The notes under the pieces: generated by a model | What the model was told of the DNA's origin: nothing | Databases searched by the model: none | The model's input: only the letters and a program-made list of their open reading frames with translations | Assembly (NCBI RefSeq): GCF_900106765.1 | Contig: NZ_FNNG01000011.1 | Span: forward strand, 1 to 64,000 | DNA from: Tepidimicrobium xylanilyticum | GTDB taxonomy: Bacteria > Bacillota > Clostridia > Tissierellales > Tepidimicrobiaceae | DNA length: 64,000 nt | Reading direction: 5' to 3' | Part shown: one piece after another, positions 1-64,000 of the stretch | Numbering within the stretch: the stretch's first letter is position 1 | Layout: every line of letters starts with the position of its first letter | Position numbers and translations under genes: made by a program

Positions 1-482
1 GCTATCTTTCTAACTTCATCATAATCTATAACTTCAGTTTCCTTATCTACTCCATAAGCTATAAAGTTAAAGTAGGTTCCTGAAATATTAACTGGGCTGC
101 CATGGGTTAAGTGCCCACCTTGCGATAAATTCATGCCTAATACCTTATCACCAGGTTTTAATACTGCAAAATACACCCCTAGGTTGGCATTAGAACCAGA
201 GTGAGGTTGAACGTTTGCATGCTCTGCACCAAATAATTTTTTCAACCTCTCAATGGCCAAATTCTCTACCATATCCACATATTCACAGCCTCCGTAATAT
301 CTCTTACTTGGATATCCTTCAGCATATTTATTGGTCAACTGGCTCCCCATTGCTTCCATCACAGAAGCTGAAACAAAGTTTTCAGAGGCAATTAACTCAA
401 TGTGATCCTGTTGCCTATTTACCTCCAATTCAATTATTTTCATTACTTCTGAATCAAATTTTGCTAAATTACTATAGTCCAT
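1..482 (-). CDS. glyA: Serine hydroxymethyltransferase, N-terminal part (cut by window edge)
   Basis: Makes glycine and 5,10-methylene-THF from serine with PLP and tetrahydrofolate; cytosolic. Only about the first 160 residues are present because the gene runs off the left edge. Translation of the minus strand from ATG at 482 gives the SHMT N-terminus: an ELIASENF segment, then [15 protein letters not shown] (substrate/PLP-site region), HSGSNAN, and [14 protein letters not shown]. An AGAGGG ribosome site precedes the ATG. It lies 37 bases after the binding-protein gene on the same strand, so read-through from that operon is possible. Identity is clear from the motifs; the PLP lysine lies outside the window. 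Confidence 0.95.
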
Positions 483-519
483 AATAACCCTCTTTCTTGG
501 ATACTATTATATTAACTAA

Positions 520-2172
520 TTACTTATATCTCATATCAGGAAAGAAATATGGATATCCCATTAAATACGCCTTTAGTTCCCCAGATTTTGCAGCTTCAGC
601 AGCAGGCCACTCAATATAAGTTGCCTGATAAGCAACTCTTTCTGTTAAATCAGCAATCCATGCACATGGACATATCTGATCAACAATTTTATTCTGAAGT
701 TCTGCATATTTAGCAAAACGCTCATCTTTATCTGTTGTAGCTAATGCGTTTTCAATTTCAGAATCTAATTCATCACTTAAATACCAATGACAATTTTCAT
801 AAGTACCTGCTGTCTTGCTATGGAAACCAGCTTCCAATGTTGCTCCAGCTTCATTATATTGTGGACCGGAATTTATAGTTGTTACATGTGGAGTACTTTC
901 TGGATTTGATACTCTTTCTTGTATAGTCACCCATGGAGCTTTTGTTATCTCAACATTAATTCCTACTTGTTTAGCTGCAGCTTGAAAAGCCAATGCAACT
1001 TTTTCAATATCCTGAACATCTGAATTGACAAGAAATTCTACTGTAAAATCCTGATAGTTATCAGCGTATTTTGACTTTAAAATATATTCTTTGGCTTTTT
1101 CTAAGTCATACTTATATTGATTAGTTTTTATACTACCTGCAGTATACGAAGATACAGGTCCATAATTAATCTTTGAATCCACAAATACATCGTTAACTAA
1201 CATATCATAATCGAATAAACAACTTAATGCCTTTCTAAAATTAACATCATCAGTAGGTGCAAGTGTTGTATTATAGAAAACATTTTGGACTAACCTTGTT
1301 GAATATGGCACAATTTCAATACCTTCCAGTTTGGAAAGAGCTTCAAGACTTTCTGTACTCTGCCACATATCACTAATTTCTAGTTGCTTATTAGCTAACA
1401 TCGTACGAACAGTTGATGGTTCTGTACCATATATTATTTTGAAAGACTCCGGAGCATTTTCTTCCCATCCCATATGCCAATCATCAAATTTAACTGCATA
1501 AAAATAATCTTGTTGTACCAATTCTTTGGCCATATAAGGTCCTGAACCAGCATCATTAGTAATTAAAAAGTCTCTACCATAATCCCCATATTCTCCATAA
1601 GGTCCCTCTATAATATTTTCCATAACCAAATCCTCATTTAAAATGTATAGTCTACATAAAGAATCTACAAATGGACCAAATGGATGATCTAGAACAAATT
1701 TTACAGTATAGTCGTCAATTGCTACTACATCCTTTATTATATCGCTATAAAGATAGGCAAACCCTTCACCAATAGTTATTAATCGTTTTGCTGAAAATGC
1801 AACATCAGATGCTGTTAATTCTGAACCATCATGGAATTTAACTCCTTTCTTTAAATAAAAAGTATATTCTGTACCATCATCACTTACTTCCCAATCAGTA
1901 GCTAACCATGGCTTAACACCATCTTCTGTTGGAAATACTAATGTATCATATAAATTAACAAACGCAATCGAACTTGAATTGCTTATTCCTATTGCAGGGT
2001 CAATAACCGGAGTACTGTCAGCTGTAATTCTAATAATCTTTTCACCAGCTGGTAAAGCAGTATCATCACTTTCAGAACTTGTAACAGTTTCTTCCTTACT
2101 ATCACGTCCACAACCAACTAGCAAAGCCATAACCATAATGAATACTAAAATGAAAGATACCCATTTTTTCAT
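520..2172 (-). CDS. Oligopeptide/dipeptide ABC transporter substrate-binding lipoprotein (SBP family 5)
   Basis: Captures the substrate outside the membrane for the permeases encoded at 5058-6997. The 550 residues start with a lipoprotein signal: basic start, hydrophobic stretch, then LLVGC with the lipidated Cys at about residue 21. The body is a typical family-5 solute-binding protein with the motif YTFYLKKGVKFHDGSELTAS. An AAAGGGG ribosome site precedes the ATG. It is the last gene of the operon that begins with the racemase-like gene at 9058, after ATPases, nitroreductase and the DUF6092-like gene. Family 5 also carries nickel, opines and other small molecules, so the ligand cannot be read from sequence; the neighbours argue against a plain nutrient peptide. 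Confidence 0.88.
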   Translation of the reverse strand: MKKWVSFILVFIMVMALLVGCGRDSKEETVTSSESDDTALPAGEKIIRITADSTPVIDPAIGISNSSSIAFVNLYDTLVFPTEDGVKPWLATDWEVSDDGTEYTFYLKKGVKFHDGSELTASDVAFSAKRLITIGEGFAYLYSDIIKDVVAIDDYTVKFVLDHPFGPFVDSLCRLYILNEDLVMENIIEGPYGEYGDYGRDFLITNDAGSGPYMAKELVQQDYFYAVKFDDWHMGWEENAPESFKIIYGTEPSTVRTMLANKQLEISDMWQSTESLEALSKLEGIEIVPYSTRLVQNVFYNTTLAPTDDVNFRKALSCLFDYDMLVNDVFVDSKINYGPVSSYTAGSIKTNQYKYDLEKAKEYILKSKYADNYQDFTVEFLVNSDVQDIEKVALAFQAAAKQVGINVEITKAPWVTIQERVSNPESTPHVTTINSGPQYNEAGATLEAGFHSKTAGTYENCHWYLSDELDSEIENALATTDKDERFAKYAELQNKIVDQICPCAWIADLTERVAYQATYIEWPAAEAAKSGELKAYLMGYPYFFPDMRYK

Positions 2173-2237
2173 TTACATAACCCCTTTCATTTTTATAATT
2201 TATTCATTTTATTATGTTAGTAACAGCTAAAAGTTTT

Positions 2238-2519
2238 CTAATAGCTCTCTATTAACCTTGTCAATATTATGTCTATTTCCCTTAAATATTCTGCTTCTGA
2301 CTCTAAGGGCAACAACTTAATTCTATTTATTTCTTCGTTTAACCATAAATACTTGTTATCATAAATACTGAGAATATCTAAAATAATACTTGCACTTTCT
2401 AACAACCTCATAGGAACATAACTTCGTGGTTCATCAACGTAACTTTTTGCACTAGTCAATATATAGCATACTGCTTTATCTAGTTCATCTATAACACTCT
2501 TTGGTAATAACACTTCCAC
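2238..2519 (-). CDS. Small DUF6092-like protein
   Basis: A helical protein of about 94 residues with no signal peptide or membrane segment. The core (YILTSAKSYVDEPRSY then MRLLESASIILDIL) resembles the DUF6092 family of unknown function as I remember it; I cannot verify this by search. I chose GTG at 2519 because AGTAGGTGATT lies 5-6 bases upstream. That ribosome site overlaps the end of the nitroreductase gene (stop at 2527-2529), which suggests translational coupling. Longer in-frame starts at 2552 (TTG) and 2540 (ATG) exist but lack good spacing. Its place inside the transporter operon points to a role in the same pathway, but no function can be assigned. Confidence 0.6.
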   Translation of the reverse strand: MEVLLPKSVIDELDKAVCYILTSAKSYVDEPRSYVPMRLLESASIILDILSIYDNKYLWLNEEINRIKLLPLESEAEYLREIDIILTRLIESY

Positions 2520-2526
2520 TAGGTAA

Positions 2527-3051
2527 TCACCTACTTTCATAACTTTGCACAAATATTGTATCAGTCATATTGCCAAGTTGTACTTCTTGTGGAACTTTTA
2601 AAGGATAACCGACAGCAACCATAAGAATAGGGTAAATCTCTTCGGGAAAATTCACAAATTTTCCAATAGCTGTCCTATTAAAAGAAGCTAATATACAACT
2701 ACCTAAACCATATTCCAATGCCAATAGACAAATATTATACGAAACTATCGCAGCATCATAATAAATAAATTCTTTAATAGCTATAGGCCCAGCTTTTTTA
2801 ATTGCTTTTTCTTTGTCAATTCCTACAACAATTAATGCAGGAGGTGTAAATCCCATCCCAGGCGAAAAACGTTTTATTTTCTCAATTTTTTCTTTTTCAT
2901 TTACAATTACCAATTTCCATGCCTTCATGTTACTTGCACTCGGAGCATTAATTGCTATCTTACTAATTTCAAGAAGTATATCAGTAAAAACCTCTTCATT
3001 TGTGTATCTCCTTATACTCCTTCTCTTAAGTATTACATCCTTTAAATCCAA
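2527..3051 (-). CDS. Nitroreductase-family FMN oxidoreductase
   Basis: A predicted FMN-dependent NAD(P)H oxidoreductase of 174 residues. The N-terminal motif KRRSIRRYTNEEV followed by APSASNMKAWKLVIV is the FMN-binding part of the nitroreductase fold, and LLALEYGLGSCILASF is the C-terminal flavin/dimer segment. The start is TTG at 3051 behind GGGGGTGATTAC. It sits between the ATPase gene (start of that gene at 4039, stop 3083) and the DUF6092-like gene, all in one direction. Family members reduce nitroaromatics, quinones, enoyl bonds or dehydro-amino acids, so within this operon it may reduce a ring or double bond of the imported compound. That is inference. Confidence 0.85.
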   Translation of the reverse strand: MDLKDVILKRRSIRRYTNEEVFTDILLEISKIAINAPSASNMKAWKLVIVNEKEKIEKIKRFSPGMGFTPPALIVVGIDKEKAIKKAGPIAIKEFIYYDAAIVSYNICLLALEYGLGSCILASFNRTAIGKFVNFPEEIYPILMVAVGYPLKVPQEVQLGNMTDTIFVQSYESR

Positions 3052-3082
3052 GTAATCACCCCCCTATTTATAATTTTTGACA

Positions 3083-4039
3083 TTAGTAAAGGTGGCATCT
3101 TACAAAATGACCAGGAGAAATTTCCTTCATTTGTGGATCTTCACACATGCAAATGTCCCTTTTTTCATAACATCTAGTATTAAAGCTACAACCTTCTGGA
3201 ACATTTACCGGTGAAGGTATTTCACCAGTTGGTATAATTTTTTTTGGTTTTAAAGCCTCTTCTTCTTCTGATACAACGGGTATAGCTGAAAGAAGCATCC
3301 TTGTATAAGGATGTAATGGAGATGTATAGAATGTCTCAGTAGGTGCAATCTCGCAGATTTTCCCTAGATACATGATAGCTACTCTCGAAGAAACATTTCT
3401 CATCACACCCATATCATGAGTTATAAATAAATAGGTCAATTTCTTTTCTTTTTGGATAGTCATTAACATGTTTAAAATCTTAGCTTGTATCGAAACATCA
3501 AGTGAAGATGTAGGTTCATCAAGTATAATAAATTTAGGATTAGCACATAAGGCTCTTGCTATAGAAACTAGCTGTTTTTCTCCTCCACCGATACTATTTG
3601 GAGACTTGTACATGAAATCACTTGGTAACTGAACCATTTCAAGAATCTCTAATATTTTATCTTCAATTTGATTTTTTGGTACTATCTTATGTACTTTTAA
3701 TGGAAGACTTAATATTTGCCTTACATCTTGATGTTCATTTAAAGATGAGCCAGGATCCTGAAATACAATCTGTGCATTTTTCCTAAACGATTTACTTCTA
3801 CCTTTTGTTTTTGATGTTATTACTTCATCATTGAATATTATTTCACCACTAGTCTGTCTGTACATTCCCATAATCGTATAAGCAATTGTGCTTTTACCTG
3901 AACCTGATTCTCCTACCAATCCTAGTACTTCCCCTTGCTTTATTGAAATATTTACACCATCTACTGCACGAACATATTGAGTTTTATTAATAGGAAAATA
4001 CATCTTTAAATCTTTGATTTCAAGAAATCCCTGTTCCAT
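3083..4039 (-). CDS. Oligopeptide ABC transporter ATP-binding protein (DppF/OppF type)
   Basis: One of two ATPases that power the importer. The 318 residues show Walker A GESGSGKS, Q-loop VFQDPGSSLN, Walker B FIILDEPTSSLD, H-loop THDMG, and the C-terminal oligopeptide-transporter extension (HPYTRMLLSAIP, then a Cys cluster in the last 45 residues). The ABC signature is unusual: where LSGGQ is expected the protein reads SIGGGEKQL. It follows DppD with an 18-base gap. The altered signature may reduce ATP hydrolysis at one composite site, as in asymmetric ABC transporters, but this is not proved by sequence. Confidence 0.9.
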   Translation of the reverse strand: MEQGFLEIKDLKMYFPINKTQYVRAVDGVNISIKQGEVLGLVGESGSGKSTIAYTIMGMYRQTSGEIIFNDEVITSKTKGRSKSFRKNAQIVFQDPGSSLNEHQDVRQILSLPLKVHKIVPKNQIEDKILEILEMVQLPSDFMYKSPNSIGGGEKQLVSIARALCANPKFIILDEPTSSLDVSIQAKILNMLMTIQKEKKLTYLFITHDMGVMRNVSSRVAIMYLGKICEIAPTETFYTSPLHPYTRMLLSAIPVVSEEEEALKPKKIIPTGEIPSPVNVPEGCSFNTRCYEKRDICMCEDPQMKEISPGHFVRCHLY

Positions 4040-4057
4040 ATTCTCCCTCCTAACTAA

Positions 4058-5053
4058 TCATGTGAAATTCTCAGTAACATACTTGAAACAAGCTACGTAA
4101 TGCTCATTTTCCATTTCAATTACCGGAGGCTTTTCGTTTTTACATACTTCCATAGCTTCCTTACATCTTGGATAGAATCGACAACCAGGTGTTGGAACAT
4201 GATAATCAGGTATATATCCATAAATACCTTCTGAAAGTCCTCTCCCAGTAAGTCTTGGAATACAATCTAATAATCCCTGAGTGTATGGATGTAATGGATT
4301 ATCAAACAAATTCTTAGTCTTACATGTCTCAACAATATCCCCTGCATACATAACATATATTCTATCTACTAATTCCCTTGCAACTCCTAGAGAATGTGTA
4401 ACCATGATTAAAGAGCATCCCTTGTCCTTAACTAGTTCATTTAATAATCTATATATTTGATCCTGTATAGTTACATCTAACGCTGTACCAGGTTCATCTG
4501 CAATCAATAAGTCTCTTGGTGTCATTAAAGACATCGCAATACATATGCGTTGTCTCATACCACCAGAAAGCTGATAAGGATAAGAATTTAGAATTCTATC
4601 AGGGTCGGGTATCATAACAGTTTTGATAGCATTTCTGGCAATTTCTATCATATCCTCTTTATTATTGGACTCTAATAGCCCAGAATATTTTATAATATCT
4701 ACCATCTGTTCACCAATTTTAAATACTGGATTTAAAGCAGCCATGGGCGATTGAGAAATCATTGAAATCTTTCTTCTCCTTATATCCTGCATTTCACGTT
4801 CTGGAAGATTTAATATATTTTTGCCTTCAAATAATATTTCTCCTCCATCTGGTATATGTACAATCTCTTTTTCTAGTAACCTCATAATTGATTTCATAGT
4901 TGTGGTCTTCCCACATCCAGATTCCCCTACAAGCCCAATCTTTTCGCCTCTACCAACATATAGATTCACACCATTAACAACTTTGGCATAGCCTCGATAT
5001 GTCCTATACCATATCTGAAGATTTTTAATATCAAGCAATCTATCATCGTTCAC
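4058..5053 (-). CDS. Oligopeptide ABC transporter ATP-binding protein (DppD/OppD type)
   Basis: The second transporter ATPase, 331 residues from GTG at 5053. That start is chosen because AAGGGAGGTAATAGA sits just before it and the upstream permease stops at 5058; an in-frame extension to 5095 would overlap the permease. Motifs: Walker A GESGCGKTT, canonical signature LSGGMRQR, Walker B LLIADEPGTALD, and the C-terminal oligopeptide extension HPYTQGLLDCIPRL with Cys residues near the end. It pairs with the DppF-type ATPase downstream. The pair is asymmetric because only this subunit has a normal LSGG signature. Confidence 0.9.
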   Translation of the reverse strand: MNDDRLLDIKNLQIWYRTYRGYAKVVNGVNLYVGRGEKIGLVGESGCGKTTTMKSIMRLLEKEIVHIPDGGEILFEGKNILNLPEREMQDIRRRKISMISQSPMAALNPVFKIGEQMVDIIKYSGLLESNNKEDMIEIARNAIKTVMIPDPDRILNSYPYQLSGGMRQRICIAMSLMTPRDLLIADEPGTALDVTIQDQIYRLLNELVKDKGCSLIMVTHSLGVARELVDRIYVMYAGDIVETCKTKNLFDNPLHPYTQGLLDCIPRLTGRGLSEGIYGYIPDYHVPTPGCRFYPRCKEAMEVCKNEKPPVIEMENEHYVACFKYVTENFT

Positions 5054-5057
5054 TCTA

Positions 5058-5978
5058 TTACCTCCCTTTGTCAAGCATATCTCGAATCCCATCACCTAAG
5101 AAGTTAAACCCAAGTATTATAAAAACGATTCCTAATGCTGGGAAAATAGTTGTCCACCATAAATCTGGCATATACTTTGCACCGTCTGAAATCATTTGGC
5201 CAAAGTCTGGTGTTGGAGGTTGTTCTCCCAGTCCTACAAAACTTAGGGAAGCTCCTTGAAGAATAACCCAACCTACATCTAACGCCATTTTAGTAAATAT
5301 AGGTGATAAACAATTTGGGAGTATTTCTTTGAATAATATGTGAAATTTTGAAGCTCCGATTAATTCTGCATTTTTCACAAAATACTCATTCTTTATTGAT
5401 GCAGCATTCCCGTAAACCAATCTCGTATACCATGGCCACCATGATACTGTTACTGCTATCATTGAATTGGTCATATTAGGTTCTAACAAGGACGCAATGG
5501 ATAAAGCTAAAACTAATGGTGGTATAGATACAAATATATCAGTTATACGCATTATAATTGTTGATATCCATGTACCATTATAGTAACCTGCTAATAATCC
5601 AGTTAATGTACCAATAGGAACTGAAATAGCTAAAACTACAATAGGCATCTTTAATGCCCCTCTAAAGGAAAAGATAACCCTTGTAAAAACATCTCTACCA
5701 AAAACATCTGTCCCAAACCAGTACCTAGAATTGGGGGCGACCCTCGCATTTGCAAAATCAACAAACTCCCTTGAATGCTCAGGATATGGAGTTACATACT
5801 CCGCAAAAATTGCAAGTATAATACATGTTAATACTATTATCAAACCAGTAACAGATAACTTGTTTCGTGAAAATTTGTACCAATAAATTTTCATATTTTC
5901 TCTTGTAGATGGCTTTAAGAAACCAGTCTTTTTTAAAACTCTTCCATTACTTGATTGTTTAAATCCTATACTCTTCAT
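5058..5978 (-). CDS. Oligopeptide ABC transporter permease (DppC/OppC type)
   Basis: Membrane permease of 306 residues. The N-terminus has the OppC_N pattern (a basic segment, then NKLSVTGLIIVLTCIILAIFA), followed by the periplasm-type loop FGTDVFGRDVFTRV and the permease EAA-type motif ELIGASKFHILFKEILPN that contacts the ATPases. It starts 3 bases after the DppB stop with the ribosome site GGGAGGCG inside the end of that gene. The next gene (DppD) begins 5 bases after its stop. Such tight spacing supports co-translation of permeases and ATPases. Confidence 0.92.
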   Translation of the reverse strand: MKSIGFKQSSNGRVLKKTGFLKPSTRENMKIYWYKFSRNKLSVTGLIIVLTCIILAIFAEYVTPYPEHSREFVDFANARVAPNSRYWFGTDVFGRDVFTRVIFSFRGALKMPIVVLAISVPIGTLTGLLAGYYNGTWISTIIMRITDIFVSIPPLVLALSIASLLEPNMTNSMIAVTVSWWPWYTRLVYGNAASIKNEYFVKNAELIGASKFHILFKEILPNCLSPIFTKMALDVGWVILQGASLSFVGLGEQPPTPDFGQMISDGAKYMPDLWWTTIFPALGIVFIILGFNFLGDGIRDMLDKGR

Positions 5979-5980
5979 GT

Positions 5981-6997
5981 TTATTCGCCTCCCAATCTTA
6001 TTCTTGGGTCAAGAGCTGCAGTAATAAGGTCCACTATAAAATTTGCTATCAAAAATATAACACCAATTATTAAAACTACAGCAACTATAGAATTTAAATC
6101 CTTGGTTAGCATTGAATTAATTCCATAACGTGATAACCCTGGCCAATTAAAAATATTTTCAACTAAGAAAGCATTACCACATAATGATGCTATATCCATT
6201 CCCAAAACAGTAACAACAGATACAGATGATGGTTTAAGCAAGTACTTACGCATAATTAAATTAGTAGGTAATCCAAAACTTTTTGAAACAGTAATATACT
6301 CTTTGGTCATGTTATCTATTAATGAAGAGCGTAGAAGCCTTGCGTTTTGTACCATACCTCCCAAGCATAAAGCAGTTGCAGGTAAAAGCAAATGCAAAAA
6401 GGCATCCCATGCAGTAGAAAACCTGCCACTTAATATACTATCTAATACATATAATCCTGTAATATGAGGTGGAGGTTCTACTCCAGGACTTAGACGTCCT
6501 AATACAGGTATTACACCTTCCCATATAAATCCAAATAACAAAAGCAATAATGTAGCAACAACAAATGCTGGTAATGCGATACCAGTATAAGTAAAAATTC
6601 TTAGTATCCCATCAAATAGTGAATTTTTATATTTTGCAGATAAAATTCCTAACAAAAAAGCAAATATCACCATTAATAACGCTGCAAAAATCATTAATTC
6701 TATAGTAGCTGGTAAAAACTGTTTAATATCCATAGAAACTGGTCTTTTAGATGTTAAAGATCTTCCTAAATCCCCATTCAAAACATCTTTTAGCCATAAA
6801 ACATACTGTTTAAGTAGGGGCTCGTCAAGATTCATTTCCTTCCTCAATGCTTCTACTGCCTCAGCTGTAGCTCTAGGCCCTAGGGCCAATCTAGCAGGAT
6901 CTCCTGGAATTATTCTCGAAATAGTGAATATCAATATTGATACACCAAATATTACTAATATGCTCAGTACTAACCTCTTGATAATATAATTGACCAT
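5981..6997 (-). CDS. Oligopeptide ABC transporter permease (DppB/OppB type)
   Basis: Membrane permease of 338 residues with the DppB N-terminus (YIIKRLVLSILVIFGVSILIFTISRIIPGDPARLALG), about six hydrophobic segments, and the ATPase-contact motif TVSKSFGLPTNLIMRKYLLKPS. It forms the channel with the DppC-type permease. It is the first transporter gene after the DUF917 gene; the 91-base gap holds a GC-containing hairpin (7045-7068) that could trim transcription into the transporter genes. Confidence 0.92.
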   Translation of the reverse strand: MVNYIIKRLVLSILVIFGVSILIFTISRIIPGDPARLALGPRATAEAVEALRKEMNLDEPLLKQYVLWLKDVLNGDLGRSLTSKRPVSMDIKQFLPATIELMIFAALLMVIFAFLLGILSAKYKNSLFDGILRIFTYTGIALPAFVVATLLLLLFGFIWEGVIPVLGRLSPGVEPPPHITGLYVLDSILSGRFSTAWDAFLHLLLPATALCLGGMVQNARLLRSSLIDNMTKEYITVSKSFGLPTNLIMRKYLLKPSSVSVVTVLGMDIASLCGNAFLVENIFNWPGLSRYGINSMLTKDLNSIVAVVLIIGVIFLIANFIVDLITAALDPRIRLGGE

Positions 6998-7044
6998 TCA
7001 TTATAACTCCTTTCTGAACTATTAGTAAAAAAGAAAAAGGGGGA

Positions 7045-7068
7045 GCCTTTGCAGTTTACTACAAAGGC
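7045..7068 (-). terminator. Hairpin between the DUF917 gene and the permease genes
   Basis: GCCTTTG and CAAAGGC form a 7-bp stem with a 10-base loop. On the minus strand it is followed by TCCCCCTTTTTC, an imperfect T-rich tail. It sits after the DUF917 stop and before the DppB start, so it may be a weak intra-operon terminator or an mRNA-stabilising structure that sets enzyme-to-transporter ratio. Confidence 0.5.
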
Positions 7069-7088
7069 ATAAAATCTGTTTTTATCTA

Positions 7089-8228
7089 CTATTTATTTTT
7101 TATTCTTTCATCAATGGGTACATAGTCAAAATCAAAACCAAAATATCTAGGTCCTAAAACCCCAATTGCTTTTTCGTTTTGGAATTCTTTTCTAGCTTTA
7201 AGTCCTATTACTGAAACTTCTTCGCCAATAGCAAGAATAGGATTGGCATAAGGCTCTCCAGTCTTTGAATTGACTACGACAATCATATCAGGACTTGTAA
7301 TAATAGGCTTATCATTTTCCCACATTACATGATTTTCGTTCTTAAACCATATTTTATATGTATTGCCTTCAAATTCTTCTCTTCCAGCAATAGTATGAAC
7401 TCCCCAATAATATCCTAGCTCATCCTTTGTTTCTTTATTTGTTACAACTCCCTTAGCTAAAAGATATCCATCTAATTTATTAACTATTTCTTCTACTGGA
7501 TTTAAATTGCTTTCCCTGGCTTCTCTAATCATCTTTCCTACTTCGTAAGATTCTGTCAATGTGCCTGGTATTATTGTTTCTTTCATTTCCTTACCTGTCA
7601 TTAAAAAACCAGCTTGTCCAGCTAAACCATATGCACCAGAAGCAATTAATTTCCCAATTCTTTCTACCATACGATAGTTAATTGCTTGATCTATAAAACA
7701 TACATTACCAAACTCATCAACAGAAGCAACAGGCCATAATTTCTTACCTGCAATATAAGGTGTGGTCTGTAAAATTTCAGGAATTGCTCTGCCAGTGTAA
7801 TCTCCATCTACACATGGTATCCCATTAAGAATTCCTGCAGCTAAAGGTCCGGGGGTATTTGCACCACCTAATTCAATTGGAACTACTGCACTTACTTTTA
7901 CACCCATGTATTTTGCTAATTCTGCCACTGCTTTTGCTAGTCTTTCTTTTTCTTTATTTACTGGATTAGTTAATCCAAACCCTTCCATTTCTTTGATTAC
8001 TTCTGGTGTATGAGGTGCAATAGAACCCATTAAAAATGGACATACTGTAATTGCATCATCATCGATTTCACTTATATCTACCCAGCCAACTTCATTTCCT
8101 TTTTCTATTTCAGACATAAGCGAATCAATGCCATTGCTTGGCAATCCTCCTCCACCTGTTCCAAAGAATGTACACCCTCTTACAAAATCTTCAACTTCTT
8201 CTCTAGTAGTTAGTTTTTTTGTTGACAT
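7089..8228 (-). CDS. DUF917 family protein (S-methyl-thiohydantoin desulfurase-like)
   Basis: A cytosolic protein of 379 residues with no membrane segments. The N-terminal half has the family's glycine-rich turn TFFGTGGGGLPSNG (about residues 21-34) and a second conserved region PIELGGANTPGPLAAG (about 120-135). The family was renamed in Pfam for S-methyl-thiohydantoin desulfurase and is often found with hydantoinase/oxoprolinase-like genes and racemases; that is general knowledge, not a search. Here it follows a racemase-like gene and precedes a dipeptide-type transporter. Ribosome site AAGGAGG lies 8 bases before the ATG. The actual substrate is unknown; a cyclic hydantoin-like amide is a reasonable guess. 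Confidence 0.8.
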   Translation of the reverse strand: MSTKKLTTREEVEDFVRGCTFFGTGGGGLPSNGIDSLMSEIEKGNEVGWVDISEIDDDAITVCPFLMGSIAPHTPEVIKEMEGFGLTNPVNKEKERLAKAVAELAKYMGVKVSAVVPIELGGANTPGPLAAGILNGIPCVDGDYTGRAIPEILQTTPYIAGKKLWPVASVDEFGNVCFIDQAINYRMVERIGKLIASGAYGLAGQAGFLMTGKEMKETIIPGTLTESYEVGKMIREARESNLNPVEEIVNKLDGYLLAKGVVTNKETKDELGYYWGVHTIAGREEFEGNTYKIWFKNENHVMWENDKPIITSPDMIVVVNSKTGEPYANPILAIGEEVSVIGLKARKEFQNEKAIGVLGPRYFGFDFDYVPIDERIKNK

Positions 8229-8258
8229 AATTTTTCCTCCTTTTTATTAATTTGATTT

Positions 8259-8279
8259 GTTATAACTATTAGTTATAAC
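8259..8279. repeat. Perfect 9-bp inverted repeat between racemase-like and DUF917 genes
   Basis: GTTATAACT-att-AGTTATAAC is an exact palindrome with a 3-base centre in the 71-base gap between the two first genes of the operon. There is no T tract after it on the minus strand, so it does not look like a terminator. It could be an operator or an mRNA hairpin upstream of the DUF917 ribosome site. Confidence 0.6.
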
Positions 8280-8299
8280 TTCCTTTTCAATTGATAAAT

Positions 8300-9058
8300 T
8301 TAACAATCTAAGTTGTTAAATTTTTTTCTAATCGGTTTGTAAGCTTCTTTGCTGTGAGATACTCCCATCAAAACACAGGAGATAGCATCAAATAAAGCTG
8401 CTCTAAAAGGTTCAATTATTGGAACATTAATATTATTCTTATTAAGTTTATTTTGCATTGATTTAACTAATGGTGCTAATCCCGTACATCCTAACACTAT
8501 TACCTTTCCTTTATCTTCCTTTACAATTTTTACACCTATTTCAGCTACTTTATTAACTATCTCTTCGCTATTGTATTGTATATTCAGCACCTGTACATCT
8601 AACACAGGTATTGACCTCAATCTACTAATCATCCCATACTTTGCTAAATTTTGTTTTATACATCGATCCATTTCATCCAATATGCCTATTACTGAAAACT
8701 CACCTCCTAATCGGATTGCTAAAGAACAAGCTGATTGACATGCACCAAATACTGGTATATTAAGCACTTCTCTGCATTCATCGAGTCCCGGGTCTAAAAA
8801 ACAATCTAAAATAATTGCATCGTAACCGTTTTCCTGCCCCCATTTAGCTTTTTCTATTATATGTGGTACTGTCATTCCTACATCATAACTCCCCTCAAGA
8901 GAAGCAAATCCTTTTTCTATGAACACAGTATCCAAAGTTACTAAATTATTAGTTTCTTTTAATATTTCATCTCTAAGCTTAATGCGGTCATTTGTTTCAC
9001 TTTCTAATCCTTCAGTATATATAACTGGTAGCAAATTTAAGATTTTAATGCTATTCAT
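8300..9058 (-). CDS. Asp/Glu/hydantoin racemase family protein
   Basis: A cytosolic protein of 252 residues from ATG at 9058, behind GGAGGTGAT. The two half-domains each carry the catalytic-type Cys of this cofactor-independent racemase superfamily: C86 in ILDCFLDPG and C191 in VLGCTGLAP. The overall pattern (N-terminal ILNLLPVIYTE, central GACQSACSLAI) fits the hydantoin racemase / AroM branch better than glutamate racemase MurI. It is the first gene of the operon and divergent from the PucR regulator. Likely role: racemising an alpha-carbon in the imported or processed compound. Maleate isomerase or decarboxylase activity, also known in the superfamily, cannot be ruled out. Confidence 0.75.
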   Translation of the reverse strand: MNSIKILNLLPVIYTEGLESETNDRIKLRDEILKETNNLVTLDTVFIEKGFASLEGSYDVGMTVPHIIEKAKWGQENGYDAIILDCFLDPGLDECREVLNIPVFGACQSACSLAIRLGGEFSVIGILDEMDRCIKQNLAKYGMISRLRSIPVLDVQVLNIQYNSEEIVNKVAEIGVKIVKEDKGKVIVLGCTGLAPLVKSMQNKLNKNNINVPIIEPFRAALFDAISCVLMGVSHSKEAYKPIRKKFNNLDC

Positions 9059-9111
9059 TAATATCACCTCCCCACTTATCCATGCTAATAATTCTATGAT
9101 AATTAAAATTA

Positions 9112-9125
9112 TGTGAAATTTTACA
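9112..9125. promoter_or_regulatory. Near-palindrome in the divergent promoter region, candidate operator
   Basis: TGTGAAATTTTACA is palindromic apart from one mismatched pair and lies between the racemase-like operon start (9058) and the PucR-type regulator start (9293). The position is right for a site that controls both directions. No other copy was noticed, so the call rests on position and symmetry alone. Confidence 0.25.
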
Positions 9126-9292
9126 TTAATGAAACACTTTACTATATTCGACTCTATTTTACAAATTATTTGATTTTTCTTTCTTTGTTAAAAATTATAT
9201 TATATAATAAAGTGTAGATGAACACATATATATTATGTAAAAATGTGCATTCAGACATAGTGAAAAGCCAAAATATAAATAGGAGGAATATT

Positions 9293-10930
9293 ATGGGAAT
9301 TACAGTTAAAGAAGCTTTAAAAATATGGCCTTTAACTCTTGGGCAAGTAATAGCAGGTAAAAATGGATTAGATAGAGAAGTAACAAGCGTTAGTGTGCTT
9401 GAAATACCAAAAGAAACCAAATGGTTTAAGGGAGGGGAACTCCAAATATCTGCTTTCTATACTATTGCCAATGATGTAGAAAGCCAATTAGAAGTACTAA
9501 ATAATTTAAACAAATCTAATTGCAGTGGACTTGTACTTTGTCATATTGGACATTGGTTAAAATCAGTTCCCCAAAAACTAATCCAGCTTGCTAACAAGAT
9601 TAATTTCCCAGTTATCATAGTTCCTGAACATATAGCTTATATTGATATAATAACCCCAATCACAGATGCTATATTGAATAAAAAAAAGCAGGGTATCAAT
9701 TACGATTTAGAAACAATTCATAAAATGGCAAATATATTACTAGATAATAAAAATATTGACCACATTATTTATTCATTAAGTAAATCACTAAATAAATCTG
9801 TTCTATTCTTTAACATAAAAAACGAATGTTTAACTACAGGAAACAATCAAATATCTGAAAAATTGATCAATGAGATTAAAGAATCTATCTTAACTAATGT
9901 TAATCGTTTTATTGATAAAAATGAATACATAATAATAACTTCTCAACTAACTGGAATTTCCATTTTACTTGTTCCAGTAATAATAAATACAAAATATTAT
10001 GGAACTATTGCTATCCTTAATGTATCTAATTTAAAAAATATTGATATGATGAAGATTGCTGAAAGTAAATATGCCTGTGGATTAGCTGTAATAGAGAATA
10101 TTAGACTTAATGAACTTAGATCTTCAGTTATTTTAAATTATTATACTGATTTAATCCAATGGAATTTTAGTAACGAAATACAGGCAATGCAAAAAGCATC
10201 TACTATGAATTTAAATGTGTCAAGAATCTCTTTGATTTTAACCATAGAAATATTTAAATCATATATCCACAGTAATAAAATTAATAATTTTGATTTGCAA
10301 GCAAAAATAAATGAAATATACAATTATGTTATAGAAAAAATTAAGACAGAAAAATCTATTAACTACATTATGACTTTAAACAATAAAATTATTATTCTTA
10401 TCAACGATTGTGGTAATGATACTAAAACTATAACTTATGCCCAAAGATTAGGAAATAGGTTGATTAACTCAATTCAAATATATTTTAATGCTCCAGTAGC
10501 TATTGGTATTGGCAATTATCAAACATCTATATCAAAAATAAAGAATAGTTATCATGAATCTCTTTTAGCAATAAAAATTGGTAATGCACTTTTTAATAAA
10601 TCGCATTGTACAAATTTCCAAATAGTTGAAATACTTTCATTATTATTTGAAGGTATTGATACAAGACAAGCATCTTCAGCTATTAAAAAGTTGTTTGAAC
10701 CTTTGGAAAGGTATGATGCTGAGAATAATTCAGCATTAACACTGACTTTAAAAGCACTAATTAATTGTAACTTCAAAACATCATTAGTTGCTGAAAAGTT
10801 GTTCATACATCGTAATACAGTTTTGCAAAGAAAGAATAAAATAATAGAGCTTCTTCAGTTTGACCCAGAAGAATTCCCTTACAGGTTACTGTATGAATTA
10901 GCAACTATTTTAGAAAAAATGGTTGATTAA
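9293..10930 (+). CDS. PucR-family transcriptional regulator
   Basis: A regulator of 545 residues; ATG at 9293 is chosen because AGGAGG lies 6 bases before it. The N-terminal about 120 residues (MGITVKEALKIWPLTLGQVIAG through VIIVPEHI) match the PucR sensory domain of purine-catabolism regulators. The middle is a GGDEF-like/linker region with hydrophobic strands. The last 60 residues (LTLTLKALINCNFKTSLVAEKLFIHRNTVLQRKNKI) are the PucR C-terminal helix-turn-helix. It is transcribed away from the racemase/DUF917/transporter operon, the usual arrangement for a local substrate-responsive activator. Confidence 0.88.
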   Translation: MGITVKEALKIWPLTLGQVIAGKNGLDREVTSVSVLEIPKETKWFKGGELQISAFYTIANDVESQLEVLNNLNKSNCSGLVLCHIGHWLKSVPQKLIQLANKINFPVIIVPEHIAYIDIITPITDAILNKKKQGINYDLETIHKMANILLDNKNIDHIIYSLSKSLNKSVLFFNIKNECLTTGNNQISEKLINEIKESILTNVNRFIDKNEYIIITSQLTGISILLVPVIINTKYYGTIAILNVSNLKNIDMMKIAESKYACGLAVIENIRLNELRSSVILNYYTDLIQWNFSNEIQAMQKASTMNLNVSRISLILTIEIFKSYIHSNKINNFDLQAKINEIYNYVIEKIKTEKSINYIMTLNNKIIILINDCGNDTKTITYAQRLGNRLINSIQIYFNAPVAIGIGNYQTSISKIKNSYHESLLAIKIGNALFNKSHCTNFQIVEILSLLFEGIDTRQASSAIKKLFEPLERYDAENNSALTLTLKALINCNFKTSLVAEKLFIHRNTVLQRKNKIIELLQFDPEEFPYRLLYELATILEKMVD

Positions 10931-11156
10931 ATCTTTATTATCATATAATCTAAAAGCAATTCGTAAACAAGCCATTCGACTAATCCACTTATTTGGGACA
11001 AAACTCACTAATATCTTTAATAGCATAGTACTGCATTTTTCTGAAACAGTCATAAATTTTGTACTTAAATATTTCTAAATTACTTCAACCCGATATGAAA
11101 TATTAAATTATTTAGTATAAACCTAATTTTAGTTTTAACATTCCAATATTTTTACT

Positions 11157-11208
11157 AGGTCATTGTATCTTTAAATTAGGTCCAAGGCTTATTATAGTAC
11201 AATGACCT
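11157..11208. repeat. Long inverted repeat, possible PucR-gene terminator
   Basis: AGGTCATTGTA (11157-11167) and TACAATGACCT (11198-11208) are perfect complements with a 30-base loop. On the plus strand the right arm is followed by TTTTACATTATTTTTT. It may terminate PucR transcription about 230 bases after the stop codon, although the large loop is unusual for a terminator. Confidence 0.45.
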
Positions 11209-11382
11209 TTTACATTATTTTTTCAAGCAAACTATTACAAATTAAATTGAAACTATTTTAAAGTTAACTTTCTATTCTACTTTCAAGACATATTAGTAAC
11301 CCGCTTTAAGATAAAACCCAATTTCTATATCTTTAAGTTCATTTTATCAATATTCTGGCCTGTTAAATCTAATATATTTTAT

Positions 11383-11562
11383 GATTGGTCCGCAGGAAGT
11401 ACGGTTACTATTTCATACACTTCAAACGCTACATCTGTTACAACATAAGCAACATTGTTCTTAATTTAAACATTTTCTCTTGCTTTGTATTTTAAAGACT
11501 TCTGAGAATATGAATGGATAATCAGGTCTCATTTGCTTTACTGCAATTACTAACTCTAATTT
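11383..11562 (-). pseudogene. Decayed coding remnant, unidentified
   Basis: Minus-strand translation gives protein-like text in pieces: VIAVKQMRPDYPFIFSEVFK, then after a frame change KARENV, a TAA stop, and NNVAYVVTDVAFEVYEIVTV ending LPADQ. Amino-acid use and hydrophobic spacing look coding, but stops and a shift break it. Weaker coding-like text continues at lower coordinates (11300-11380). I do not recognise the family. It could also be chance in AT-rich DNA, hence low confidence. Confidence 0.35.
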
Positions 11563-11597
11563 TAATTACTTATTAATAATATACTTAGAAAGCAGAT

Positions 11598-11624
11598 AAA
11601 AAACCGCTCCTATATTAGGAACGG
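11598..11624 (-). terminator. Rho-independent terminator, minus strand
   Basis: Reading the minus strand, CCGTTCCTA-ATA-TAGGAGCGG forms a 9-bp stem with one A/C mismatch, followed by TTTTTT. It lies about 240 bases after the response-regulator stop at 11864 and probably ends the comEA-selD-selA-selB-regulator transcript or that of a decayed gene in between. Confidence 0.75.
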
Positions 11625-11863
11625 ATATTTAGATTCTTTATTTTTAATTGTCTATAATTTAACTCATTTATACTTTATTCATCTTCTATAATAAACTGGT
11701 TCAAATATCATCATAGGGCATTCAGATGATATAATTAATTGGCATCATCTATAAAAGTTATAAATCTGTTTTTTCAAACATATTCATTTTGTAAGGTTTC
11801 TAATCTCTACTCCATCAATTATTATGTTTTCTTAATTTTGTTTTGATTCATAAACATGAAAAG

Positions 11864-12574
11864 CTACTCTACAGCGGCATTTGCCTTTTTGCTTTTGAAA
11901 TAATATCCAACACCCCATTTGGTATGAATGTATTGCAAATTGTTAGGATCCTCCTCTATTTTTTCCCTCAAGCGCCTTATATGAACGTCTACTGTTCTCA
12001 AGTCTCCAAAATATTCATATCCCCAAATGGTTTCCAACAATTCCTCTCTAGTAAATACCTTTCCTGGATTGGAAACCAGTAAGTAAAAAAGATCAAATTC
12101 CTTTCCTGTTAATGTAATGCTTGCATCCCCTTTGGTCAGCCGTCTACCCAGTGTATTTATTATAAAATCATCTATCTTGACTATTTGGTTTTCAAAATGA
12201 AAATTCTTCATATTTGCTCTTCTAAGGATTGCTTTGATTTTAGCCTTTAGTATTAAAATATTGATAGGCTTTGTTATATAATCGTCAGCACCATATTCTA
12301 AGGCCAGTATTTTATTTACATCATCTTGTTTTTCCGTTAGAACTATTATAGGTACTTGAGAGTTTTCTCTAATGGTTTGACAAAGATTCAATCCATTTCC
12401 ATCTGGAAGTACTAAATCCAATATTACTAAGCCATAGTCCTTCTTCTTTATCTTATCCTTGCTCTCCTTAACAGTGAAAGCGGATTCCACAATGTAATTA
12501 TCTTGTTCCAAACTATATTTTAACCCCTTAAATAATAGTTTGTCCCTATTAATAACTATAACTCTAGTGCTCAT
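11864..12574 (-). CDS. OmpR/PhoB-type response regulator, orphan, atypical receiver
   Basis: DNA-binding response regulator of 236 residues; ATG at 12574 is preceded by GGAG 8 bases upstream. The receiver domain (1-115) keeps the phospho-acceptor D53 (VILDLVLPDGNG), T80 and K102. The acidic pair that binds magnesium is not present: where VDDE is usual it has IN-RD (N9, R10). The C-terminal winged helix has normal signatures (LTGKEFDLFYLLVSNPGKVFTREEL, TVDVHIRRLREKIEEDP, GVGYYF). No histidine kinase is encoded nearby. It begins 26 bases after selB on the same strand, so it is probably co-transcribed with the selenocysteine genes. Its targets are unknown. Confidence 0.85.
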   Translation of the reverse strand: MSTRVIVINRDKLLFKGLKYSLEQDNYIVESAFTVKESKDKIKKKDYGLVILDLVLPDGNGLNLCQTIRENSQVPIIVLTEKQDDVNKILALEYGADDYITKPINILILKAKIKAILRRANMKNFHFENQIVKIDDFIINTLGRRLTKGDASITLTGKEFDLFYLLVSNPGKVFTREELLETIWGYEYFGDLRTVDVHIRRLREKIEEDPNNLQYIHTKWGVGYYFKSKKANAAVE

Positions 12575-12599
12575 CGTTCTCACTCCAAAACAAAGGTAA

Positions 12600-14516
12600 T
12601 CACCTGGTATTCCCAACAAGCATTCTTTTATCTCCATCCCTTTTGGTTATTTTTAGTTGGTCAAAATATTCAAGTAATGACAGTGCAACTTTTCTATTGG
12701 TATTTAATACATCCCTATATTGAGCTACAGTAATAGAGCCGTTTTCCTTAATATAGTTCTTTGCTAGTTTAATAGCCTCTTCGAAAGCAGCTTGATGGAT
12801 ATAGACTTCCTCATTTAATTTTACTATTTCTCCCATACTAACTAAATTATTTATTACTTCCTCTACCTCATTAGAATTAGGGTCTATATTTATTAATTCT
12901 TCTTTTCTCGGAGGTAAAAAAGCTTTTTCTTTAAAAGATTCAATTATTTTATTCTTGATCTTTATCTGATAGTCTTTGTATTCCACTTTAAAGCCTTTCT
13001 TAAAAATGTTCTCTCTTTTCTGCTCTATTAACCCCATTTCAATTAATCGATCTAAAAACAACTCTCCTACTCGGTTTGGTGCTTTACTTAATAATCTACT
13101 CCTCATCTCTTCTTTGGGAATCCCTATTCTCAAAGGATATCTTTCATGATAGATTTCCATTTCTTTTATTATCTTTTCAGTTAACATATTGAAATATTCT
13201 ACATGAATTACATGGATGTCCTTTGTTAGTTTAAAAGGAATTATCTTTTCAGATTCTATTAATCTATCTATATCTTCCTTTACCTTTTCCTCTAACATGG
13301 CAGTATTTGTAGATATCTCCCTAATTGTAGGGAAATGTTGACTTTTATCCAGTACTATCCTTTCAATTATATCTATAGACTTACCTGCTTCCTTAATTCT
13401 AAGCTCTTCTAATGCCTTCTCGTCAAAGGGTTGCTTTTTGGTTGGATTAGGTTCTAACACCTGTCCTCCTCCTATGGTGAACATAGGAGAATAAAATCTT
13501 AGAATGAATCTATCTCCTCTTTTAGCCACTGTTTTTTCTTCCAACCTTAATTGAGCATAAGCTTCCTCTCCCGGGTTCAATACTTCTTTATCTAGGAGCA
13601 CTATTCTGCATAGAATTTCCTTAGTTCCTATATATAGCCTAAGCCTAGTCCTATTCATTATAGGCCTGTTTATATCTTTAATTAGCCTTACCTTTACATC
13701 CAGCATCAATGTATCCTTCATAGAATCTTTAGGGGCAATAACATCTCCTCTTTCAACTTCTTCCTTTTTTATCCCTGCCATATTGATTGCCACCCTCTGT
13801 CCAGCATAAGCAATATCTGTATCTTGTTCATGAACCTGTAAATTTCTTATTCTAGCTAATTTATTTCCAGGGAAAATCTGCACTTCATCTCCGAGCCGAA
13901 ATTTCCCAGATAACAGAGTCCCAGTTACTACCGTTCCAAAGCCTGCAATGGAAAAGACTCTATCTACAGGTAGTCTGGGAGTATCATCCGTTTCCCTATC
14001 TTCTAACTCTAAAGCCAATTCATCTATCAGCTCAATAACTTTGTCTAAGCCGGTTTTTTTAACAGAAGATACTGGGACTATTGGGGCATTTTCCAAAAAA
14101 CTTCCCTTAACCTCATTTTTTATATCTTCTTTAACCAATTCTAACCATTCTGAATCTACTAAATCGGATTTGGTTAATACCACAAATCCTTTCTCAATCC
14201 CTAATAGGTCTATTATGGCTATATGCTCCTTAGTTTGAGGCATAACCCCTTCATCTGCTGCTACTACTAGTAGTACTATATCCATACCCGTTACTCCAGC
14301 TAGCATATTCTTAATGAATCTTTCATGTCCTGGAACATCGATAATCCCCGCCCTTCTACCACTGGGTAGGTCAAAATAGGTAAATCCCAATTCAATGGAA
14401 ATACCCCTATCCTTTTCTTCCTTCAACCTATCCGTATCTCGCCCTGTTAGAGCTTTTATGAGAGTAGTCTTTCCGTGGTCAATATGACCAGCAGTTCCAA
14501 TTATTATATGCTTCAT
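12600..14516 (-). CDS. selB: Selenocysteine-specific elongation factor SelB
   Basis: GTPase of 638 residues that brings Sec-tRNA to in-frame UGA codons marked by a SECIS hairpin. Start: [18 protein letters not shown] with ATG at 14516-14514. G1 GHIDHGKT, G3 DVPGHERF and G4 TKSD are present, and the region [15 protein letters not shown] is typical of SelB rather than EF-Tu. The C-terminal half (about 370-638) is the set of winged-helix repeats that bind SECIS RNA. The ATG overlaps the selA stop (ATGA), indicating translational coupling. Length is normal for bacterial SelB. Confidence 0.96.
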
Positions 14517-15943
14517 TTGATGCACCCTTTCAATTTATTAAATCCATAGGATAATCCATCTGCTACAATATCCAATTCCTCATCCCTTACAGTCCTCAAA
14601 TCTATGAATAAATGGTCCTTATATACCCTTGTTATAATTGGAATCTCGTATTCTCTTAAAGCCTTTTCTAAATCGATAATGCTGTTTTCTCTTAAGCTAA
14701 CCATAATACATTTAGTAGGAATTCTTTCTAAAGGCAAGGAGCCTCCACCTACTTCAGAATAATTATCTACTATCTCTATATTATAGTTACTGTAGTCTAC
14801 ATTTTCCACAATACTATTATATAATCTACTAGCTTTTTTCTCCAACTCATCCAAACTCATGGAAAGCATTTTCAAAGTTGGGATTTTTTCTACTACTGTA
14901 CTTTCATCTAAATATAGTTTTAAGGTAGCTTCTAAGGCTGATAAAGTAAATTTATCGACTCTAAAAGCCCTCGTCAAAGGATTTTTTTTCATAATATCTA
15001 TATACTCTTTCTTTCCTACTATAATACCCGCTTGAGGACCTCCAAGCAACTTATCGCCACTAAAGGTTACAATATCTACGCCATTTTTAATGGAATCCTG
15101 AACTGTAGGCTCGTACTCCAATCCAAATTTAGTTAAGTCTATAAGAACTCCACTACCTAAATCCTCAATTAAGGGTAGATTATATTTTATCTTAAGAGCA
15201 TATAATTCCTCTGCAGAAACAGAAGAGGTAAATCCTAATATCCTATAGTTACTAGTATGAACTTTCAATAAAGCTCCAGTTTCCTCGTTAATCGCATTCT
15301 CATAATCCCACATATGGGTTTTATTGGTAGTACCTACCGATTTTAAAATAGCACCACTCTGCTCCATAACATCAGGGATTCTAAAAGAACCACCTATTTC
15401 GATTAATTCACCTCTAGATACTATTACCTCTTTCCCTTTAGCAAGGCTACTTAAAACTAATAGCACTGCTGCTGCATTGTTGTTAACTACCATTGCATCT
15501 TCTGCCCCGGTTATTTCTACGATTATATCCCTTAGATGGCTATATCTTTCTCCTCTTTCTCCTCTTTCTAAATCATATTCCAAATTGGAGTAGTTAATAG
15601 CTATTTCCTTAACATTTTCCATAACCTCTTCGCTAATTAATGATCTACCAATATTGGTATGGATTACTACCCCCGTTCCATTTATCACCCTTCTCAACTT
15701 AAAGGAGTTTTTTTTCTTTGCTCTTATTTCTACAAGTTTTATCAGGCTATCAATCCTATTAATAATCTGATCTTCCTCTAAGGATTTCTCCTTTATACTC
15801 TGTCTTAATAAATCTATTTCCTCCCTAATGGAGTCAACCACTATTTTCCTTGGCATTGCTTCTATAAGCTTTTTAATATTCTTATTTTCTAGTATCTCAT
15901 CTACTTTAGGTATTAGTTTAAATAAGTTTTTTTCTTTCTGCAT
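14513..15943 (-). CDS. selA: L-seryl-tRNA(Sec) selenium transferase SelA
   Basis: PLP enzyme of 476 residues that converts Ser-tRNA(Sec) to Sec-tRNA(Sec) using selenophosphate; cytosolic, decameric in known cases. Motifs: RRVINGTGVVIHTNIGRS, the NNNAAAVLLVL substrate-site region, EDLGSGVLIDL, and the PLP-lysine region VTFSGDKLLGGPQAGII. It starts 13 bases after the selD stop with AGAGAGGG as ribosome site, and its stop overlaps the selB start. Nothing appears missing. Confidence 0.96.
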   Translation of the reverse strand: MQKEKNLFKLIPKVDEILENKNIKKLIEAMPRKIVVDSIREEIDLLRQSIKEKSLEEDQIINRIDSLIKLVEIRAKKKNSFKLRRVINGTGVVIHTNIGRSLISEEVMENVKEIAINYSNLEYDLERGERGERYSHLRDIIVEITGAEDAMVVNNNAAAVLLVLSSLAKGKEVIVSRGELIEIGGSFRIPDVMEQSGAILKSVGTTNKTHMWDYENAINEETGALLKVHTSNYRILGFTSSVSAEELYALKIKYNLPLIEDLGSGVLIDLTKFGLEYEPTVQDSIKNGVDIVTFSGDKLLGGPQAGIIVGKKEYIDIMKKNPLTRAFRVDKFTLSALEATLKLYLDESTVVEKIPTLKMLSMSLDELEKKASRLYNSIVENVDYSNYNIEIVDNYSEVGGGSLPLERIPTKCIMVSLRENSIIDLEKALREYEIPIITRVYKDHLFIDLRTVRDEELDIVADGLSYGFNKLKGCIK

Positions 15944-15956
15944 ATTATCCCTCTCT

Positions 15957-16988
15957 TTATTCTACTATTAAATAACAATCTTCCTTTTCTACTACCCTTC
16001 CAATAATTCCATATTTGGTGTTAATATTTTCTAATCCCTTTAACAGCTTTTCTGCTTCAATTTCTGGTAAGCTTATAAGTAACCCACCAGACGTTTGAGG
16101 GTCGTATAGTATATCTTTAATTTCTTCTGGAATATCACCAACAAACTTTACATTATCTCCAACATGCTTCCTGTTGGAATAAGCTCCTGCTGGTACCAAT
16201 CCCATTTGTGCATATTCTATTGCCTTTTCTATTATAGGCACTTTTTTATGGTCTATTTTTATGGTAACTTCACTTCCCTGAGCCATTTCTAAACTATGCC
16301 CTAATAATCCAAAGCCTGTAATATCCGTTACGCTATTAACCTTTACCTTATCCATTGCTTCCTTTGCATATTTATTTAAGGTGCTCATAGTTAAAATGGC
16401 CTCCTCATAAGCCTCCTTATCAACTAAATCTCCTTTTATGGCGGTATTAACAATTCCTACACCTATTGGCTTTGTCAAAATCAATAAATCCTCAGGTTTT
16501 GCATTGCTATTGGTTAAAACCTTTCTTGGATCTACAAATCCAGCAACTGATAAACCATATTTTGGTTCTTCATCCTCCACCGTATGCCCTCCTACTAGTA
16601 TAGCCCCAGCTTCCTTTACCTTGTCATGTCCTCCTTTTAAAATCTGAACTAATACATCGGGGCTTAAACAGTTAGGAAAGCCTACTATGTTCATTGCAAG
16701 TTTTGGCTCTCCACCCATGGCATAGACATCACTCAATGAATTAGCTGCTGCAATTTGCCCAAATAAATACGGGTCATCTACTATAGGGGTGAAGAAATCC
16801 AATGTTTGGATTAAAGCTAATTCATCATTTATCCTATAAACTGCTGCATCATCAGCAGTATCTAACCCTACTATCAAACTATCATCTACAGTTTTAGGTA
16901 GTTGGCACAAGACCTGTGCTAATATATCGGGACCGATTTTGGCTGCTCACCCTGATGTTCTCGACAATTGAGTCAATTTTTTCTCCAT
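15957..16988 (-). CDS. selD: Selenide, water dikinase SelD, a selenoprotein (UGA = Sec at residue 14)
   Basis: Makes selenophosphate from selenide and ATP, the selenium donor for SelA. Conceptual start is ATG at 16988 behind AAAGGAGTGAAATAG; the frame reads [13 protein letters not shown]-(TGA)-AAKIGP and continues into [18 protein letters not shown] and the rest of SelD to 15957. The TGA at 16949-16947 sits where SelD proteins have their catalytic Cys or Sec, next to the essential Lys of the (C/U)xxK motif (Lys17). So the gene needs its own product pathway for translation. Plain ORF calling starts at a later TTG near 16910 and loses the active site. Total 344 codons including Sec. ATP-binding motifs [15 protein letters not shown] and ITGFGLLGH are intact. 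It lies 13 bases after comEA. Confidence 0.95.
16905..16949 (-). promoter_or_regulatory. Sec UGA codon and bacterial SECIS-like hairpin in selD
   Basis: The UGA is at 16949-16947. Downstream on the mRNA, GCACA-GGUCU-UGUGC (16919-16905) forms a stem with loop GGUCU, preceded by A, giving AGGUCU. This matches the apical loop of the E. coli fdhF SECIS as I recall it. The loop GGU begins 32 bases after UGA, within the distance reported to work in bacteria. A second small hairpin (AUCG-GUCC-CGAU) begins 9 bases after UGA. Which one SelB binds is not certain from sequence. Confidence 0.7.
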
Positions 16989-17001
16989 CTATTTCACTCC
17001 T

Positions 17002-17601
17002 TTATTTAACTGTAATCAAATCCTTTATGCTTTCAAACTTTTTACTACCTATGCCAGATACGTTCATAATCTCCTCTATAGTTTTAAAAGGAGAATGTTT
17101 TCTGTACTCTATAATCCTTTCTGCTAAAGCCTCTCCTACTCCCGGTAAAGAAATTAGTTCTTCCTTGGTACAGATATTGATATTTATCTTCCCTTCGCCA
17201 CTGCTAGTTAAATAAGAACTGGAAAGATCTGCAGATATATCTTCCCCTATTTTGGGTACATGTATTTTCTCTTCATCTGATAACTTCCTGGCTAAGTTTA
17301 TTTTATCCGAGTCTGCATCTTTTTTCAATCCTCCCGCCAAATTAATTGCATCAATTACTCTTGAACCTGCCTTTAGCTCAACTATTCCCGGGTTATAAAC
17401 CTCACCGCTTACATGGACTATAATATACCCCGCTTCATCATTGTCAGTTTCTTCCATCTCCTTTAATATTTCCTCCACTTCTTCTGAATTTATATCCCTC
17501 TCCGCTAATAGATTATTACTTATATAATTGAATATGGATATCAGAAAGATTAGAATTATGATGAATATTATAATTACCTGTTCCCTTCTGGAAAAATACA
17601 T
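17002..17601 (-). CDS. comEA: ComEA-like helix-hairpin-helix DNA-binding protein
   Basis: 199 residues: a short basic start and one N-terminal membrane anchor (about 8-28), an acidic linker, a SLBB domain (YIIVHVSGEVYNPGIVELKAGSRVIDAINLAGG), then two helix-hairpin-helix motifs (ISLPGVGEALAERIIEYR, and MNVSGIGSKKFESIK). This is the layout of the competence DNA receptor ComEA, which binds incoming DNA at the cell surface. No comEC is seen in the window. It is the first gene before selD (13-base gap), an odd partner for selenium genes. Its 5' end faces the divergent dacF-like gene across 154 bases. Confidence 0.88.
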   Translation of the reverse strand: MYFSRREQVIIIFIIILIFLISIFNYISNNLLAERDINSEEVEEILKEMEETDNDEAGYIIVHVSGEVYNPGIVELKAGSRVIDAINLAGGLKKDADSDKINLARKLSDEEKIHVPKIGEDISADLSSSYLTSSGEGKININICTKEELISLPGVGEALAERIIEYRKHSPFKTIEEIMNVSGIGSKKFESIKDLITVK

Positions 17602-17755
17602 ATTATATATTCATCCTTTCAATTTATTTTTATCCCTAATATATATTCTCTATTTGGACAAAATTCCCTCCTTATCAAAATAATTTAATTTACCTATTAA
17701 ATATTTTGATAATATTTGATATACTTATAATTAATTCAACAAAGGAGGGAGCTTA

Positions 17756-19027
17756 TTGAAAAAAATCTTATTTCTAATATCGATCTTATTTTTGGTTACA
17801 TACGAAGTATCTTTTGCAGACGAGCTTAACCTTTCCGGAGAAGCTGCTATTCTCATCGACTCAGATACTGGACAGATTCTTTATGAGAAGAACCCTCATA
17901 AAAAACTGCACCCCGCCAGTACTACAAAGATAATGACGGGAATCCTCGCCATAGAATTAGGGAATATGGAGGATATTGTAACAGTAGATGAAGAAGTAGT
18001 AAGGCTTACCGATGGTAGCCATATTGCATTGGAGCCAGATGAACAGCTTAAATTTGAAGACCTTTTAAATGCTTTGCTAATAGAGTCTGCAAACGATTCA
18101 GCTCTGGCTATAGCAAAACATATTTCAGGCAGCATTGAAAACTTCGTGAACCTTATGAATACAAAAGCAAAAGAACTAGGAGCTTTGAATACCAATTTTG
18201 TAAACCCAAATGGCCTTACTAATGAAAACCATTTGACTACCGCTTATGACTTAAGCCTAATTGCCCAATACGCCATGAAAAACCCTCAATTTAGGGAAAT
18301 TGTATCCAATTACACTTATACTATACCTAAAACAAACAAGAAGGATGAAGAAAGATATTTAAAATCCAATAATAGACTATTATATAGTACCATTAAAATT
18401 AACGTTAATGGCAAATCCGTTCCTATAAAGTATGAAGGTGTCAATGGAATTAAAACAGGATACACACTAGCTGCTCAAAATTGCCTGGTAGCTTCAGCTA
18501 GTAGGAACAACCAAAACCTAATAGCTGTAGTGTTAAAATCAAATGGTAGGGAAGTATTTGCCGATGTACATAAATTGTTCAACTACGGATTTGACAATTT
18601 TATGAAGGCAGGTATAGCCACAAAAAACTATTTCATAGATAATATTGAGGTTGAAAATGGTACAATCCCAATTGTAGCGGGAATAATTAACGAGAATTTA
18701 ACCGTAACAATACCTAAAGATTCTATGGATAAAATTGAACAAAGGATAATTCTCGATGAAAACATTGCCGCTCCTGTAAAAAAAGGACAAGTATTAGGGA
18801 AGGTTGAGTATTATTTAGATGGTAAGCTTCTAGGAAATGTAGATATTGTATCCACTTTAGACGTAGATAAAATACCTCCTCCAAGTATTAAGGATATACT
18901 GTTAAACAATTGGTATTTCTTTGTAATAGGAATCCTAGTTTTCATTAGAATCTCAATTATGTTTAAACGAAATAAAAATAGAAGGCGTAGAAGAGCTTTA
19001 TATAGAGTACCAAATTCTTCCCAATAA
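17756..19027 (+). CDS. D-alanyl-D-alanine carboxypeptidase (DacF/PBP5 family)
   Basis: Trims terminal D-Ala from peptidoglycan stem peptides outside the membrane. 423 residues, TTG start at 17756 behind AAAGGAGGGAGC. N-terminal signal peptide (MKKILFLISILFLVTYEVSFA), active-site SxxK in HPASTTKIMTG, SxN in ESANDSALAIA, KTG in GIKTGYTLAAQNCLV. A PBP5 C-terminal beta domain follows, and the end has a membrane anchor (NWYFFVIGILVFIRISIMF) and a basic tail. It is a single-gene plus-strand unit ended by the hairpin at 19031-19049. DacB or DacF cannot be told apart by sequence alone. Confidence 0.92.
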   Translation: MKKILFLISILFLVTYEVSFADELNLSGEAAILIDSDTGQILYEKNPHKKLHPASTTKIMTGILAIELGNMEDIVTVDEEVVRLTDGSHIALEPDEQLKFEDLLNALLIESANDSALAIAKHISGSIENFVNLMNTKAKELGALNTNFVNPNGLTNENHLTTAYDLSLIAQYAMKNPQFREIVSNYTYTIPKTNKKDEERYLKSNNRLLYSTIKINVNGKSVPIKYEGVNGIKTGYTLAAQNCLVASASRNNQNLIAVVLKSNGREVFADVHKLFNYGFDNFMKAGIATKNYFIDNIEVENGTIPIVAGIINENLTVTIPKDSMDKIEQRIILDENIAAPVKKGQVLGKVEYYLDGKLLGNVDIVSTLDVDKIPPPSIKDILLNNWYFFVIGILVFIRISIMFKRNKNRRRRRALYRVPNSSQ

Positions 19028-19030
19028 ATT

Positions 19031-19049
19031 AGCTCCCTAAATGGGAGCT
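19031..19049. terminator. Bidirectional terminator between dacF-like gene and ridA
   Basis: AGCTCCC-TAAAT-GGGAGCT, with AAATT before and TAAATTT after. It sits in the 30-base gap between two convergent genes and can serve both. Confidence 0.75.
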
Positions 19050-19057
19050 TAAATTTA

Positions 19058-19435
19058 TCATAACACAGCTATAGCTTCAATTTCTATATCTGCATCTTTA
19101 GGCAATTTTGCTACTTGTACACAGGACCTAGCAGGCTTATGCCCTTGGAAAAAATCTTCATATACTTTATTTATAAGTGAAAAATCGTCCATATTGGTTA
19201 TATATATGTTTACCTTCGCAATATCCTTTAAATTAGCCCCGCCAGCTTCCACTACAGCCAGCATATTTTCAAGGCATAGCCTGGTTTCCTTTTCAATGTT
19301 GCCCTTTGACAGTTCTCCTGTCTTTGGATCTATGGGAAGCTGACCTGAAGTGAATATAAAACTATCAGTTTTAACACCTTGTGAATAAGGTCCTACTGCA
19401 GCAGGGGCCTTATCTGTTACTATGAAATTTAACAT
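19058..19435 (-). CDS. ridA: RidA family reactive intermediate deaminase
   Basis: Hydrolyses reactive enamine/imine products of PLP enzymes, such as 2-aminoacrylate from serine or cysteine; cytosolic trimer. 125 residues, the normal length. Signature residues: AVGPYSQGV at the N-terminus, FTSGQLPIDPKTGEL, and HKPARSCVQVAKLP with the catalytic Arg that binds the substrate carboxylate. It precedes a convergent terminator and follows rsfS by about 40 bases. Fits an amino-acid-fermenting organism. Confidence 0.93.
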   Translation of the reverse strand: MLNFIVTDKAPAAVGPYSQGVKTDSFIFTSGQLPIDPKTGELSKGNIEKETRLCLENMLAVVEAGGANLKDIAKVNIYITNMDDFSLINKVYEDFFQGHKPARSCVQVAKLPKDADIEIEAIAVL

Positions 19436-19476
19436 AATTTCTCCTCCTTTTTCTATCGAATATGACCCATATTAAT

Positions 19477-19827
19477 CTAAAGAATAGGATCTAATGGAAC
19501 TTCTACTCCATCAGCCCATAATTTTTCCAAAGCATAAAACTCCCTATCTTCTCTATGGAATACATGAACAATCACATCTCCATAATCTATTAATATCCAT
19601 CTGCTACTTGCTTTCCCTTCCTTTCCTAAGGGCTCATAACCTGCTTCATACATCTTATCTTCTACTTCGTCAGCAATAGATTCTACTTGTGTGGTAGAAT
19701 TACCACTTACCAATACAAAATAGTCCGTTATGGGAGTTAACTTGCTAATGTCTAAAATCTTTATATCAAAACCTTTTTTATCTTGACATGCATTTACTAT
19801 AACGGTTATTTTATCTTTGTCCTTCAC
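19477..19827 (-). CDS. rsfS: Ribosomal silencing factor RsfS
   Basis: Binds ribosomal protein L14 and blocks subunit joining under starvation. About 116 residues with ITDYFVLVSGNSTTQVESIADEVEDK and SSRWILIDYGDVIVHVFHREDREFYALEKLW. The start is GTG at 19827 (AGGAGG 7 bases upstream) rather than TTG one codon earlier. It follows the LCP gene with a gap of about 16 bases and belongs to the common Firmicutes run yhbY-nadD-yqeK-(lcp)-rsfS. Confidence 0.95.
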   Translation of the reverse strand: MKDKDKITVIVNACQDKKGFDIKILDISKLTPITDYFVLVSGNSTTQVESIADEVEDKMYEAGYEPLGKEGKASSRWILIDYGDVIVHVFHREDREFYALEKLWADGVEVPLDPIL

Positions 19828-19845
19828 CAAATTACCTCCTGCTTT

Positions 19846-20802
19846 TTAATTAGCTTCACCATCATTATTTTCCGAATTCTCTACAGCTCTCTGGTCGGTA
19901 AATAATGCTTTTACTAGCTTATTAGTTTCTTCTTGATTAGGAATAAAATAGGATACGCCATTAATATATTTACTTGCTCCAGGTAAAGTGTTAGCTTGTA
20001 TAGAATCACTACTGAAAGATTTTGCTTTCATAGCAAATTTCATTATAACATCTAAAGGTATGTTGGTTTCTACATTTTCGTAATAGGTTTTAATCATCGA
20101 TGGGATGTTTACAACATTGGATGGCCTTAAAGCCTTATCGATGGCAGCCTTCAAAAATTCCTGCTGTGCTTTAATTCTTCCTAAATCTTGATCCACATAA
20201 CCCTTTCTAAACCTCAAAAATTGTAATGCCTTTTCTCCATCTAATGTTTGGTATCCCTTTTTTAAATTAATATATAAAGGTGGATCTGCAATTGGATCGC
20301 TGTATTTCATATCCATAGGTACATCTATTTCCACACCGCCAATTAGGTCTACAAACTCCCTCACTATATTGTAGTCTACCTTTACATAATATTCTAAGTC
20401 TATACCTAATAAATCCTTAACAGCTTTTACCGATAGTTCCGGCCCTCCATATGCATGGGCATGGTTTATCTTTTCCTCATACTTTCTTCCCCTAATCCTA
20501 GCTTTTGTGTCCCTAGGTATAGAAAGCATAGTAATTTCTCCAGTAGATTTATCCACTCTACACAATATCATGGTGTCAGTTCTAGTCCCACTACTCTTTT
20601 TTACATCCTTAGAATCTACACCCAATAATAGGAAAGTTATATCATCCTTCCCATCTATTAATCTATCTAAAAAAGTTTCCCTATACTCTTCCTCATCAGA
20701 TTCGCCAGTTGCTTTAATTACGGTTTTATAAATAAAACCTCCCCATACCAAAGAAAAAACTATAAATGAAATAAAAAAAGTTTTAAAGAAAGTCTTTTTC
20801 AC
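19846..20802 (-). CDS. LytR-CpsA-Psr (LCP) family phosphotransferase
   Basis: Attaches anionic glycopolymers to peptidoglycan at the outer membrane face. 318 residues, GTG start, one N-terminal membrane segment (FKTFFISFIVFSLVWGGFIY), then the LCP domain: DITFLLLGVDSKD, SSGTRTDTMILCRVDKSTGEITMLSIPRDT (conserved Arg/Asp pyrophosphate-binding residues), INHAHAYGG and LQFLRFRKGYVDQDLGRIKAQQEFL. It lies between yqeK and rsfS with gaps of under 20 bases. Which polymer it transfers is not known. Confidence 0.92.
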   Translation of the reverse strand: MKKTFFKTFFISFIVFSLVWGGFIYKTVIKATGESDEEEYRETFLDRLIDGKDDITFLLLGVDSKDVKKSSGTRTDTMILCRVDKSTGEITMLSIPRDTKARIRGRKYEEKINHAHAYGGPELSVKAVKDLLGIDLEYYVKVDYNIVREFVDLIGGVEIDVPMDMKYSDPIADPPLYINLKKGYQTLDGEKALQFLRFRKGYVDQDLGRIKAQQEFLKAAIDKALRPSNVVNIPSMIKTYYENVETNIPLDVIMKFAMKAKSFSSDSIQANTLPGASKYINGVSYFIPNQEETNKLVKALFTDQRAVENSENNDGEAN

Positions 20803-20808
20803 TAGACC

Positions 20809-21381
20809 TCACTCCATATTTTTTAGAATTAATAAATGATTCCTTGCTTTGACCGTATTCAAATGGATTATTTTCCCCCTACTTATTATAAATGCCAATG
20901 TATTATCTAAAGCATAAAGCAGGGCTTTATCTAAATCCTCATAAACTAGCCTTCTTATTTCTTCTACTCCATTAAAATCCCTGCCTGGTTCTATAAGATC
21001 TGCTATATACACTATTTTTTCCAAAAGGGTCATATTCTCTCTACCCGTTGTATGATAGCAAATGGCATTTAAAATTTCACAATCCTCTATTTTATATTTC
21101 CTTTTTGCAATTTCTGCACCTAAAGGACTGTGAATAAGGTCTTTGTTAATTTTCATAACATTATCTAAAATTATACCAAAATCACTTACCATTTTCAACA
21201 AATTTATTTCCCCTTGCAGTTTGCCACAATCATGAAGCAACCCAGCTATTCTTGCTTTTTCTACTGAACAACCATAGTGTTCTGCCAACTCTTCACAGGT
21301 CTTCATAACTCTTAATGAATGTTCAAATCTATTAGTTCCTATATCCTTCTTTAGCTTATCATATACCCAAGATTCCATCAT
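20809..21381 (-). CDS. yqeK: HD-domain protein YqeK (Ap4A hydrolase family)
   Basis: HD-domain phosphohydrolase; family members cleave Ap4A to ADP. About 190 residues with the metal site spread over NRFEHSLRVMKTCEELAEHYG, GLLHDCGK, HSPLGAEIA and CYHTTGRENMTLLEKIVYIADLIEPGRDF. The long frame opens at 21405, but AAGGAG lies 7 bases before the ATG at 21381, so I start there. The gene then overlaps the end of nadD by 23 bases, which suggests translational coupling with it. Confidence 0.9.
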   Translation of the reverse strand: MMESWVYDKLKKDIGTNRFEHSLRVMKTCEELAEHYGCSVEKARIAGLLHDCGKLQGEINLLKMVSDFGIILDNVMKINKDLIHSPLGAEIAKRKYKIEDCEILNAICYHTTGRENMTLLEKIVYIADLIEPGRDFNGVEEIRRLVYEDLDKALLYALDNTLAFIISRGKIIHLNTVKARNHLLILKNME

Positions 21382-21997
21382 TTCCATTCTCCTTATATAA
21401 TCCATATTTGTATATGTAAAGCTCTACCGGTTCTGGTACTAAATATTTTATAGATTTATTCTTAATAACCCTGTTTCTAATTTCTGTAGACGAAATATCT
21501 ATTATAGGAAACTCTAATATATGTATATTGGCTTTGTAGCATTTTATTATATCATTTACCCTATCCATTAGCTCTTCATCTTCTAGACCCTTTCGTTTAG
21601 CTACAATGAAATTGCAGGATTTCAATAATTCTTCATAATCCTTCCATTTATGTATTTCCAACAATGAATCGGAACCCAGTATAAAGTAAAATTCCTTATC
21701 TTTAAACTTAGAACTCAAATATCTTATAGTGTCTATGGTATAGCTAAATCCTTCCCTTTCCATTTCAATAGTAGATGTGAAGAAATTAGGGTTTGAGTCT
21801 AGAGCCAATAAAGTCATATTGTATCTGTGGACAGCTTTAGAAATTTGATTGCCTACCTTATGGGGTGGTTTCCCAGTTGGAATAAAAAGTATCTTATCAA
21901 GCCCTATTTCCGTTCTTGAGTACTCAGCTAATATTAGATGACCATTGTGGATTGGGTCAAAGGTTCCCCCCATAATTCCAATTCTCTCCCTAGTCAA
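21359..21997 (-). CDS. nadD: Nicotinate-nucleotide adenylyltransferase
   Basis: Adenylates nicotinate mononucleotide in NAD synthesis; cytosolic. 212 residues. Nucleotidyltransferase motif GIMGGTFDPIHNGHL at the N-terminus, substrate motif TGKPPHK, FILGSDSLLEIHKW, and ISSTEIRNRV near the end. The start is TTG at 21997, placed by the GGAGGAG ribosome site 6-7 bases upstream. The upstream region holds a long hairpin (22019-22051). Confidence 0.95.
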   Translation of the reverse strand: MTRERIGIMGGTFDPIHNGHLILAEYSRTEIGLDKILFIPTGKPPHKVGNQISKAVHRYNMTLLALDSNPNFFTSTIEMEREGFSYTIDTIRYLSSKFKDKEFYFILGSDSLLEIHKWKDYEELLKSCNFIVAKRKGLEDEELMDRVNDIIKCYKANIHILEFPIIDISSTEIRNRVIKNKSIKYLVPEPVELYIYKYGLYKENGNDGILGI

Positions 21998-22018
21998 ATC
22001 ATTCTCCTCCTCATAATA

Positions 22019-22051
22019 GTAAACTTCAGAAGCTCAAGCTCTGAAGTTTAC
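22019..22051 (-). other. Long hairpin between yhbY and nadD
   Basis: GTAAACTTCAGA and TCTGAAGTTTAC pair over 12 bp, and the inner AGCT/AGCT sequences extend the stem with one bulge. It sits 4 bases from the yhbY stop and just before the nadD ribosome site. There is no T tract, so it is more likely an RNA-processing or stability element than a terminator. Confidence 0.6.
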
Positions 22052-22054
22052 CAA

Positions 22055-22348
22055 CTATTTAGGTAATTGAATTTTTTTATTCTCTTTAGATTCCCTATAA
22101 AGAACAAACTTATTACCTATACTTTGAACAAATTCAGCATTGGTCTTTTCCATTAATTCATTGGCCACTTCTGTTGGGTCAAGATGGCTATTATTAAGAA
22201 TCTTAATCTTTATCAGCTCTCTTGCTTCTAAGGCTTCATCTACCTGCTTAACGAAGTTTTCCGTTATTCCATTTTTTCCTACCTGGAATATCGGATCCAT
22301 TGTATTGGCTAAGGCCTTTAGATAACTTCTTTGTTTACCTGTTAACAA
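22055..22348 (-). CDS. yhbY: YhbY/CRM-domain RNA-binding protein
   Basis: Ribosome-assembly RNA-binding protein of 97 residues. It has the CRM-domain signature LTGKQRSYLKALANTMDPIFQVGKNGIT, then LEARELIKIKILNNS and a GNKFVLYRES end. Standard length. It follows a 60-residue Cys-rich gene by 17 bases in the obgE-to-nadD run. Confidence 0.94.
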   Translation of the reverse strand: MLTGKQRSYLKALANTMDPIFQVGKNGITENFVKQVDEALEARELIKIKILNNSHLDPTEVANELMEKTNAEFVQSIGNKFVLYRESKENKKIQLPK

Positions 22349-22365
22349 TTATTACACTCCTTTTA

Positions 22366-22548
22366 TTAGACTTCTACTTCCTTTCTAGATTGTCTTCTAT
22401 GGGATTCATAATTTTTGCTACCCTTTTTCCAACCAGTCCTTAATTTTTCTTCTGGTTTGAAATTTTGATTGATTACTACTTCATTTTTCGCTATGCAATA
22501 ATAAGTTGGTTGATTTTCCTTACAATTTCCACAATTAAAACAATCCAT
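22366..22548 (-). CDS. Small Cys-rich protein, unknown function
   Basis: 60 residues: CFNCGNCKENQPTYYC at the N-terminus (four Cys, two in CxxC spacing, suited to zinc), then a basic, helical C-terminus (RTGWKKGSKNYESHRRQSRKE). It is between obgE and yhbY with gaps of about 20 bases, and GGAGGG lies 12 bases before the ATG. I do not recognise a family. The position among ribosome-assembly genes and the basic tail suggest nucleic-acid or ribosome contact, which is inference only. Confidence 0.65.
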   Translation of the reverse strand: MDCFNCGNCKENQPTYYCIAKNEVVINQNFKPEEKLRTGWKKGSKNYESHRRQSRKEVEV

Positions 22549-22568
22549 AAACGTTACAAGCCCTCCAT

Positions 22569-23843
22569 TTACTCGAAAAATTCAAATTCATATCCACATA
22601 TTAATACGGTATCATTCTCCTTAATTCCTAATTCTCTGAGCTTATCCACTACCCCCTTTTGTTTTAAAACATTTTGAAAATATCTTAAAGAGTCTAAATC
22701 ATCAAAGTTAACGGAATATAGTAGTCTTTCTATGAAACTACCCTCAACGATATATTGATCCTCTTCTTTTTTTACTATAATTGGCTCTTCCTCAGGTTCT
22801 TCAAAGTATTCAACCATCTTTTCGTCAAAAGTTTCATATTCATACTCAATATCCTTTAAGACTTCCCATATTCCGTATTTCAACTCTTTAATGCCTTCCT
22901 TAGTTGCAGCAGATAATGAAAATACTCGGTATCCCAAAGGTTCAAATTCATCTTTTATTTTGCCTATCCAATCCCTAAATTGAGGCAGGTCCATTTTATT
23001 GGCTACTATTATCTGATGCTTATTTTTTAACTTGGGATTGTATTTCACCAGTTCCTCATTGATTTTGTAGAAATCCTCTATTGGATCTCTACCTTCTATT
23101 CCAGAACCATCTAGAACATGGACTAATAGCTTAGTCCTTTCCACATGTTTCAGGAAATCGTGCCCTAAACCTGCACCTTCATGGGCTCCTTCAATTAACC
23201 CAGGAATATCAGCAATAACAAAACTTTGCTCTTCTCCAACTCTCACTACTCCCAAATTAGGTTTTAGGGTGGTAAAGTGGTAGTTGGCAATTTTAGGTTT
23301 GGCAGCAGATAAGATGGATAGTATAGTCGACTTACCCACATTGGGAAATCCTATCAGCCCAACATCTGCCAATAACTTCAATTCCAATATAATAGTTTTT
23401 TCTTCTCCTTTAGTACCTGGTTCTGCAAATCTGGGTGCCTGTCTAGTGGGAGTTGCAAACTTGCTATTTCCTCTACCTCCCTTGCCCCCCTTGGCAATTA
23501 CATATCTTTGTTTATGTTCCTTTATATCTACTATTACTCTTCCAGTATTTCCATCCTTTACCAAAGTACCAACAGGAACTTTTAGGATCAAATCCTGTCC
23601 CTTTCTTCCATATTGATTTTTCGTTTTTCCATTTTCTCCATCTTCAGCTTTATAAAAGCGCTTATATCTAAAATCCATTAGAGTCCTTATGCCTTCATCT
23701 CCCTCTAAGATGATGCTGCCTCCTTGGCCTCCATCTCCACCATAAGGACCTCCTGCTGGTTCGTATTTTTCCCTCCTAAAGGCTACTGCACCATCTCCAC
23801 CTTTTCCTGCTTTGACCACAATTTTAGCTACGTCAACAAACAT
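22569..23843 (-). CDS. obgE: GTPase Obg/CgtA
   Basis: Ribosome-associated GTPase in 50S assembly and stress response. 424 residues in three parts: glycine-rich Obg fold (1-157: KAGKGGDGAVAFRREKYEPAGGPYGGDGGQGG), G domain (G1 GFPNVGKST, G3 DIPGLIEGAHEGAGLG, G4 NKMDLP), and the OCT domain (about 345-424) found in Firmicutes Obg. Separate from the rplU-prp-rpmA unit by a terminator at 23964-23987. Full length. Confidence 0.97.
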   Translation of the reverse strand: MFVDVAKIVVKAGKGGDGAVAFRREKYEPAGGPYGGDGGQGGSIILEGDEGIRTLMDFRYKRFYKAEDGENGKTKNQYGRKGQDLILKVPVGTLVKDGNTGRVIVDIKEHKQRYVIAKGGKGGRGNSKFATPTRQAPRFAEPGTKGEEKTIILELKLLADVGLIGFPNVGKSTILSILSAAKPKIANYHFTTLKPNLGVVRVGEEQSFVIADIPGLIEGAHEGAGLGHDFLKHVERTKLLVHVLDGSGIEGRDPIEDFYKINEELVKYNPKLKNKHQIIVANKMDLPQFRDWIGKIKDEFEPLGYRVFSLSAATKEGIKELKYGIWEVLKDIEYEYETFDEKMVEYFEEPEEEPIIVKKEEDQYIVEGSFIERLLYSVNFDDLDSLRYFQNVLKQKGVVDKLRELGIKENDTVLICGYEFEFFE

Positions 23844-23963
23844 ACTATCATCCTCTTTGAGTTTTGTAATTTAATTATATCAGCTTATAATTGGCTGTCA
23901 ATATTGAAAATTTCATCAGTATAAGTATTATTCGAGATAGATAAAAATATTCTATTAAAGAAA

Positions 23964-23987
23964 AAAGCCTACCGTCCGGTAAGCTTT
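23964..23987 (-). terminator. Terminator after rpmA
   Basis: On the minus strand AAAGCTTACCG and CGGTAGGCTTT form a GC-containing stem with one mismatch, followed by TTTCTTT. It begins directly after the rpmA stop and closes the rplU-prp-rpmA transcript ahead of obgE. Confidence 0.75.
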
Positions 23988-23991
23988 AATT

Positions 23992-24282
23992 CTATGCTAA
24001 CTCTTCAACAGGATATACGCTGACCTGTTTTTTGTCTCTTCCTTTTCTTTCAAATTTAACGACACCATCTATTTTAGCAAACAAAGTATCATCGCTACCT
24101 CTACCCACATTGTGACCAGGATGAATCTTAGTACCTCTTTGTCTTACCAAAATATTTCCAGCTAATACATATTGTCCATCACCGCGTTTTACTCCTAGAC
24201 GCTTAGATTCACTATCTCTACCGTTCCTTGAACTACCCACTCCTTTTTTAGAAGCGAATAACTGTAAATTTAGCTTTATCAT
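23992..24282 (-). CDS. rpmA: Ribosomal protein L27 with cleavable N-terminal extension
   Basis: Large-subunit protein near the peptidyl-transferase centre. 96 residues: the N-terminal [10 protein letters not shown] is the Firmicutes extension removed after FA by protease Prp, leaving [22 protein letters not shown]. Other signatures: [28 protein letters not shown]. The processing enzyme is encoded immediately upstream. Confidence 0.98.
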
Positions 24283-24284
24283 CT

Positions 24285-24632
24285 TTACACCTCCCTATAT
24301 TTGAGAGTTACATACTCTGGATAAATTTCCAATATGGATTTTATTCCTAATTCCATAGTCCTTAAAACTGTTTCAGTTTTAAGCCTTATACTAGGTTCTA
24401 TATGTTCAGGTAAAGTTACATCCACTATTCCCTTATCACTGTCAATAGCATATGTTATCTCATCTTCAGCCACTCCACAAACTTCCACTAAGGACATTAA
24501 AGTAGTTTGTGCCAATATAGAAACGGCTGCACAGACTATATCCTTGCCCTTAATGTCATAACCAGCGTGACCTGATATATAATACCTCTCAATATGACCT
24601 AGTTTATCCTTAAATATGGTAATCCTTATCAT
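24285..24632 (-). CDS. prp: Ribosomal-processing cysteine protease Prp
   Basis: Cleaves the N-terminal extension of L27. About 115 residues. Catalytic His in YISGHAGY and Cys in [15 protein letters not shown] use ATG at 24632, directly after the rplU stop; a TTG at 24641 would overlap rplU. The ribosome site is weak, so translation is probably coupled to rplU. Gap to rpmA is 2 bases, the classic rplU-prp-rpmA order. Confidence 0.93.
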
Positions 24633-24633
24633 A

Positions 24634-24945
24634 CTAACCAACTATCTTTTCAATCTTCAATTTAGTATATGGCTGGCGATGACCTTGTTTCTTTCTATAA
24701 TTCTTTTTTGGCTTATATTTAAATATTATGATCTTTTTTGATTTCCCTTGTTTTAAAACTGTTGCTTCTACTTTTGCTCCTTCTACATAAGGTCGTCCAA
24801 TCACCAAATCGTCTTCCTTCTTAATAAGGAGAACTTTAGATAAATCGATTTTCTCTCCTTCTTCCACATCAAGTTTTTCAACAAATACAACGTCCCCTTC
24901 TTGAACCCTGTATTGTTTTCCACCTGTTTCAATTATAGCATACAT
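24634..24945 (-). CDS. rplU: Ribosomal protein L21
   Basis: Large-subunit 23S rRNA-binding protein, 103 residues. Signatures: [18 protein letters not shown] at the start and [27 protein letters not shown] at the end. First gene of rplU-prp-rpmA; its 5' untranslated region carries an L21-leader-like element. Confidence 0.98.
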
Positions 24946-24949
24946 TTTT

Positions 24950-25035
24950 ATATTGCACCTCCTCTAACCCAGTCTCGCCAATGTTAGGTGGCTCTGCTTT
25001 AACCCACATTGAGCGGCTACCTACAAACAAATATT
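24950..25035 (-). promoter_or_regulatory. L21 leader-like RNA element
   Basis: The region upstream of rplU on the minus strand reads GTAGGTAGCCGCTCAATGTG, then GGTTAAAGCAGAGCC, ACCTAACATTGGCGAG, and the AGAGGAGG ribosome site. GTTAGGT-type and CAATGT/ACATTG complements allow a multi-stem fold. This resembles the Firmicutes L21 leader, a cis-acting autoregulatory RNA, as I remember it. Boundaries are approximate and no covariance search was run. Confidence 0.7.
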
Positions 25036-25050
25036 TTAACAGATTAATAC

Positions 25051-26289
25051 TCAATTGTCAATGCCTCTATATAAAATTCTGCCACTTCCATTACAATTAG
25101 AGCATTCTTTTATAAAAGAAGAAGTTAAACTATTTCTTGTCTTCTTCCTTGTCAGTTCTACTAATCCTAATTTTGTAATTCCAATTATATTAGCTTTATT
25201 TCTATCACTACTTAAACATTCTTCTAATCTTTCTAAGACCATGGATACATCTTTGTTGTCTTTCATATCTATAAAATCTATTATAATTATTCCAGTTATG
25301 TCCCTCAATCTAATTTGCCTTGCTATTTCTTCACAAGCTTCTAAGTTGGTCTTAACAACTGTATCCTCTAAACTATTATCTCCTATAAATTTACCTGTAT
25401 TAACATCTATAGCAGTTAAAGCCTCCGTTTCATCTATAACTATATAACCTCCACTTTTAAGAAAAACTTTCCTGTTTAAAGCAGTTTTAATTCCTTCCAT
25501 TATTTCCCGATGATAGAATATGTTAAAATCCTTGTCATAATGGATTTTCTCATCTAATTTAGGAAACATTACCCCTTGGAAACTTAAAATACTTTCATAT
25601 TTCTCCCTATCATTTAATATTATCTTATTAACCTTTTCACTATAAACATCTCGAATAATCTGATGGGATAGGTCTATTTCCTTATATATAAGTTTAGGAC
25701 AAGGCAGGAAATTTCTCTCCCTTTCTATCTTCTTAAACATGTCAATTAATAAATTGTATTCTTCCTCTAATAACTCCCTTTTAATTCCAGCAGCTTTGGT
25801 TCTAAAAATCATCCCATACCCATGTTTTATAATGGATTTACCTATTCCCTTTAGTCTCTCGATTTCATCTGTGTTTACAATTTTTCTCGATAAGGATATT
25901 TTATTGGAATAAGGAGTTAATATTACATATCTGCCAGGTAAAGTAATATGAGTGGTTACCTTAGCTCCTTTATTCTTGGAAGGCTCTTTTAATACTTGAA
26001 CTATAATCTCATCTCCTTTTTTTATCAATTCTCCAATATTTACTTTTTTATCCTTTTCCATCCCCTTAGGCAAAGCCTGTTTAATATATAAATAGGCATT
26101 TTTACCTTCTCCTATATCTATAAAGGCAGCTTCCATGCCTGGAAGCACATTTTCCACCCGTCCTCTATAAATATTCCCTACTTGCTTTTCCTTTTCCTTA
26201 TCATCTATATAAAGCTCCACCAGATTATAATCTTCTACTAGGCCTATTATCTCTACATTATCTTTAGAATCTACAAATATATAATCCAT
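25051..26289 (-). CDS. rng: Ribonuclease G/E family endoribonuclease
   Basis: Single-strand-specific RNase in rRNA and mRNA processing. 412 residues, the length of RNase G without the RNase E tail. S1-like domain (VGNIYRGRVENVLPGMEAAFIDIGEGKNAYLY), the metal-binding aspartates in TAIDVNTGKF and IIIIDFIDM, the zinc-link CSNCNGSGR near the C-terminus. It is downstream of the two radical-SAM-linked genes and upstream of rplU, the usual clostridial place. Confidence 0.93.
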   Translation of the reverse strand: MDYIFVDSKDNVEIIGLVEDYNLVELYIDDKEKEKQVGNIYRGRVENVLPGMEAAFIDIGEGKNAYLYIKQALPKGMEKDKKVNIGELIKKGDEIIVQVLKEPSKNKGAKVTTHITLPGRYVILTPYSNKISLSRKIVNTDEIERLKGIGKSIIKHGYGMIFRTKAAGIKRELLEEEYNLLIDMFKKIERERNFLPCPKLIYKEIDLSHQIIRDVYSEKVNKIILNDREKYESILSFQGVMFPKLDEKIHYDKDFNIFYHREIMEGIKTALNRKVFLKSGGYIVIDETEALTAIDVNTGKFIGDNSLEDTVVKTNLEACEEIARQIRLRDITGIIIIDFIDMKDNKDVSMVLERLEECLSSDRNKANIIGITKLGLVELTRKKTRNSLTSSFIKECSNCNGSGRILYRGIDN

Positions 26290-26306
26290 ATTATCTCTCC
26301 CAAATC

Positions 26307-27026
26307 TTACATAGGTGGTAAAATTTGTCCTTTATCTTCTATAAGCAATGATAGTCTTTTTATATCAATATTATCAAAGTCAATATCTAAATTAAAATGT
26401 TCACTTAGAGCCTTGATAAAGTCCATAGGCTTTAAATTGCCTTTATCACCTGCTTTTAACATACAGTTTATAGTTGCCTTTGCTTGAGAATTGCTCACAT
26501 TATCAACTATAAAATTCTCTAAAACCACATTTCCTATTAAGGGTCTAATATTTTGCTCCTTTTCTATTACTCTTTTATTCTTCTGTTTAGTTTTCTTTAT
26601 TACTATCTTCTCTTCACTAAGAAATTCCTTTAAAAGATTATCTAATTCTTCTCTTTTATGGATATTTGCCACCTCAAAACTAATTCTATAATAACTCCAA
26701 CTAATGAGGGAAGCAATAGCCTTAGTGTCTTTGATGTATTTTGCATCTATTATTTTAATCCCTTTAGGCATTTCTTTATTCATCCTATTTATAAACTCAT
26801 CTACAGGGATTTTCTCGTATAACTCCATATCCATATATTCTTCAATACTCTCTATTCCTAAGGCTAGAGGGTTTGCTATAGAAAATTTAGGCTGGGGATT
26901 AAATCCTTCTGAATATTTAATTGGAATTTGAGCCCTTCTAAAGGCTCTTTGAAATAATCTCATCATATCTAAATGAGAAATGTATTTTAAATAACCTTCT
27001 TTTGTAAATTTAACTCTTAAAATCAT
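26307..27026 (-). CDS. TIGR03936-type protein (DUF2344), radical-SAM partner
   Basis: 240-residue protein with RVKFTKEGYLKYISHLDMMRLFQRAFRRA and YSEGFNPQPKFSIANPLALG, the signature of a family that is often encoded next to, or fused to, the TIGR03960 radical SAM protein. ATG overlaps the upstream stop (TGATG), so the two are translationally coupled. Function is not established; the link with RNase G and ribosomal genes suggests RNA modification or processing. Confidence 0.88.
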   Translation of the reverse strand: MILRVKFTKEGYLKYISHLDMMRLFQRAFRRAQIPIKYSEGFNPQPKFSIANPLALGIESIEEYMDMELYEKIPVDEFINRMNKEMPKGIKIIDAKYIKDTKAIASLISWSYYRISFEVANIHKREELDNLLKEFLSEEKIVIKKTKQKNKRVIEKEQNIRPLIGNVVLENFIVDNVSNSQAKATINCMLKAGDKGNLKPMDFIKALSEHFNLDIDFDNIDIKRLSLLIEDKGQILPPM

Positions 27027-28867
27027 CAGCAAACACCACCTGTAAAGCTTCTATTGATGCCACAATTAGTACAGCCTAATCTGCAATCTCTGGTCAATTC
27101 TTCACCTTTAGCCTTTTCATATTCCTTGATTAAATATTCCTTAGTAATCCCCGGATTGATGAAATCCCAAGGAAGTATTTCATCAATTTCCCTTTCCCGC
27201 AATGCATAAAAGTCCCCATCTATTCCCGTTTCCTTGAAAGCTTCCATCCATTTATCAAAATCGAATTTTTCAGACCATCCATCAAATTTACAACCTTTTT
27301 CCCAAGCTCTTATTAAAGCTTTTCCTAGCCTTCTATCTCCTCTGGCAATTACTGCCTCTAAATAGCTTAACTTTGGATCATGATAATTAAATGTAATTTT
27401 TTTATCCCTAATGTTTTGCTTAATTAGATCTATCTTTTCATAAAACTTTTCTATTGAATCCTGTCCTACCCATTGGAAAGGAGTAAAGGGTTTTGGTACA
27501 AAGCAAGAAGCACTAAGAGTGACTTTTAGATTACCTTTTCGCTTTTCTTTGGGAAGGCTAAAGAATATGTCCTTAACCTTATATCCTAGATCCCTTATGC
27601 CCAGTAAATCCTCTTCCGTTTCAGTAGGTAATCCAATCATAAAGTATAGTTTAATGGTAGACCAACCTTCCTCAAAGGCATAGGATACCGCATTTATTAA
27701 ATCTTCATCTGTAACCCCTTTATTTATTACGTCCCTAAGCCTTTGGCTGCCTGCCTCTGGGGCAAAGGTTAATCCAGTTTTCCTGACCTTTTGAATCTCC
27801 TTCAATACCCCAATGCTAAAAGAATCTAACCTTAAGGATGGTAGTGAAATGCCTACCTTTTCATCTTCATATCTATCCATAAGTTTTGAAATCAATTTCT
27901 CTAGATTGGAATAATCACAGGAACTAAGAGAAGTTAAGGATATGTCCTCGTATCCTGTATTTTCTTCTAGTTTTTCTGCCAATTCTAATAGCCTTTCTAC
28001 TGACTTTTCTCTTACAGGCCTATAGATCATCCCTGCTTGACAAAATCTACATCCCCTTGTGCAACCTCTAAATATTTCCAGTGGAATCCTGTCATGAATC
28101 GTTTCTATATAGGGTACTATTAGTTTTTCTGGGAAATATACTCTATCTAAATCTTTAATAATTCTCTTTTTAATGATCTTAGGAATACCTTCCACTATTG
28201 GATCCATGCTCTGGATAGTATTATCTTTATTATATTTTACATGATAAAACTGTGGTACATATACCCCTTCTATTTTGCTTACTTCCTTCAAAAATCCAAT
28301 CCTATTTCCTTTAGGGGCTTTATACTCCTTATATTTTTCTAATATTTCTAATATTATTTCCTCTCCTTCACCTATTACAAAAAAGTCAATAATATCTGCA
28401 ATTGGTTCAGGGTTATAGGCACAAGGCCCTCCTGCTATTATGAAAGGATCTTCTTTTTTTCTGTCCTTAGAAAGTATTGGAATGCCCCCCAAATTAAGCA
28501 TATTGATTATGTTGGTATAGCTCATCTCATATTGCAAAGTAAAACCTAAAAAATCAAAATTTCTTACAGATTCCTTGCTTTCCAGTGTAAATAGAGGGAT
28601 TCCTTCTTTAATCATTTCCTCTTCCATATCTACCCAAGGAGCAAAAACCCTTTCACAAGCCATGTCCTCTTTTTCATTTATCAGATTATAGAGTATATGA
28701 AGACCTAGATGGGACATGCCTACTTCGTATATATCTGGAAAGGCAAAAGCAAATTTTACTTTCACCTCATTTAAATCCTTTTTAATAGCATTTTTTTCCA
28801 TACCTATATATCTTGCTGGTTTTTCTACCCTTCTTAGCACTTTATCTAATTTCTTCATATCTATCAT
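27026..28867 (-). CDS. TIGR03960 family radical SAM protein
   Basis: 613-residue protein. The N-terminal part (1-200) is a B12-binding-like segment; the radical SAM cluster motif is CTRGCRFC in EIFRGCTRGCRFCQAGMIYRP (CxxxCxxC, about residue 270). A second Cys cluster at the C-terminus, CRLGCTNCG, may bind metal. ATG at 28867 is preceded by AAGGTGAT. It makes an operon with the DUF2344-type gene and rng. The substrate is not known. Confidence 0.9.
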   Translation of the reverse strand: MIDMKKLDKVLRRVEKPARYIGMEKNAIKKDLNEVKVKFAFAFPDIYEVGMSHLGLHILYNLINEKEDMACERVFAPWVDMEEEMIKEGIPLFTLESKESVRNFDFLGFTLQYEMSYTNIINMLNLGGIPILSKDRKKEDPFIIAGGPCAYNPEPIADIIDFFVIGEGEEIILEILEKYKEYKAPKGNRIGFLKEVSKIEGVYVPQFYHVKYNKDNTIQSMDPIVEGIPKIIKKRIIKDLDRVYFPEKLIVPYIETIHDRIPLEIFRGCTRGCRFCQAGMIYRPVREKSVERLLELAEKLEENTGYEDISLTSLSSCDYSNLEKLISKLMDRYEDEKVGISLPSLRLDSFSIGVLKEIQKVRKTGLTFAPEAGSQRLRDVINKGVTDEDLINAVSYAFEEGWSTIKLYFMIGLPTETEEDLLGIRDLGYKVKDIFFSLPKEKRKGNLKVTLSASCFVPKPFTPFQWVGQDSIEKFYEKIDLIKQNIRDKKITFNYHDPKLSYLEAVIARGDRRLGKALIRAWEKGCKFDGWSEKFDFDKWMEAFKETGIDGDFYALREREIDEILPWDFINPGITKEYLIKEYEKAKGEELTRDCRLGCTNCGINRSFTGGVC

Positions 28868-28952
28868 CTAATATCACCTTTTCATTAGTATTATAATAAT
28901 ATATTACCATCTTTTTATTTTATTTAATAGTGGGAAACAAAAATCAAACAAA

Positions 28953-28973
28953 AAAACTGTCTAAGACAGTTTT
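28953..28973 (-). terminator. Terminator after the SpoIVFA-like gene
   Basis: On the minus strand AAAACTGTCT and AGACAGTTTT form a 10-bp stem followed by TTT and further T residues. It overlaps the stop codon at 28972-28974 and separates this unit from the radical SAM operon. Confidence 0.75.
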
Positions 28974-29652
28974 AAAATTTTCCCTTAAAATCTATGTACT
29001 TCAACGGGTCTACGGGAGAACCATTTACGATAGTCTGAAAATGCAAGTATTTATTCCCATCTTTGTTAGTTCCTAAGGTGCCTATTTTAGTCCCTGCCTT
29101 TATATCTTCTCCTTTCTCAACATAGATTGATACCAAGTATCCATAAACCGTTGAAAAATCCTCATGTTCTATGGTAACAAAATATCCTTTTGCTCCCCTA
29201 TCTTCAATGGATTTAACTACACCATCTTTAATGGCTATGGGTTCTTTACCTTCATATGGAATAATATCTACGCCATCATTAAAAGTGGATTTTCCATTTA
29301 AATATATGGTTTCCCCAAAGGGATTATAGACTACACCTTCAATAGGAGGTGGATATTTAACGGAATTATTTAAGTTAAACACAAAGAGAGTTTTTTCCGG
29401 AAGGGTTAATAATTTCCTACCATAGGTAACCAATGCTTTTCCATCCTTTTTTAGACTAAATTCATAATTTATTCCATTGTAGATTATTTGAATAATGTTA
29501 TTTGAAAAGCTGTTATTTAATAATTTCAATAAAAGGATTATAATTAGTATTATTAAAGCTGCAATAATCCTATTCAATATCCTCTTATAATGGTATCTCC
29601 GTTTTAGATAACTTAATATACTTTTATATTTAGGATAGCTTTTTTTATACAT
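28972..29652 (-). CDS. SpoIVFA-like membrane protein with degenerate LytM/M23 domain
   Basis: 226 residues: a basic N-terminus, one membrane segment (about 29-48, IIAALIILIIILLLKLL), and a C-terminal M23-like domain (VYNPFGETIYLNGKSTFNDGVDIIPYEG ... KYLHFQTIVNGSPVDPLKYI). The first zinc-ligand His of HxxxD is Asn here (FNDGVD), and the HxH near the end is reduced to LHF. An inactive LytM domain behind one membrane span is the design of SpoIVFA, the partner that holds the pro-sigma-K protease SpoIVFB. Position between min genes and rplU matches spoIVFA in Bacillus. No spoIVFB is present. ATG at 29652 is set by GAGGTGG 8 bases upstream. A generic M23-family protein is the alternative. Confidence 0.72.
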   Translation of the reverse strand: MYKKSYPKYKSILSYLKRRYHYKRILNRIIAALIILIIILLLKLLNNSFSNNIIQIIYNGINYEFSLKKDGKALVTYGRKLLTLPEKTLFVFNLNNSVKYPPPIEGVVYNPFGETIYLNGKSTFNDGVDIIPYEGKEPIAIKDGVVKSIEDRGAKGYFVTIEHEDFSTVYGYLVSIYVEKGEDIKAGTKIGTLGTNKDGNKYLHFQTIVNGSPVDPLKYIDFKGKF

Positions 29653-29659
29653 AATCTCA

Positions 29660-29698
29660 CCCACCTCAATCTAATATATAATATTTCTTAAAGGTGGG
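29660..29698 (-). repeat. Inverted repeat covering the SpoIVFA-like gene's ribosome site
   Basis: CCCACCT (29660-29666) and AGGTGGG (29692-29698) are complementary with a 25-base loop. On the mRNA the downstream arm includes the GAGGTGG ribosome site, so pairing would hide it. It could be chance. Confidence 0.4.
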
Positions 29699-29710
29699 TT
29701 TTATTACCTA

Positions 29711-30760
29711 TTATTTTTGATTCAAAATAAGACTATAATTGCTATCTCTTAGAGAAAAATCTTCTATTATATCTTCGTGAACTATAACCTCTTCCATTTT
29801 AGTTACAAATATGGCCTGTATATCTCCTAATTGATTAACTAGTTTAGACCCTCCTTCAACTCCTAGTATGAACAAAGCTGTAGAAAGGCCATCCCCTACT
29901 ATGGATTTATCCGATATGATTGTTATTCCCGAAACTTCATTTTCCGATGGATAACCAGTTTTTGGGTCTAAAATATGATGGTATTTTTCCCCATTATAGA
30001 TTATATAACGTTCATAATCGCCAGAAGTAACTACCGATTTATTTTTTACTTTCAATATTCCTAAATAATCTCTTTCTTCCTTAAAGGGATCTTGAATTCC
30101 AATTTTCCAAGCTTCTCCATCCTCCTTTTCTCCCATGACATAGAGATTCCCTCCTAAATCAATTATTGCAGACTCAACTCCATTTTCTAGGAAAATTCTC
30201 TTCACTTCATCTGCAGCATAACCTTTAACGATTCCTCCTAAGTTCAATTTCATGCCTTCCTTTTTCAAAAACACCTGATTATCTTCTAATAATTCTAAGT
30301 CTCTATAATCCACTAACTCAAGTGCTTCCTTAATTTCATCCTCCGTCGGAATGGATTCTCTTTCTCTTAGTTCATCTCCCGTTATATTCCATAAGTCCGT
30401 TAATGGACCAATAGTTGGATCAAAGGCACCATTGGACAACTCTGCAAAGTATTTAGCTTCCTTTATTACATAGTATACATCTTCATGTACCTTGACTGGC
30501 TTTATTCCTGCATTTTGATTTATTAGGCTAACATCACTGTCTTCAATGGTTACGCTCATCCTATTTTCTATCTCTCTCAATCTATCAAAGGCCTTATCTA
30601 ATATATTTTTATCCTTCTTATCATAAATCCTTAGTGTAATATAGGTATTCATCAGAAATTCAGATTTTGCTAAAGGCCCTGGTACATCTTTTTTACAACC
30701 GACGGTAAATTGCAATAGTATTATCACAATTAATAGAAGAATAGACTTTTTTGATTTCAT
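29711..30760 (-). CDS. apbE: FAD:protein FMN transferase (ApbE), lipoprotein
   Basis: Attaches FMN covalently to Ser/Thr in exported flavoproteins such as RnfG/RnfD and FMN-bind proteins. 349 residues; lipoprotein signal with lipobox FTVGC (Cys22), so it acts on the outer face. Motifs: FLMNTYITLRIYDK, GAFDPTIGPLTDLWNI, LNLGGIVKGYAADEV, and the FAD/Mg site GDGLSTALFILG. It is separated by a strong terminator from the FMN-binding lipoprotein gene upstream, one likely client. The rnf genes about 11 kb away encode further clients. Confidence 0.93.
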   Translation of the reverse strand: MKSKKSILLLIVIILLQFTVGCKKDVPGPLAKSEFLMNTYITLRIYDKKDKNILDKAFDRLREIENRMSVTIEDSDVSLINQNAGIKPVKVHEDVYYVIKEAKYFAELSNGAFDPTIGPLTDLWNITGDELRERESIPTEDEIKEALELVDYRDLELLEDNQVFLKKEGMKLNLGGIVKGYAADEVKRIFLENGVESAIIDLGGNLYVMGEKEDGEAWKIGIQDPFKEERDYLGILKVKNKSVVTSGDYERYIIYNGEKYHHILDPKTGYPSENEVSGITIISDKSIVGDGLSTALFILGVEGGSKLVNQLGDIQAIFVTKMEEVIVHEDIIEDFSLRDSNYSLILNQK

Positions 30761-30788
30761 AATGACTAACCCCTTATTATATATTTAG

Positions 30789-30817
30789 AAAAACCCTAAC
30801 GTGTAGTTAGGGTTTTT
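30789..30817. terminator. Strong bidirectional terminator after the FMN-binding protein gene
   Basis: AAAAACCCTAAC-GTGTA-GTTAGGGTTTTT: a perfect 12-bp stem with a 5-base loop and A/T flanks. It ends the FMN-binding lipoprotein transcript 5 bases after its stop and precedes apbE, which then needs its own promoter or read-through. Confidence 0.9.
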
Positions 30818-30821
30818 ATTC

Positions 30822-31688
30822 TTATTTTGCACTTTCTAAGGCTTTTTCCACTAATTCAATCATAGTAGTTCTTGTGCTTGTAGCTCCAGTAATGGAATCC
30901 ACATCTAGATTTTCTGTTCCATTATTGTCTATGATCTTTCTTTGAACTGCTTTTACTACATCAAGGGCATCTAAGTAAGCATAGTTATCAGCGGATTTCC
31001 TCTCTCCAGCTTTAACTTCAACTGGTTCAGTTTTTGGCTTTCCATCGCTGCCAGTTACAGGCTTATTATCCTCATCAAAAACTACCTTATTACTTTCCAT
31101 ATCCTCAACTGCAGTTTCAAAGTAGTCTAATCCTACAATTTGTCCATCTCTAACGACTACCATTACTTCACCTAACCAACCATGACTATCTTCATCCGCC
31201 TTAGCAGTATATACTCCATCCTTATACACTGGAGTGTAGGTTTCTCCTTTTTCAGCTTGTGCTAATAATCTGTTTACTATATCCTTAAAGGATTCTTTGG
31301 TATGGGTAGCTCCTGAAACAGCGTCAAAATCCATTTCATCTAAATTCTTTTTCTCATTAAATTGCTCATTTAAATTAGCTATAACAGCTAACCCATCTGG
31401 ATAGTTATAATTATTTTCATTCTTTTCTTCTCCAGAATTTGCTAGTATTTCTGCATACTTAAAGGAAATAATTTCACCATCTTTTACTTCCATTTTAGCC
31501 ATGCCATAGTTGCCATGATTGCTTACTGGATTCTTGATTAGGTATAAACCATCTTTTAGTTCACCACCAGTTAATGCCTCACTTGAACCTTCATTGTTAG
31601 TAGTGCTTGTTTCTTTTCCACCACAGCCTACTAATAAGGCTAAAACTAGGATCGTGGATAGAAGAGCAAAGCCTAATCTTCTTTTCAT
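30822..31688 (-). CDS. Lipoprotein with two FMN-binding domains
   Basis: Predicted extracytoplasmic flavoprotein of 288 residues. Lipobox LLVGC (Cys22); then two FMN_bind repeats, each ending in a flavinylation motif: SGATHTKESF (about residue 127) and SITGATSTRTTM (about 267), where the Thr after GA would carry covalent FMN. ApbE is the next gene. Such proteins relay electrons at the cell surface in flavin-based electron transfer. A half-matching Rex-like sequence lies upstream (31770-31787). Which donor or acceptor it uses cannot be read from sequence. Confidence 0.88.
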   Translation of the reverse strand: MKRRLGFALLSTILVLALLVGCGGKETSTTNNEGSSEALTGGELKDGLYLIKNPVSNHGNYGMAKMEVKDGEIISFKYAEILANSGEEKNENNYNYPDGLAVIANLNEQFNEKKNLDEMDFDAVSGATHTKESFKDIVNRLLAQAEKGETYTPVYKDGVYTAKADEDSHGWLGEVMVVVRDGQIVGLDYFETAVEDMESNKVVFDEDNKPVTGSDGKPKTEPVEVKAGERKSADNYAYLDALDVVKAVQRKIIDNNGTENLDVDSITGATSTRTTMIELVEKALESAK

Positions 31689-31797
31689 TTGTACACCCCC
31701 ACATCAATTAATTAGGTAAGTCATAAAATCCGTTTTAATTATATCAATATTTGTTTAGGATTACAATAATTGTTTGTTTGTTAACAATTTTTGTATA

Positions 31798-32076
31798 TTA
31801 CCCATTATCTTTAACCTTTATAATAGGTATATTAGCTACTAAAGCAGACATAGGCATGTTATCTGATTCCCTCTTCATTCTAGTTAGTTTTATATCAAGG
31901 CCTTCTTCATCAATATCTGCATACTCTCTTACAACTCTGATCATATCCCCTTTTATCATCTCTAACAATTTTGGTGATAAATCAGACCTGTCGTGAATTA
32001 ACACTAATTTTAACCTTTCCTTAGCTACATTCTTGCTTCTTTGGCTATCTTTGTTGAAAAATTTAAAAAAATCCAA
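31798..32076 (-). CDS. minE: Cell division topological specificity factor MinE
   Basis: Makes MinCD oscillate by stimulating MinD ATPase. 92 residues: N-terminal amphipathic membrane helix (MDFFKFFN), the MinD-contact stretch NVAKERLKLVLIHDRSDLSP, and the dimer domain (MIRVVREYADIDEEGLDIKLTR). TTG start at 32076 behind AAAGGGGG. 13 bases after minD. Confidence 0.93.
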   Translation of the reverse strand: MDFFKFFNKDSQRSKNVAKERLKLVLIHDRSDLSPKLLEMIKGDMIRVVREYADIDEEGLDIKLTRMKRESDNMPMSALVANIPIIKVKDNG

Positions 32077-32089
32077 GGTTATTCCCCCT

Positions 32090-32887
32090 TTATTTGCTAA
32101 ATAGTAATTTTATCAATCTACTAAACTTACCTTCAGAAGTTTCTAAGTTTAGAAACTCCACTTCTTTCCCTAAAATTCTATCGCATATATTTCTAAAGGC
32201 TTTTGCTGACAAAGGACCTTCTTCAGATACCACAGGTTCACCTTTATTTGTTGAAATTACTATAGCCTCATCATCTGGAATCACACCTAATAAATCCACC
32301 GCTAAAATATCTATTATATCTTCTACATTCATCATATCTCCTCGTTTAACCATATCGTAACGAATTCTATTGATTATTAACTTTGGATTATGTAATCCTT
32401 GGGCCTCCAACAATCCAATCACCCTGTCTGCATCTCTCACCGCTGAAATTTCAGGGGTAGTTACTATAATGGCTTCATCTGCTCCTGCAATGGAATTCTG
32501 AAAACCTTGTTCAATTCCGGCTGGTGAATCTATTATAATATAATCGAAACCTTCCTCTTTCAATTCTTTTATAAGCTCTATCATCTGTTCAGGTTTTACA
32601 GCAGTTTTATCCTTGGTTTGAGCTGCAGGTAATAAATATAAACCATCAAATCGCTTATCCCTTATGAGCCCTTGTTTCAATCTGCAAGTTTTCTCAACCA
32701 CGTCTACAATATCGTATACTATCCTATTTTCTAAACCCATTACTACATCCAGGTTCCTTAAACCTATATCCGTATCAACTACTACTACTTTATTTCCCAT
32801 TATGGCCAATCCAGTACCTATATTTGCAGTCGTTGTAGTTTTCCCAACTCCACCTTTGCCCGATGTTATTACAATTGCTCTTCCCAT
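32090..32887 (-). CDS. minD: Septum site-determining ATPase MinD
   Basis: Membrane-associated ATPase that places MinC. 265 residues. Deviant Walker A with the signature Lys (SGKGGVGKTT), switch motifs DTDIGLRNLD and IIIDSPAGIEQGF, and a C-terminal amphipathic membrane-targeting helix (KFSRLIKLLFSK). It overlaps the end of minC by 19 bases. Confidence 0.97.
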   Translation of the reverse strand: MGRAIVITSGKGGVGKTTTTANIGTGLAIMGNKVVVVDTDIGLRNLDVVMGLENRIVYDIVDVVEKTCRLKQGLIRDKRFDGLYLLPAAQTKDKTAVKPEQMIELIKELKEEGFDYIIIDSPAGIEQGFQNSIAGADEAIIVTTPEISAVRDADRVIGLLEAQGLHNPKLIINRIRYDMVKRGDMMNVEDIIDILAVDLLGVIPDDEAIVISTNKGEPVVSEEGPLSAKAFRNICDRILGKEVEFLNLETSEGKFSRLIKLLFSK

Positions 32888-33528
32888 TTTTCCTTCCTCC
32901 TTTTGTTATTTTTTAGTAAATATGGCTCAATAATAACTTCCCCGTTATTAACTCTTGCAACTTCTGGAACCCCAGAAGAAGGAACATCCTCATCTGGTTT
33001 CCTTCCAATGATATTCCCAATTCTCAGTTGAGTCGGCTGTAAATCGTAGGCAGCTATAATTGCGTCAGAATTCCCACCTACACCAGCATGTGCTACTCCT
33101 CTCATGATTCCTAGAATTATAATATTTCCCTTTGCTTTAATTAAAGCTCCTGGATTTACATCCCCTATTATTACAATATTTCCATCATATTCAATAACTT
33201 GCCCAGACCTTATGGTGTTATTAATAAACTTAGTCACCCCTTCATCGATACCACTGAAAGGCATTTCTTCTTCCTCAAAATAATATGGCGGTACTTCTTT
33301 TGATGGTTCCAAATTATAATTATCCTTTATAATATTTAGTAATTCTCCTACCTCTTCTTCAGTTAAACCTTCTCCTTTAATCCCTAAAAAATCAGTGCCC
33401 TTAAAAAGGTCTATATATTCATTTAACTTTTTCTTCAAGTTCCCCTTAATAACTTCAAAATCTCCTTCTTTTATGTGGATATAAATGCCTTCTTTAATCC
33501 CTTTAAAGTTAATTAGCCCTTCCTTCAA
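32869..33528 (-). CDS. minC: Septum site-determining protein MinC
   Basis: FtsZ inhibitor recruited by MinD. 219 residues: a diverged N-terminal FtsZ-interacting domain (1-100) and a clear C-terminal beta-helix (VIEYDGNIVIIGDVNPGALIKAKGNIIILGIMRGVAHAG) followed by AAYDLQPTQLRIGN. First of minC-minD-minE, 88 bases after PBP2. Confidence 0.93.
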   Translation of the reverse strand: MKEGLINFKGIKEGIYIHIKEGDFEVIKGNLKKKLNEYIDLFKGTDFLGIKGEGLTEEEVGELLNIIKDNYNLEPSKEVPPYYFEEEEMPFSGIDEGVTKFINNTIRSGQVIEYDGNIVIIGDVNPGALIKAKGNIIILGIMRGVAHAGVGGNSDAIIAAYDLQPTQLRIGNIIGRKPDEDVPSSGVPEVARVNNGEVIIEPYLLKNNKRRKEKWEEQL

Positions 33529-33616
33529 CTGTATTACCTCCGCTTAATCTATATATTCTTTATAAATCCAAAAATTCCTTCCCACAATAGAAAAAATTGA
33601 ATTGGAAGGCCTTAAT

Positions 33617-36600
33617 TTACCTTGTCAATTCAATTTCAAAGGGCATTGCTTCCTCTTTATCAGTAGCATTAAGGCCAAAATACTCTGCAATTATTTCCCT
33701 TGCAATGGGGCCTGCATATCCACCACTTCCTCCTTGGATTAAGACAATAGAAATAGCAATTTCAGGTTCTTCATAGGGTGCAAATGCCACAAACCAAGCA
33801 TAGTCATCATAGGTTTCCCCAGTTGATGGATTTACGCCAGACCTTTGGGCTGTTCCAGTTTTGGCTCCTACCGATATGGGGAAATTCTTAAATAGGCTTC
33901 TTGCGGTACCTTCAGTAGCAACCAATTTCATCCCATATTTTACATGCTCTAAATTTTCATAATTATTCAATTTAATTCTATCTGGATTTGCTTTTCCCTC
34001 ATACAAGGTCTTTGTATTATCATAGTTTTTGATGCTGTCTATAAGGGTAACTTTGTTCCTATATCCTCCATTAACTATCGTGGCTATATAATTGGCTATT
34101 TGAAGTGGAGTATAGGCATTTTGCCCTTGTCCTATAGTAACATTTAAAGTATCAGTTATATTCCATCCTGCATAGTTTAAATAGGTATATTTTATTCTAT
34201 CTGCCAAACCTTCCTTTTGCCCTTCTAATACTTTTTCTGGTTCTAATCCCATAGCATCTAAACGTCTTATTACCTCACCTCTTGATAATGGTTCCTCTGC
34301 TTCAGTCCAACTAATTATCTCCTCTATCTTTTCATCTATCTCTTCATCGGTAAACTTTTCTCCTTCTTTTATATAGGACCTTATATTTCTATTCAAATAT
34401 CTTTTTAATAGGGCTTTAGTTACCATTATCTTGCTCTGTGGATTAGGAACACCCCCTGAGGCTTCACTAGGAATATTTATCTCAATGCCAGTTTTATCAT
34501 TTAACCCTAATTCCTTCGAAATATTAGCAATATCTTCTATATCCACCCTTACTCCTAGGTTCTCTCCCGTTTTTTGATTTCTACCTAAGGCTAGAGAGTA
34601 AAAGTAATAGTTACAAGAATCCTTTATAGCCTCATATACGTTTACATGGCCGTGGGTTCCCCTACTAGAATTCCATATCCAACATCCAAAGGATTCAGGT
34701 CCTATATCTACCTTCCCCATGTCTCTAATGGTTTTAGTAGGGCTAAATCCTTTTTCTAAACCTGCTAAAGCAGTTACCATTTTAAAAACAGATCCCGGTT
34801 GAACGGCAGTCTGTATAGCAATGTTGTATAAAGGTCTTGGAGCCAATGGGTCATCTTCATTTTCAGGAAATAAACTAGCCCAATCTGTACTAGATATCCC
34901 TGTAGAAAATAGGTTTGGATCATAGGCTGGATAATTCGCTAAAGCAAGAAGTTCACCTGTTTTAACATTGGTTACTACCACAGCTCCAGAAGTAGCATTA
35001 ATATAAGGCCTCCTCTTGCTCCTATTAATGCCATACTTATAATCTCCCCACTTGCTCTTGAAAGTTCCCCCTATTTGAATTTGATCTAAAGCGTGTTTCA
35101 AAGCGCTTTCTGCAATCTTTTGTAATTTTAAATCTATAGTCAAATATATGTTATTTCCAGGTACTGCCTTCTCTTCGTCCAATATATTAGTCCTATTTCC
35201 TAAAACGTCTACTTCTACCCTTCTAACCCCATTTTTGCCTCTTAATTCCGATTCAAAGCTCTCCTCTACACCGGTTTTCCCTATTATATCATTGGGAGAA
35301 TAGCCTATTTCCTTTACGTATTTTTCAATTTCATTAGCCTGAGATATTTTCCCTAAATATCCTAATATATGGGCAGCAGTCTCACCCTCTGGATAATACC
35401 TTACAGGTTCTATGGATACCTGTATACCAGGCATATCCGTTAATCCTTCCTCAATTCTAGCTACTGTAGAATCCTTGATTCCATAAGCTATATTTATGGG
35501 TTGATAAGCCCTATGCCCTTGTTTATCCAATTGATCGTATAAAGTCATTATAGCTCTTGACTCGTATCTGCTTAAGTTCTTATCTATGTTATAATATTGG
35601 ATTAAATGATTAAACGCTTCTTCAGCATTTTTATCTGATGGAATTTTAAATTTCTCGTACCAGTCATTTTTGTTAACTAAAGATACGTATTCCCATTTTG
35701 CAACTGAAATCCTAGGATTATATCCCTTTTGCAATACTATTTCCTGTGCAATTCCTTTTACATCATCATGGGTTATAAAATCCTCCAATAAGCTATTATC
35801 CCTTATAAATTCTATCAAAATATCTATAGGTACTTTATCAGTAGATGTATTTTGCCCCTTGTAAGTATAAAGAACTGCGCCTACCTCTTCATTTATTTCA
35901 AGTTTCACAGGTGCTTCTAAACCTTTTTTCTCGATTATATCCATTAGTATTTCTCCAGGTACAAGCCTTTCAACGTTTCCTTTGTCGTCTTCATTTTTAA
36001 CTACTTTCTCCAACAAATCTACTAGAGAAGTCTTCGCTACTATGTTAACAAAGTCTTCCTTAGCTGTAGTGTTAAAATCGATTTCATCAAAAATCTTCAT
36101 TAGGCTCCTCTTCTGCTGTAGATATTCCTCATCATGGGTTAATGAATACTCCTTCAATCTAATATTTTCAGCTAAACCCTTTTCCTTTAGCATATCATAG
36201 ATCATTTGTCGAGAAATAGGATGATCTAATATCTTTCTTATTATATTTTTATCATTGTTCACTAATTTAAGAATCGCATCCCTAGGACTTATGTCCTGAC
36301 TCATATCGTGAGACCTTTTCCACTGTTCAATATCTTTTTCTTCATTGAAACTTAAAGCTACTCCTTCCTGGGTCAATTTCACATTTATTGGTATAGATAT
36401 TCCCTTGTTTTCTAAAGCATTAATAGCTTTATTAACAGTAATAAATTGGAAATGTTCTGCATATTCAGGATGGGTATAATAGGTATTCAATATTTCAGGT
36501 AATAAGTTATTGGAAATGATTATATCTATTACCTTTTCAATAGGAGTCATATTTTCCAGTTGATAAGCTTCCTCTTCATCATAGGTAAATATATTCATTT

Positions 36601-36961
36601 CGATGGGGAATTCGTCAGCATATATAACCCCATCTTCCTCTAGTAGCCTAGCTAATGTTAACAATATATGGTTCTTCTTTTCTCTATCCTTAATATTCAA
36701 CTCATCTTTTAATAATTGGACGGTAAAGCTGGGTTTGTTACCTGCCAATAATCTACCATACCTGTCTCTAATTTCTCCTCTTGGAGCAGTAATATACACT
36801 TCCTTCAATCGCTTATTATCAGATATATCCCTATAGTAATCCCCTTCAACTATGGTTAACGTGGCTAATCTGAAAGAAAGAGCTAATATTATAATCGTTA
36901 CACCGATTAGCAATAGATTAAATCTATTCTTCAACTTCTCTAGTAGTTTCAAGTCTTTCAC
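33617..36961 (-). CDS. mrdA: Penicillin-binding protein 2 (MrdA-type transpeptidase), unusually large
   Basis: Peptidoglycan transpeptidase for elongation, with MreBCD. 1114 residues against about 600-700 in model bacteria. Order: membrane anchor (about 15-36), N-terminal pedestal start (TAPRGEIRDRYGRLLAGNKPSF, 58-79), a 400-residue insertion (about 85-485), the rest of the pedestal (PGIQVSIEPVRYYPEGETAAHILGYLG, 511-537), and the transpeptidase: SxxK at S724 (PGSVFK), SxN at 782-784 (SCN), KTG at 1034-1036. The insertion is made of about four imperfect units of 75-85 residues (see findings). A second insertion of about 85 charged residues (845-930) sits between SxN and KTG. It follows mreD by 2 bases. 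Confidence 0.93.
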   Translation of the reverse strand: MKDLKLLEKLKNRFNLLLIGVTIIILALSFRLATLTIVEGDYYRDISDNKRLKEVYITAPRGEIRDRYGRLLAGNKPSFTVQLLKDELNIKDREKKNHILLTLARLLEEDGVIYADEFPIEMNIFTYDEEEAYQLENMTPIEKVIDIIISNNLLPEILNTYYTHPEYAEHFQFITVNKAINALENKGISIPINVKLTQEGVALSFNEEKDIEQWKRSHDMSQDISPRDAILKLVNNDKNIIRKILDHPISRQMIYDMLKEKGLAENIRLKEYSLTHDEEYLQQKRSLMKIFDEIDFNTTAKEDFVNIVAKTSLVDLLEKVVKNEDDKGNVERLVPGEILMDIIEKKGLEAPVKLEINEEVGAVLYTYKGQNTSTDKVPIDILIEFIRDNSLLEDFITHDDVKGIAQEIVLQKGYNPRISVAKWEYVSLVNKNDWYEKFKIPSDKNAEEAFNHLIQYYNIDKNLSRYESRAIMTLYDQLDKQGHRAYQPINIAYGIKDSTVARIEEGLTDMPGIQVSIEPVRYYPEGETAAHILGYLGKISQANEIEKYVKEIGYSPNDIIGKTGVEESFESELRGKNGVRRVEVDVLGNRTNILDEEKAVPGNNIYLTIDLKLQKIAESALKHALDQIQIGGTFKSKWGDYKYGINRSKRRPYINATSGAVVVTNVKTGELLALANYPAYDPNLFSTGISSTDWASLFPENEDDPLAPRPLYNIAIQTAVQPGSVFKMVTALAGLEKGFSPTKTIRDMGKVDIGPESFGCWIWNSSRGTHGHVNVYEAIKDSCNYYFYSLALGRNQKTGENLGVRVDIEDIANISKELGLNDKTGIEINIPSEASGGVPNPQSKIMVTKALLKRYLNRNIRSYIKEGEKFTDEEIDEKIEEIISWTEAEEPLSRGEVIRRLDAMGLEPEKVLEGQKEGLADRIKYTYLNYAGWNITDTLNVTIGQGQNAYTPLQIANYIATIVNGGYRNKVTLIDSIKNYDNTKTLYEGKANPDRIKLNNYENLEHVKYGMKLVATEGTARSLFKNFPISVGAKTGTAQRSGVNPSTGETYDDYAWFVAFAPYEEPEIAISIVLIQGGSGGYAGPIAREIIAEYFGLNATDKEEAMPFEIELTR

Positions 36962-36963
36962 CC

Positions 36964-37479
36964 CTATCTCTTTCCAAACCTAATAGGAGGAATTATGAAT
37001 ATCTTGGAAAATCCCTTAAATACTAATACTGAAATGACACCATTATAAACCATTTCAAAAAGGACCACTTCCTTAAAAAAAGCAATTATAGAAATATTGT
37101 AGGCTAAAAAATAAAGAAATAAACTATATAATAAATGATAACCTATGGTTGAAATTAAGGTTAACATAATGGGAATGAGTATATTATCCTTTGATAATTT
37201 CCCTTCCATAAAACCTATTAAGAAACCTGTAAAGAAGAGTATAAAACCATTTATTCCAATTACCGGACTAAATATAATATCCTGTAACAGCCCAGATATT
37301 AAACCTACAATACTTCCTACATTTTTCCCCTTAAGCAAAGCTATTATCACCGTTACAATTAATGCGGTATTTGGAACTACTCCAAATATATTGAAATAGT
37401 GAATTATGGTGGATTCCAATATGAAATTAACTATAATTATTAAAAGCAATACTAAACCTGTCAATTTAATCCCTCTCAA
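36964..37479 (-). CDS. mreD: Rod shape-determining membrane protein MreD
   Basis: Integral membrane protein of the elongasome, 171 residues, about five hydrophobic segments, including GIKLTGLVLLLIIIVNFILES at the start and IVGLISGLLQDIIFSPVIGINGF in the middle, the MreD signature. It overlaps mreC by 4 bases and runs into PBP2 with a 2-base gap. Confidence 0.9.
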   Translation of the reverse strand: MRGIKLTGLVLLLIIIVNFILESTIIHYFNIFGVVPNTALIVTVIIALLKGKNVGSIVGLISGLLQDIIFSPVIGINGFILFFTGFLIGFMEGKLSKDNILIPIMLTLISTIGYHLLYSLFLYFLAYNISIIAFFKEVVLFEMVYNGVISVLVFKGFSKIFIIPPIRFGKR

Positions 37480-38312
37480 TTCAATATGACATAAACCTTA
37501 TAAATCTTCTTAAAATCAACTGCAGGTTCTATCTCAATATTTTTTGTCAAATCCTCGTCCCTTTTTATTACATCTGTAATTTCACCGATATACAGATCTT
37601 TAACATATATTCCACCTAATCCAGAACTAAATAGCTTGTCTCCCTTCATTATATCAGCATCAGGATCGTATAAATAGCCTATTAGCTTGCCACCAACGCT
37701 TTCAGATATTACTCCTCCATCTTGAGTTCTAATAACTTTAAAGGCAATCTTATTATTACCATCTATGATGGATACTACTTTTGCCCAATTATCTCCTACT
37801 TCAGCAATCCTCCCTACTATGCCTTCTTGTATTATCCCTTCCTCCGTTTCCACAGCTTGAATTACAGTATCCCCTTTTTTTATTCCATCCTTTAACCCTT
37901 TATCAATAATGAATCTATCAAACCAATTTCCTGGTTCCTTGCCTATTACTTGGGCAACTATTAGATTATAGGTGGTATTTTCTAACAATTCCTTTTCATT
38001 TTTTAAATAGTCGCTTTTGCCAATTATGTCTTCATATAGCCTATTCTTCTCTTCCAATTCTACAACTCTTAATTTTAATCTTTCATTCTCTTCTCTTAAT
38101 GTACCTATCTCTCTAATGGAATTAAAAAAGTTAGAAACCTTACTTCCTAAATTGAAGAAAAACTTTTCTATAGGACTAATTAAATTACCTATAGATTTTT
38201 CTACTATGGTAAGCTCCAATCTTTCACCGCTCGTAAAACCAATTATAATAATTAGAATGATAGCAACTATAGCTACTATCATTCTATTCTTATATCGTTT
38301 AAAAAAGGACAT
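37476..38312 (-). CDS. mreC: Rod shape-determining protein MreC
   Basis: Elongasome scaffold outside the membrane, linking MreB/MreD with PBP2. 278 residues: one membrane helix (about 11-27), a coiled coil (about 68-100: LREENERLKLRVVELEEKNRLYEDI), then the two MreC beta domains (VIGKEPGNWFDRFIIDKGLKDGIKKGDTVI, GGKLIGYLYDPDADIMKGDKLFSSGLGGIY). 11 bases after mreB. Confidence 0.95.
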   Translation of the reverse strand: MSFFKRYKNRMIVAIVAIILIIIIGFTSGERLELTIVEKSIGNLISPIEKFFFNLGSKVSNFFNSIREIGTLREENERLKLRVVELEEKNRLYEDIIGKSDYLKNEKELLENTTYNLIVAQVIGKEPGNWFDRFIIDKGLKDGIKKGDTVIQAVETEEGIIQEGIVGRIAEVGDNWAKVVSIIDGNNKIAFKVIRTQDGGVISESVGGKLIGYLYDPDADIMKGDKLFSSGLGGIYVKDLYIGEITDVIKRDEDLTKNIEIEPAVDFKKIYKVYVILN

Positions 38313-38323
38313 ACCATCACCAC

Positions 38324-39355
38324 TTAACCTTTTCTTCTAGTATTGGAAACAGTCTTCTTCAAAACATCTATGCTCTCTAAGGCTTTCCCAGTACCAATTG
38401 CTACACAATCTAAAGGATTTTCAGCAACATGAACAGGCATTGATGTTTCTTTTCTTATTAATTTATCTAAACCATTGAGTAAAGCTCCACCTCCAGTAAG
38501 CATTATACCCTGTTCCATTATATCTGCTGCTAATTCAGGCGGGGTTTTTTCTAAAGTGGATTTTATTGCATCTAGTATATTGTATATTTGCTCCTTCATA
38601 GCCTCATGTATTTCGCTAGAGGTTACTTCTATAGTCTTTGGCAGGCCAGATATTAAATCCCTACCTCTAATATTCATCTTAGTCTCCTTATTATCCACAA
38701 AAGCTGAACCAATAGCAATTTTTACATCTTCTGCAGTACGTTCTCCAATCATTAAACTATATTCCTTTTTAATATAGCTTACTATAGCTTCATCTAACTC
38801 ATCTCCACCAATCCTGATGGATTTGCTAGTTACAATACCTCCTAATGAAATAACTGCTACTTCAGTTGTACCTCCACCAATATCCACTATCATGCTCCCG
38901 GTAGGCTCTTGTACAGGAAGGCCTGCTCCAATAGCTGCTGCCATAGGTTCCTCTATTAAATAGGCATCTCTAGCACCAGCATTAATTGCTGCTTCCTCTA
39001 CTGCTCTTTTTTCAACTTCAGTAACTCCACTGGGTACACATATTACCACTCTTGGTTGGAATAGAGATCGCCTTTGCATTGCTTTCTTTATAAAATATTT
39101 CAACATGCTTTGAGTTATATCGAAATCGGCTATGACTCCATCTTTCAATGGTCTAATTGCTACTATATTTCCTGGAGTACGACCAATCATCTTCTTAGCT
39201 TCTTCACCTACAGCTAAAACTTGTTTCATATCAGTTTGAATAGCTACTACTGATGGCTCTCTAATTACAATATCCTTTCCTTTAATATAGACTAAAGTAT
39301 TAGCTGTCCCTAAATCAATTCCCATATCTTTTGCAAATGCACTAAATATCCCCAT
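38324..39355 (-). CDS. mreB: Rod shape-determining protein MreB
   Basis: Actin-like filament that guides wall synthesis. 343 residues. Phosphate-1 motif [15 protein letters not shown], phosphate-2 [23 protein letters not shown], adenosine motif [17 protein letters not shown]. Full length. First of mreBCD-PBP2-minCDE, after radC. Confidence 0.98.
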
Positions 39356-39393
39356 ATCCTTTGCTCCTTTCTTTCTATAACTTAAATCAAAGA

Positions 39394-40101
39394 TTAGATT
39401 ATGTTCTTCTCCTTAAAACTTATATACTTATTATCACCAATTATAATATGGTCTAGTACGGTGATCCCTATTATATTCCCTGCTTCAATCAATCTATGGG
39501 TAATATTAATATCTTCTTTACTGGGTGTTGGATCACCGCTAGGGTGATTATGTATTAAAATAATCGAATTTGCGCTTCTTCTAATTGCAATATTAAAGAC
39601 TTCTCTTGGGTGTACTATAGACGAATTTAAACTCCCAATGGAAATATTTTCAATGCTAATTATTTGATTCTTAGTATCCAAAATTGCTATTTTAAAATGT
39701 TCTTTTCTTAGATACCTCATCTCCTCCATGACCAGTTCTGCTATAACAAATGGAGAATCTACTTTTAGTTTATCCTCTCCACCCCTACTGGATATTCTCT
39801 TTCCTAATTCTATGGCTGCTATTATCTGAGCTGCTTTACAGGTTCCAATCCCTTTAATCTTAGTTAGCTCTTCTACGGTAGCATGAGAAAGGTACCCTAT
39901 TCCCGACTGGTCTATGCTGAGAAGCCTATTTGCCAGATCTATAGCAGTATCTTCTTGATAACCTGTTCTAATTATTACAGCTATTAATTCTGCATTGGAC
40001 AATGAACTTGGTCCATGTTTCACTAATTTTTCTCTAGGCCTCTCATTTAATGGAAGATCTTTTATGGTATAGCTTCTAGTAACCTGAACACTCTCCTGCA
40101 T
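39394..40101 (-). CDS. radC: RadC-family JAB-domain protein
   Basis: About 235 residues. N-terminal UPF0758 helix-hairpin-helix part ([55 protein letters not shown]) and a JAMM metal motif [14 protein letters not shown] in the C-terminal half. ATG at 40101 is placed by AAGGTGG. Found beside mreB in many Firmicutes; its real function is unclear despite the old DNA-repair name. Confidence 0.93.
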
Positions 40102-40117
40102 AATTACCACCTTATAA

Positions 40118-40699
40118 TTATAATAGACTTAAGTTAAAATGTCTCTCCAATAATAAGTCTAACTTATAAATTGGTAATCCAATTACATTATAATAACAGC
40201 CTTCAATATACTCCACCAGAACTCCGCCTAATCCCTGTATTGCATATCCTCCTGCCTTGTCAATATATTCACCTGTATTAATATAATTCTTAATCTTTTC
40301 ATTGGTCAAGTTTCTAAACTTAACTACTGTTTTTTCAAAATCTATTATTTTTTTATTTGAATTAGCTTGTATAATTGCTATACCAGTTATTACCTCATGT
40401 TTCTTTCCACTTAATAATTTAAGCATGGTCATTCCTTCTTCTGGACTCTTGGGTTTACCAAGTATCTTATCCTCAAAAACCACAATGGTATCTGCTCCTA
40501 TAACTATTTCATCATTTTTCAGTTCTTTTGCTACCTTATTGGCTTTCTCAAAGGAAAGGGCCATAGCAATTTGCTCAGCTGTTTCATTAGGAGATATCCT
40601 CTCCTCTATCTTAGATTCTATTATAATAGGTTCTATGTTAAATTTTAATAGCAATTCTTTCCTTCTTGGCGAAGCAGAAGCAAGTACGACCTTTTTCAT
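40118..40699 (-). CDS. maf: Maf nucleotide pyrophosphatase
   Basis: Hydrolyses non-canonical or pyrimidine NTPs (dTTP/UTP-type for this branch). 193 residues with LASASPRRKELLLKF, GADTIVVFEDKILGKPKSPEEGMTML and DKAGGYAIQGLGGVLVEYIEGCYYNVIGLP. Gap to radC 16 bases; same run as mreB. Confidence 0.94.
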   Translation of the reverse strand: MKKVVLASASPRRKELLLKFNIEPIIIESKIEERISPNETAEQIAMALSFEKANKVAKELKNDEIVIGADTIVVFEDKILGKPKSPEEGMTMLKLLSGKKHEVITGIAIIQANSNKKIIDFEKTVVKFRNLTNEKIKNYINTGEYIDKAGGYAIQGLGGVLVEYIEGCYYNVIGLPIYKLDLLLERHFNLSLL

Positions 40700-40711
40700 A
40701 ATATCACCTTA

Positions 40712-41233
40712 TTAATTAGAATAAAATATATTGTCGAAAGATTTTTTTAAATTTTTAACCGCATATCTTGAAGTCAAGCCCACAAAGTATCCAGTAAATA
40801 GACTTGTCAATAACAATACAGGCAGATAGGAAAAAATCCTTAAATTGTTCATCATAAGACTTGCTACTAAAACCTGCCCGAAGTTATGAGCTATTGCTCC
40901 AAAGATGCTAACCCCTATTAAACTAAATATATTGGAAAATCTATAATTTATTACAAACATCATTATACAGCTTAAAATTGAACCAGATAAGCTATAAAAA
41001 AGGCTTGTAATGCTACCTGTGGTAATGGTAAATATTATAGATTTTAACATTCCGACAATTAGAGCTTCTTTAAATCCGAATATTACCAGAGTTATGAGTA
41101 TTACCATATTAGACAATCCTAATTTTGCTCCTGGTGCTATAAAAGGCACAGGCATTAAGGATTCAATTAGACTTAAAGCCAATCCAATTGAAACCAATAA
41201 TGACAAAAAAATCAATCTCTTAATTTCCTTCAT
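40712..41233 (-). CDS. Gx transporter / heptaprenyl-diphosphate-synthase component I-like membrane protein
   Basis: 173 residues, about five hydrophobic segments. The motif PVPFIAPGAKLGLSNMVILITLVIFG is the signature of the Hpre_diP_synt_I (Gx transporter) family. Members are often found with NusG-II, ApbE and Rnf genes in Clostridia, as here. It may be an ECF-type substrate-binding membrane protein or take part in prenyl synthesis; the family function is unsettled. 12 bases after maf upstream end, 10 bases from the NusG-II gene. Confidence 0.85.
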   Translation of the reverse strand: MKEIKRLIFLSLLVSIGLALSLIESLMPVPFIAPGAKLGLSNMVILITLVIFGFKEALIVGMLKSIIFTITTGSITSLFYSLSGSILSCIMMFVINYRFSNIFSLIGVSIFGAIAHNFGQVLVASLMMNNLRIFSYLPVLLLTSLFTGYFVGLTSRYAVKNLKKSFDNIFYSN

Positions 41234-41243
41234 AGTTCCACCT

Positions 41244-41621
41244 CTAATGGCTTATATAGTCTAGGTCTGCATCAGCTACTCCTTTTATCTCTATCACCAA
41301 TCTATTGGGTAAACACACAATTACTTCTCCCACTTCAGAAATGTAACCTTGTTTTACATCCAATTTATCGGGACAATCTGCTTCAATTACCCGTACCTTG
41401 CCATCACCTATTTCAATTAAATTATATCCAAATTCTGTTTTAATTGATATGGTCTTTCCAATCAAAGATCTGTCAAATATTATTTTTTTTATCTCTATGC
41501 CATTGACCTGAATGCTTATATATTTTTCATCATAGTTAAAGGCCATATTCCTAATATAGAATAAGGATAATAGACTAATGACTAATATACTAAATATCAA
41601 AATCTTGTCCCCTTTTGTCAA
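41244..41621 (-). CDS. NusG domain II membrane-anchored protein
   Basis: 125 residues, TTG start at 41621 behind AAAGGGTGG. One N-terminal membrane helix (ILIFSILVISLLSLFYIRN) and an extracytoplasmic NusG_II domain. The family's CPDKxC pair is altered: here it reads ADCPDKLDVKQG, so only one Cys of the pair remains. Located between rnfB and the Gx-transporter-like gene. Function unknown; the family co-occurs with flavin/Rnf genes. Confidence 0.8.
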   Translation of the reverse strand: MTKGDKILIFSILVISLLSLFYIRNMAFNYDEKYISIQVNGIEIKKIIFDRSLIGKTISIKTEFGYNLIEIGDGKVRVIEADCPDKLDVKQGYISEVGEVIVCLPNRLVIEIKGVADADLDYISH

Positions 41622-41662
41622 TTGATTCCACCCTTTAAAACTAACTTATTGATATCACAATT

Positions 41663-41691
41663 AGTTTATCACTTATGCCGTTCATTGACAA
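41663..41691 (-). promoter_or_regulatory. Predicted promoter for the NusG-II to mreB gene run
   Basis: TTGTCA (-35, 41691-41686) and TAAACT (-10, 41668-41663) with a 17-base spacer, about 40 bases before the TTG start at 41621 and after the rnfB terminator. Spacing is right; sequence match is moderate. Confidence 0.5.
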
Positions 41692-41743
41692 GTTACTATT
41701 GTAATTTACCTTTTTATTATAAATGAACTTATTAAAAAATAAA

Positions 41744-41763
41744 AGAGCCTAGGATTAGGCCCT
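41744..41763 (-). terminator. Terminator of the rnf operon
   Basis: On the minus strand AGGGCCTA-ATCC-TAGGCTCT forms an 8-bp stem (one G-U pair) followed by TTTTATTTTTT, right after the rnfB stop codon. Confidence 0.9.
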
Positions 41764-42579
41764 TTATTGAGCAATAAACTGATTTTTCTCTAAACTAGAA
41801 AAAATTGCCTTTGTAGGACATTTTTCAACACATACACCACAATTGGTACATTTTTCATAGTTAATTTTTGCTAAAAAGTTTTCAAATGTAAAGGCATCTT
41901 CAGGACAATTTCTAACACAAAGCTGACATCCAATGCAGCCTATATTGCAGTTTGCTCTAACAATTTTACCAGGATCATTGCTCTTGCATTTTACTATTAC
42001 TTCCTTATCATAGGGAATCATTTCAATTATTCTCTTTGGACATACGTTTATGCATTTTTTACAGGATGTGCATTTATCCTTATCTATAACTGCAATACCA
42101 TCTATAATTTCTATGGCATCAAAATCACAAACATCTTGACAAGTACCGCATCCTAGGCAACCATAAGAACAGGATTTACTTCCTCCTGCCAGAATATTCT
42201 GAGCTCTACAATCTCTAATTCCAGTATAGACATATTTTTCCTTTGCCTTATTACAATCTCCTTGACACAGGACTGTGGCTACTTCCCTAATAGTTTCTAC
42301 TGGATTAACTCCCATTATTTCTGCTACTAATTCAGCTACAGGATTACCCCCAACACTACAAGCATTTACTGGAGCCTTACCATTTGCAATGGCATTTGCC
42401 AGCCCATCACAACCGGGGAAACCACATGCACCACAGTTGGCTCCAGGTAAAACCTGCCTAACCTCCTCAACTTTTGGATTTATTTCTACATGGAAAACTT
42501 TTGATGCTAATGAAAGACTAGCCCCAAATAATAGACCTAATCCTCCTAATACACCTACTGGATATATTATCTCCATCAT
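41764..42579 (-). CDS. rnfB: Rnf complex ferredoxin subunit RnfB
   Basis: Accepts electrons from reduced ferredoxin. 271 residues from ATG at 42579 (AGGAGGG upstream; the frame extends to 42606 but overlaps rnfA). One membrane segment (GVLGGLGLLFGASLSLA), the Fe-S motif GANCGACGFPGCDG, and a long ferredoxin part with many CxxCxxCxxxC clusters (CTSCKKCINVCP, CIGCQLCVRNCP, CTNCGVCVEKCP and earlier ones), as in clostridial RnfB. Last gene of the operon. Confidence 0.97.
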   Translation of the reverse strand: MMEIIYPVGVLGGLGLLFGASLSLASKVFHVEINPKVEEVRQVLPGANCGACGFPGCDGLANAIANGKAPVNACSVGGNPVAELVAEIMGVNPVETIREVATVLCQGDCNKAKEKYVYTGIRDCRAQNILAGGSKSCSYGCLGCGTCQDVCDFDAIEIIDGIAVIDKDKCTSCKKCINVCPKRIIEMIPYDKEVIVKCKSNDPGKIVRANCNIGCIGCQLCVRNCPEDAFTFENFLAKINYEKCTNCGVCVEKCPTKAIFSSLEKNQFIAQ

Positions 42580-42592
42580 ATTAATTTCCCTC

Positions 42593-43162
42593 CTATACCA
42601 TTCCATTAAAGCCTAAAAAGGCAATGGACATAAGACCAGCTGTTATCAACGCTATAGGAAAACCTTCTAAAGCTTTAGGTACTTCTTGTATTTCAAACTT
42701 TTCCCTTATTGCTGAAATAAGTATTAAGGCTAAGCTAAAACCAACAGAAGCTCCAAAAGCATTGATTATAGTTTCAATTAAATTGTACTTTTCTTGAATA
42801 TTTAATATAGCAACTCCTAATACTACACAGTTAGTAGTTATTAACGGAAGATATACTCCCAATGCATTATACAAGGTTGGACTCGTCTTTTTTAACACCA
42901 TCTCAACAAATTGAACTAAAGCTGCTATAACCAGTATAAATACAATAGTTTGTAAGTATTCCAAAGCCCCTGCTAAAAGTGTATAATGTATTATATAAGT
43001 AATTATTGAAGATAAGGTAACTACAAAAGTTACCGCAATCCCCATACCCACTGCTGTCTCCGTTTTTTTGGAAACTCCTAAGAAAGGACAGATACCTAAA
43101 AACCGACCTAATACATAGTTGTTAACAAATATGGTACTTATCAATATAGTAAAAAGGTTCAT
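42593..43162 (-). CDS. rnfA: Rnf complex membrane subunit RnfA
   Basis: Six-helix integral membrane subunit of 189 residues. Signature VNNYVLGRFLGICPFLGVSKKTETAVGMG and the YLPLITTNCVVLGVAILN segment with the conserved Cys that helps bind an intramembrane Fe-S cluster with RnfE. ATG overlaps the rnfE stop (ATGA). Confidence 0.97.
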   Translation of the reverse strand: MNLFTILISTIFVNNYVLGRFLGICPFLGVSKKTETAVGMGIAVTFVVTLSSIITYIIHYTLLAGALEYLQTIVFILVIAALVQFVEMVLKKTSPTLYNALGVYLPLITTNCVVLGVAILNIQEKYNLIETIINAFGASVGFSLALILISAIREKFEIQEVPKALEGFPIALITAGLMSIAFLGFNGMV

Positions 43163-43785
43163 CTAGCTTCCTCCTTTTGCAGAACTTCCTTAGAAGCCTG
43201 TTTGTTTCTTATGGAATTAAAAATTCCTATAAGTATTCCAAGCAATATAAACGCTCCTGGAGGCATTATGAATATTATAGCTGGTTCATAGGACGGACCA
43301 AATATCTGAATATCGAATATGCTTCCAGAGCCTAATAATTCCCTTATTGAACTTAATATTAGTAATGCCATAGTATATCCCAGTCCCATACCTAATCCAT
43401 CTACTGCTGAAGCTAATACCCCATTTTTTGAAGCAAAAGATTCTGCTCTTGCTAAAATAATACAGTTTACTACAATCAGTGGAATGAATATGCCTAAAGC
43501 ATTATATAAATCGGTAGTATAGGCCTTCATAAACATTTCTACTATGGTAACAAAAGTAGCAATTACCACTATATAAGCTGGAATACGAATTTTATCCGGT
43601 ACCACCTTACGAATTAAAGATACAACTACGTTAGAGCCAATTAACACGCCTGTAACAGCCAAACCCATAGCCAAACCGTTTTTAGCGGCAGTAGTAACAG
43701 CTAGTACTGAACACATTCCAATCAACTGAACAAATATAGGATTTTCCTTAATTATTCCGTTATAAAAGACTTTTGATAATTTCAA
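43159..43785 (-). CDS. rnfE: Rnf complex membrane subunit RnfE
   Basis: Paralogue of RnfA with the helix layout inverted, about 209 residues. KVFYNGIIKENPIFVQLIGMCSVLAVTTAAKNGLAMG and FIPLIVVNCIILARAESFASKNG are the family signatures. The start is uncertain: the frame opens at 43800 (TTG), but GGGGGTGA spacing and the family N-terminus favour a TTG at 43785. Confidence 0.95.
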   Translation of the reverse strand: MKLSKVFYNGIIKENPIFVQLIGMCSVLAVTTAAKNGLAMGLAVTGVLIGSNVVVSLIRKVVPDKIRIPAYIVVIATFVTIVEMFMKAYTTDLYNALGIFIPLIVVNCIILARAESFASKNGVLASAVDGLGMGLGYTMALLILSSIRELLGSGSIFDIQIFGPSYEPAIIFIMPPGAFILLGILIGIFNSIRNKQASKEVLQKEEAR

Positions 43786-43805
43786 CAAACTCACCCCCAA
43801 CCTTC

Positions 43806-44381
43806 CTAATTTGACAGACTATCGTTATATACCTGGCGTATTACATTAACTCCATTTACAATTGCATTTGTTGTTACTGTTGCACTGGTTAGTGCTTGAA
43901 CTTCATTATCTGCCTGTGGATTCTTAACAGCTATTATCTCCTTATCTACAGACTTACCTTTAAAGGAATTAGCAAAATAAGGTCTGGTTGAGTTAGCTCC
44001 AAGACCTGGAGTTTCTCCATGTTCTAATACTTTTATCCCTATAATCTTTCCTTCCTTAGATATGCCAGTCATAAAAGTTAAAGGTCCACCATAGCCATTA
44101 ACCTGCATCTTAAAAACATAACCTACTAATTCAGAATCATTATAACCTTCACTTATTTCAAGTATACCTGTATTATTTCCTACTATCTCACTTAGTCTAT
44201 TAGCAGCTAATGGTTCAAACTTTTTCGCAATTTCCAATACCTCCGTCATTGCCCTTTCGCTGGCCAACTGCTCTACTTCTGCTATCCTTTCAGAGGTGAC
44301 GCTATTTGAAATCGCCAGTACAGAAGCTGCTACTGCTGTTATAATGAACAAAATTAATCCTAATTTTATCGTTTCATTCAT
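43806..44381 (-). CDS. rnfG: Rnf complex flavoprotein subunit RnfG
   Basis: Extracytoplasmic FMN-binding subunit, 191 residues, one N-terminal membrane anchor (LGLILFIITAVAASVLAISNSV). FMN-bind features: YGGPLTFMTGISKEGKIIGIKVLEHGETPGLG and the flavinylation region ALTSATVTTNAIVNGV, where a Thr accepts covalent FMN from ApbE. ATG overlaps the rnfD stop (TAATG). Confidence 0.95.
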   Translation of the reverse strand: MNETIKLGLILFIITAVAASVLAISNSVTSERIAEVEQLASERAMTEVLEIAKKFEPLAANRLSEIVGNNTGILEISEGYNDSELVGYVFKMQVNGYGGPLTFMTGISKEGKIIGIKVLEHGETPGLGANSTRPYFANSFKGKSVDKEIIAVKNPQADNEVQALTSATVTTNAIVNGVNVIRQVYNDSLSN

Positions 44382-45421
44382 TATTTTTTCACCTCCCCAA
44401 ATACTTTAGGCTTTGTGAACTTTTCTATTAGAGGTGTTGCTACATTCATTAGCAAAATGGAATAGGATACTCCTTCGGGATAAGCACCTTTCACCCTGAT
44501 TAATGCTGTTAATATTCCTGCTCCAATCCCAAATATGATTCTGCCTATAGGGGTTACTGGTGTAGTAGCATAATCCGTTGCCATGTAAAAGGCTCCTAGG
44601 ATTAATCCACCACCTAATATATGGTAAGGTAAAAATTCAAATTCTACTCCTAGAAGAACTAACATGATGAAAGTAGTTCCAATATAGAATATCGGGATTT
44701 TCCAATCTATAACCTTCCTAATTATTAGATAAGCTGCACCTATTAACAATAATATTACTGATGTTTCACCTATGGCTCCTGGAATATTGCCTATAAACAT
44801 GTTCCAAAGGGTTGGCAATTCTGCACCTGCTGCTTGTGATGCTGAAGTAGCTGCTTCTACTGTAGCTGAAGCTGCACCATCAGCACTTATTCCATACTTC
44901 ATAATAGCTAATGGAGTAGCTGTTGCAACGACATCTGGCCTAGTACCAGTAAAAGTAGCCATATGAGTAGGCCAAGAAGCTAGGAGTACGGCTCTGGCGG
45001 CTAATGCTGGATTCATGAAATTCGATCCTAATCCACCGAAAAACTGTTTTACTACTATTATTGCAAAAGCAGTACCTGCAACTGGTAACCACCATGGTGC
45101 ACTAGCAGGCAAATTAAAGGCTATTAATATTCCAGTTATTACTGCTGAAAGGTCATTTATGGTTATAGGCTTTTTAAATAATTTTTGAATAAGTGCTTCA
45201 AAGATCATAGCTGAAGCTACAGAAATTAATATTAGTTTTAAAGCATTTAATCCAAAAAAGTAAACGCTTCCAACAACCGCTGGTACAAGTGCAATAATTA
45301 CATCCAACATTATCCTCTGTACAGATTCATTAGATCTAATATGAGGAGATGAAGACACTAGCAACATATTTTCTAAGGCAAGTTCTTGAGCCTTGGAAGT
45401 ATCGACTACTTTACTATCCAT
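44381..45421 (-). CDS. rnfD: Rnf complex membrane flavoprotein subunit RnfD
   Basis: 346 residues, about nine to ten membrane helices. SSPHIRSNESVQRIMLDV at the start, FFGGLGSNFMNPALAARAVLLASWP in the middle, and ATATPLAIMKYG, the likely covalent FMN-Thr region. The N-terminal 14 residues before this are non-conserved. 16 bases after rnfC. Confidence 0.96.
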   Translation of the reverse strand: MDSKVVDTSKAQELALENMLLVSSSPHIRSNESVQRIMLDVIIALVPAVVGSVYFFGLNALKLILISVASAMIFEALIQKLFKKPITINDLSAVITGILIAFNLPASAPWWLPVAGTAFAIIVVKQFFGGLGSNFMNPALAARAVLLASWPTHMATFTGTRPDVVATATPLAIMKYGISADGAASATVEAATSASQAAGAELPTLWNMFIGNIPGAIGETSVILLLIGAAYLIIRKVIDWKIPIFYIGTTFIMLVLLGVEFEFLPYHILGGGLILGAFYMATDYATTPVTPIGRIIFGIGAGILTALIRVKGAYPEGVSYSILLMNVATPLIEKFTKPKVFGEVKK

Positions 45422-45436
45422 TTCAGATCCTCCTAT

Positions 45437-46768
45437 CTATTTTGCTTTCCTCTTAGCAAGTATTTCTCTTTTCGCCAATCTAATGGACTCCACCAATGGC
45501 CTTTTAGCTGGGCAAATATAAGAACAAGCTCCACATTCTACACAATCTAATGCATGGTATTCTTCTGCCTTATCAAAATTGTGCTTTAATGTATAGCTGC
45601 TTATATACAATGGTTGTAATTTTACGGGACATACTTCTAGACACTTGCCACATCTTATACAAGGCAAAACTGGTTCGGGTTTCGCCTCTCTCTGAGTTAA
45701 AACTAGAATACCACCAGATCCCTTAATAATGGGAACATCTATAGAAAATTGGCTTATACCCATCATTGGCCCACCACTAATTATTTTCCCAGGAGAATTC
45801 TCATTAAAACCACCACATTCTTCAATTAAATCCTTAAATGGAGTTCCTATTTTCACCAGTAGATTTTTTGGATTTCTTATACCATTGCCAGTAACAGTAG
45901 TTACCCTTTCATATAGAGGTTTTCCTTCTAATATGACTTCTGCTATAGCTCTAGCTGTAGAAACATTAGATACTACAGCTCCTACATCCATTGGTAACCC
46001 CCCTGAAGGAACTACTCGTCCTAAAATGGCATTTATCAACCTTTTTTCGTCCCCTTGAGGATATTTTACCTTTAGGGTAGCAATGCTTATATTTGCTTCA
46101 TCTTTACTTGCTTCCTTTAAAGCTATTATTGCATCAGGTTTGTTTTTTTCAATACCTATAATTCCTTTTTCTACTCCTAAGGCCTTCATTATGGCTTTTA
46201 AACCAATTATCACTTTTTCTGGTTCTTCAACCATAACCCTGTGGTCTGCAGTTAAATATGGCTCACATTCTGCACCGTTTATCAAAACTGTGTCAATCTT
46301 TTTGTCAGGTGGTGGTGATAATTTAACATGAGTTGGAAAACTTGCTCCTCCCATCCCAGTAATACCGGCTTCCTTGATTATTTCAATTACCTCTTTAGGA
46401 GATAGGTCTTCTAATCTTCCTTTGGGTTTTACCGATTCATGCAGTTCATTCTTCCCATCGGACTCAATGACTACACATTTGACAGTAAGACCTGTAGGTA
46501 TGGGAATATGAATTATGTCTTTCACTGTTCCAGATACAGAAGAATGTACCGGAGCAGATACAAATGCTTCCGATTCTCCAATTTTTTGTCCTACCTTAAT
46601 GTTGTCACCTACCTTCACCAAAGGTTCACAAGGAGCACCTGTATGTTGGTGTAGCGGTATTGCGACCATAGAAGGTTCTTTTGCTCTCTCTATAGGAAGG
46701 CTTTCTGTCAATTCTTTATAATGTGGTACATTTACGCCGCCCTTAAAAGTGAGATTTTCTAACTTCAT
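45437..46768 (-). CDS. rnfC: Rnf complex NADH-binding subunit RnfC
   Basis: Peripheral subunit that exchanges electrons with NAD. About 443 residues from ATG at 46768 (AGGTGG upstream); the frame opens at 46813 but lacks a ribosome site there. RnfC barrel-sandwich N-terminus (PLVKVGDNIKVGQKIGESEAFVSAPVHSSVSGTV), NADH/FMN region (GGASFPTHVKLSPP, NGAECEPYLTADHR), and two Fe-S motifs CIRCGKCLEVCP and CVECGACSYICP. No in-frame UGA is used, unlike the selenocysteine-containing relative PrdC. Confidence 0.96.
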   Translation of the reverse strand: MKLENLTFKGGVNVPHYKELTESLPIERAKEPSMVAIPLHQHTGAPCEPLVKVGDNIKVGQKIGESEAFVSAPVHSSVSGTVKDIIHIPIPTGLTVKCVVIESDGKNELHESVKPKGRLEDLSPKEVIEIIKEAGITGMGGASFPTHVKLSPPPDKKIDTVLINGAECEPYLTADHRVMVEEPEKVIIGLKAIMKALGVEKGIIGIEKNKPDAIIALKEASKDEANISIATLKVKYPQGDEKRLINAILGRVVPSGGLPMDVGAVVSNVSTARAIAEVILEGKPLYERVTTVTGNGIRNPKNLLVKIGTPFKDLIEECGGFNENSPGKIISGGPMMGISQFSIDVPIIKGSGGILVLTQREAKPEPVLPCIRCGKCLEVCPVKLQPLYISSYTLKHNFDKAEEYHALDCVECGACSYICPAKRPLVESIRLAKREILAKRKAK

Positions 46769-46843
46769 CCTTATTCCACCTCTTTTTTCTTTAATATATA
46801 AATATGTTAACAAATGGCTTCAGGCTAATTGTATCCAATGTCC

Positions 46844-46872
46844 ATTATAACATTAAATCAGCCAAATGTATA
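46844..46872 (-). promoter_or_regulatory. Predicted promoter of the rnf operon
   Basis: TATACA (-35, 46872-46867) and TATAAT (-10, 46849-46844), 17-base spacer, giving a 5' leader of about 70 bases before the rnfC ATG at 46768. The -10 is perfect, the -35 matches in 4 of 6. Confidence 0.55.
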
Positions 46873-47111
46873 CCCTATAGCAGTATTGAGATATTTTTAA
46901 CAATACTCTTTCGCTTTATTAGACTCTCAAAAGTCTTAGAATGTTCGTTCTTTCTACAATCAATACTTTATTAACAAAAAACAAAAAAACTAAAATGACC
47001 ATTTTCAACCCCAATTATTGTTAATTTAACAACACTAAAAATTAGTATATTTTTATGTCCGAATAGTTTGGAAAACTAGTACATTTCACATTCAACTGGA
47101 TTTGAAAGCTA
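46873..47111. other. Gap upstream of the rnf promoter
   Basis: Part of the 343-base gap between rnfC and dinB. No gene is visible. A 15-base palindrome TTGTTAATTTAACAA lies at 47018-47032. Its half-sites equal those of the Rex redox repressor site, but with 1 base instead of 4 between them. Confidence 0.5.
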
Positions 47112-48167
47112 TTATATTTTCATGCTTAATTGGATTGGATCGTCAGGATAGATTAGATTAGATAGGGTTAATCCAACTAATCTAACGTTTTTTTCCGATT
47201 TGAATTTGTTAAGGAGTATTTGTTTTCCCGTATGGAATATAACTCTTTCGTCGTTGGTAGGAATGTTTAAAGTAATGCTTCTGGTTTCTATTGAAAAATC
47301 ATCATATTTAATTTTTACAGTTATAGTCCTTGCTAAATAGCCTTTCGATACTAATTTATTTGCTAGGTTAATGGAATATAATCTCAATTTATCTATTAAC
47401 AATTTGGGATTATTAATATCCTCCTTAAAGGTTTCTTCTTCTCCTATGGACTGATTAATAATATTTACTTCTACAGGCCTTGAATCTATACCAAAAGAAA
47501 AGTCGTATATTTCCTTTCCCCTTTTCCCAAACAGGGTAATCAGCACATCTTTATCATATCTTTGGATATCCCCTATATAATAGATGCCTAGTTTGCTTAG
47601 CTCCCTTTCCATTTTAGGCCCTACACCCCATAATTTTGAAACGGGAAGAGGTTTTAGAAAGTTTACTACTTCCTCTTTTCGTATTATAGTTAAACCATTT
47701 GGTTTTTTCAAATCAGAAGCAAGTTTTGCCAAAAACTTATTTATGGATATGCCTATTGAAGCCGTTAGATTTACTTCTTTTTGTATATCCCTTTTGATAT
47801 CTTTAGCAATAAATAGGGAATTCTTTCCTGTTACGTCCAGAAAAGCCTCATCAATGGATATGGGTTCAATTTTATCAGTATATTTATATAATATTTCATG
47901 TATTTGTCTTGATACCCTCTTATATTTATCCATATTCACAGGTAAAAAGATTCCATTTGGGCATAACTTTTTTGCAACTTTTGTAGGCATAGCAGAATGA
48001 ACCCCATATTTTCTAGCTTCATAGGAGGCAGTACAAACCACTCCTCGACTGCTAATTCCTCCAACTATAACAGGCTTCCCTTTATATTTGGGATTATCCC
48101 TTTGCTCTATTGAAGCATAAAATGCATCCATATCTATGTGGAGTATTTGTCTATCCAAATCGACCAT
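47112..48167 (-). CDS. dinB: DNA polymerase IV (Y-family)
   Basis: Translesion polymerase, 351 residues from ATG at 48167 (AAAGGTAAGG upstream). Catalytic residues in HIDMDAFYASIEQRDNP and SIDEAFLDVTG; HhH motif LWGVGPKMERELSKLGI; a C-terminal little-finger domain. The open frame extends to 48251, but that part is translation of the adjacent tRNA gene and is not protein. The C-terminal QLSMKI may be a weak clamp-binding motif. Confidence 0.95.
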   Translation of the reverse strand: MVDLDRQILHIDMDAFYASIEQRDNPKYKGKPVIVGGISSRGVVCTASYEARKYGVHSAMPTKVAKKLCPNGIFLPVNMDKYKRVSRQIHEILYKYTDKIEPISIDEAFLDVTGKNSLFIAKDIKRDIQKEVNLTASIGISINKFLAKLASDLKKPNGLTIIRKEEVVNFLKPLPVSKLWGVGPKMERELSKLGIYYIGDIQRYDKDVLITLFGKRGKEIYDFSFGIDSRPVEVNIINQSIGEEETFKEDINNPKLLIDKLRLYSINLANKLVSKGYLARTITVKIKYDDFSIETRSITLNIPTNDERVIFHTGKQILLNKFKSEKNVRLVGLTLSNLIYPDDPIQLSMKI

Positions 48168-48195
48168 CCTTACCTTTGAAATAGTTATTATAAAA

Positions 48196-48222
48196 AAATC
48201 ATATACATAAAGTATATGATTT
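48196..48222 (-). terminator. Terminator of tRNA-Leu(GAG)
   Basis: AAATCATATAC-TTTAT-GTATATGATTT: perfect 11-bp stem, 5-base loop, then TTTT on the minus strand, directly after the tRNA's CCA end and upstream of dinB. Confidence 0.9.
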
Positions 48223-48309
48223 GGTGCAGGAGAAGGGACTCGAACCCTCACGCTCTATTTGAGCAATAGCCCCTCAAACTATCGCGTCTACCTGTTCCGC
48301 CACCCCTGC
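48222..48309 (-). tRNA. tRNA-Leu (anticodon GAG)
   Basis: 88 bases with encoded CCA. Acceptor GCAGGGG pairs with CTCCTGC; the anticodon loop TTGAGGG between ATAGT and GCTAT gives GAG; a long variable arm (class II) and the T-loop GGTTCGAGTCC are present. Reads CUC and CUU codons. It lies between the peptide-binding lipoprotein gene and dinB. Confidence 0.96.
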
Positions 48310-48345
48310 AAAATATTATGTTGCATATTAATTATAAATTAATTC

Positions 48346-50106
48346 TTAGTTTTTATCAACCTTTTCTTCTTGGAATTCTTTAGGAATATACCAATTAGCA
48401 ATATTCTTATATATATTGTAAAAATTGGAACCAACATCTCCCATTATCTTCTTATCCATTAATACTGCATTATTTCTAAAAAACAGGCTTATATAGGGTA
48501 GTTCTTTAATAATTTGAGATTGAAGTATCTCGTAATTTTTTTGTTTTTCCTCTCTACTAGTAGAATTAAAAGCTGCTTCTAACATTTGATCCATAATAAC
48601 ACTGTTATATTTTATAATATTAGTTCCCATGCCAATAGCACTAGAATGAAAAATAGAAGATAGTTCTATAACTGGAGATATATTCCAACCTAATAATAGT
48701 AAATCGTAATCACCCTTAAGGACCTTAGTGTTTATCTTCTCCCATTGTTCTTCCACCATTTCCTCTGTCAAATTGTTTGGAATCTTATCTGGATAATCCT
48801 TAATTACTCGAATCCCCAATTTGTTCAAATCCTCAACAACTATATCTGCAGTTTTAAGCCTTAAAGGATTATAGGAATTGGTTAATAATTTAAGAACTAC
48901 TGCATTGCCATTTTCATCCTCATAGTACCCATCTCCATCAATGTCCTTCCAACCTAAATTATTTAACTCTTGATGAGCCTTTGCTGGGCTATAACCGTAG
49001 AAGTTTGCCTCTTCCGAAAGCAGCCATGAATCCGGATGAATGGGTAAATCCGTCTGAGTGGCATGTCCAAGGTATACTTTCTGGATTATAGCTTGTCTAT
49101 CTATTCCATAGGCAATTGCTTTTCTTAAATGTGAACTATTCTCCGCATTAAAAATGGGTTTTGAAAAATTAAAGCCTAGAAATTCATAGTTTTGAGAAAT
49201 GAATTCCAATATTTTTACCCTATTGCTTTGATCAAACTTTTCCCAATCTACTCCCAAAGCTAAACTCAAATCTATTTGTCCAACTTCAAAAGCTGTTAAT
49301 GCCAATTCATTATCATCCAATATCCTTCCTATGATCTTATCTATGTAGGGTCTTCCTTCTCTATAATCTTCAAAACACTCCAATTGAACCTCTTTAAACC
49401 GCTCATAATTAACAAATTTATATGGTCCTGTTCCTACTGGAATATAATTATCATCCTTCAATGCTTTTATATAAGAATTTCTATCCTCACTTCCCACAGT
49501 GAATCTGTGTTTGGGTATTATTGGAAATGTAAGAGCTTCAAGGTTATTGCTAAATATTTTTCCGAATTTGATTTCAAGATTATAATCATCAATTATTTTG
49601 ACATTTATTAAACTATTTATATTTGAAATACTAAAAGGCCCTAATAAATCACTCCACATCCTTTTGTATACATTGTCATTTTTTGCATGCTTTATTACAT
49701 TAATAGTGAAAGCTACATCCTCAGCAGTAAATTTCTGACCATCATGCCAGTATACGTTCTCTTTTAATTTAATGGCTATAGTTCCATCGCTATAAATAGC
49801 ATAATCATCTGCCAATTGGTTTTCGATTTGGAAATTTTTATCTAAGTCAAACAAACTTTCAAATATGAGCTTGCTGAAATGGTAATAGCTGTTATTTTCA
49901 CATGTTAGGGGGTTTAATGTAGTAAAATTTGTTAATGGTAAAATCAGTTTTCCTCCATATTCCGGTTCATATTCCTTATCATCCTTCTCTTCTACTTCAA
50001 AAACTTCAAAAATATTTGATCCACCATCATCTTTTCTATTGCATCCAGTAAAAGAAAGAAAAATAGTAAGAATTAACAGTATTAATAGTGTTTTGTTGAG
50101 CTTCAA
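48346..50106 (-). CDS. Peptide-type ABC substrate-binding lipoprotein (SBP family 5), without local transporter genes
   Basis: 586 residues; lipobox SFTGC (Cys22), then family-5 features: EYGGKLILPL, IAIKLKENVYWHDGQKFTAEDVAF, RKAIAYGIDRQAIIQKVYLG. No permease or ATPase genes are nearby; it follows the lytic transglycosylase by 16 bases. It may serve a permease elsewhere or, next to a wall-degrading enzyme, recover muropeptides. The segment DGDGYYEDENG looks like a calcium-binding loop, seen in some members. Confidence 0.85.
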   Translation of the reverse strand: MKLNKTLLILLILTIFLSFTGCNRKDDGGSNIFEVFEVEEKDDKEYEPEYGGKLILPLTNFTTLNPLTCENNSYYHFSKLIFESLFDLDKNFQIENQLADDYAIYSDGTIAIKLKENVYWHDGQKFTAEDVAFTINVIKHAKNDNVYKRMWSDLLGPFSISNINSLINVKIIDDYNLEIKFGKIFSNNLEALTFPIIPKHRFTVGSEDRNSYIKALKDDNYIPVGTGPYKFVNYERFKEVQLECFEDYREGRPYIDKIIGRILDDNELALTAFEVGQIDLSLALGVDWEKFDQSNRVKILEFISQNYEFLGFNFSKPIFNAENSSHLRKAIAYGIDRQAIIQKVYLGHATQTDLPIHPDSWLLSEEANFYGYSPAKAHQELNNLGWKDIDGDGYYEDENGNAVVLKLLTNSYNPLRLKTADIVVEDLNKLGIRVIKDYPDKIPNNLTEEMVEEQWEKINTKVLKGDYDLLLLGWNISPVIELSSIFHSSAIGMGTNIIKYNSVIMDQMLEAAFNSTSREEKQKNYEILQSQIIKELPYISLFFRNNAVLMDKKIMGDVGSNFYNIYKNIANWYIPKEFQEEKVDKN

Positions 50107-50122
50107 AACCTATTCCCCCTTG

Positions 50123-50773
50123 TTATTTATATAATATCAGGCTTTTCATTACCTTCCTAATATTGTGGATTAAAGCAATAAAGTTGATATTACTATTCAA
50201 TGCTTTATCCTCAAAGGAATTTTTATATAATACCCTATAAATATTAATATTTTTTTCTACCTTTTCTATATATTCCTCCGTCTCCTTAAAGGGTATTTTG
50301 TTAAGAACTATTCCATTCTTAGAATACTCTTCATTTTCAAGCCATTTAGATACATTGCCACTGCCACCATTATATGCAGCCAAAATTAATTGGAGGTTTC
50401 CATCGAATTCCTCCTCTAATACCTTTAGATACCAACTACCTATTCTAATATTGATTTCTGGTTCGAATAGTTTTTCCAAATCAAATCCTTCAATAGAAAG
50501 CTCCTCAGCAGCCCAATTCCCAGTAATAGGAGATATTTGCATAAGGCCCCTGGCTTCTTTGGAGGATATAGCATTTCTATCATATCTACTTTCCACATTT
50601 ATTATTGCAGCTATTAAATAAGGGTCTATATTATATTCTTTTGAATATTTATGGATTAAATCTACATAGGCCAAAGGGTAGAATACCTTTAAATACGTTG
50701 ATAATGCTACATAGATCAGAACTGATACTAAAATTATATTGATCATCCTTTTAATTCCATTTTTAGACTTCAT
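50123..50773 (-). CDS. Lytic transglycosylase (Slt/GH23 family)
   Basis: Cleaves peptidoglycan between MurNAc and GlcNAc. 216 residues; N-terminal membrane anchor (MINIILVSVLIYVALSTYL), then a single SLT domain with the catalytic Glu in IINVESRYDRNAIS, GLMQISP, and LILAAYNGGSGNVSKW. It follows coaE by about 23 bases, a common clostridial order polA-coaE-slt. Confidence 0.93.
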   Translation of the reverse strand: MKSKNGIKRMINIILVSVLIYVALSTYLKVFYPLAYVDLIHKYSKEYNIDPYLIAAIINVESRYDRNAISSKEARGLMQISPITGNWAAEELSIEGFDLEKLFEPEINIRIGSWYLKVLEEEFDGNLQLILAAYNGGSGNVSKWLENEEYSKNGIVLNKIPFKETEEYIEKVEKNINIYRVLYKNSFEDKALNSNINFIALIHNIRKVMKSLILYK

Positions 50774-50796
50774 ATGTTTCTAATACCTCCAAAGAA

Positions 50797-51411
50797 TCAA
50801 ATGCTATCTTCTATTATTCTCAAAACCTGTCTCCTTAAGGATATCAAATCCTTACTATTATCTATTATCCTAGTAGCATATTTTCGCTTTTCATCTATAG
50901 GCATTTGAGCCCTAATCTTCCTGAGTCCTTCTTCCTTACTCATTTTATCTCTTTTAATAAGCCTATTCAATTGGGTGTTTTCGTCTACATATACTAGCCA
51001 TATTTCATCAAAAGCTATTTCATACTCTTTAAATTTATCTAATTCTTCTATTAACAGTGGTACATCTACAAAGATAACTCTTTGGTCTTTATGCTCATTG
51101 ATTTGCCTACTTATCTCTCGAAACACAAAAGGATGGACTATATCATTTAATCTTTTCCTCATAAGGAAATCCCTAAATATTATACTAGCTAATTCTTTTC
51201 TATTTATATTCCCTTTATCATCAAGTATATTCTTGCCAAACACATTTATTATTTCTTCATAAGCAGGCTTTCCTATTTCAACCATTTGTCTAGCAATTAT
51301 ATCTGCATCTATTACCTCATAGCCTAACTCCCTAAGTATATTTGAAACGGTGGATTTCCCCGTAGCTATACCCCCTGTTAATCCTATAATTTTACCATTA
51401 CATGGATTCAT
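50797..51411 (-). CDS. coaE: Dephospho-CoA kinase
   Basis: Last step of CoA synthesis. 204 residues. P-loop GLTGGIATGKST, DADIIARQMV, VFVDVPLLIE. ATG at 51411 overlaps the polA stop by 14 bases, so translation is probably coupled. Confidence 0.96.
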   Translation of the reverse strand: MNPCNGKIIGLTGGIATGKSTVSNILRELGYEVIDADIIARQMVEIGKPAYEEIINVFGKNILDDKGNINRKELASIIFRDFLMRKRLNDIVHPFVFREISRQINEHKDQRVIFVDVPLLIEELDKFKEYEIAFDEIWLVYVDENTQLNRLIKRDKMSKEEGLRKIRAQMPIDEKRKYATRIIDNSKDLISLRRQVLRIIEDSI

Positions 51412-54079
51412 ACCAGCTATCTCCCGTCTTTAAATCTACTTTTAACGGTATTTCCAACTTAACAGAATTCTCCATGATATCCCTTACAAGATTTTTAACT
51501 TCTTCTACTTCATCCCTATGAGCTTCTATTATAAGCTCGTCGTGAACTTGTAGTATAAGCCTTGATTTTAAATTCCTTCTTTTTAATTCCTTAAACACCT
51601 TAACCATGGCAACCTTTATTATATCTGCAGCACTACCTTGTATAGGCGTGTTCAAAGCGATCCTTTCTCCAAAGGACCTTACACTAAAGTTTTTGGATTT
51701 AAGCTCCGGAATATACCTTCTTCTGTTTAAAATAGTTTCTACATAGCCTTTTTCTTTTCCTACTTTTACAATATCCTCCATGTATTTTTTAACATTTTCA
51801 TAATTCTTTAAATAATTATCTATATAGGCTTTAGCTTCCTTTCTGGATATGTTCAAGTCTTTTGAAAGACCGTAATCACTTATTCCATAGACTATACCAA
51901 AGTTCACAGCCTTAGCCCTACTCCTCATTAAAGGAGTTACTTCATCTATTGAAATATGGAATACTTCTGAAGCTGTTTTAGTATGAATATCTTCGTCTTG
52001 GTGAAAGGCTTCCATTAATTTTGGATCCTTGGAAATATGGGCTAATACCCTTAGCTCAATCTGGGAATAATCTGCATCCACCAATATATAATCTTCATTT
52101 TCAGCTATGAAAGCTTTGCGAATCTTTCTGCCTTCTTCAGTTTTAATTGGTATGTTCTGAAGATTTGGTTCAGTACTGCTTATTCTTCCTGTATTAGTAA
52201 CAGTTTGGTTGAAACTTGAATGGATTTTACTAGTCTTTTCATCTACCATATTTACTAGACCATCTATATAAGTAGATTTCAATTTTACCATCTGTCTATA
52301 TTTTAGTAATTTCTCTATAATCTCATGTTGCCCCTTTAATTTTTCTAAAACCTCAGCATCGGTAGAATATCCTGTTTTAGTCTTTTTAATTATAGGCAAA
52401 TTTAATTCATCAAATAAAATCTCTCCCAACTGCTTTGGAGAATTGATATTGAATTCTCTACCGGCTAAAGAGTATATTTCCTCTGTAAGCTTATTAATTT
52501 TCTCCTGAAACTCCTCTCCCAATCGATTCAATACATCTAAATCCACCTTAAATCCAATGTATTCCATATTGGCCAATACTTCTACTAGGGGCAATTCCAC
52601 TTCATAGTATAGCTCTGTCATTTCATACTCTTCAATTTTCTCGATTATAGGTCTTCTTACTCCATGGATTAGATCTAAAGCCTGTGTAATATACTGAGCT
52701 CGAGTATCTACCGATAGATCCTTATAGCTTTTTTTGCTTTTTCCTTTCCCTATTAAGCTTTCCGAGTCTATACCATAGATATTTAAATACTCCTTCCCAA
52801 GTACATTGATGCTATAATCCGACTGAGCAGGATTTAACAAATATTGGCCTATTACACTATCGAAGGCTAAATTGTTTATATTAATATCTAGGGTTAGTAA
52901 AGCAAATACATCCATCTTAGCCATATGCCCATACTTTGCAACTTCTCCCGACTCGAAATAACCTTTAAACATTTCCTTAAATATTTCAATCTCATTTTGA
53001 GAAAAATCGATATAATAAGGTATATGGTCTCCAGTCTTTATTCCTATTCCTAGCATAGGGCTTTTAATGTAATTATCTTCCTCAAATAAAAATTTAAAAT
53101 AGAAAGCCTTCTCTCTTTCAATCTCTTCAATTATGGGGTTGAAATCATTATCTTCTATGATTATGTATTCCATTTTATAATCTGGTTCCCCTATTTCAAT
53201 ATTATGCTGAGGGAATTTTGAAAGTAAGCTGTTAAATTCCAAAGTTGTATACAATTCCTTTAATCTGTCCCAATCGGGCTCTGCTGACCTCAATTGGTCA
53301 AAAGAAATATCTATGGGAGCATTCCTAATGATTTTTCCTAATGTTTTACTGAGTATGGCTGTGTTTTTATGTTCTATTAAAGATTCCCTAGTCTTTTTTC
53401 CTCCTACCTTATCTATATTATCATAAAGGTTTTCTATAGTACCAAATTCTTTTAATAATTTTATACCTGTTTTCTCACCAATTCCTGGCACCCCTGGAAT
53501 ATTATCGGATTTATCCCCCATGAGTCCTTTTAAATCTACGAATTGATCTGGAGTTATTCCATATTCCTCTATTATCTTTTCCCTATCGAATTCCTCTAAC
53601 TCCGTAATTCCCTTTTTAGTTATTAATATTTTAGTATTATCTGACGCTAACTGTAAATAATCCCTATCTCCTGTAACTAAAATTACCTCCATCCCCTTAT
53701 CCTCCCCTATTTGAGACAGGGTACCTGCAATATCATCAGCTTCATAGCCATCTAATTCCAATTGAGCTATATTCATTGCTGATAATATATCTCTTATGAT
53801 TGGAAACTGTTGAACTAATTCATTGGGTGTAGACTGTCTATTAGCCTTATACAAGTCAAAAGCTTCATGTCTGAAAGTAGGTCCCTTTTTATCAAAAGCT
53901 ACACATATATAATCTGTTTCATATTCATCTTTAATCTTATATAGCATGGTTAAAAATCCATAGACTCCATTGGTATATATACCATCCTTTGTAGACAATA
54001 GAGGAAGGGCATAAAAAGCCCTATGGATTAAGCTGTTCCCATCTATGATCATCAATTTTTCCCTTTGCTCTTTGTTCAC
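51398..54079 (-). CDS. polA: DNA polymerase I
   Basis: Repair and Okazaki-fragment polymerase. 893 residues from GTG at 54079 (AAGGGAGTGATTCT upstream); the longer frame to 54124 lacks a ribosome site. N-terminal 5' nuclease (IIDGNSLIHRAFYALP, GLMGDKSDNIPGVPGIGEKTG), a middle exonuclease-like domain whose metal residues are missing (no DxE; reads YIIIEDNDFNP), and a full polymerase domain (VDADYSQIELRVLAHIS, RSRAKAVNFGIVYGIS, QVHDELIIEA). Loss of proofreading residues is common in Gram-positive Pol I. Confidence 0.97.
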   Translation of the reverse strand: MNKEQREKLMIIDGNSLIHRAFYALPLLSTKDGIYTNGVYGFLTMLYKIKDEYETDYICVAFDKKGPTFRHEAFDLYKANRQSTPNELVQQFPIIRDILSAMNIAQLELDGYEADDIAGTLSQIGEDKGMEVILVTGDRDYLQLASDNTKILITKKGITELEEFDREKIIEEYGITPDQFVDLKGLMGDKSDNIPGVPGIGEKTGIKLLKEFGTIENLYDNIDKVGGKKTRESLIEHKNTAILSKTLGKIIRNAPIDISFDQLRSAEPDWDRLKELYTTLEFNSLLSKFPQHNIEIGEPDYKMEYIIIEDNDFNPIIEEIEREKAFYFKFLFEEDNYIKSPMLGIGIKTGDHIPYYIDFSQNEIEIFKEMFKGYFESGEVAKYGHMAKMDVFALLTLDININNLAFDSVIGQYLLNPAQSDYSINVLGKEYLNIYGIDSESLIGKGKSKKSYKDLSVDTRAQYITQALDLIHGVRRPIIEKIEEYEMTELYYEVELPLVEVLANMEYIGFKVDLDVLNRLGEEFQEKINKLTEEIYSLAGREFNINSPKQLGEILFDELNLPIIKKTKTGYSTDAEVLEKLKGQHEIIEKLLKYRQMVKLKSTYIDGLVNMVDEKTSKIHSSFNQTVTNTGRISSTEPNLQNIPIKTEEGRKIRKAFIAENEDYILVDADYSQIELRVLAHISKDPKLMEAFHQDEDIHTKTASEVFHISIDEVTPLMRSRAKAVNFGIVYGISDYGLSKDLNISRKEAKAYIDNYLKNYENVKKYMEDIVKVGKEKGYVETILNRRRYIPELKSKNFSVRSFGERIALNTPIQGSAADIIKVAMVKVFKELKRRNLKSRLILQVHDELIIEAHRDEVEEVKNLVRDIMENSVKLEIPLKVDLKTGDSWYESM

Positions 54080-54416
54080 AGAATCACTCCCTTTGTAATA
54101 AAAATTCCTATCACTGCTTTCCAAGATAATAATATGGATAATTATATACTTTACAGCTCAAACATTAGCCACCATTGCCCATGTTTATAATATTCTCGCA
54201 AGGAAATCTTTTCCCCTGCAAATATACTATGCAATATCTAGTCTAAAGATATAATAGGTGAAAACAACTTACTTGACTATTATAGATATTGTACCATAGG
54301 TAATAATATCTTGTCTTTATTTAATTATATTATAATTTCTATTAATATGTTTAAATTCAACATACTATAAATATTTTAGTACTTAAAATGAAGATAATTT
54401 AAAATAAAGTTCTTGA
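54080..54416. other. Gap upstream of polA
   Basis: AT-rich, no open frame and no RNA recognised. It must carry the polA promoter on the minus strand, but I cannot place it with confidence. Confidence 0.5.
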
Positions 54417-54444
54417 TTGTTTGATAGTTTTATGTTATTATAAT
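54417..54444 (+). promoter_or_regulatory. Predicted promoter of tRNA-Leu(CAA)
   Basis: TTGTTT (54417-54422) and TATAAT (54439-54444), 16-base spacer, ending 14 bases before the tRNA 5' end. Confidence 0.5.
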
Positions 54445-54458
54445 TTAGTAGTAAATGG

Positions 54459-54546
54459 GCCGGTGTGTTGGAACTGGCAGACGAGACGGACTCAAAATCC
54501 GTTGTCCTTCGAGGACGTGTGGGTTCGAGTCCCACCACCGGCACCA
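54459..54546 (+). tRNA. tRNA-Leu (anticodon CAA)
   Basis: 88 bases with encoded CCA. Acceptor GCCGGTG pairs with CACCGGC; anticodon stem ACGGA/TCCGT with loop CTCAAAA gives CAA; a class II variable arm (GTCCTTCGAGGAC) and T-loop GGTTCGAGTCC. Reads UUG. A stand-alone plus-strand gene between polA and the fumarase genes. Confidence 0.97.
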
Positions 54547-54569
54547 TACAATAACTTATATAAAAAGAG

Positions 54570-54598
54570 AAAGGACCTAAAATTTAGGTCCTTTTATT
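54570..54598 (+). terminator. Terminator of tRNA-Leu(CAA)
   Basis: AAAGGACCTAAA pairs with TTTAGGTCCTTT, followed by TTATTG; the innermost pairs must open to form the loop. 24 bases after the tRNA. Confidence 0.85.
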
Positions 54599-54711
54599 GT
54601 TTAAAGAAATGATACTGTTTTTCTTGCTTCTAATACTGAATTTCTCTAACTTAACCAGTAAATAAGGAAGATAAAAACTGGTCAGTAAGGTACCTCAAAT
54701 ACAATTTAATC

Positions 54712-55284
54712 CTACTCTAGATATGCTCTCGCTTTTCTTTCTTCTAAATACATTTTTCTACCATTTGTATATAAATTGTTTCCTTCACTATCAATTGCAA
54801 CTATAAGAGGCAGATTTTCTACCTTAAGTCTTCTAATTGCTTCCGAACCCAAATCCTCATATGCAACAATTTCTGCTTCCTTAATGGATCTGCTCAATAA
54901 TGCTGCCACACCGCCTATTGCTGCAAAATAAACCCCTTTATTCTCCTTAATGGATTTTATTACTTCATCTCCCCTATCTCCTTTTCCAATCATTCCTTTC
55001 AACCCTGCACTTAGGAGAATTGGAGTATAAGGGTCCATTCTATAACTGGTGGTAGGGCCAGCTGCTCCTATTACTTTACCAGGTTTTGCTGGACTAGGTC
55101 CTACATAATAAATTACTTGATCCTTTAAATCTATAGGCAGATTTTCTCCTTTTTCTAATAATTTTACCAATCTTTCATGAGCAGCATCTCTGGCTGTGTA
55201 AACAGTACCTGATAATAATACATTATCTCCCATCTTTAAACCTTTTATTTTTTCCTCTGTCAGCGGAGTGGTCAATTTGATCAT
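54712..55284 (-). CDS. Fumarate hydratase, class I, beta subunit
   Basis: C-terminal half of the Fe-S fumarase; 190 residues. Signatures GDNVLLSGTVYTARDAAHERL, IYYVGPSPAKPGKVIGAAGPTTSYRMDPYTP, GMIGKG, and ENLPLIVAIDSEGNNLY. Works as heterodimer with the alpha subunit encoded directly upstream (stop and start adjoin at 55284). Related L-tartrate dehydratases share this fold; the aspartase/malic enzyme neighbours favour fumarase. Confidence 0.9.
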   Translation of the reverse strand: MIKLTTPLTEEKIKGLKMGDNVLLSGTVYTARDAAHERLVKLLEKGENLPIDLKDQVIYYVGPSPAKPGKVIGAAGPTTSYRMDPYTPILLSAGLKGMIGKGDRGDEVIKSIKENKGVYFAAIGGVAALLSRSIKEAEIVAYEDLGSEAIRRLKVENLPLIVAIDSEGNNLYTNGRKMYLEERKARAYLE

Positions 55285-56126
55285 TATAGCTCTACCTCCT
55301 TAAACCTTGCCACATGACAATTTATATTAACAGCTACAGGTAATCCTGCTATATGAGTAGGGTAAGTTTCTATATTTACTGCAAGAGCTGTAGTTTTGCC
55401 ACCAAATCCTTGAGGACCAATCCCCAATTCATTGATTTCATATAATAACTCTTCTTCTAAATTTCTATAAAATTCGTCTTTATGCCTTTCTGATAAAGGC
55501 CTCATTAAAGCCTTTTTAGCTAAACTGGCCACTTTATCAAAGGTTCCCCCAATTCCAACTCCAACTACTATAGGAGGGCAAGGATTAGCATTGGCCATTT
55601 CTATAGTTTTTATAACAAAATCCTTTACTCCCTGAATTCCATCAGCTGGTCTTAACATCTTTAATTGGCTCATATTTTCTGATCCAAAGCCTTTTGGTGC
55701 TATGATCATCTTAAGCTTATCTCCTGGAACTATCCTATAACTGATAACCGCAGGAGTATTGTCATTAGTATTTATCCTATTCAAAGGGTCTCTCACAACA
55801 GATTTTCTTAAATATCCTTCTTTATATCCTTGCCTTATTCCTTCATTTATAGCCTTCTCTATGCTCCCATTTATTATATGGACATCTTGCCCCATTTCAA
55901 CAAATACTGAAACCATACCTGTATCTTGGCACAAGGGTACTTTTTCTTTATTTGCTATTTCTATATTCTCCTTTATTCTTTCCAATATGCCCTTTGCCAT
56001 TGGCCAAGTTTCTTCTTCATACCTTTTTTCTAGTGCGGACCTTACATCTTCAGGAATATAATAGTTAGCATCCATACATGCTTTTTTTACAGCTTTTATA
56101 ATCTCTTTACAGTCTATCTTTCTCAT
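55284..56126 (-). CDS. Fumarate hydratase, class I, alpha subunit
   Basis: Oxygen-sensitive 4Fe-4S subunit that interconverts fumarate and malate; about 280 residues. Cluster/active-site motifs KVPLCQDTGMVSVFVEMG, RIVPGDKLKMIIAPKGFGSENMS, NANPCPPIVVGVGIGGTFD, and ELGIGPQGFGGKTTALAV. Start is ATG at 56126 (or TTG 56132). No clear ribosome site is present; instead a 10-bp hairpin ends just upstream. Third in the aspA, malic enzyme, fumarase order. Confidence 0.92.
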   Translation of the reverse strand: MRKIDCKEIIKAVKKACMDANYYIPEDVRSALEKRYEEETWPMAKGILERIKENIEIANKEKVPLCQDTGMVSVFVEMGQDVHIINGSIEKAINEGIRQGYKEGYLRKSVVRDPLNRINTNDNTPAVISYRIVPGDKLKMIIAPKGFGSENMSQLKMLRPADGIQGVKDFVIKTIEMANANPCPPIVVGVGIGGTFDKVASLAKKALMRPLSERHKDEFYRNLEEELLYEINELGIGPQGFGGKTTALAVNIETYPTHIAGLPVAVNINCHVARFKEVEL

Positions 56127-56135
56127 GTTCAAAAT

Positions 56136-56167
56136 ACTAGGGAATTTAATATTTAATATTCCCTAGT
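56136..56167 (-). other. Hairpin between malic enzyme and fumarase genes
   Basis: ACTAGGGAAT and ATTCCCTAGT form a perfect 10-bp stem with a 12-base AT loop. On the minus strand it is followed by ATTTTG and then the fumarase start about 10 bases on. It may attenuate transcription or control translation, as no Shine-Dalgarno is seen there. Confidence 0.6.
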
Positions 56168-56185
56168 AATTCTCCCTCCCTATGA

Positions 56186-57367
56186 TTACTTTTTTGCCAC
56201 TCCTGTTTTTATTGCTGCTTGGCTTACAGCAGAAGCAACCCTTTCAGCTACCCTTGAATCGAATACATCTGGAATTACATATTCTTCATTTAATTCTTCT
56301 TCACCTATTAATTCTGCGATTGCATAAGCTGCTGCTATTTTCATTTCTTCATTTATTTCTGAAGCTCTGACATCAAAAGCTCCTTTAAATACTCCAGGAA
56401 ATGCCAGCACGTTATTTACTTGGTTTGGGTAATCAGACCTGCCTGTGCAAACTACCCTTGCACCAGCTTTCTTTGCTACATCTGGCGACACCTCTGGTAC
56501 AGGATTGGCTAGAGCCATAATTACTGGATCCTTATTCATGGATTTAATCATATCTGAAGTTAAGCAATTAGCAACTGAAACGCCTATAAAAACATCAGCA
56601 CCGATTAATGCATCCATTAAACTTCCTTCTATATTATCCTTATTAGTAATCCTTGTCATTTCTTCTTTATACTTGTTCATTCCCTTTGCTCTACCTTGAT
56701 ATAAAATCCCCTGACTGTCACAAAGTATAATATCTGATACTTTCAATTCTAATAATAGTTTTGCTATTGCAATACCAGCTGCTCCCGAACCATTTATTAC
56801 TACTTTTACATTATCAAAACTTTTTCCTACAACCTTTAAGCTATTTATCAGCGCAGCTACTGCAACTATAGCAGTACCATGTTGATCATCATGAAATACT
56901 GGTATACTACAAACCTTTTTCAGTTTCTCTTCTATTTCCATACATTCTGGTGCTTTAATATCTTCTAAGTTTATGCCACCAAAAGAGGTTTCTAGCAATT
57001 TTACAGTATTAACAAATTCATCTACATCTTTAGTATTTAAACATATGGGAAATGCATCAACACCTGCAAATTCCTTAAACAATGCTGCCTTACCTTCCAT
57101 TACTGGTAGACTAGCTGCTGGTCCTATATCACCTAATCCCAAAACTGCAGTCCCATTAGTTACAATTGCAACCCAATTTCCTTTTGATGTATATTCGTAT
57201 ATTTTTTCTTCATCTTTACGTATCTCTAAACAAGGTTCAGCTACTCCTGGAGTATATGCTAGTACTAAATTTTCAGGCTTGTCCACAGAAACCTTAGTTT
57301 TTAAGGCTATTTTCCCCTGATTTATTTTATGAAAATTTAATGCTTTTTCCTTCAACTTATTATTCAT
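56186..57367 (-). CDS. Malic enzyme (malate dehydrogenase, decarboxylating)
   Basis: Converts malate to pyruvate and CO2 with NAD(P). 393 residues, the short bacterial type. Motifs: VLAYTPGVAEPCLEI, GTAVLGLGDIGPAASLPVMEGKAALFKEFAGVDAFPI, the metal site GGINLEDIKAPECMEIE, HDDQHGTAIV, nucleotide fold VVINGSGAAGIAIAKLL, and MALANPVPEVSPDVA. Between aspA and the fumarase genes. Cofactor preference cannot be given safely from sequence. Confidence 0.95.
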   Translation of the reverse strand: MNNKLKEKALNFHKINQGKIALKTKVSVDKPENLVLAYTPGVAEPCLEIRKDEEKIYEYTSKGNWVAIVTNGTAVLGLGDIGPAASLPVMEGKAALFKEFAGVDAFPICLNTKDVDEFVNTVKLLETSFGGINLEDIKAPECMEIEEKLKKVCSIPVFHDDQHGTAIVAVAALINSLKVVGKSFDNVKVVINGSGAAGIAIAKLLLELKVSDIILCDSQGILYQGRAKGMNKYKEEMTRITNKDNIEGSLMDALIGADVFIGVSVANCLTSDMIKSMNKDPVIMALANPVPEVSPDVAKKAGARVVCTGRSDYPNQVNNVLAFPGVFKGAFDVRASEINEEMKIAAAYAIAELIGEEELNEEYVIPDVFDSRVAERVASAVSQAAIKTGVAKK

Positions 57368-57403
57368 AATAGCACCTCACTCTAAATTTTCTATTCCCTA
57401 TTA

Positions 57404-58789
57404 TTAACCTATTTCTGTCATGGAAATAGGATCCAATATTTCTTGGAGTTTAGATGGTTCCATTATCTTTTCATTTATTATTATATTTTTAACAGTTTCT
57501 CCAGTTTCCAATGCCTTATTTGCAATAATCGTAGCTTTTTTATACCCAACATAAGGACAAATTGACGTAATTATACCTATGCTATTATTTACTAATGCTT
57601 CACATCTTTCCTTATTTGCAGTAATCCCTTTTATGCAGTTCTCAACTAAAGTTTCCACACCATTGGTTAACGTTTCTATGGACTCAAATAATTTATAAAA
57701 TATAATAGGGCAAAATGCATTTAATTCTAACTGTCCTGCTTCTACTGCCATAGTTATAGTTAAATCATTACCTATTATATTAAAAGCAATCTGATTCATT
57801 ACCTCTGGAATTACAGGATTTACTTTTCCAGGCATTATAGATGAACCATTTTGTCTTGGAGGAAGATTTATCTCTCCAAATCCTGTTCTAGGACCTGAGG
57901 ACATAAGCCTTAAGTCATTAGATATTTTAGATAAATTTACTGCACAAGTCTTTATCGCTCCAGATACTTCCACAAATATATCTAGGTTTTGGGTTGCATC
58001 TATTAAATTATCTGCTCTCCTTAAATTTAGACCCGTTATTTCAGATAGATTAGATACTACAGTTTTAAAATATTCTTTGTTTGCATTTAAAGCTGTACCT
58101 ATGGCAGTTCCTCCTAAATTCAATCTATTTAAATTTTCTCTAACTTTACTAATCCTTTCTATATCCCGTTCTATTGCACAGCTATACGCTTTAAACTCTT
58201 GTCCTAATCTAATAGGTATTGCATCTTGCATCTGAGTCCTTCCCATCTTTATAATTCCATCAAACTCAATTGCTTTATCCTTTAATGCTAGATCAAGTTT
58301 TTTTAAACTCATTATAGCCTTGTCCAACAATCTCATAATAGCAATCTTTCCTGCAGTTGGTATAACATCATTAGTAGATTGACAATTATTTACATGGTCA
58401 TTAGGATGAACTATACTATAATCACCTTTTTCTTCTCCTAATATTTCAATAGCTCTATTAGCAATCACTTCGTTTGCATTCATATTAATGGAAGTCCCTG
58501 CTCCACCCTGAATAGGATCTATTATAAATTGTTCATGTAATTTGCCTTCTATAATCTCATCACAAGCTTCTATAATTGCATTTGCAATATTAGTATCTAA
58601 CACCCCTGCATCTCTATTACTGATTGCAGCAGCCTTTTTTACTTCACATACTGCTCTAATCAATTCTCCATTAAGACTTAAACCAGTTATTTTAAAGTTC
58701 TCATAAGCCCTTGTACTTTGAATCCCATAATACGCATCCCTAGGAACTCTTTTCTCACCTATTAAATCCGTTTCTAACCTATAGTCCAT
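57404..58789 (-). CDS. aspA: Aspartate ammonia-lyase (aspartase)
   Basis: Deaminates aspartate to fumarate. 461 residues, superfamily signature GSSIMPGKVNPVIPEVMNQ with the catalytic Ser loop, GGAGTSINMNANEV, HPNDHVNNCQSTND, and KMGRTQMQDAIPI. The C-terminal segment ELNAFCPIIFYKLFESIETLTNG and GITANKERCEALVNNSIGI resemble aspartase rather than class II fumarase, and the operon already has a class I fumarase. The end is shorter than in E. coli AspA by about 15 residues. GGAGG precedes the ATG. Confidence 0.92.
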   Translation of the reverse strand: MDYRLETDLIGEKRVPRDAYYGIQSTRAYENFKITGLSLNGELIRAVCEVKKAAAISNRDAGVLDTNIANAIIEACDEIIEGKLHEQFIIDPIQGGAGTSINMNANEVIANRAIEILGEEKGDYSIVHPNDHVNNCQSTNDVIPTAGKIAIMRLLDKAIMSLKKLDLALKDKAIEFDGIIKMGRTQMQDAIPIRLGQEFKAYSCAIERDIERISKVRENLNRLNLGGTAIGTALNANKEYFKTVVSNLSEITGLNLRRADNLIDATQNLDIFVEVSGAIKTCAVNLSKISNDLRLMSSGPRTGFGEINLPPRQNGSSIMPGKVNPVIPEVMNQIAFNIIGNDLTITMAVEAGQLELNAFCPIIFYKLFESIETLTNGVETLVENCIKGITANKERCEALVNNSIGIITSICPYVGYKKATIIANKALETGETVKNIIINEKIMEPSKLQEILDPISMTEIG

Positions 58790-59376
58790 TTATATGCCTC
58801 CTGTCCTTAGAGTTTTAATTCTTTGATTCCTAAATTATAGTAAGTATAAGTATTAGTTCGTAAAAATATAAATGTTTTCTTTTTGTCAATGTTCGACCTT
58901 CAGAAAACTATATATCACCATAGGTACATATTTGTGAAAGAAAACTAGTATAATCCCACAAATCGATAATACTATCCTTTTTACTATTTGTCAAATAAAT
59001 AAAAATAGGTAATTTACTAATAAAAACACAACCTTATAAAGTCTATTTTCACTAATTGAATCAATATATAATATAATCATCAATTAAAATATTTAATCTT
59101 TGCATAAATCCATGACTTCTAAGATTTGTATTATTACATTTTAATAATAATTATTCCAGTATTTTTCGTTTATTTTTTAACAATTTTTTCAAGGTTCTTT
59201 CCATAATATTAGCTTAGAAGTCAAGATTAAAACTTCATTTTATATGAATCCTGACCTCTAAGCCTAGTTATTTTATTATCATCCTGAAGAATTATTTACG
59301 ATCTAAATATAGCATAAACCGTCAATTCCTGAATTTTTTATTTCTATTAACAAATACCGAAACCGATAAGAGTAAA
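58790..59376. other. 587-base gap between aspA and the OPT transporter gene
   Basis: No gene. It must hold the aspA promoter and the 3' end of the pepD-OPT transcript. A TTGACA lies at 58889-58884 on the minus strand, but no convincing -10 is seen at 16-18 bases. Three related inverted sequences (59113-59123, 59212-59228, 59247-59263) can form two alternative hairpins. Confidence 0.55.
59113..59263 (-). promoter_or_regulatory. Three-arm inverted repeat with alternative pairings
   Basis: Minus-strand order: arm A (59263-59247) pairs with arm B (59228-59212) over 17 bp, including two G-U pairs that work only in minus-strand RNA. Arm B also pairs with arm C (59123-59113) over a perfect 11 bp (TGACTTCTAAG/CTTAGAAGTCA). 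The two pairings are mutually exclusive, an attenuator-like design ahead of aspA or after the OPT gene. No strong T tract follows. Confidence 0.45.
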
Positions 59377-61308
59377 TTAAATATCTCTATAAACTCTAAT
59401 GCTAGAAGAATCTCTATATAACCAACCACCAAGAATTAGGAATACAACAAGACTTATTAGATTTCTTAAGGCTCCATTTTGAATGATCGTAGCAAGGAAA
59501 TTAATTTGCATATTTAAGGCAGCAAATATACCTATTAGTATACCTGTAATTGCATCACCAGCTACAAGACCAGAAGATATTAAGATACCTCTTTCTACTG
59601 CTGCATCTCGTTCTGATTCAAGCTTGTTAAACTTCATTTCTACAAGTTTACGTATTATCCCACCAAAGAAAATTGCACTATTTAAGGAGATAGGTAAATA
59701 AAGACCTAATGCCACTGGTAGAATAGGAATTTGGGCAAAAGCACAAAATATAGCAATTACTATCCCTATTATGACTAGAGTCCAGGGTAGTTGACCAGTC
59801 ATGATCCCCTCAGCTATTAATCTCATTAATGTGGCTTGAGGTGCTGTTACCTGTGCACTACCTATTCCATAAGCATTGTGTAAAAGTAATACGGTTGCTC
59901 CTGCTATAAACGATGCCAATGCTAAGGACATAAACATACCATTCTGTATCTTTCTGGGATTACCTCCTACTATAAATGTTGCTTTAAGGGACTGAGCAAC
60001 CCCACCTGCAACAGCTATAGCAACACATACTACACCTGTTGCTAATAAAACTGTAGTCATTCCTTCAGTTCCAGTGGCACCCATAGCCCTATATACTGAA
60101 GCTATTACTAATAGGGTTGCAATAGTCATACCAGATACAGGGTTATTACTTGCTCCTATTACCCCAACCATTCTTGCAGATACAACGGAGAAGAAGAAAG
60201 AGAAAAAAACTGCAAGTATGGCACCCACTGGACCTGCACCAATTGAAGGCACCAACCAAGTTAATAAAAATCCAAATACAGCAGCTGCTAGTACCCATCC
60301 AATTGCTGGTTCCTCATCCACCCTTCTATGTGATTTTGGGCCTTTTCCAAAACCGCCCATAGCTTCTCTAAAAGAGCTAATAATCGTAGGCAAAGATCGA
60401 ATTAATGATATAAAACCTCCTGCTGCTACAGCTCCTGCTCCTATATATCTAATATAGTTGGACCAGATTTCTGAAGCTGACATTTGTGAAATTAAGGCTG
60501 TAGATGGGAAAATTGCTTCTGGAGCATATACCCCAAAAAATCTTATTAAAGGGATAAGGGAAAGCCATGCTAAAACTGAACCTGCAAACATCAATGCTGA
60601 TGTAGATGTTCCAACGATAAAACCAACTCCTAAAAGTGATGATAATACATCTATACCTATCATGGTGCCCTGGTAAGCCATTATAACATAGGAGGCCGTT
60701 TCATCCCATAACCCTAAACCTCCAGATAATAATTTATATCCCGCACCAACTCCAAGCCCTTTTAGTACAGACTGGAATCCTCTACCACCTTGATTTGCAT
60801 TTACTAAGACTTCAGCTTGAGCCATGGCTTCTGGGTAAATTAATTCTCCATGCTCTTGAACTATTAGATATCTACGGACTGGAGTTATAAAGTATACTCC
60901 CATTAATCCTCCAATAATAGTAACCAAAGCTACCGTAGTAATTGAAAGGTTAAGGCCAATTAGTATTATAGCAGGCAATACAAATATTATACCTCCAGCA
61001 ATTGATTCTCCTACAGCAGCTAAAGATGCCACATAATTTGCCTCTAATATACTATTTCTTCTAAATACGGCTTTTAATAATCCTGTTGCGAGAATTGCTC
61101 CAGGAATACCTGCAGAAATAGTAAGTCCTACCTTAAGCCCCAGATAGGTATTTGCTGCTGCAAAGATTATTGCAAATAGAATCCCGAAAAAAATTGAATA
61201 GCTAGTGCTCTCAGGTATAACTTCATTAGCTGGAATAAAGGGAACATAATCTTCTCCTCTTACCCCACCATAAGCTTCTTTAGACAATTTCTTTAAATCA
61301 TCAGACAT
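59377..61308 (-). CDS. OPT-family oligopeptide transporter
   Basis: Secondary transporter, 643 residues, about 14-16 hydrophobic segments. Family features: N-terminal YVPFIPANEVIPESTSYSIFFGILFAIIFAAANTYLGLKVGLTISAGIP and the sequence YPEAMAQAEVLVNA. Bacterial members carry peptides or metal complexes. It follows pepD by 22 bases, so imported peptides could be cut at once by PepD. Ribosome site AGGAGG is present. Confidence 0.93.
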   Translation of the reverse strand: MSDDLKKLSKEAYGGVRGEDYVPFIPANEVIPESTSYSIFFGILFAIIFAAANTYLGLKVGLTISAGIPGAILATGLLKAVFRRNSILEANYVASLAAVGESIAGGIIFVLPAIILIGLNLSITTVALVTIIGGLMGVYFITPVRRYLIVQEHGELIYPEAMAQAEVLVNANQGGRGFQSVLKGLGVGAGYKLLSGGLGLWDETASYVIMAYQGTMIGIDVLSSLLGVGFIVGTSTSALMFAGSVLAWLSLIPLIRFFGVYAPEAIFPSTALISQMSASEIWSNYIRYIGAGAVAAGGFISLIRSLPTIISSFREAMGGFGKGPKSHRRVDEEPAIGWVLAAAVFGFLLTWLVPSIGAGPVGAILAVFFSFFFSVVSARMVGVIGASNNPVSGMTIATLLVIASVYRAMGATGTEGMTTVLLATGVVCVAIAVAGGVAQSLKATFIVGGNPRKIQNGMFMSLALASFIAGATVLLLHNAYGIGSAQVTAPQATLMRLIAEGIMTGQLPWTLVIIGIVIAIFCAFAQIPILPVALGLYLPISLNSAIFFGGIIRKLVEMKFNKLESERDAAVERGILISSGLVAGDAITGILIGIFAALNMQINFLATIIQNGALRNLISLVVFLILGGWLYRDSSSIRVYRDI

Positions 61309-61330
61309 GATAAACTCCTCCTATGTTTTT

Positions 61331-62767
61331 CTATTTTAGTTCTTCGAGTAATTTTATTAAAAATTTCCATACCCTTTCTACTGAAGAAATGCTTAAATGT
61401 TCTTTTTCTGTATGCACATCATAAAGGTTTGGTCCAAAGCTGATCATATCAGTATCTGGCAAGATCTCCTTCAAAAGACCACATTCAAGCCCTGCATGTA
61501 TTGCAGTAACTTTCGCTTTCTTATTAAACAATTCCTCGTAAACCTTTACTGCCTTATCACGAATCTTTGAATTTTCATCATATTGCCATGCAGGGTAAGC
61601 ACCTTCTTCCACTGCTCTAGCACCAGTCCTTTTTGCAATAACTGAAAGAATATCTAATATTTCCCTTAAAGAGCTACCAGAAGAGGATCGGACTGAAGTT
61701 GTTATTTCAACAGTATTATCCTTCTCCTCAATAATTGCATTATTTAAGCTCGTTTGAACTAATCCCTCAATGTCTTTTGACATATATTGAACTCCATCAG
61801 GTATCATCATTATAAAATCGATTAGATTATCACTCAGCTCTTTAGTGTAGACATTTTCTATTCTTACTTCTTTTAAATCTACTTTTAATCCGCTATCCTC
61901 TACTCGGTATTCTTCCTTCAAGTCCTCTACAAGATTATCTATCAAGTTCTTAACCTTATCCATATCGTCAGCTAGTACAGTTGCCATTGCTTCACTAGGT
62001 ATGGCATTATGTTTGGTGCCACCTTGAATTTGAGATAGCCTTATATTGGCTTTTTCATTACACAAATTTAAAATTCTCCCTAGTAGTTTTATAGCATTAG
62101 CTCTCTGCTTATTTATTTCCATGCCAGAGTGCCCACCTTTAAGACCTGAAATATTAATTTTTAGTCCTTTTCCACTTAGCATTTCTTTTTCAAGGTCAAA
62201 AGTAATAATTTTATTACAACCACCTGCACAACTTACTAGAAATACCCCTTCTTCCTCTGAATCTAAGTTTAAAAGAATCTTACCTGATAAGTGTTCATTA
62301 GTTAACGCCTGTGCTCCATCCATACCAGTTTCTTCACTAGTAGTAATTAAAATCTCTAGTGGAGGATGTTTTAAATCATCAGAGTCTAATATTGCTAGCC
62401 CATAAGCTATTGCAATACCATTATCACCACCTAGTGTAGTATTATTTGCTCTTAATATATCTCCTTCTACTATCATTTCAATTGGATCTTTTGAAAAATC
62501 ATGATTTGACCCTTCCCCCTTTATACATACCATGTCCATATGTCCTTGGATAATAACTGGATCAGATTTTTCATAACCCGGTGTTCCTTCTTTCTTAATA
62601 ATGACATTGTACGCCTCATCCTGATAAACCTCCAAGCCCCTTTCCTTTGCAAAGTTTACTAAAAAATCACTAACTCTTTTCTCATCACCAGAACATCTTG
62701 GAATTTGATTTAACTCATAAAACCAATGAAATACTTTTTTAGGTTCTATATTTTGTAAAGATGTCAT
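61331..62767 (-). CDS. pepD: Aminoacyl-histidine dipeptidase PepD (M20 family)
   Basis: Zinc dipeptidase for Xaa-His and other dipeptides. About 478 residues from ATG at 62767 (AGGAGGG upstream; the frame opens at 62800). Metal-site motifs: VIIQGHMDMVCIKG (His, Asp), TTLGGDNGIAIAYGLAI (bridging Asp), TTSEETGMDGA (catalytic Glu), NLDSEEEG, and the C-terminal HAGLECGLL His. First of the pepD-OPT unit, divergent from the DsbA-like pseudogene. Confidence 0.95.
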   Translation of the reverse strand: MTSLQNIEPKKVFHWFYELNQIPRCSGDEKRVSDFLVNFAKERGLEVYQDEAYNVIIKKEGTPGYEKSDPVIIQGHMDMVCIKGEGSNHDFSKDPIEMIVEGDILRANNTTLGGDNGIAIAYGLAILDSDDLKHPPLEILITTSEETGMDGAQALTNEHLSGKILLNLDSEEEGVFLVSCAGGCNKIITFDLEKEMLSGKGLKINISGLKGGHSGMEINKQRANAIKLLGRILNLCNEKANIRLSQIQGGTKHNAIPSEAMATVLADDMDKVKNLIDNLVEDLKEEYRVEDSGLKVDLKEVRIENVYTKELSDNLIDFIMMIPDGVQYMSKDIEGLVQTSLNNAIIEEKDNTVEITTSVRSSSGSSLREILDILSVIAKRTGARAVEEGAYPAWQYDENSKIRDKAVKVYEELFNKKAKVTAIHAGLECGLLKEILPDTDMISFGPNLYDVHTEKEHLSISSVERVWKFLIKLLEELK

Positions 62768-63007
62768 TTTATCCCTCCTAATAGTGTCAACTAATTTCAA
62801 AAGTATATTAAATATATTTTTATTTTTAATGATAGTTATTCCCTAATAATATATTTTTTATTATTTGCTAATTCTTGATTAAGTAGTAAAAACAATTAAG
62901 GATATACTGGTATAACAGTCATGTGAGTACCATAAAATAATTAACACTGGTTTTATACTTATTTGCCCTGGGTATAATCTCAAATAACATATATAAGGAG
63001 TGGTTAT

Positions 63008-63634
63008 ATGACTACTATAAAGATAGTTTCTGATTTTGCATGTCCCTTTTGCTATATAGGCTTTTCTATTGCTGAAAGATTGATAAAAGAAAATCCAGAT
63101 ATAAATATTGAATGGATCCCCTATGAATTAAACCCCGCTCTACCCATTGAAGGGGGAAATTTGAAGGATGGCATACCTCAATAAAAAATAGATATAAGCT
63201 ATAGAAGAATCGAAAGATTGGAATCTGAATACAATCTAATATACAATAACAGGACTAAAAAATTTAATACCCATAAACTGGACAAAGCAGCCTTATTTAC
63301 AAGAGATGAAAGAAAATATAATGAATTTGCAAAATAAGCCTTTAAAGCCATATTTGAATATGGCAAAAATGTTGGTAAACTTGAAGTTATTAACCAGATA
63401 GGTTTAAAAGCTGGAATTGATATAGATGAAATGAACAGGCGCATTGATGAAGGCTACTATGATGAAGAAATGAATGAAGCAAAAAAATTATGGTCTTTGT
63501 ATGAAGTAGATTCCGTTCCTACATTTATTGCTAATGAAAATAAAAAAGTAACCTTATAGAAATACTATGAAAGGTTTAAAAAGGATTTGTTAGGATATTG
63601 TATATATAAGAATACAAAAAATAGAGGTGATTAA
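63008..63634 (+). pseudogene. DsbA/FrnE-like thioredoxin-fold oxidoreductase, broken by three nonsense codons
   Basis: ATG at 63008 (AAGGAGTGGTTAT upstream) opens a frame with the FrnE-type DsbA start: IVSDFACPFCYIGFSIAERL (CxxC = CPFC) and IEWIPYELNP. The same frame continues for 208 codons to the TAA at 63632 but is interrupted by TAA at 63182, TAA at 63335 and TAG at 63557. There is no frameshift, and the protein between the stops is still family-like (FGIDIDEMNRRI-type helices, then SVPTFIANENK with the cis-Pro region). None of the stops is UGA, so selenocysteine does not explain them. Probably a recently inactivated gene; sequencing error at three sites is the alternative. Confidence 0.85.
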
Positions 63635-63635
63635 T

Positions 63636-63896
63636 TTGATTAATAAGAAACATGATTGCTATACCTGCGACATTGAAATGGTACTTTTGAAAACAGTCTA
63701 TAATAGCGTGGAATTGAATTTAATTGAAAACTTATTAAATGAACATAATATTCCTTTTGTCTTTAGGGATTATGGAAGTGGAGGTTATATGAGGGTCTTT
63801 AGTGGCTTTTCCATCTATGGAACTGATATTTTAGTAGAAAAATCCATGTTTGAAAAAGCCAGTGTCCTAATTGACAAATTTCCATTTAGCAAATAA
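63636..63896 (+). CDS. DUF2007 (putative signal-transducing protein) family
   Basis: About 86 residues from TTG at 63636; the ribosome site AGAGGTG gives 6-base spacing, better than GTG at 63627, which lies inside that site. N-terminal KHDCYTCD with two Cys, then the DUF2007 core: LLKTVYNSVELNLIENLLNEHNIPFVFRDYGSGGYMRVFSGFSIYGTDILV. The family is a small ferredoxin-like fold of unknown function. It starts 2 bases after the end of the broken DsbA-like frame, so both were once one operon. The last 104 bases of the window hold nothing I recognise. Confidence 0.8.
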   Translation: MINKKHDCYTCDIEMVLLKTVYNSVELNLIENLLNEHNIPFVFRDYGSGGYMRVFSGFSIYGTDILVEKSMFEKASVLIDKFPFSK

Positions 63897-64000
63897 GGGG
63901 TAGCATTTAAGAAACATTTTCCTTGAAAGCGGTATCACATAGGCTTAAGGTAAAACCAATTAAAAGCCCAAATGATATGTAATTTAACTGAAAGAATACA

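Follow-up and report, generated by a model that had tools for sequence, protein, structure and literature searches.

Is the interrupted selD gene of Tepidimicrobium xylanilyticum, with an in-frame TGA close to its start, the gene of a selenophosphate synthetase that is itself a selenoprotein? The gene lies on the reverse strand of the window, by which we mean the whole stretch of 64,000 nucleotides that was analysed (positions 1 to 64,000 of contig NZ_FNNG01000011.1). A preliminary description of this DNA had proposed that SelD is a selenoprotein, that the TGA occupies the position of its catalytic residue, that standard ORF calling removes the active site, and that selenium use is thereby autocatalytic. 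Our results leave little doubt that the window selD encodes a Sec-containing SelD, in which UGA would be decoded through SelB, a downstream hairpin and Sec-tRNA-Sec. The features on which this conclusion draws are collected in Table 1.

Table 1. Features of the selD region, with positions in the window
Feature	Position	Strand	Basis
selD, selenophosphate synthetase, 343 aa, predicted Sec at residue 14	15957..16988	(-)	frame, family score, structure alignment
codon 14, in-frame TGA (UGA), predicted to be read as selenocysteine	16947..16949	(-)	frame and conservation in relatives
Shine-Dalgarno-like GGAG	16997..17000	(-)	read from the sequence
TTG, start in the mechanical ORF list	16908..16910	(-)	ORF list
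likely SECIS hairpin, GCACA-GGUCU-UGUGC	16905..16919	(-)	folding, covariation, class draw
selA, L-seryl-tRNA(Sec) selenium transferase	14513..15943	(-)	TIGR00474, 632.9 bits
selB, selenocysteine-specific elongation factor	12600..14525	(-)	TIGR00475, 373.8 bits
comEA-like gene, directly upstream neighbour, not part of selenium use	17002..17601	(-)	TIGR01259/TIGR00426

The reading frame bears out the preliminary description. An ATG at 16988-16986 follows the GGAG at a spacing of 8 nt, and the TGA, in the context TSG-U-AAKIGP, is codon 14 counted from it. With TGA read as U, a single frame of 343 residues stays open to 15957, codon 14 being its sole TGA. This frame is that of an intact SelD: it scores 408.4 bits against TIGR00476 (selD; cut-off 125) and covers profile positions 1-308 of 311, starting from residue 4. 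The mechanical ORF list gives a shorter selD (15957-16910, 317 aa), which starts at a TTG 26 codons late and, as had been claimed, is devoid of the active-site segment.

Alignment of the conceptual N-terminus with SelD proteins, the check that had been suggested for this locus, places residue 14 opposite Cys in two deposited chains, 3u0o (E 6.4e-75, aligned residues 4-314 of 343) and 2yye (E 4.7e-69, from residue 5). The former we take to be the E. coli enzyme. Over these residues the window protein aligns with a Cys-type SelD such as 3u0o; it differs at position 14, with the predicted Sec here and Cys there. The motif U14-A-A-K17, with Lys at +3 from the catalytic Cys/Sec position, corresponds to the UxxK motif, which an excerpt of PMC13188914 describes together with the N-terminal selenium-binding loop of SelD. 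In family score, in the predicted placement of Sec within this loop and in U-A-A-K, the protein matches the Sec-containing bacterial SelD (TIGR00476; UxxK), from which it does not differ in any of the features tested.

The same evidence bears on whether translation might in fact begin at the internal TTG at 16910 and yield a protein of 317 residues that lacks the active-site segment. Such a start is what mechanical ORF calling returns, and we regard it as extremely unlikely. The segment preceding the TTG is conserved, G-U-x-x-K being present in all 89 TGA-containing loci described below, and it is included in the solved SelD chains 3u0o and 2yye, although in a third SelD structure, 2zau, the match begins only at query residue 35. 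Moreover, the GGAG stands before the ATG at 16988, and the TTG begins within a hairpin loop, its first base being the last base of that loop.

The Sec-containing reading is further supported by the relatives of this gene. We assembled 90 SelD rows, namely the window's own locus, 70 named loci from a scan of genome contigs and 19 loci from genomes of the same family; since six family rows repeat named ones, 84 rows are distinct. At the catalytic position, 89 of the 90 rows have TGA, the sole exception being TGT in Anaerocolumna aminovalerica (L032), and this degree of conservation excludes chance occurrence. The nearest named records belong to a Tissierellia MAG (90% identity) and to Clostridium sp. 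Cult1 and Cult2 (83%); SelD of [Clostridium] ultunense DSM 10521 is 82% identical to that of the window. All 20 family genomes, own included, have one TGA-containing SelD each, and other matches of the SelD search in these genomes reach at most 39.7 bits.

The codon was also followed across the class in a draw of 293 genomes, own included, for which at least 90% completeness was requested. At a threshold of E <= 1e-40, SelD is present in 71 of them with 73 genes, 43 of which have one TGA and 30 no stop. The 72 genes other than that of the window have TGA (42), TGT (19) or TGC (11) at this position and no other codon. A Cys copy at E <= 1e-40 is absent from 41 of the 42 genomes with a TGA-type SelD (own included), so that, as far as this threshold shows, sole dependence on Sec-SelD is the rule among the TGA-type genomes of the class sample. 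Two TGA copies occur in one genome of the draw (G092), and TGA-type and Cys-type SelD (L160 and L130) are found together in another (G161). A Cys-type selD altered by a nonsense mutation or misread through a sequencing error would require a single base change, TGA being one base from both TGT and TGC. Given the same TGA in 19 other family genomes and in 43 of the 73 class-draw genes, such an origin is next to impossible.

Does the organism have what is needed to read UGA as selenocysteine? The genome comprises 3.0 Mb in 38 contigs (the window being part of contig C11) and is rated 100% complete and 3.56% contaminated. SelA, SelB and tRNA-Sec all occur in it together with SelD, which is what a bacterial selenoprotein gene requires. 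The tRNA-Sec, on contig C17, scores 75 bits (cut-off 47) and has the anticodon UCA according to ARAGORN; a second tRNA-Sec match above the cut-off (C2, 50.1 bits) proved to be tRNA-Ser by the same program. Two GrdA genes and one FdhA gene each have one in-frame TGA; in one GrdA, the only context inspected, it reads CFV-stop-TAAGA. In view of the tRNA-Sec, SelA and SelB, and these other TGA-containing genes, UGA is very likely decoded as Sec in several genes of this genome.

The genes for GrdA, glycine reductase selenoprotein A, are located at C8:20091-20525 (L110) and C4:17200-17634 (L111), and for both a GrdB-family match lies no more than 1.5 kb away. Long GrdB-family matches were observed at C8:20591-21631, C4:14764-15807 and C1:379476-380522, in frames of 353-361 aa with no stop within the match; a Sec codon close to the C-terminus, if there is one, would fall beyond the Pfam match. 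Selenouridine synthase (TIGR03167), which also consumes selenophosphate, had no match in the genome at E <= 0.001; of 14 control genomes, 7 gave a match in the same search.

A Cys-type selD elsewhere in the genome had been named beforehand as an observation that would speak against a Sec-containing SelD. Besides one SelD copy, the genome search returned a single weak match (25.8 bits), and no Cys-type backup was found. The protein behind the weak match scores best against HypE (108.6 bits, cut-off 251.6), reaches 62.9 bits against selD (cut-off 125) and falls below every curated cut-off listed; it was discarded as a second SelD. A sole SelD of the Sec type poses a start-up problem in principle, and Cys is common at this position (30 of 73 genes in the class draw). 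Both points would fit readthrough of UGA outside the Sec pathway, inserting for example Trp or Cys, at least to the small extent that would start the loop without SelD. With the full Sec pathway in the genome, we consider such readthrough very unlikely.

Selenocysteine insertion by the known bacterial route would call for a SECIS element behind the UGA. The hairpin at 16919-16905 has 5 bp and a 5-nt apical loop, GGUCU, which is separated from the UGA by 32 nt. In excerpts of PMC13188914, the bacterial SECIS model has a stem of 4-16 bp, a loop of 3-9 nt, a distance of 16-37 nt from UGA to loop, a G within the first two loop positions and an MFE of at most -7.5 kcal/mol. The hairpin lies within the limits for stem, loop, guanosine and spacing. 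It was predicted in all three folded stretches, whose MFE values of -7.1, -7.9 and -10.6 kcal/mol are borderline with respect to the model, and its stability is not above that of shuffles (z-scores 0.11 to 0.34 in the three stretches). Scanned against Rfam at gathering scores, the window gave no SECIS family and only two tRNAs, both tRNA-Leu according to ARAGORN; the hairpin therefore rests on folding and on comparison with relatives. Since single-sequence folding is unconvincing, it is the comparison, both through covariation and through the contrast between TGA and Cys genes, that makes the case.

The 84 distinct rows, which include the Cys-type A. aminovalerica row, were scanned for stems of 5 bp that close loops of 3-8 nt. 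The position of the hairpin came out joint best, the tie being a part of the same hairpin shifted by one base. All five pairs are present in 49 of the 84 rows; in 200 shuffles, which are uncorrected for shared descent, the mean was 16.9 and the highest count 24. The complete hairpin occurs in 33 of 36 rows with at least 58% identity (shuffle mean 22.9, maximum 26) and in 16 of 48 rows below 58% (shuffle mean 2.2, maximum 6); the covariation is mostly found within the closer relatives. The middle pair takes all four Watson-Crick types (A-U 34, G-C 13, U-A 8, C-G 5), in addition to U-G (3) and G-U (1). In some loci, such as L098, L099 and L020, compensation comes with an amino-acid change on one side, GCA..TGC turning into GCG..CGC/CGT and Cys into Arg. 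Compensatory changes that alter the protein argue for selection on the RNA. The Cys row has two of the five pairs.

The class draw provides the contrast. The complete hairpin was found in 24 of the 42 other TGA genes (shuffle mean 10.2, maximum 16; 500 shuffles) and, at this place, in none of the 30 Cys genes; three Cys genes fall one pair short of it. The Fisher p for this difference, 6.6e-8, is uncorrected for shared descent, and most of the Cys genes stand further from the window gene than the TGA genes do. This contrast is a further argument against a Cys-type gene that acquired its TGA by mutation or error. The truncated TTG start, the nonsense mutation and the sequencing error were all rejected. 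To judge from the sequences compared, the hairpin is most likely the SECIS of the Sec-containing selD, which would place it within the coding region, as in other Sec-containing bacterial SelD genes.

In the remaining 18 of the 42 TGA genes, the complete hairpin is missing at this place. A nearer stem, considered as an alternative SECIS and defined by a loop that starts 14-20 nt after the UGA and by at least 5 pairs, is present in 21 of the 42 (11 having both stems) and in 10 of the 30 Cys genes, a loose definition that discriminates poorly between TGA and Cys genes. Ten of the 18 have the nearer stem and eight have neither. In the window gene, the longest nearer stem has 2 pairs, and two of the three folds show a stem of 4 bp whose loop lies 13 nt after the UGA. 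Six TGA-type loci (L162, L171, L182, L185, L189 and L190) lack a complete hairpin at +28 and have a nearer stem, for example AGGGCC-GGA-GGTCCT. Thus, the position of the SECIS may differ within the selD gene family.

Only 13 nt separate selD from selA, and the end of selA is overlapped by selB, which suggests that selD, selA and selB constitute one operon. The comEA-like neighbour scores 102.8 bits against TIGR01259, below the cut-off of 152.35, and 60.1 bits against TIGR00426, above the cut-off of 53.1. We searched the 70 named loci, many of them on short contigs or distant, with the SelA, SelB, ComEA and response regulator of the window. A selA starting 1.0-1.1 kb after the selD start, right behind it, is present in 20 of the 70, followed by selB in 19, and the order selA-selB-selD is seen in 7; the remaining loci are no evidence of absence. 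The order comEA-selD-selA-selB is a local arrangement, common to a part of the relatives. In the ORF list, the 3' end of selB is overlapped by a response regulator frame (window 11864-12637, reverse strand). Of the 70 named loci, 15 have a response regulator match immediately after selB.

With the Sec codon at position 14 of the leading gene of this tight cluster, the UGA might conceivably act as a selenium sensor for the whole pathway, beyond making one Sec; we consider this unlikely. For E. coli fdhF, an excerpt of PMC4513850 gives recoding of UGA by about 30-40% of ribosomes and a requirement for sufficient selenium. If this holds here, selenium shortage would cause many stops at codon 14, and expression of selA and selB would perhaps be lower.

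How, then, would such a SelD come to be made? Going by the established pathway, ribosomes would start at the ATG and reach the UGA at codon 14, where SelB carrying Sec-tRNA-Sec would bind the hairpin and insert selenocysteine as the catalytic residue. The resulting SelD would produce selenophosphate, to be used by SelA for Sec-tRNA-Sec, which in turn would be required to make the next SelD, glycine reductase A and formate dehydrogenase. The loop may be kept running by the lineage, each cell inheriting SelD protein at division. To call this use of selenium autocatalytic is a fair description of the dependency in logical rather than kinetic terms, and a need of SelD for selenium in its own making would follow from what is established about the pathway. 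The novelty that the wording implied is not supported: the self-dependence of SelD was reportedly posed already in 1996, in a title by Guimaraes et al. Earlier work is also said to have dealt with the Sec-SelD of Haemophilus influenzae and with the selDABC cluster of Eubacterium acidaminophilum. Among bacterial selenoproteins Sec-SelD is a standard one, known for decades, and the idea of self-dependence is old; only this member is new. A literature search combining Tissierella, selenocysteine and selenophosphate returned, by title, nothing beyond selenium feeding of hens.

Other sources point the same way. Passages of PMC1794560 name FdhA and SelD as the most widespread selenoproteins, include SelD among those of Clostridium difficile and describe SelD as supporting 'both itself and selenouridine synthesis'. 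Selenophosphate synthetase is among the experimentally verified selenoproteins in a section of PMC13188914. According to parts of PMC4561486, 19% of the SelD genes found in the reference set used there are Sec-containing, with Sec always at the same position and Cys in the rest; bacterial SECIS elements of Sec-containing SelD genes are mentioned as well. Eukaryotic SPS2/SEPHS2 is likewise a selenophosphate synthetase that, in the same parts of PMC4561486, is generally itself a selenoprotein.

For annotation, the locus shows how ordinary ORF calling shortens selD, with loss of the active site. For the biology of the organism, it offers a clean case in which the only SelD found in the genome would depend on its own product, a state that appears to be the usual one for TGA-type SelD in the sampled class.
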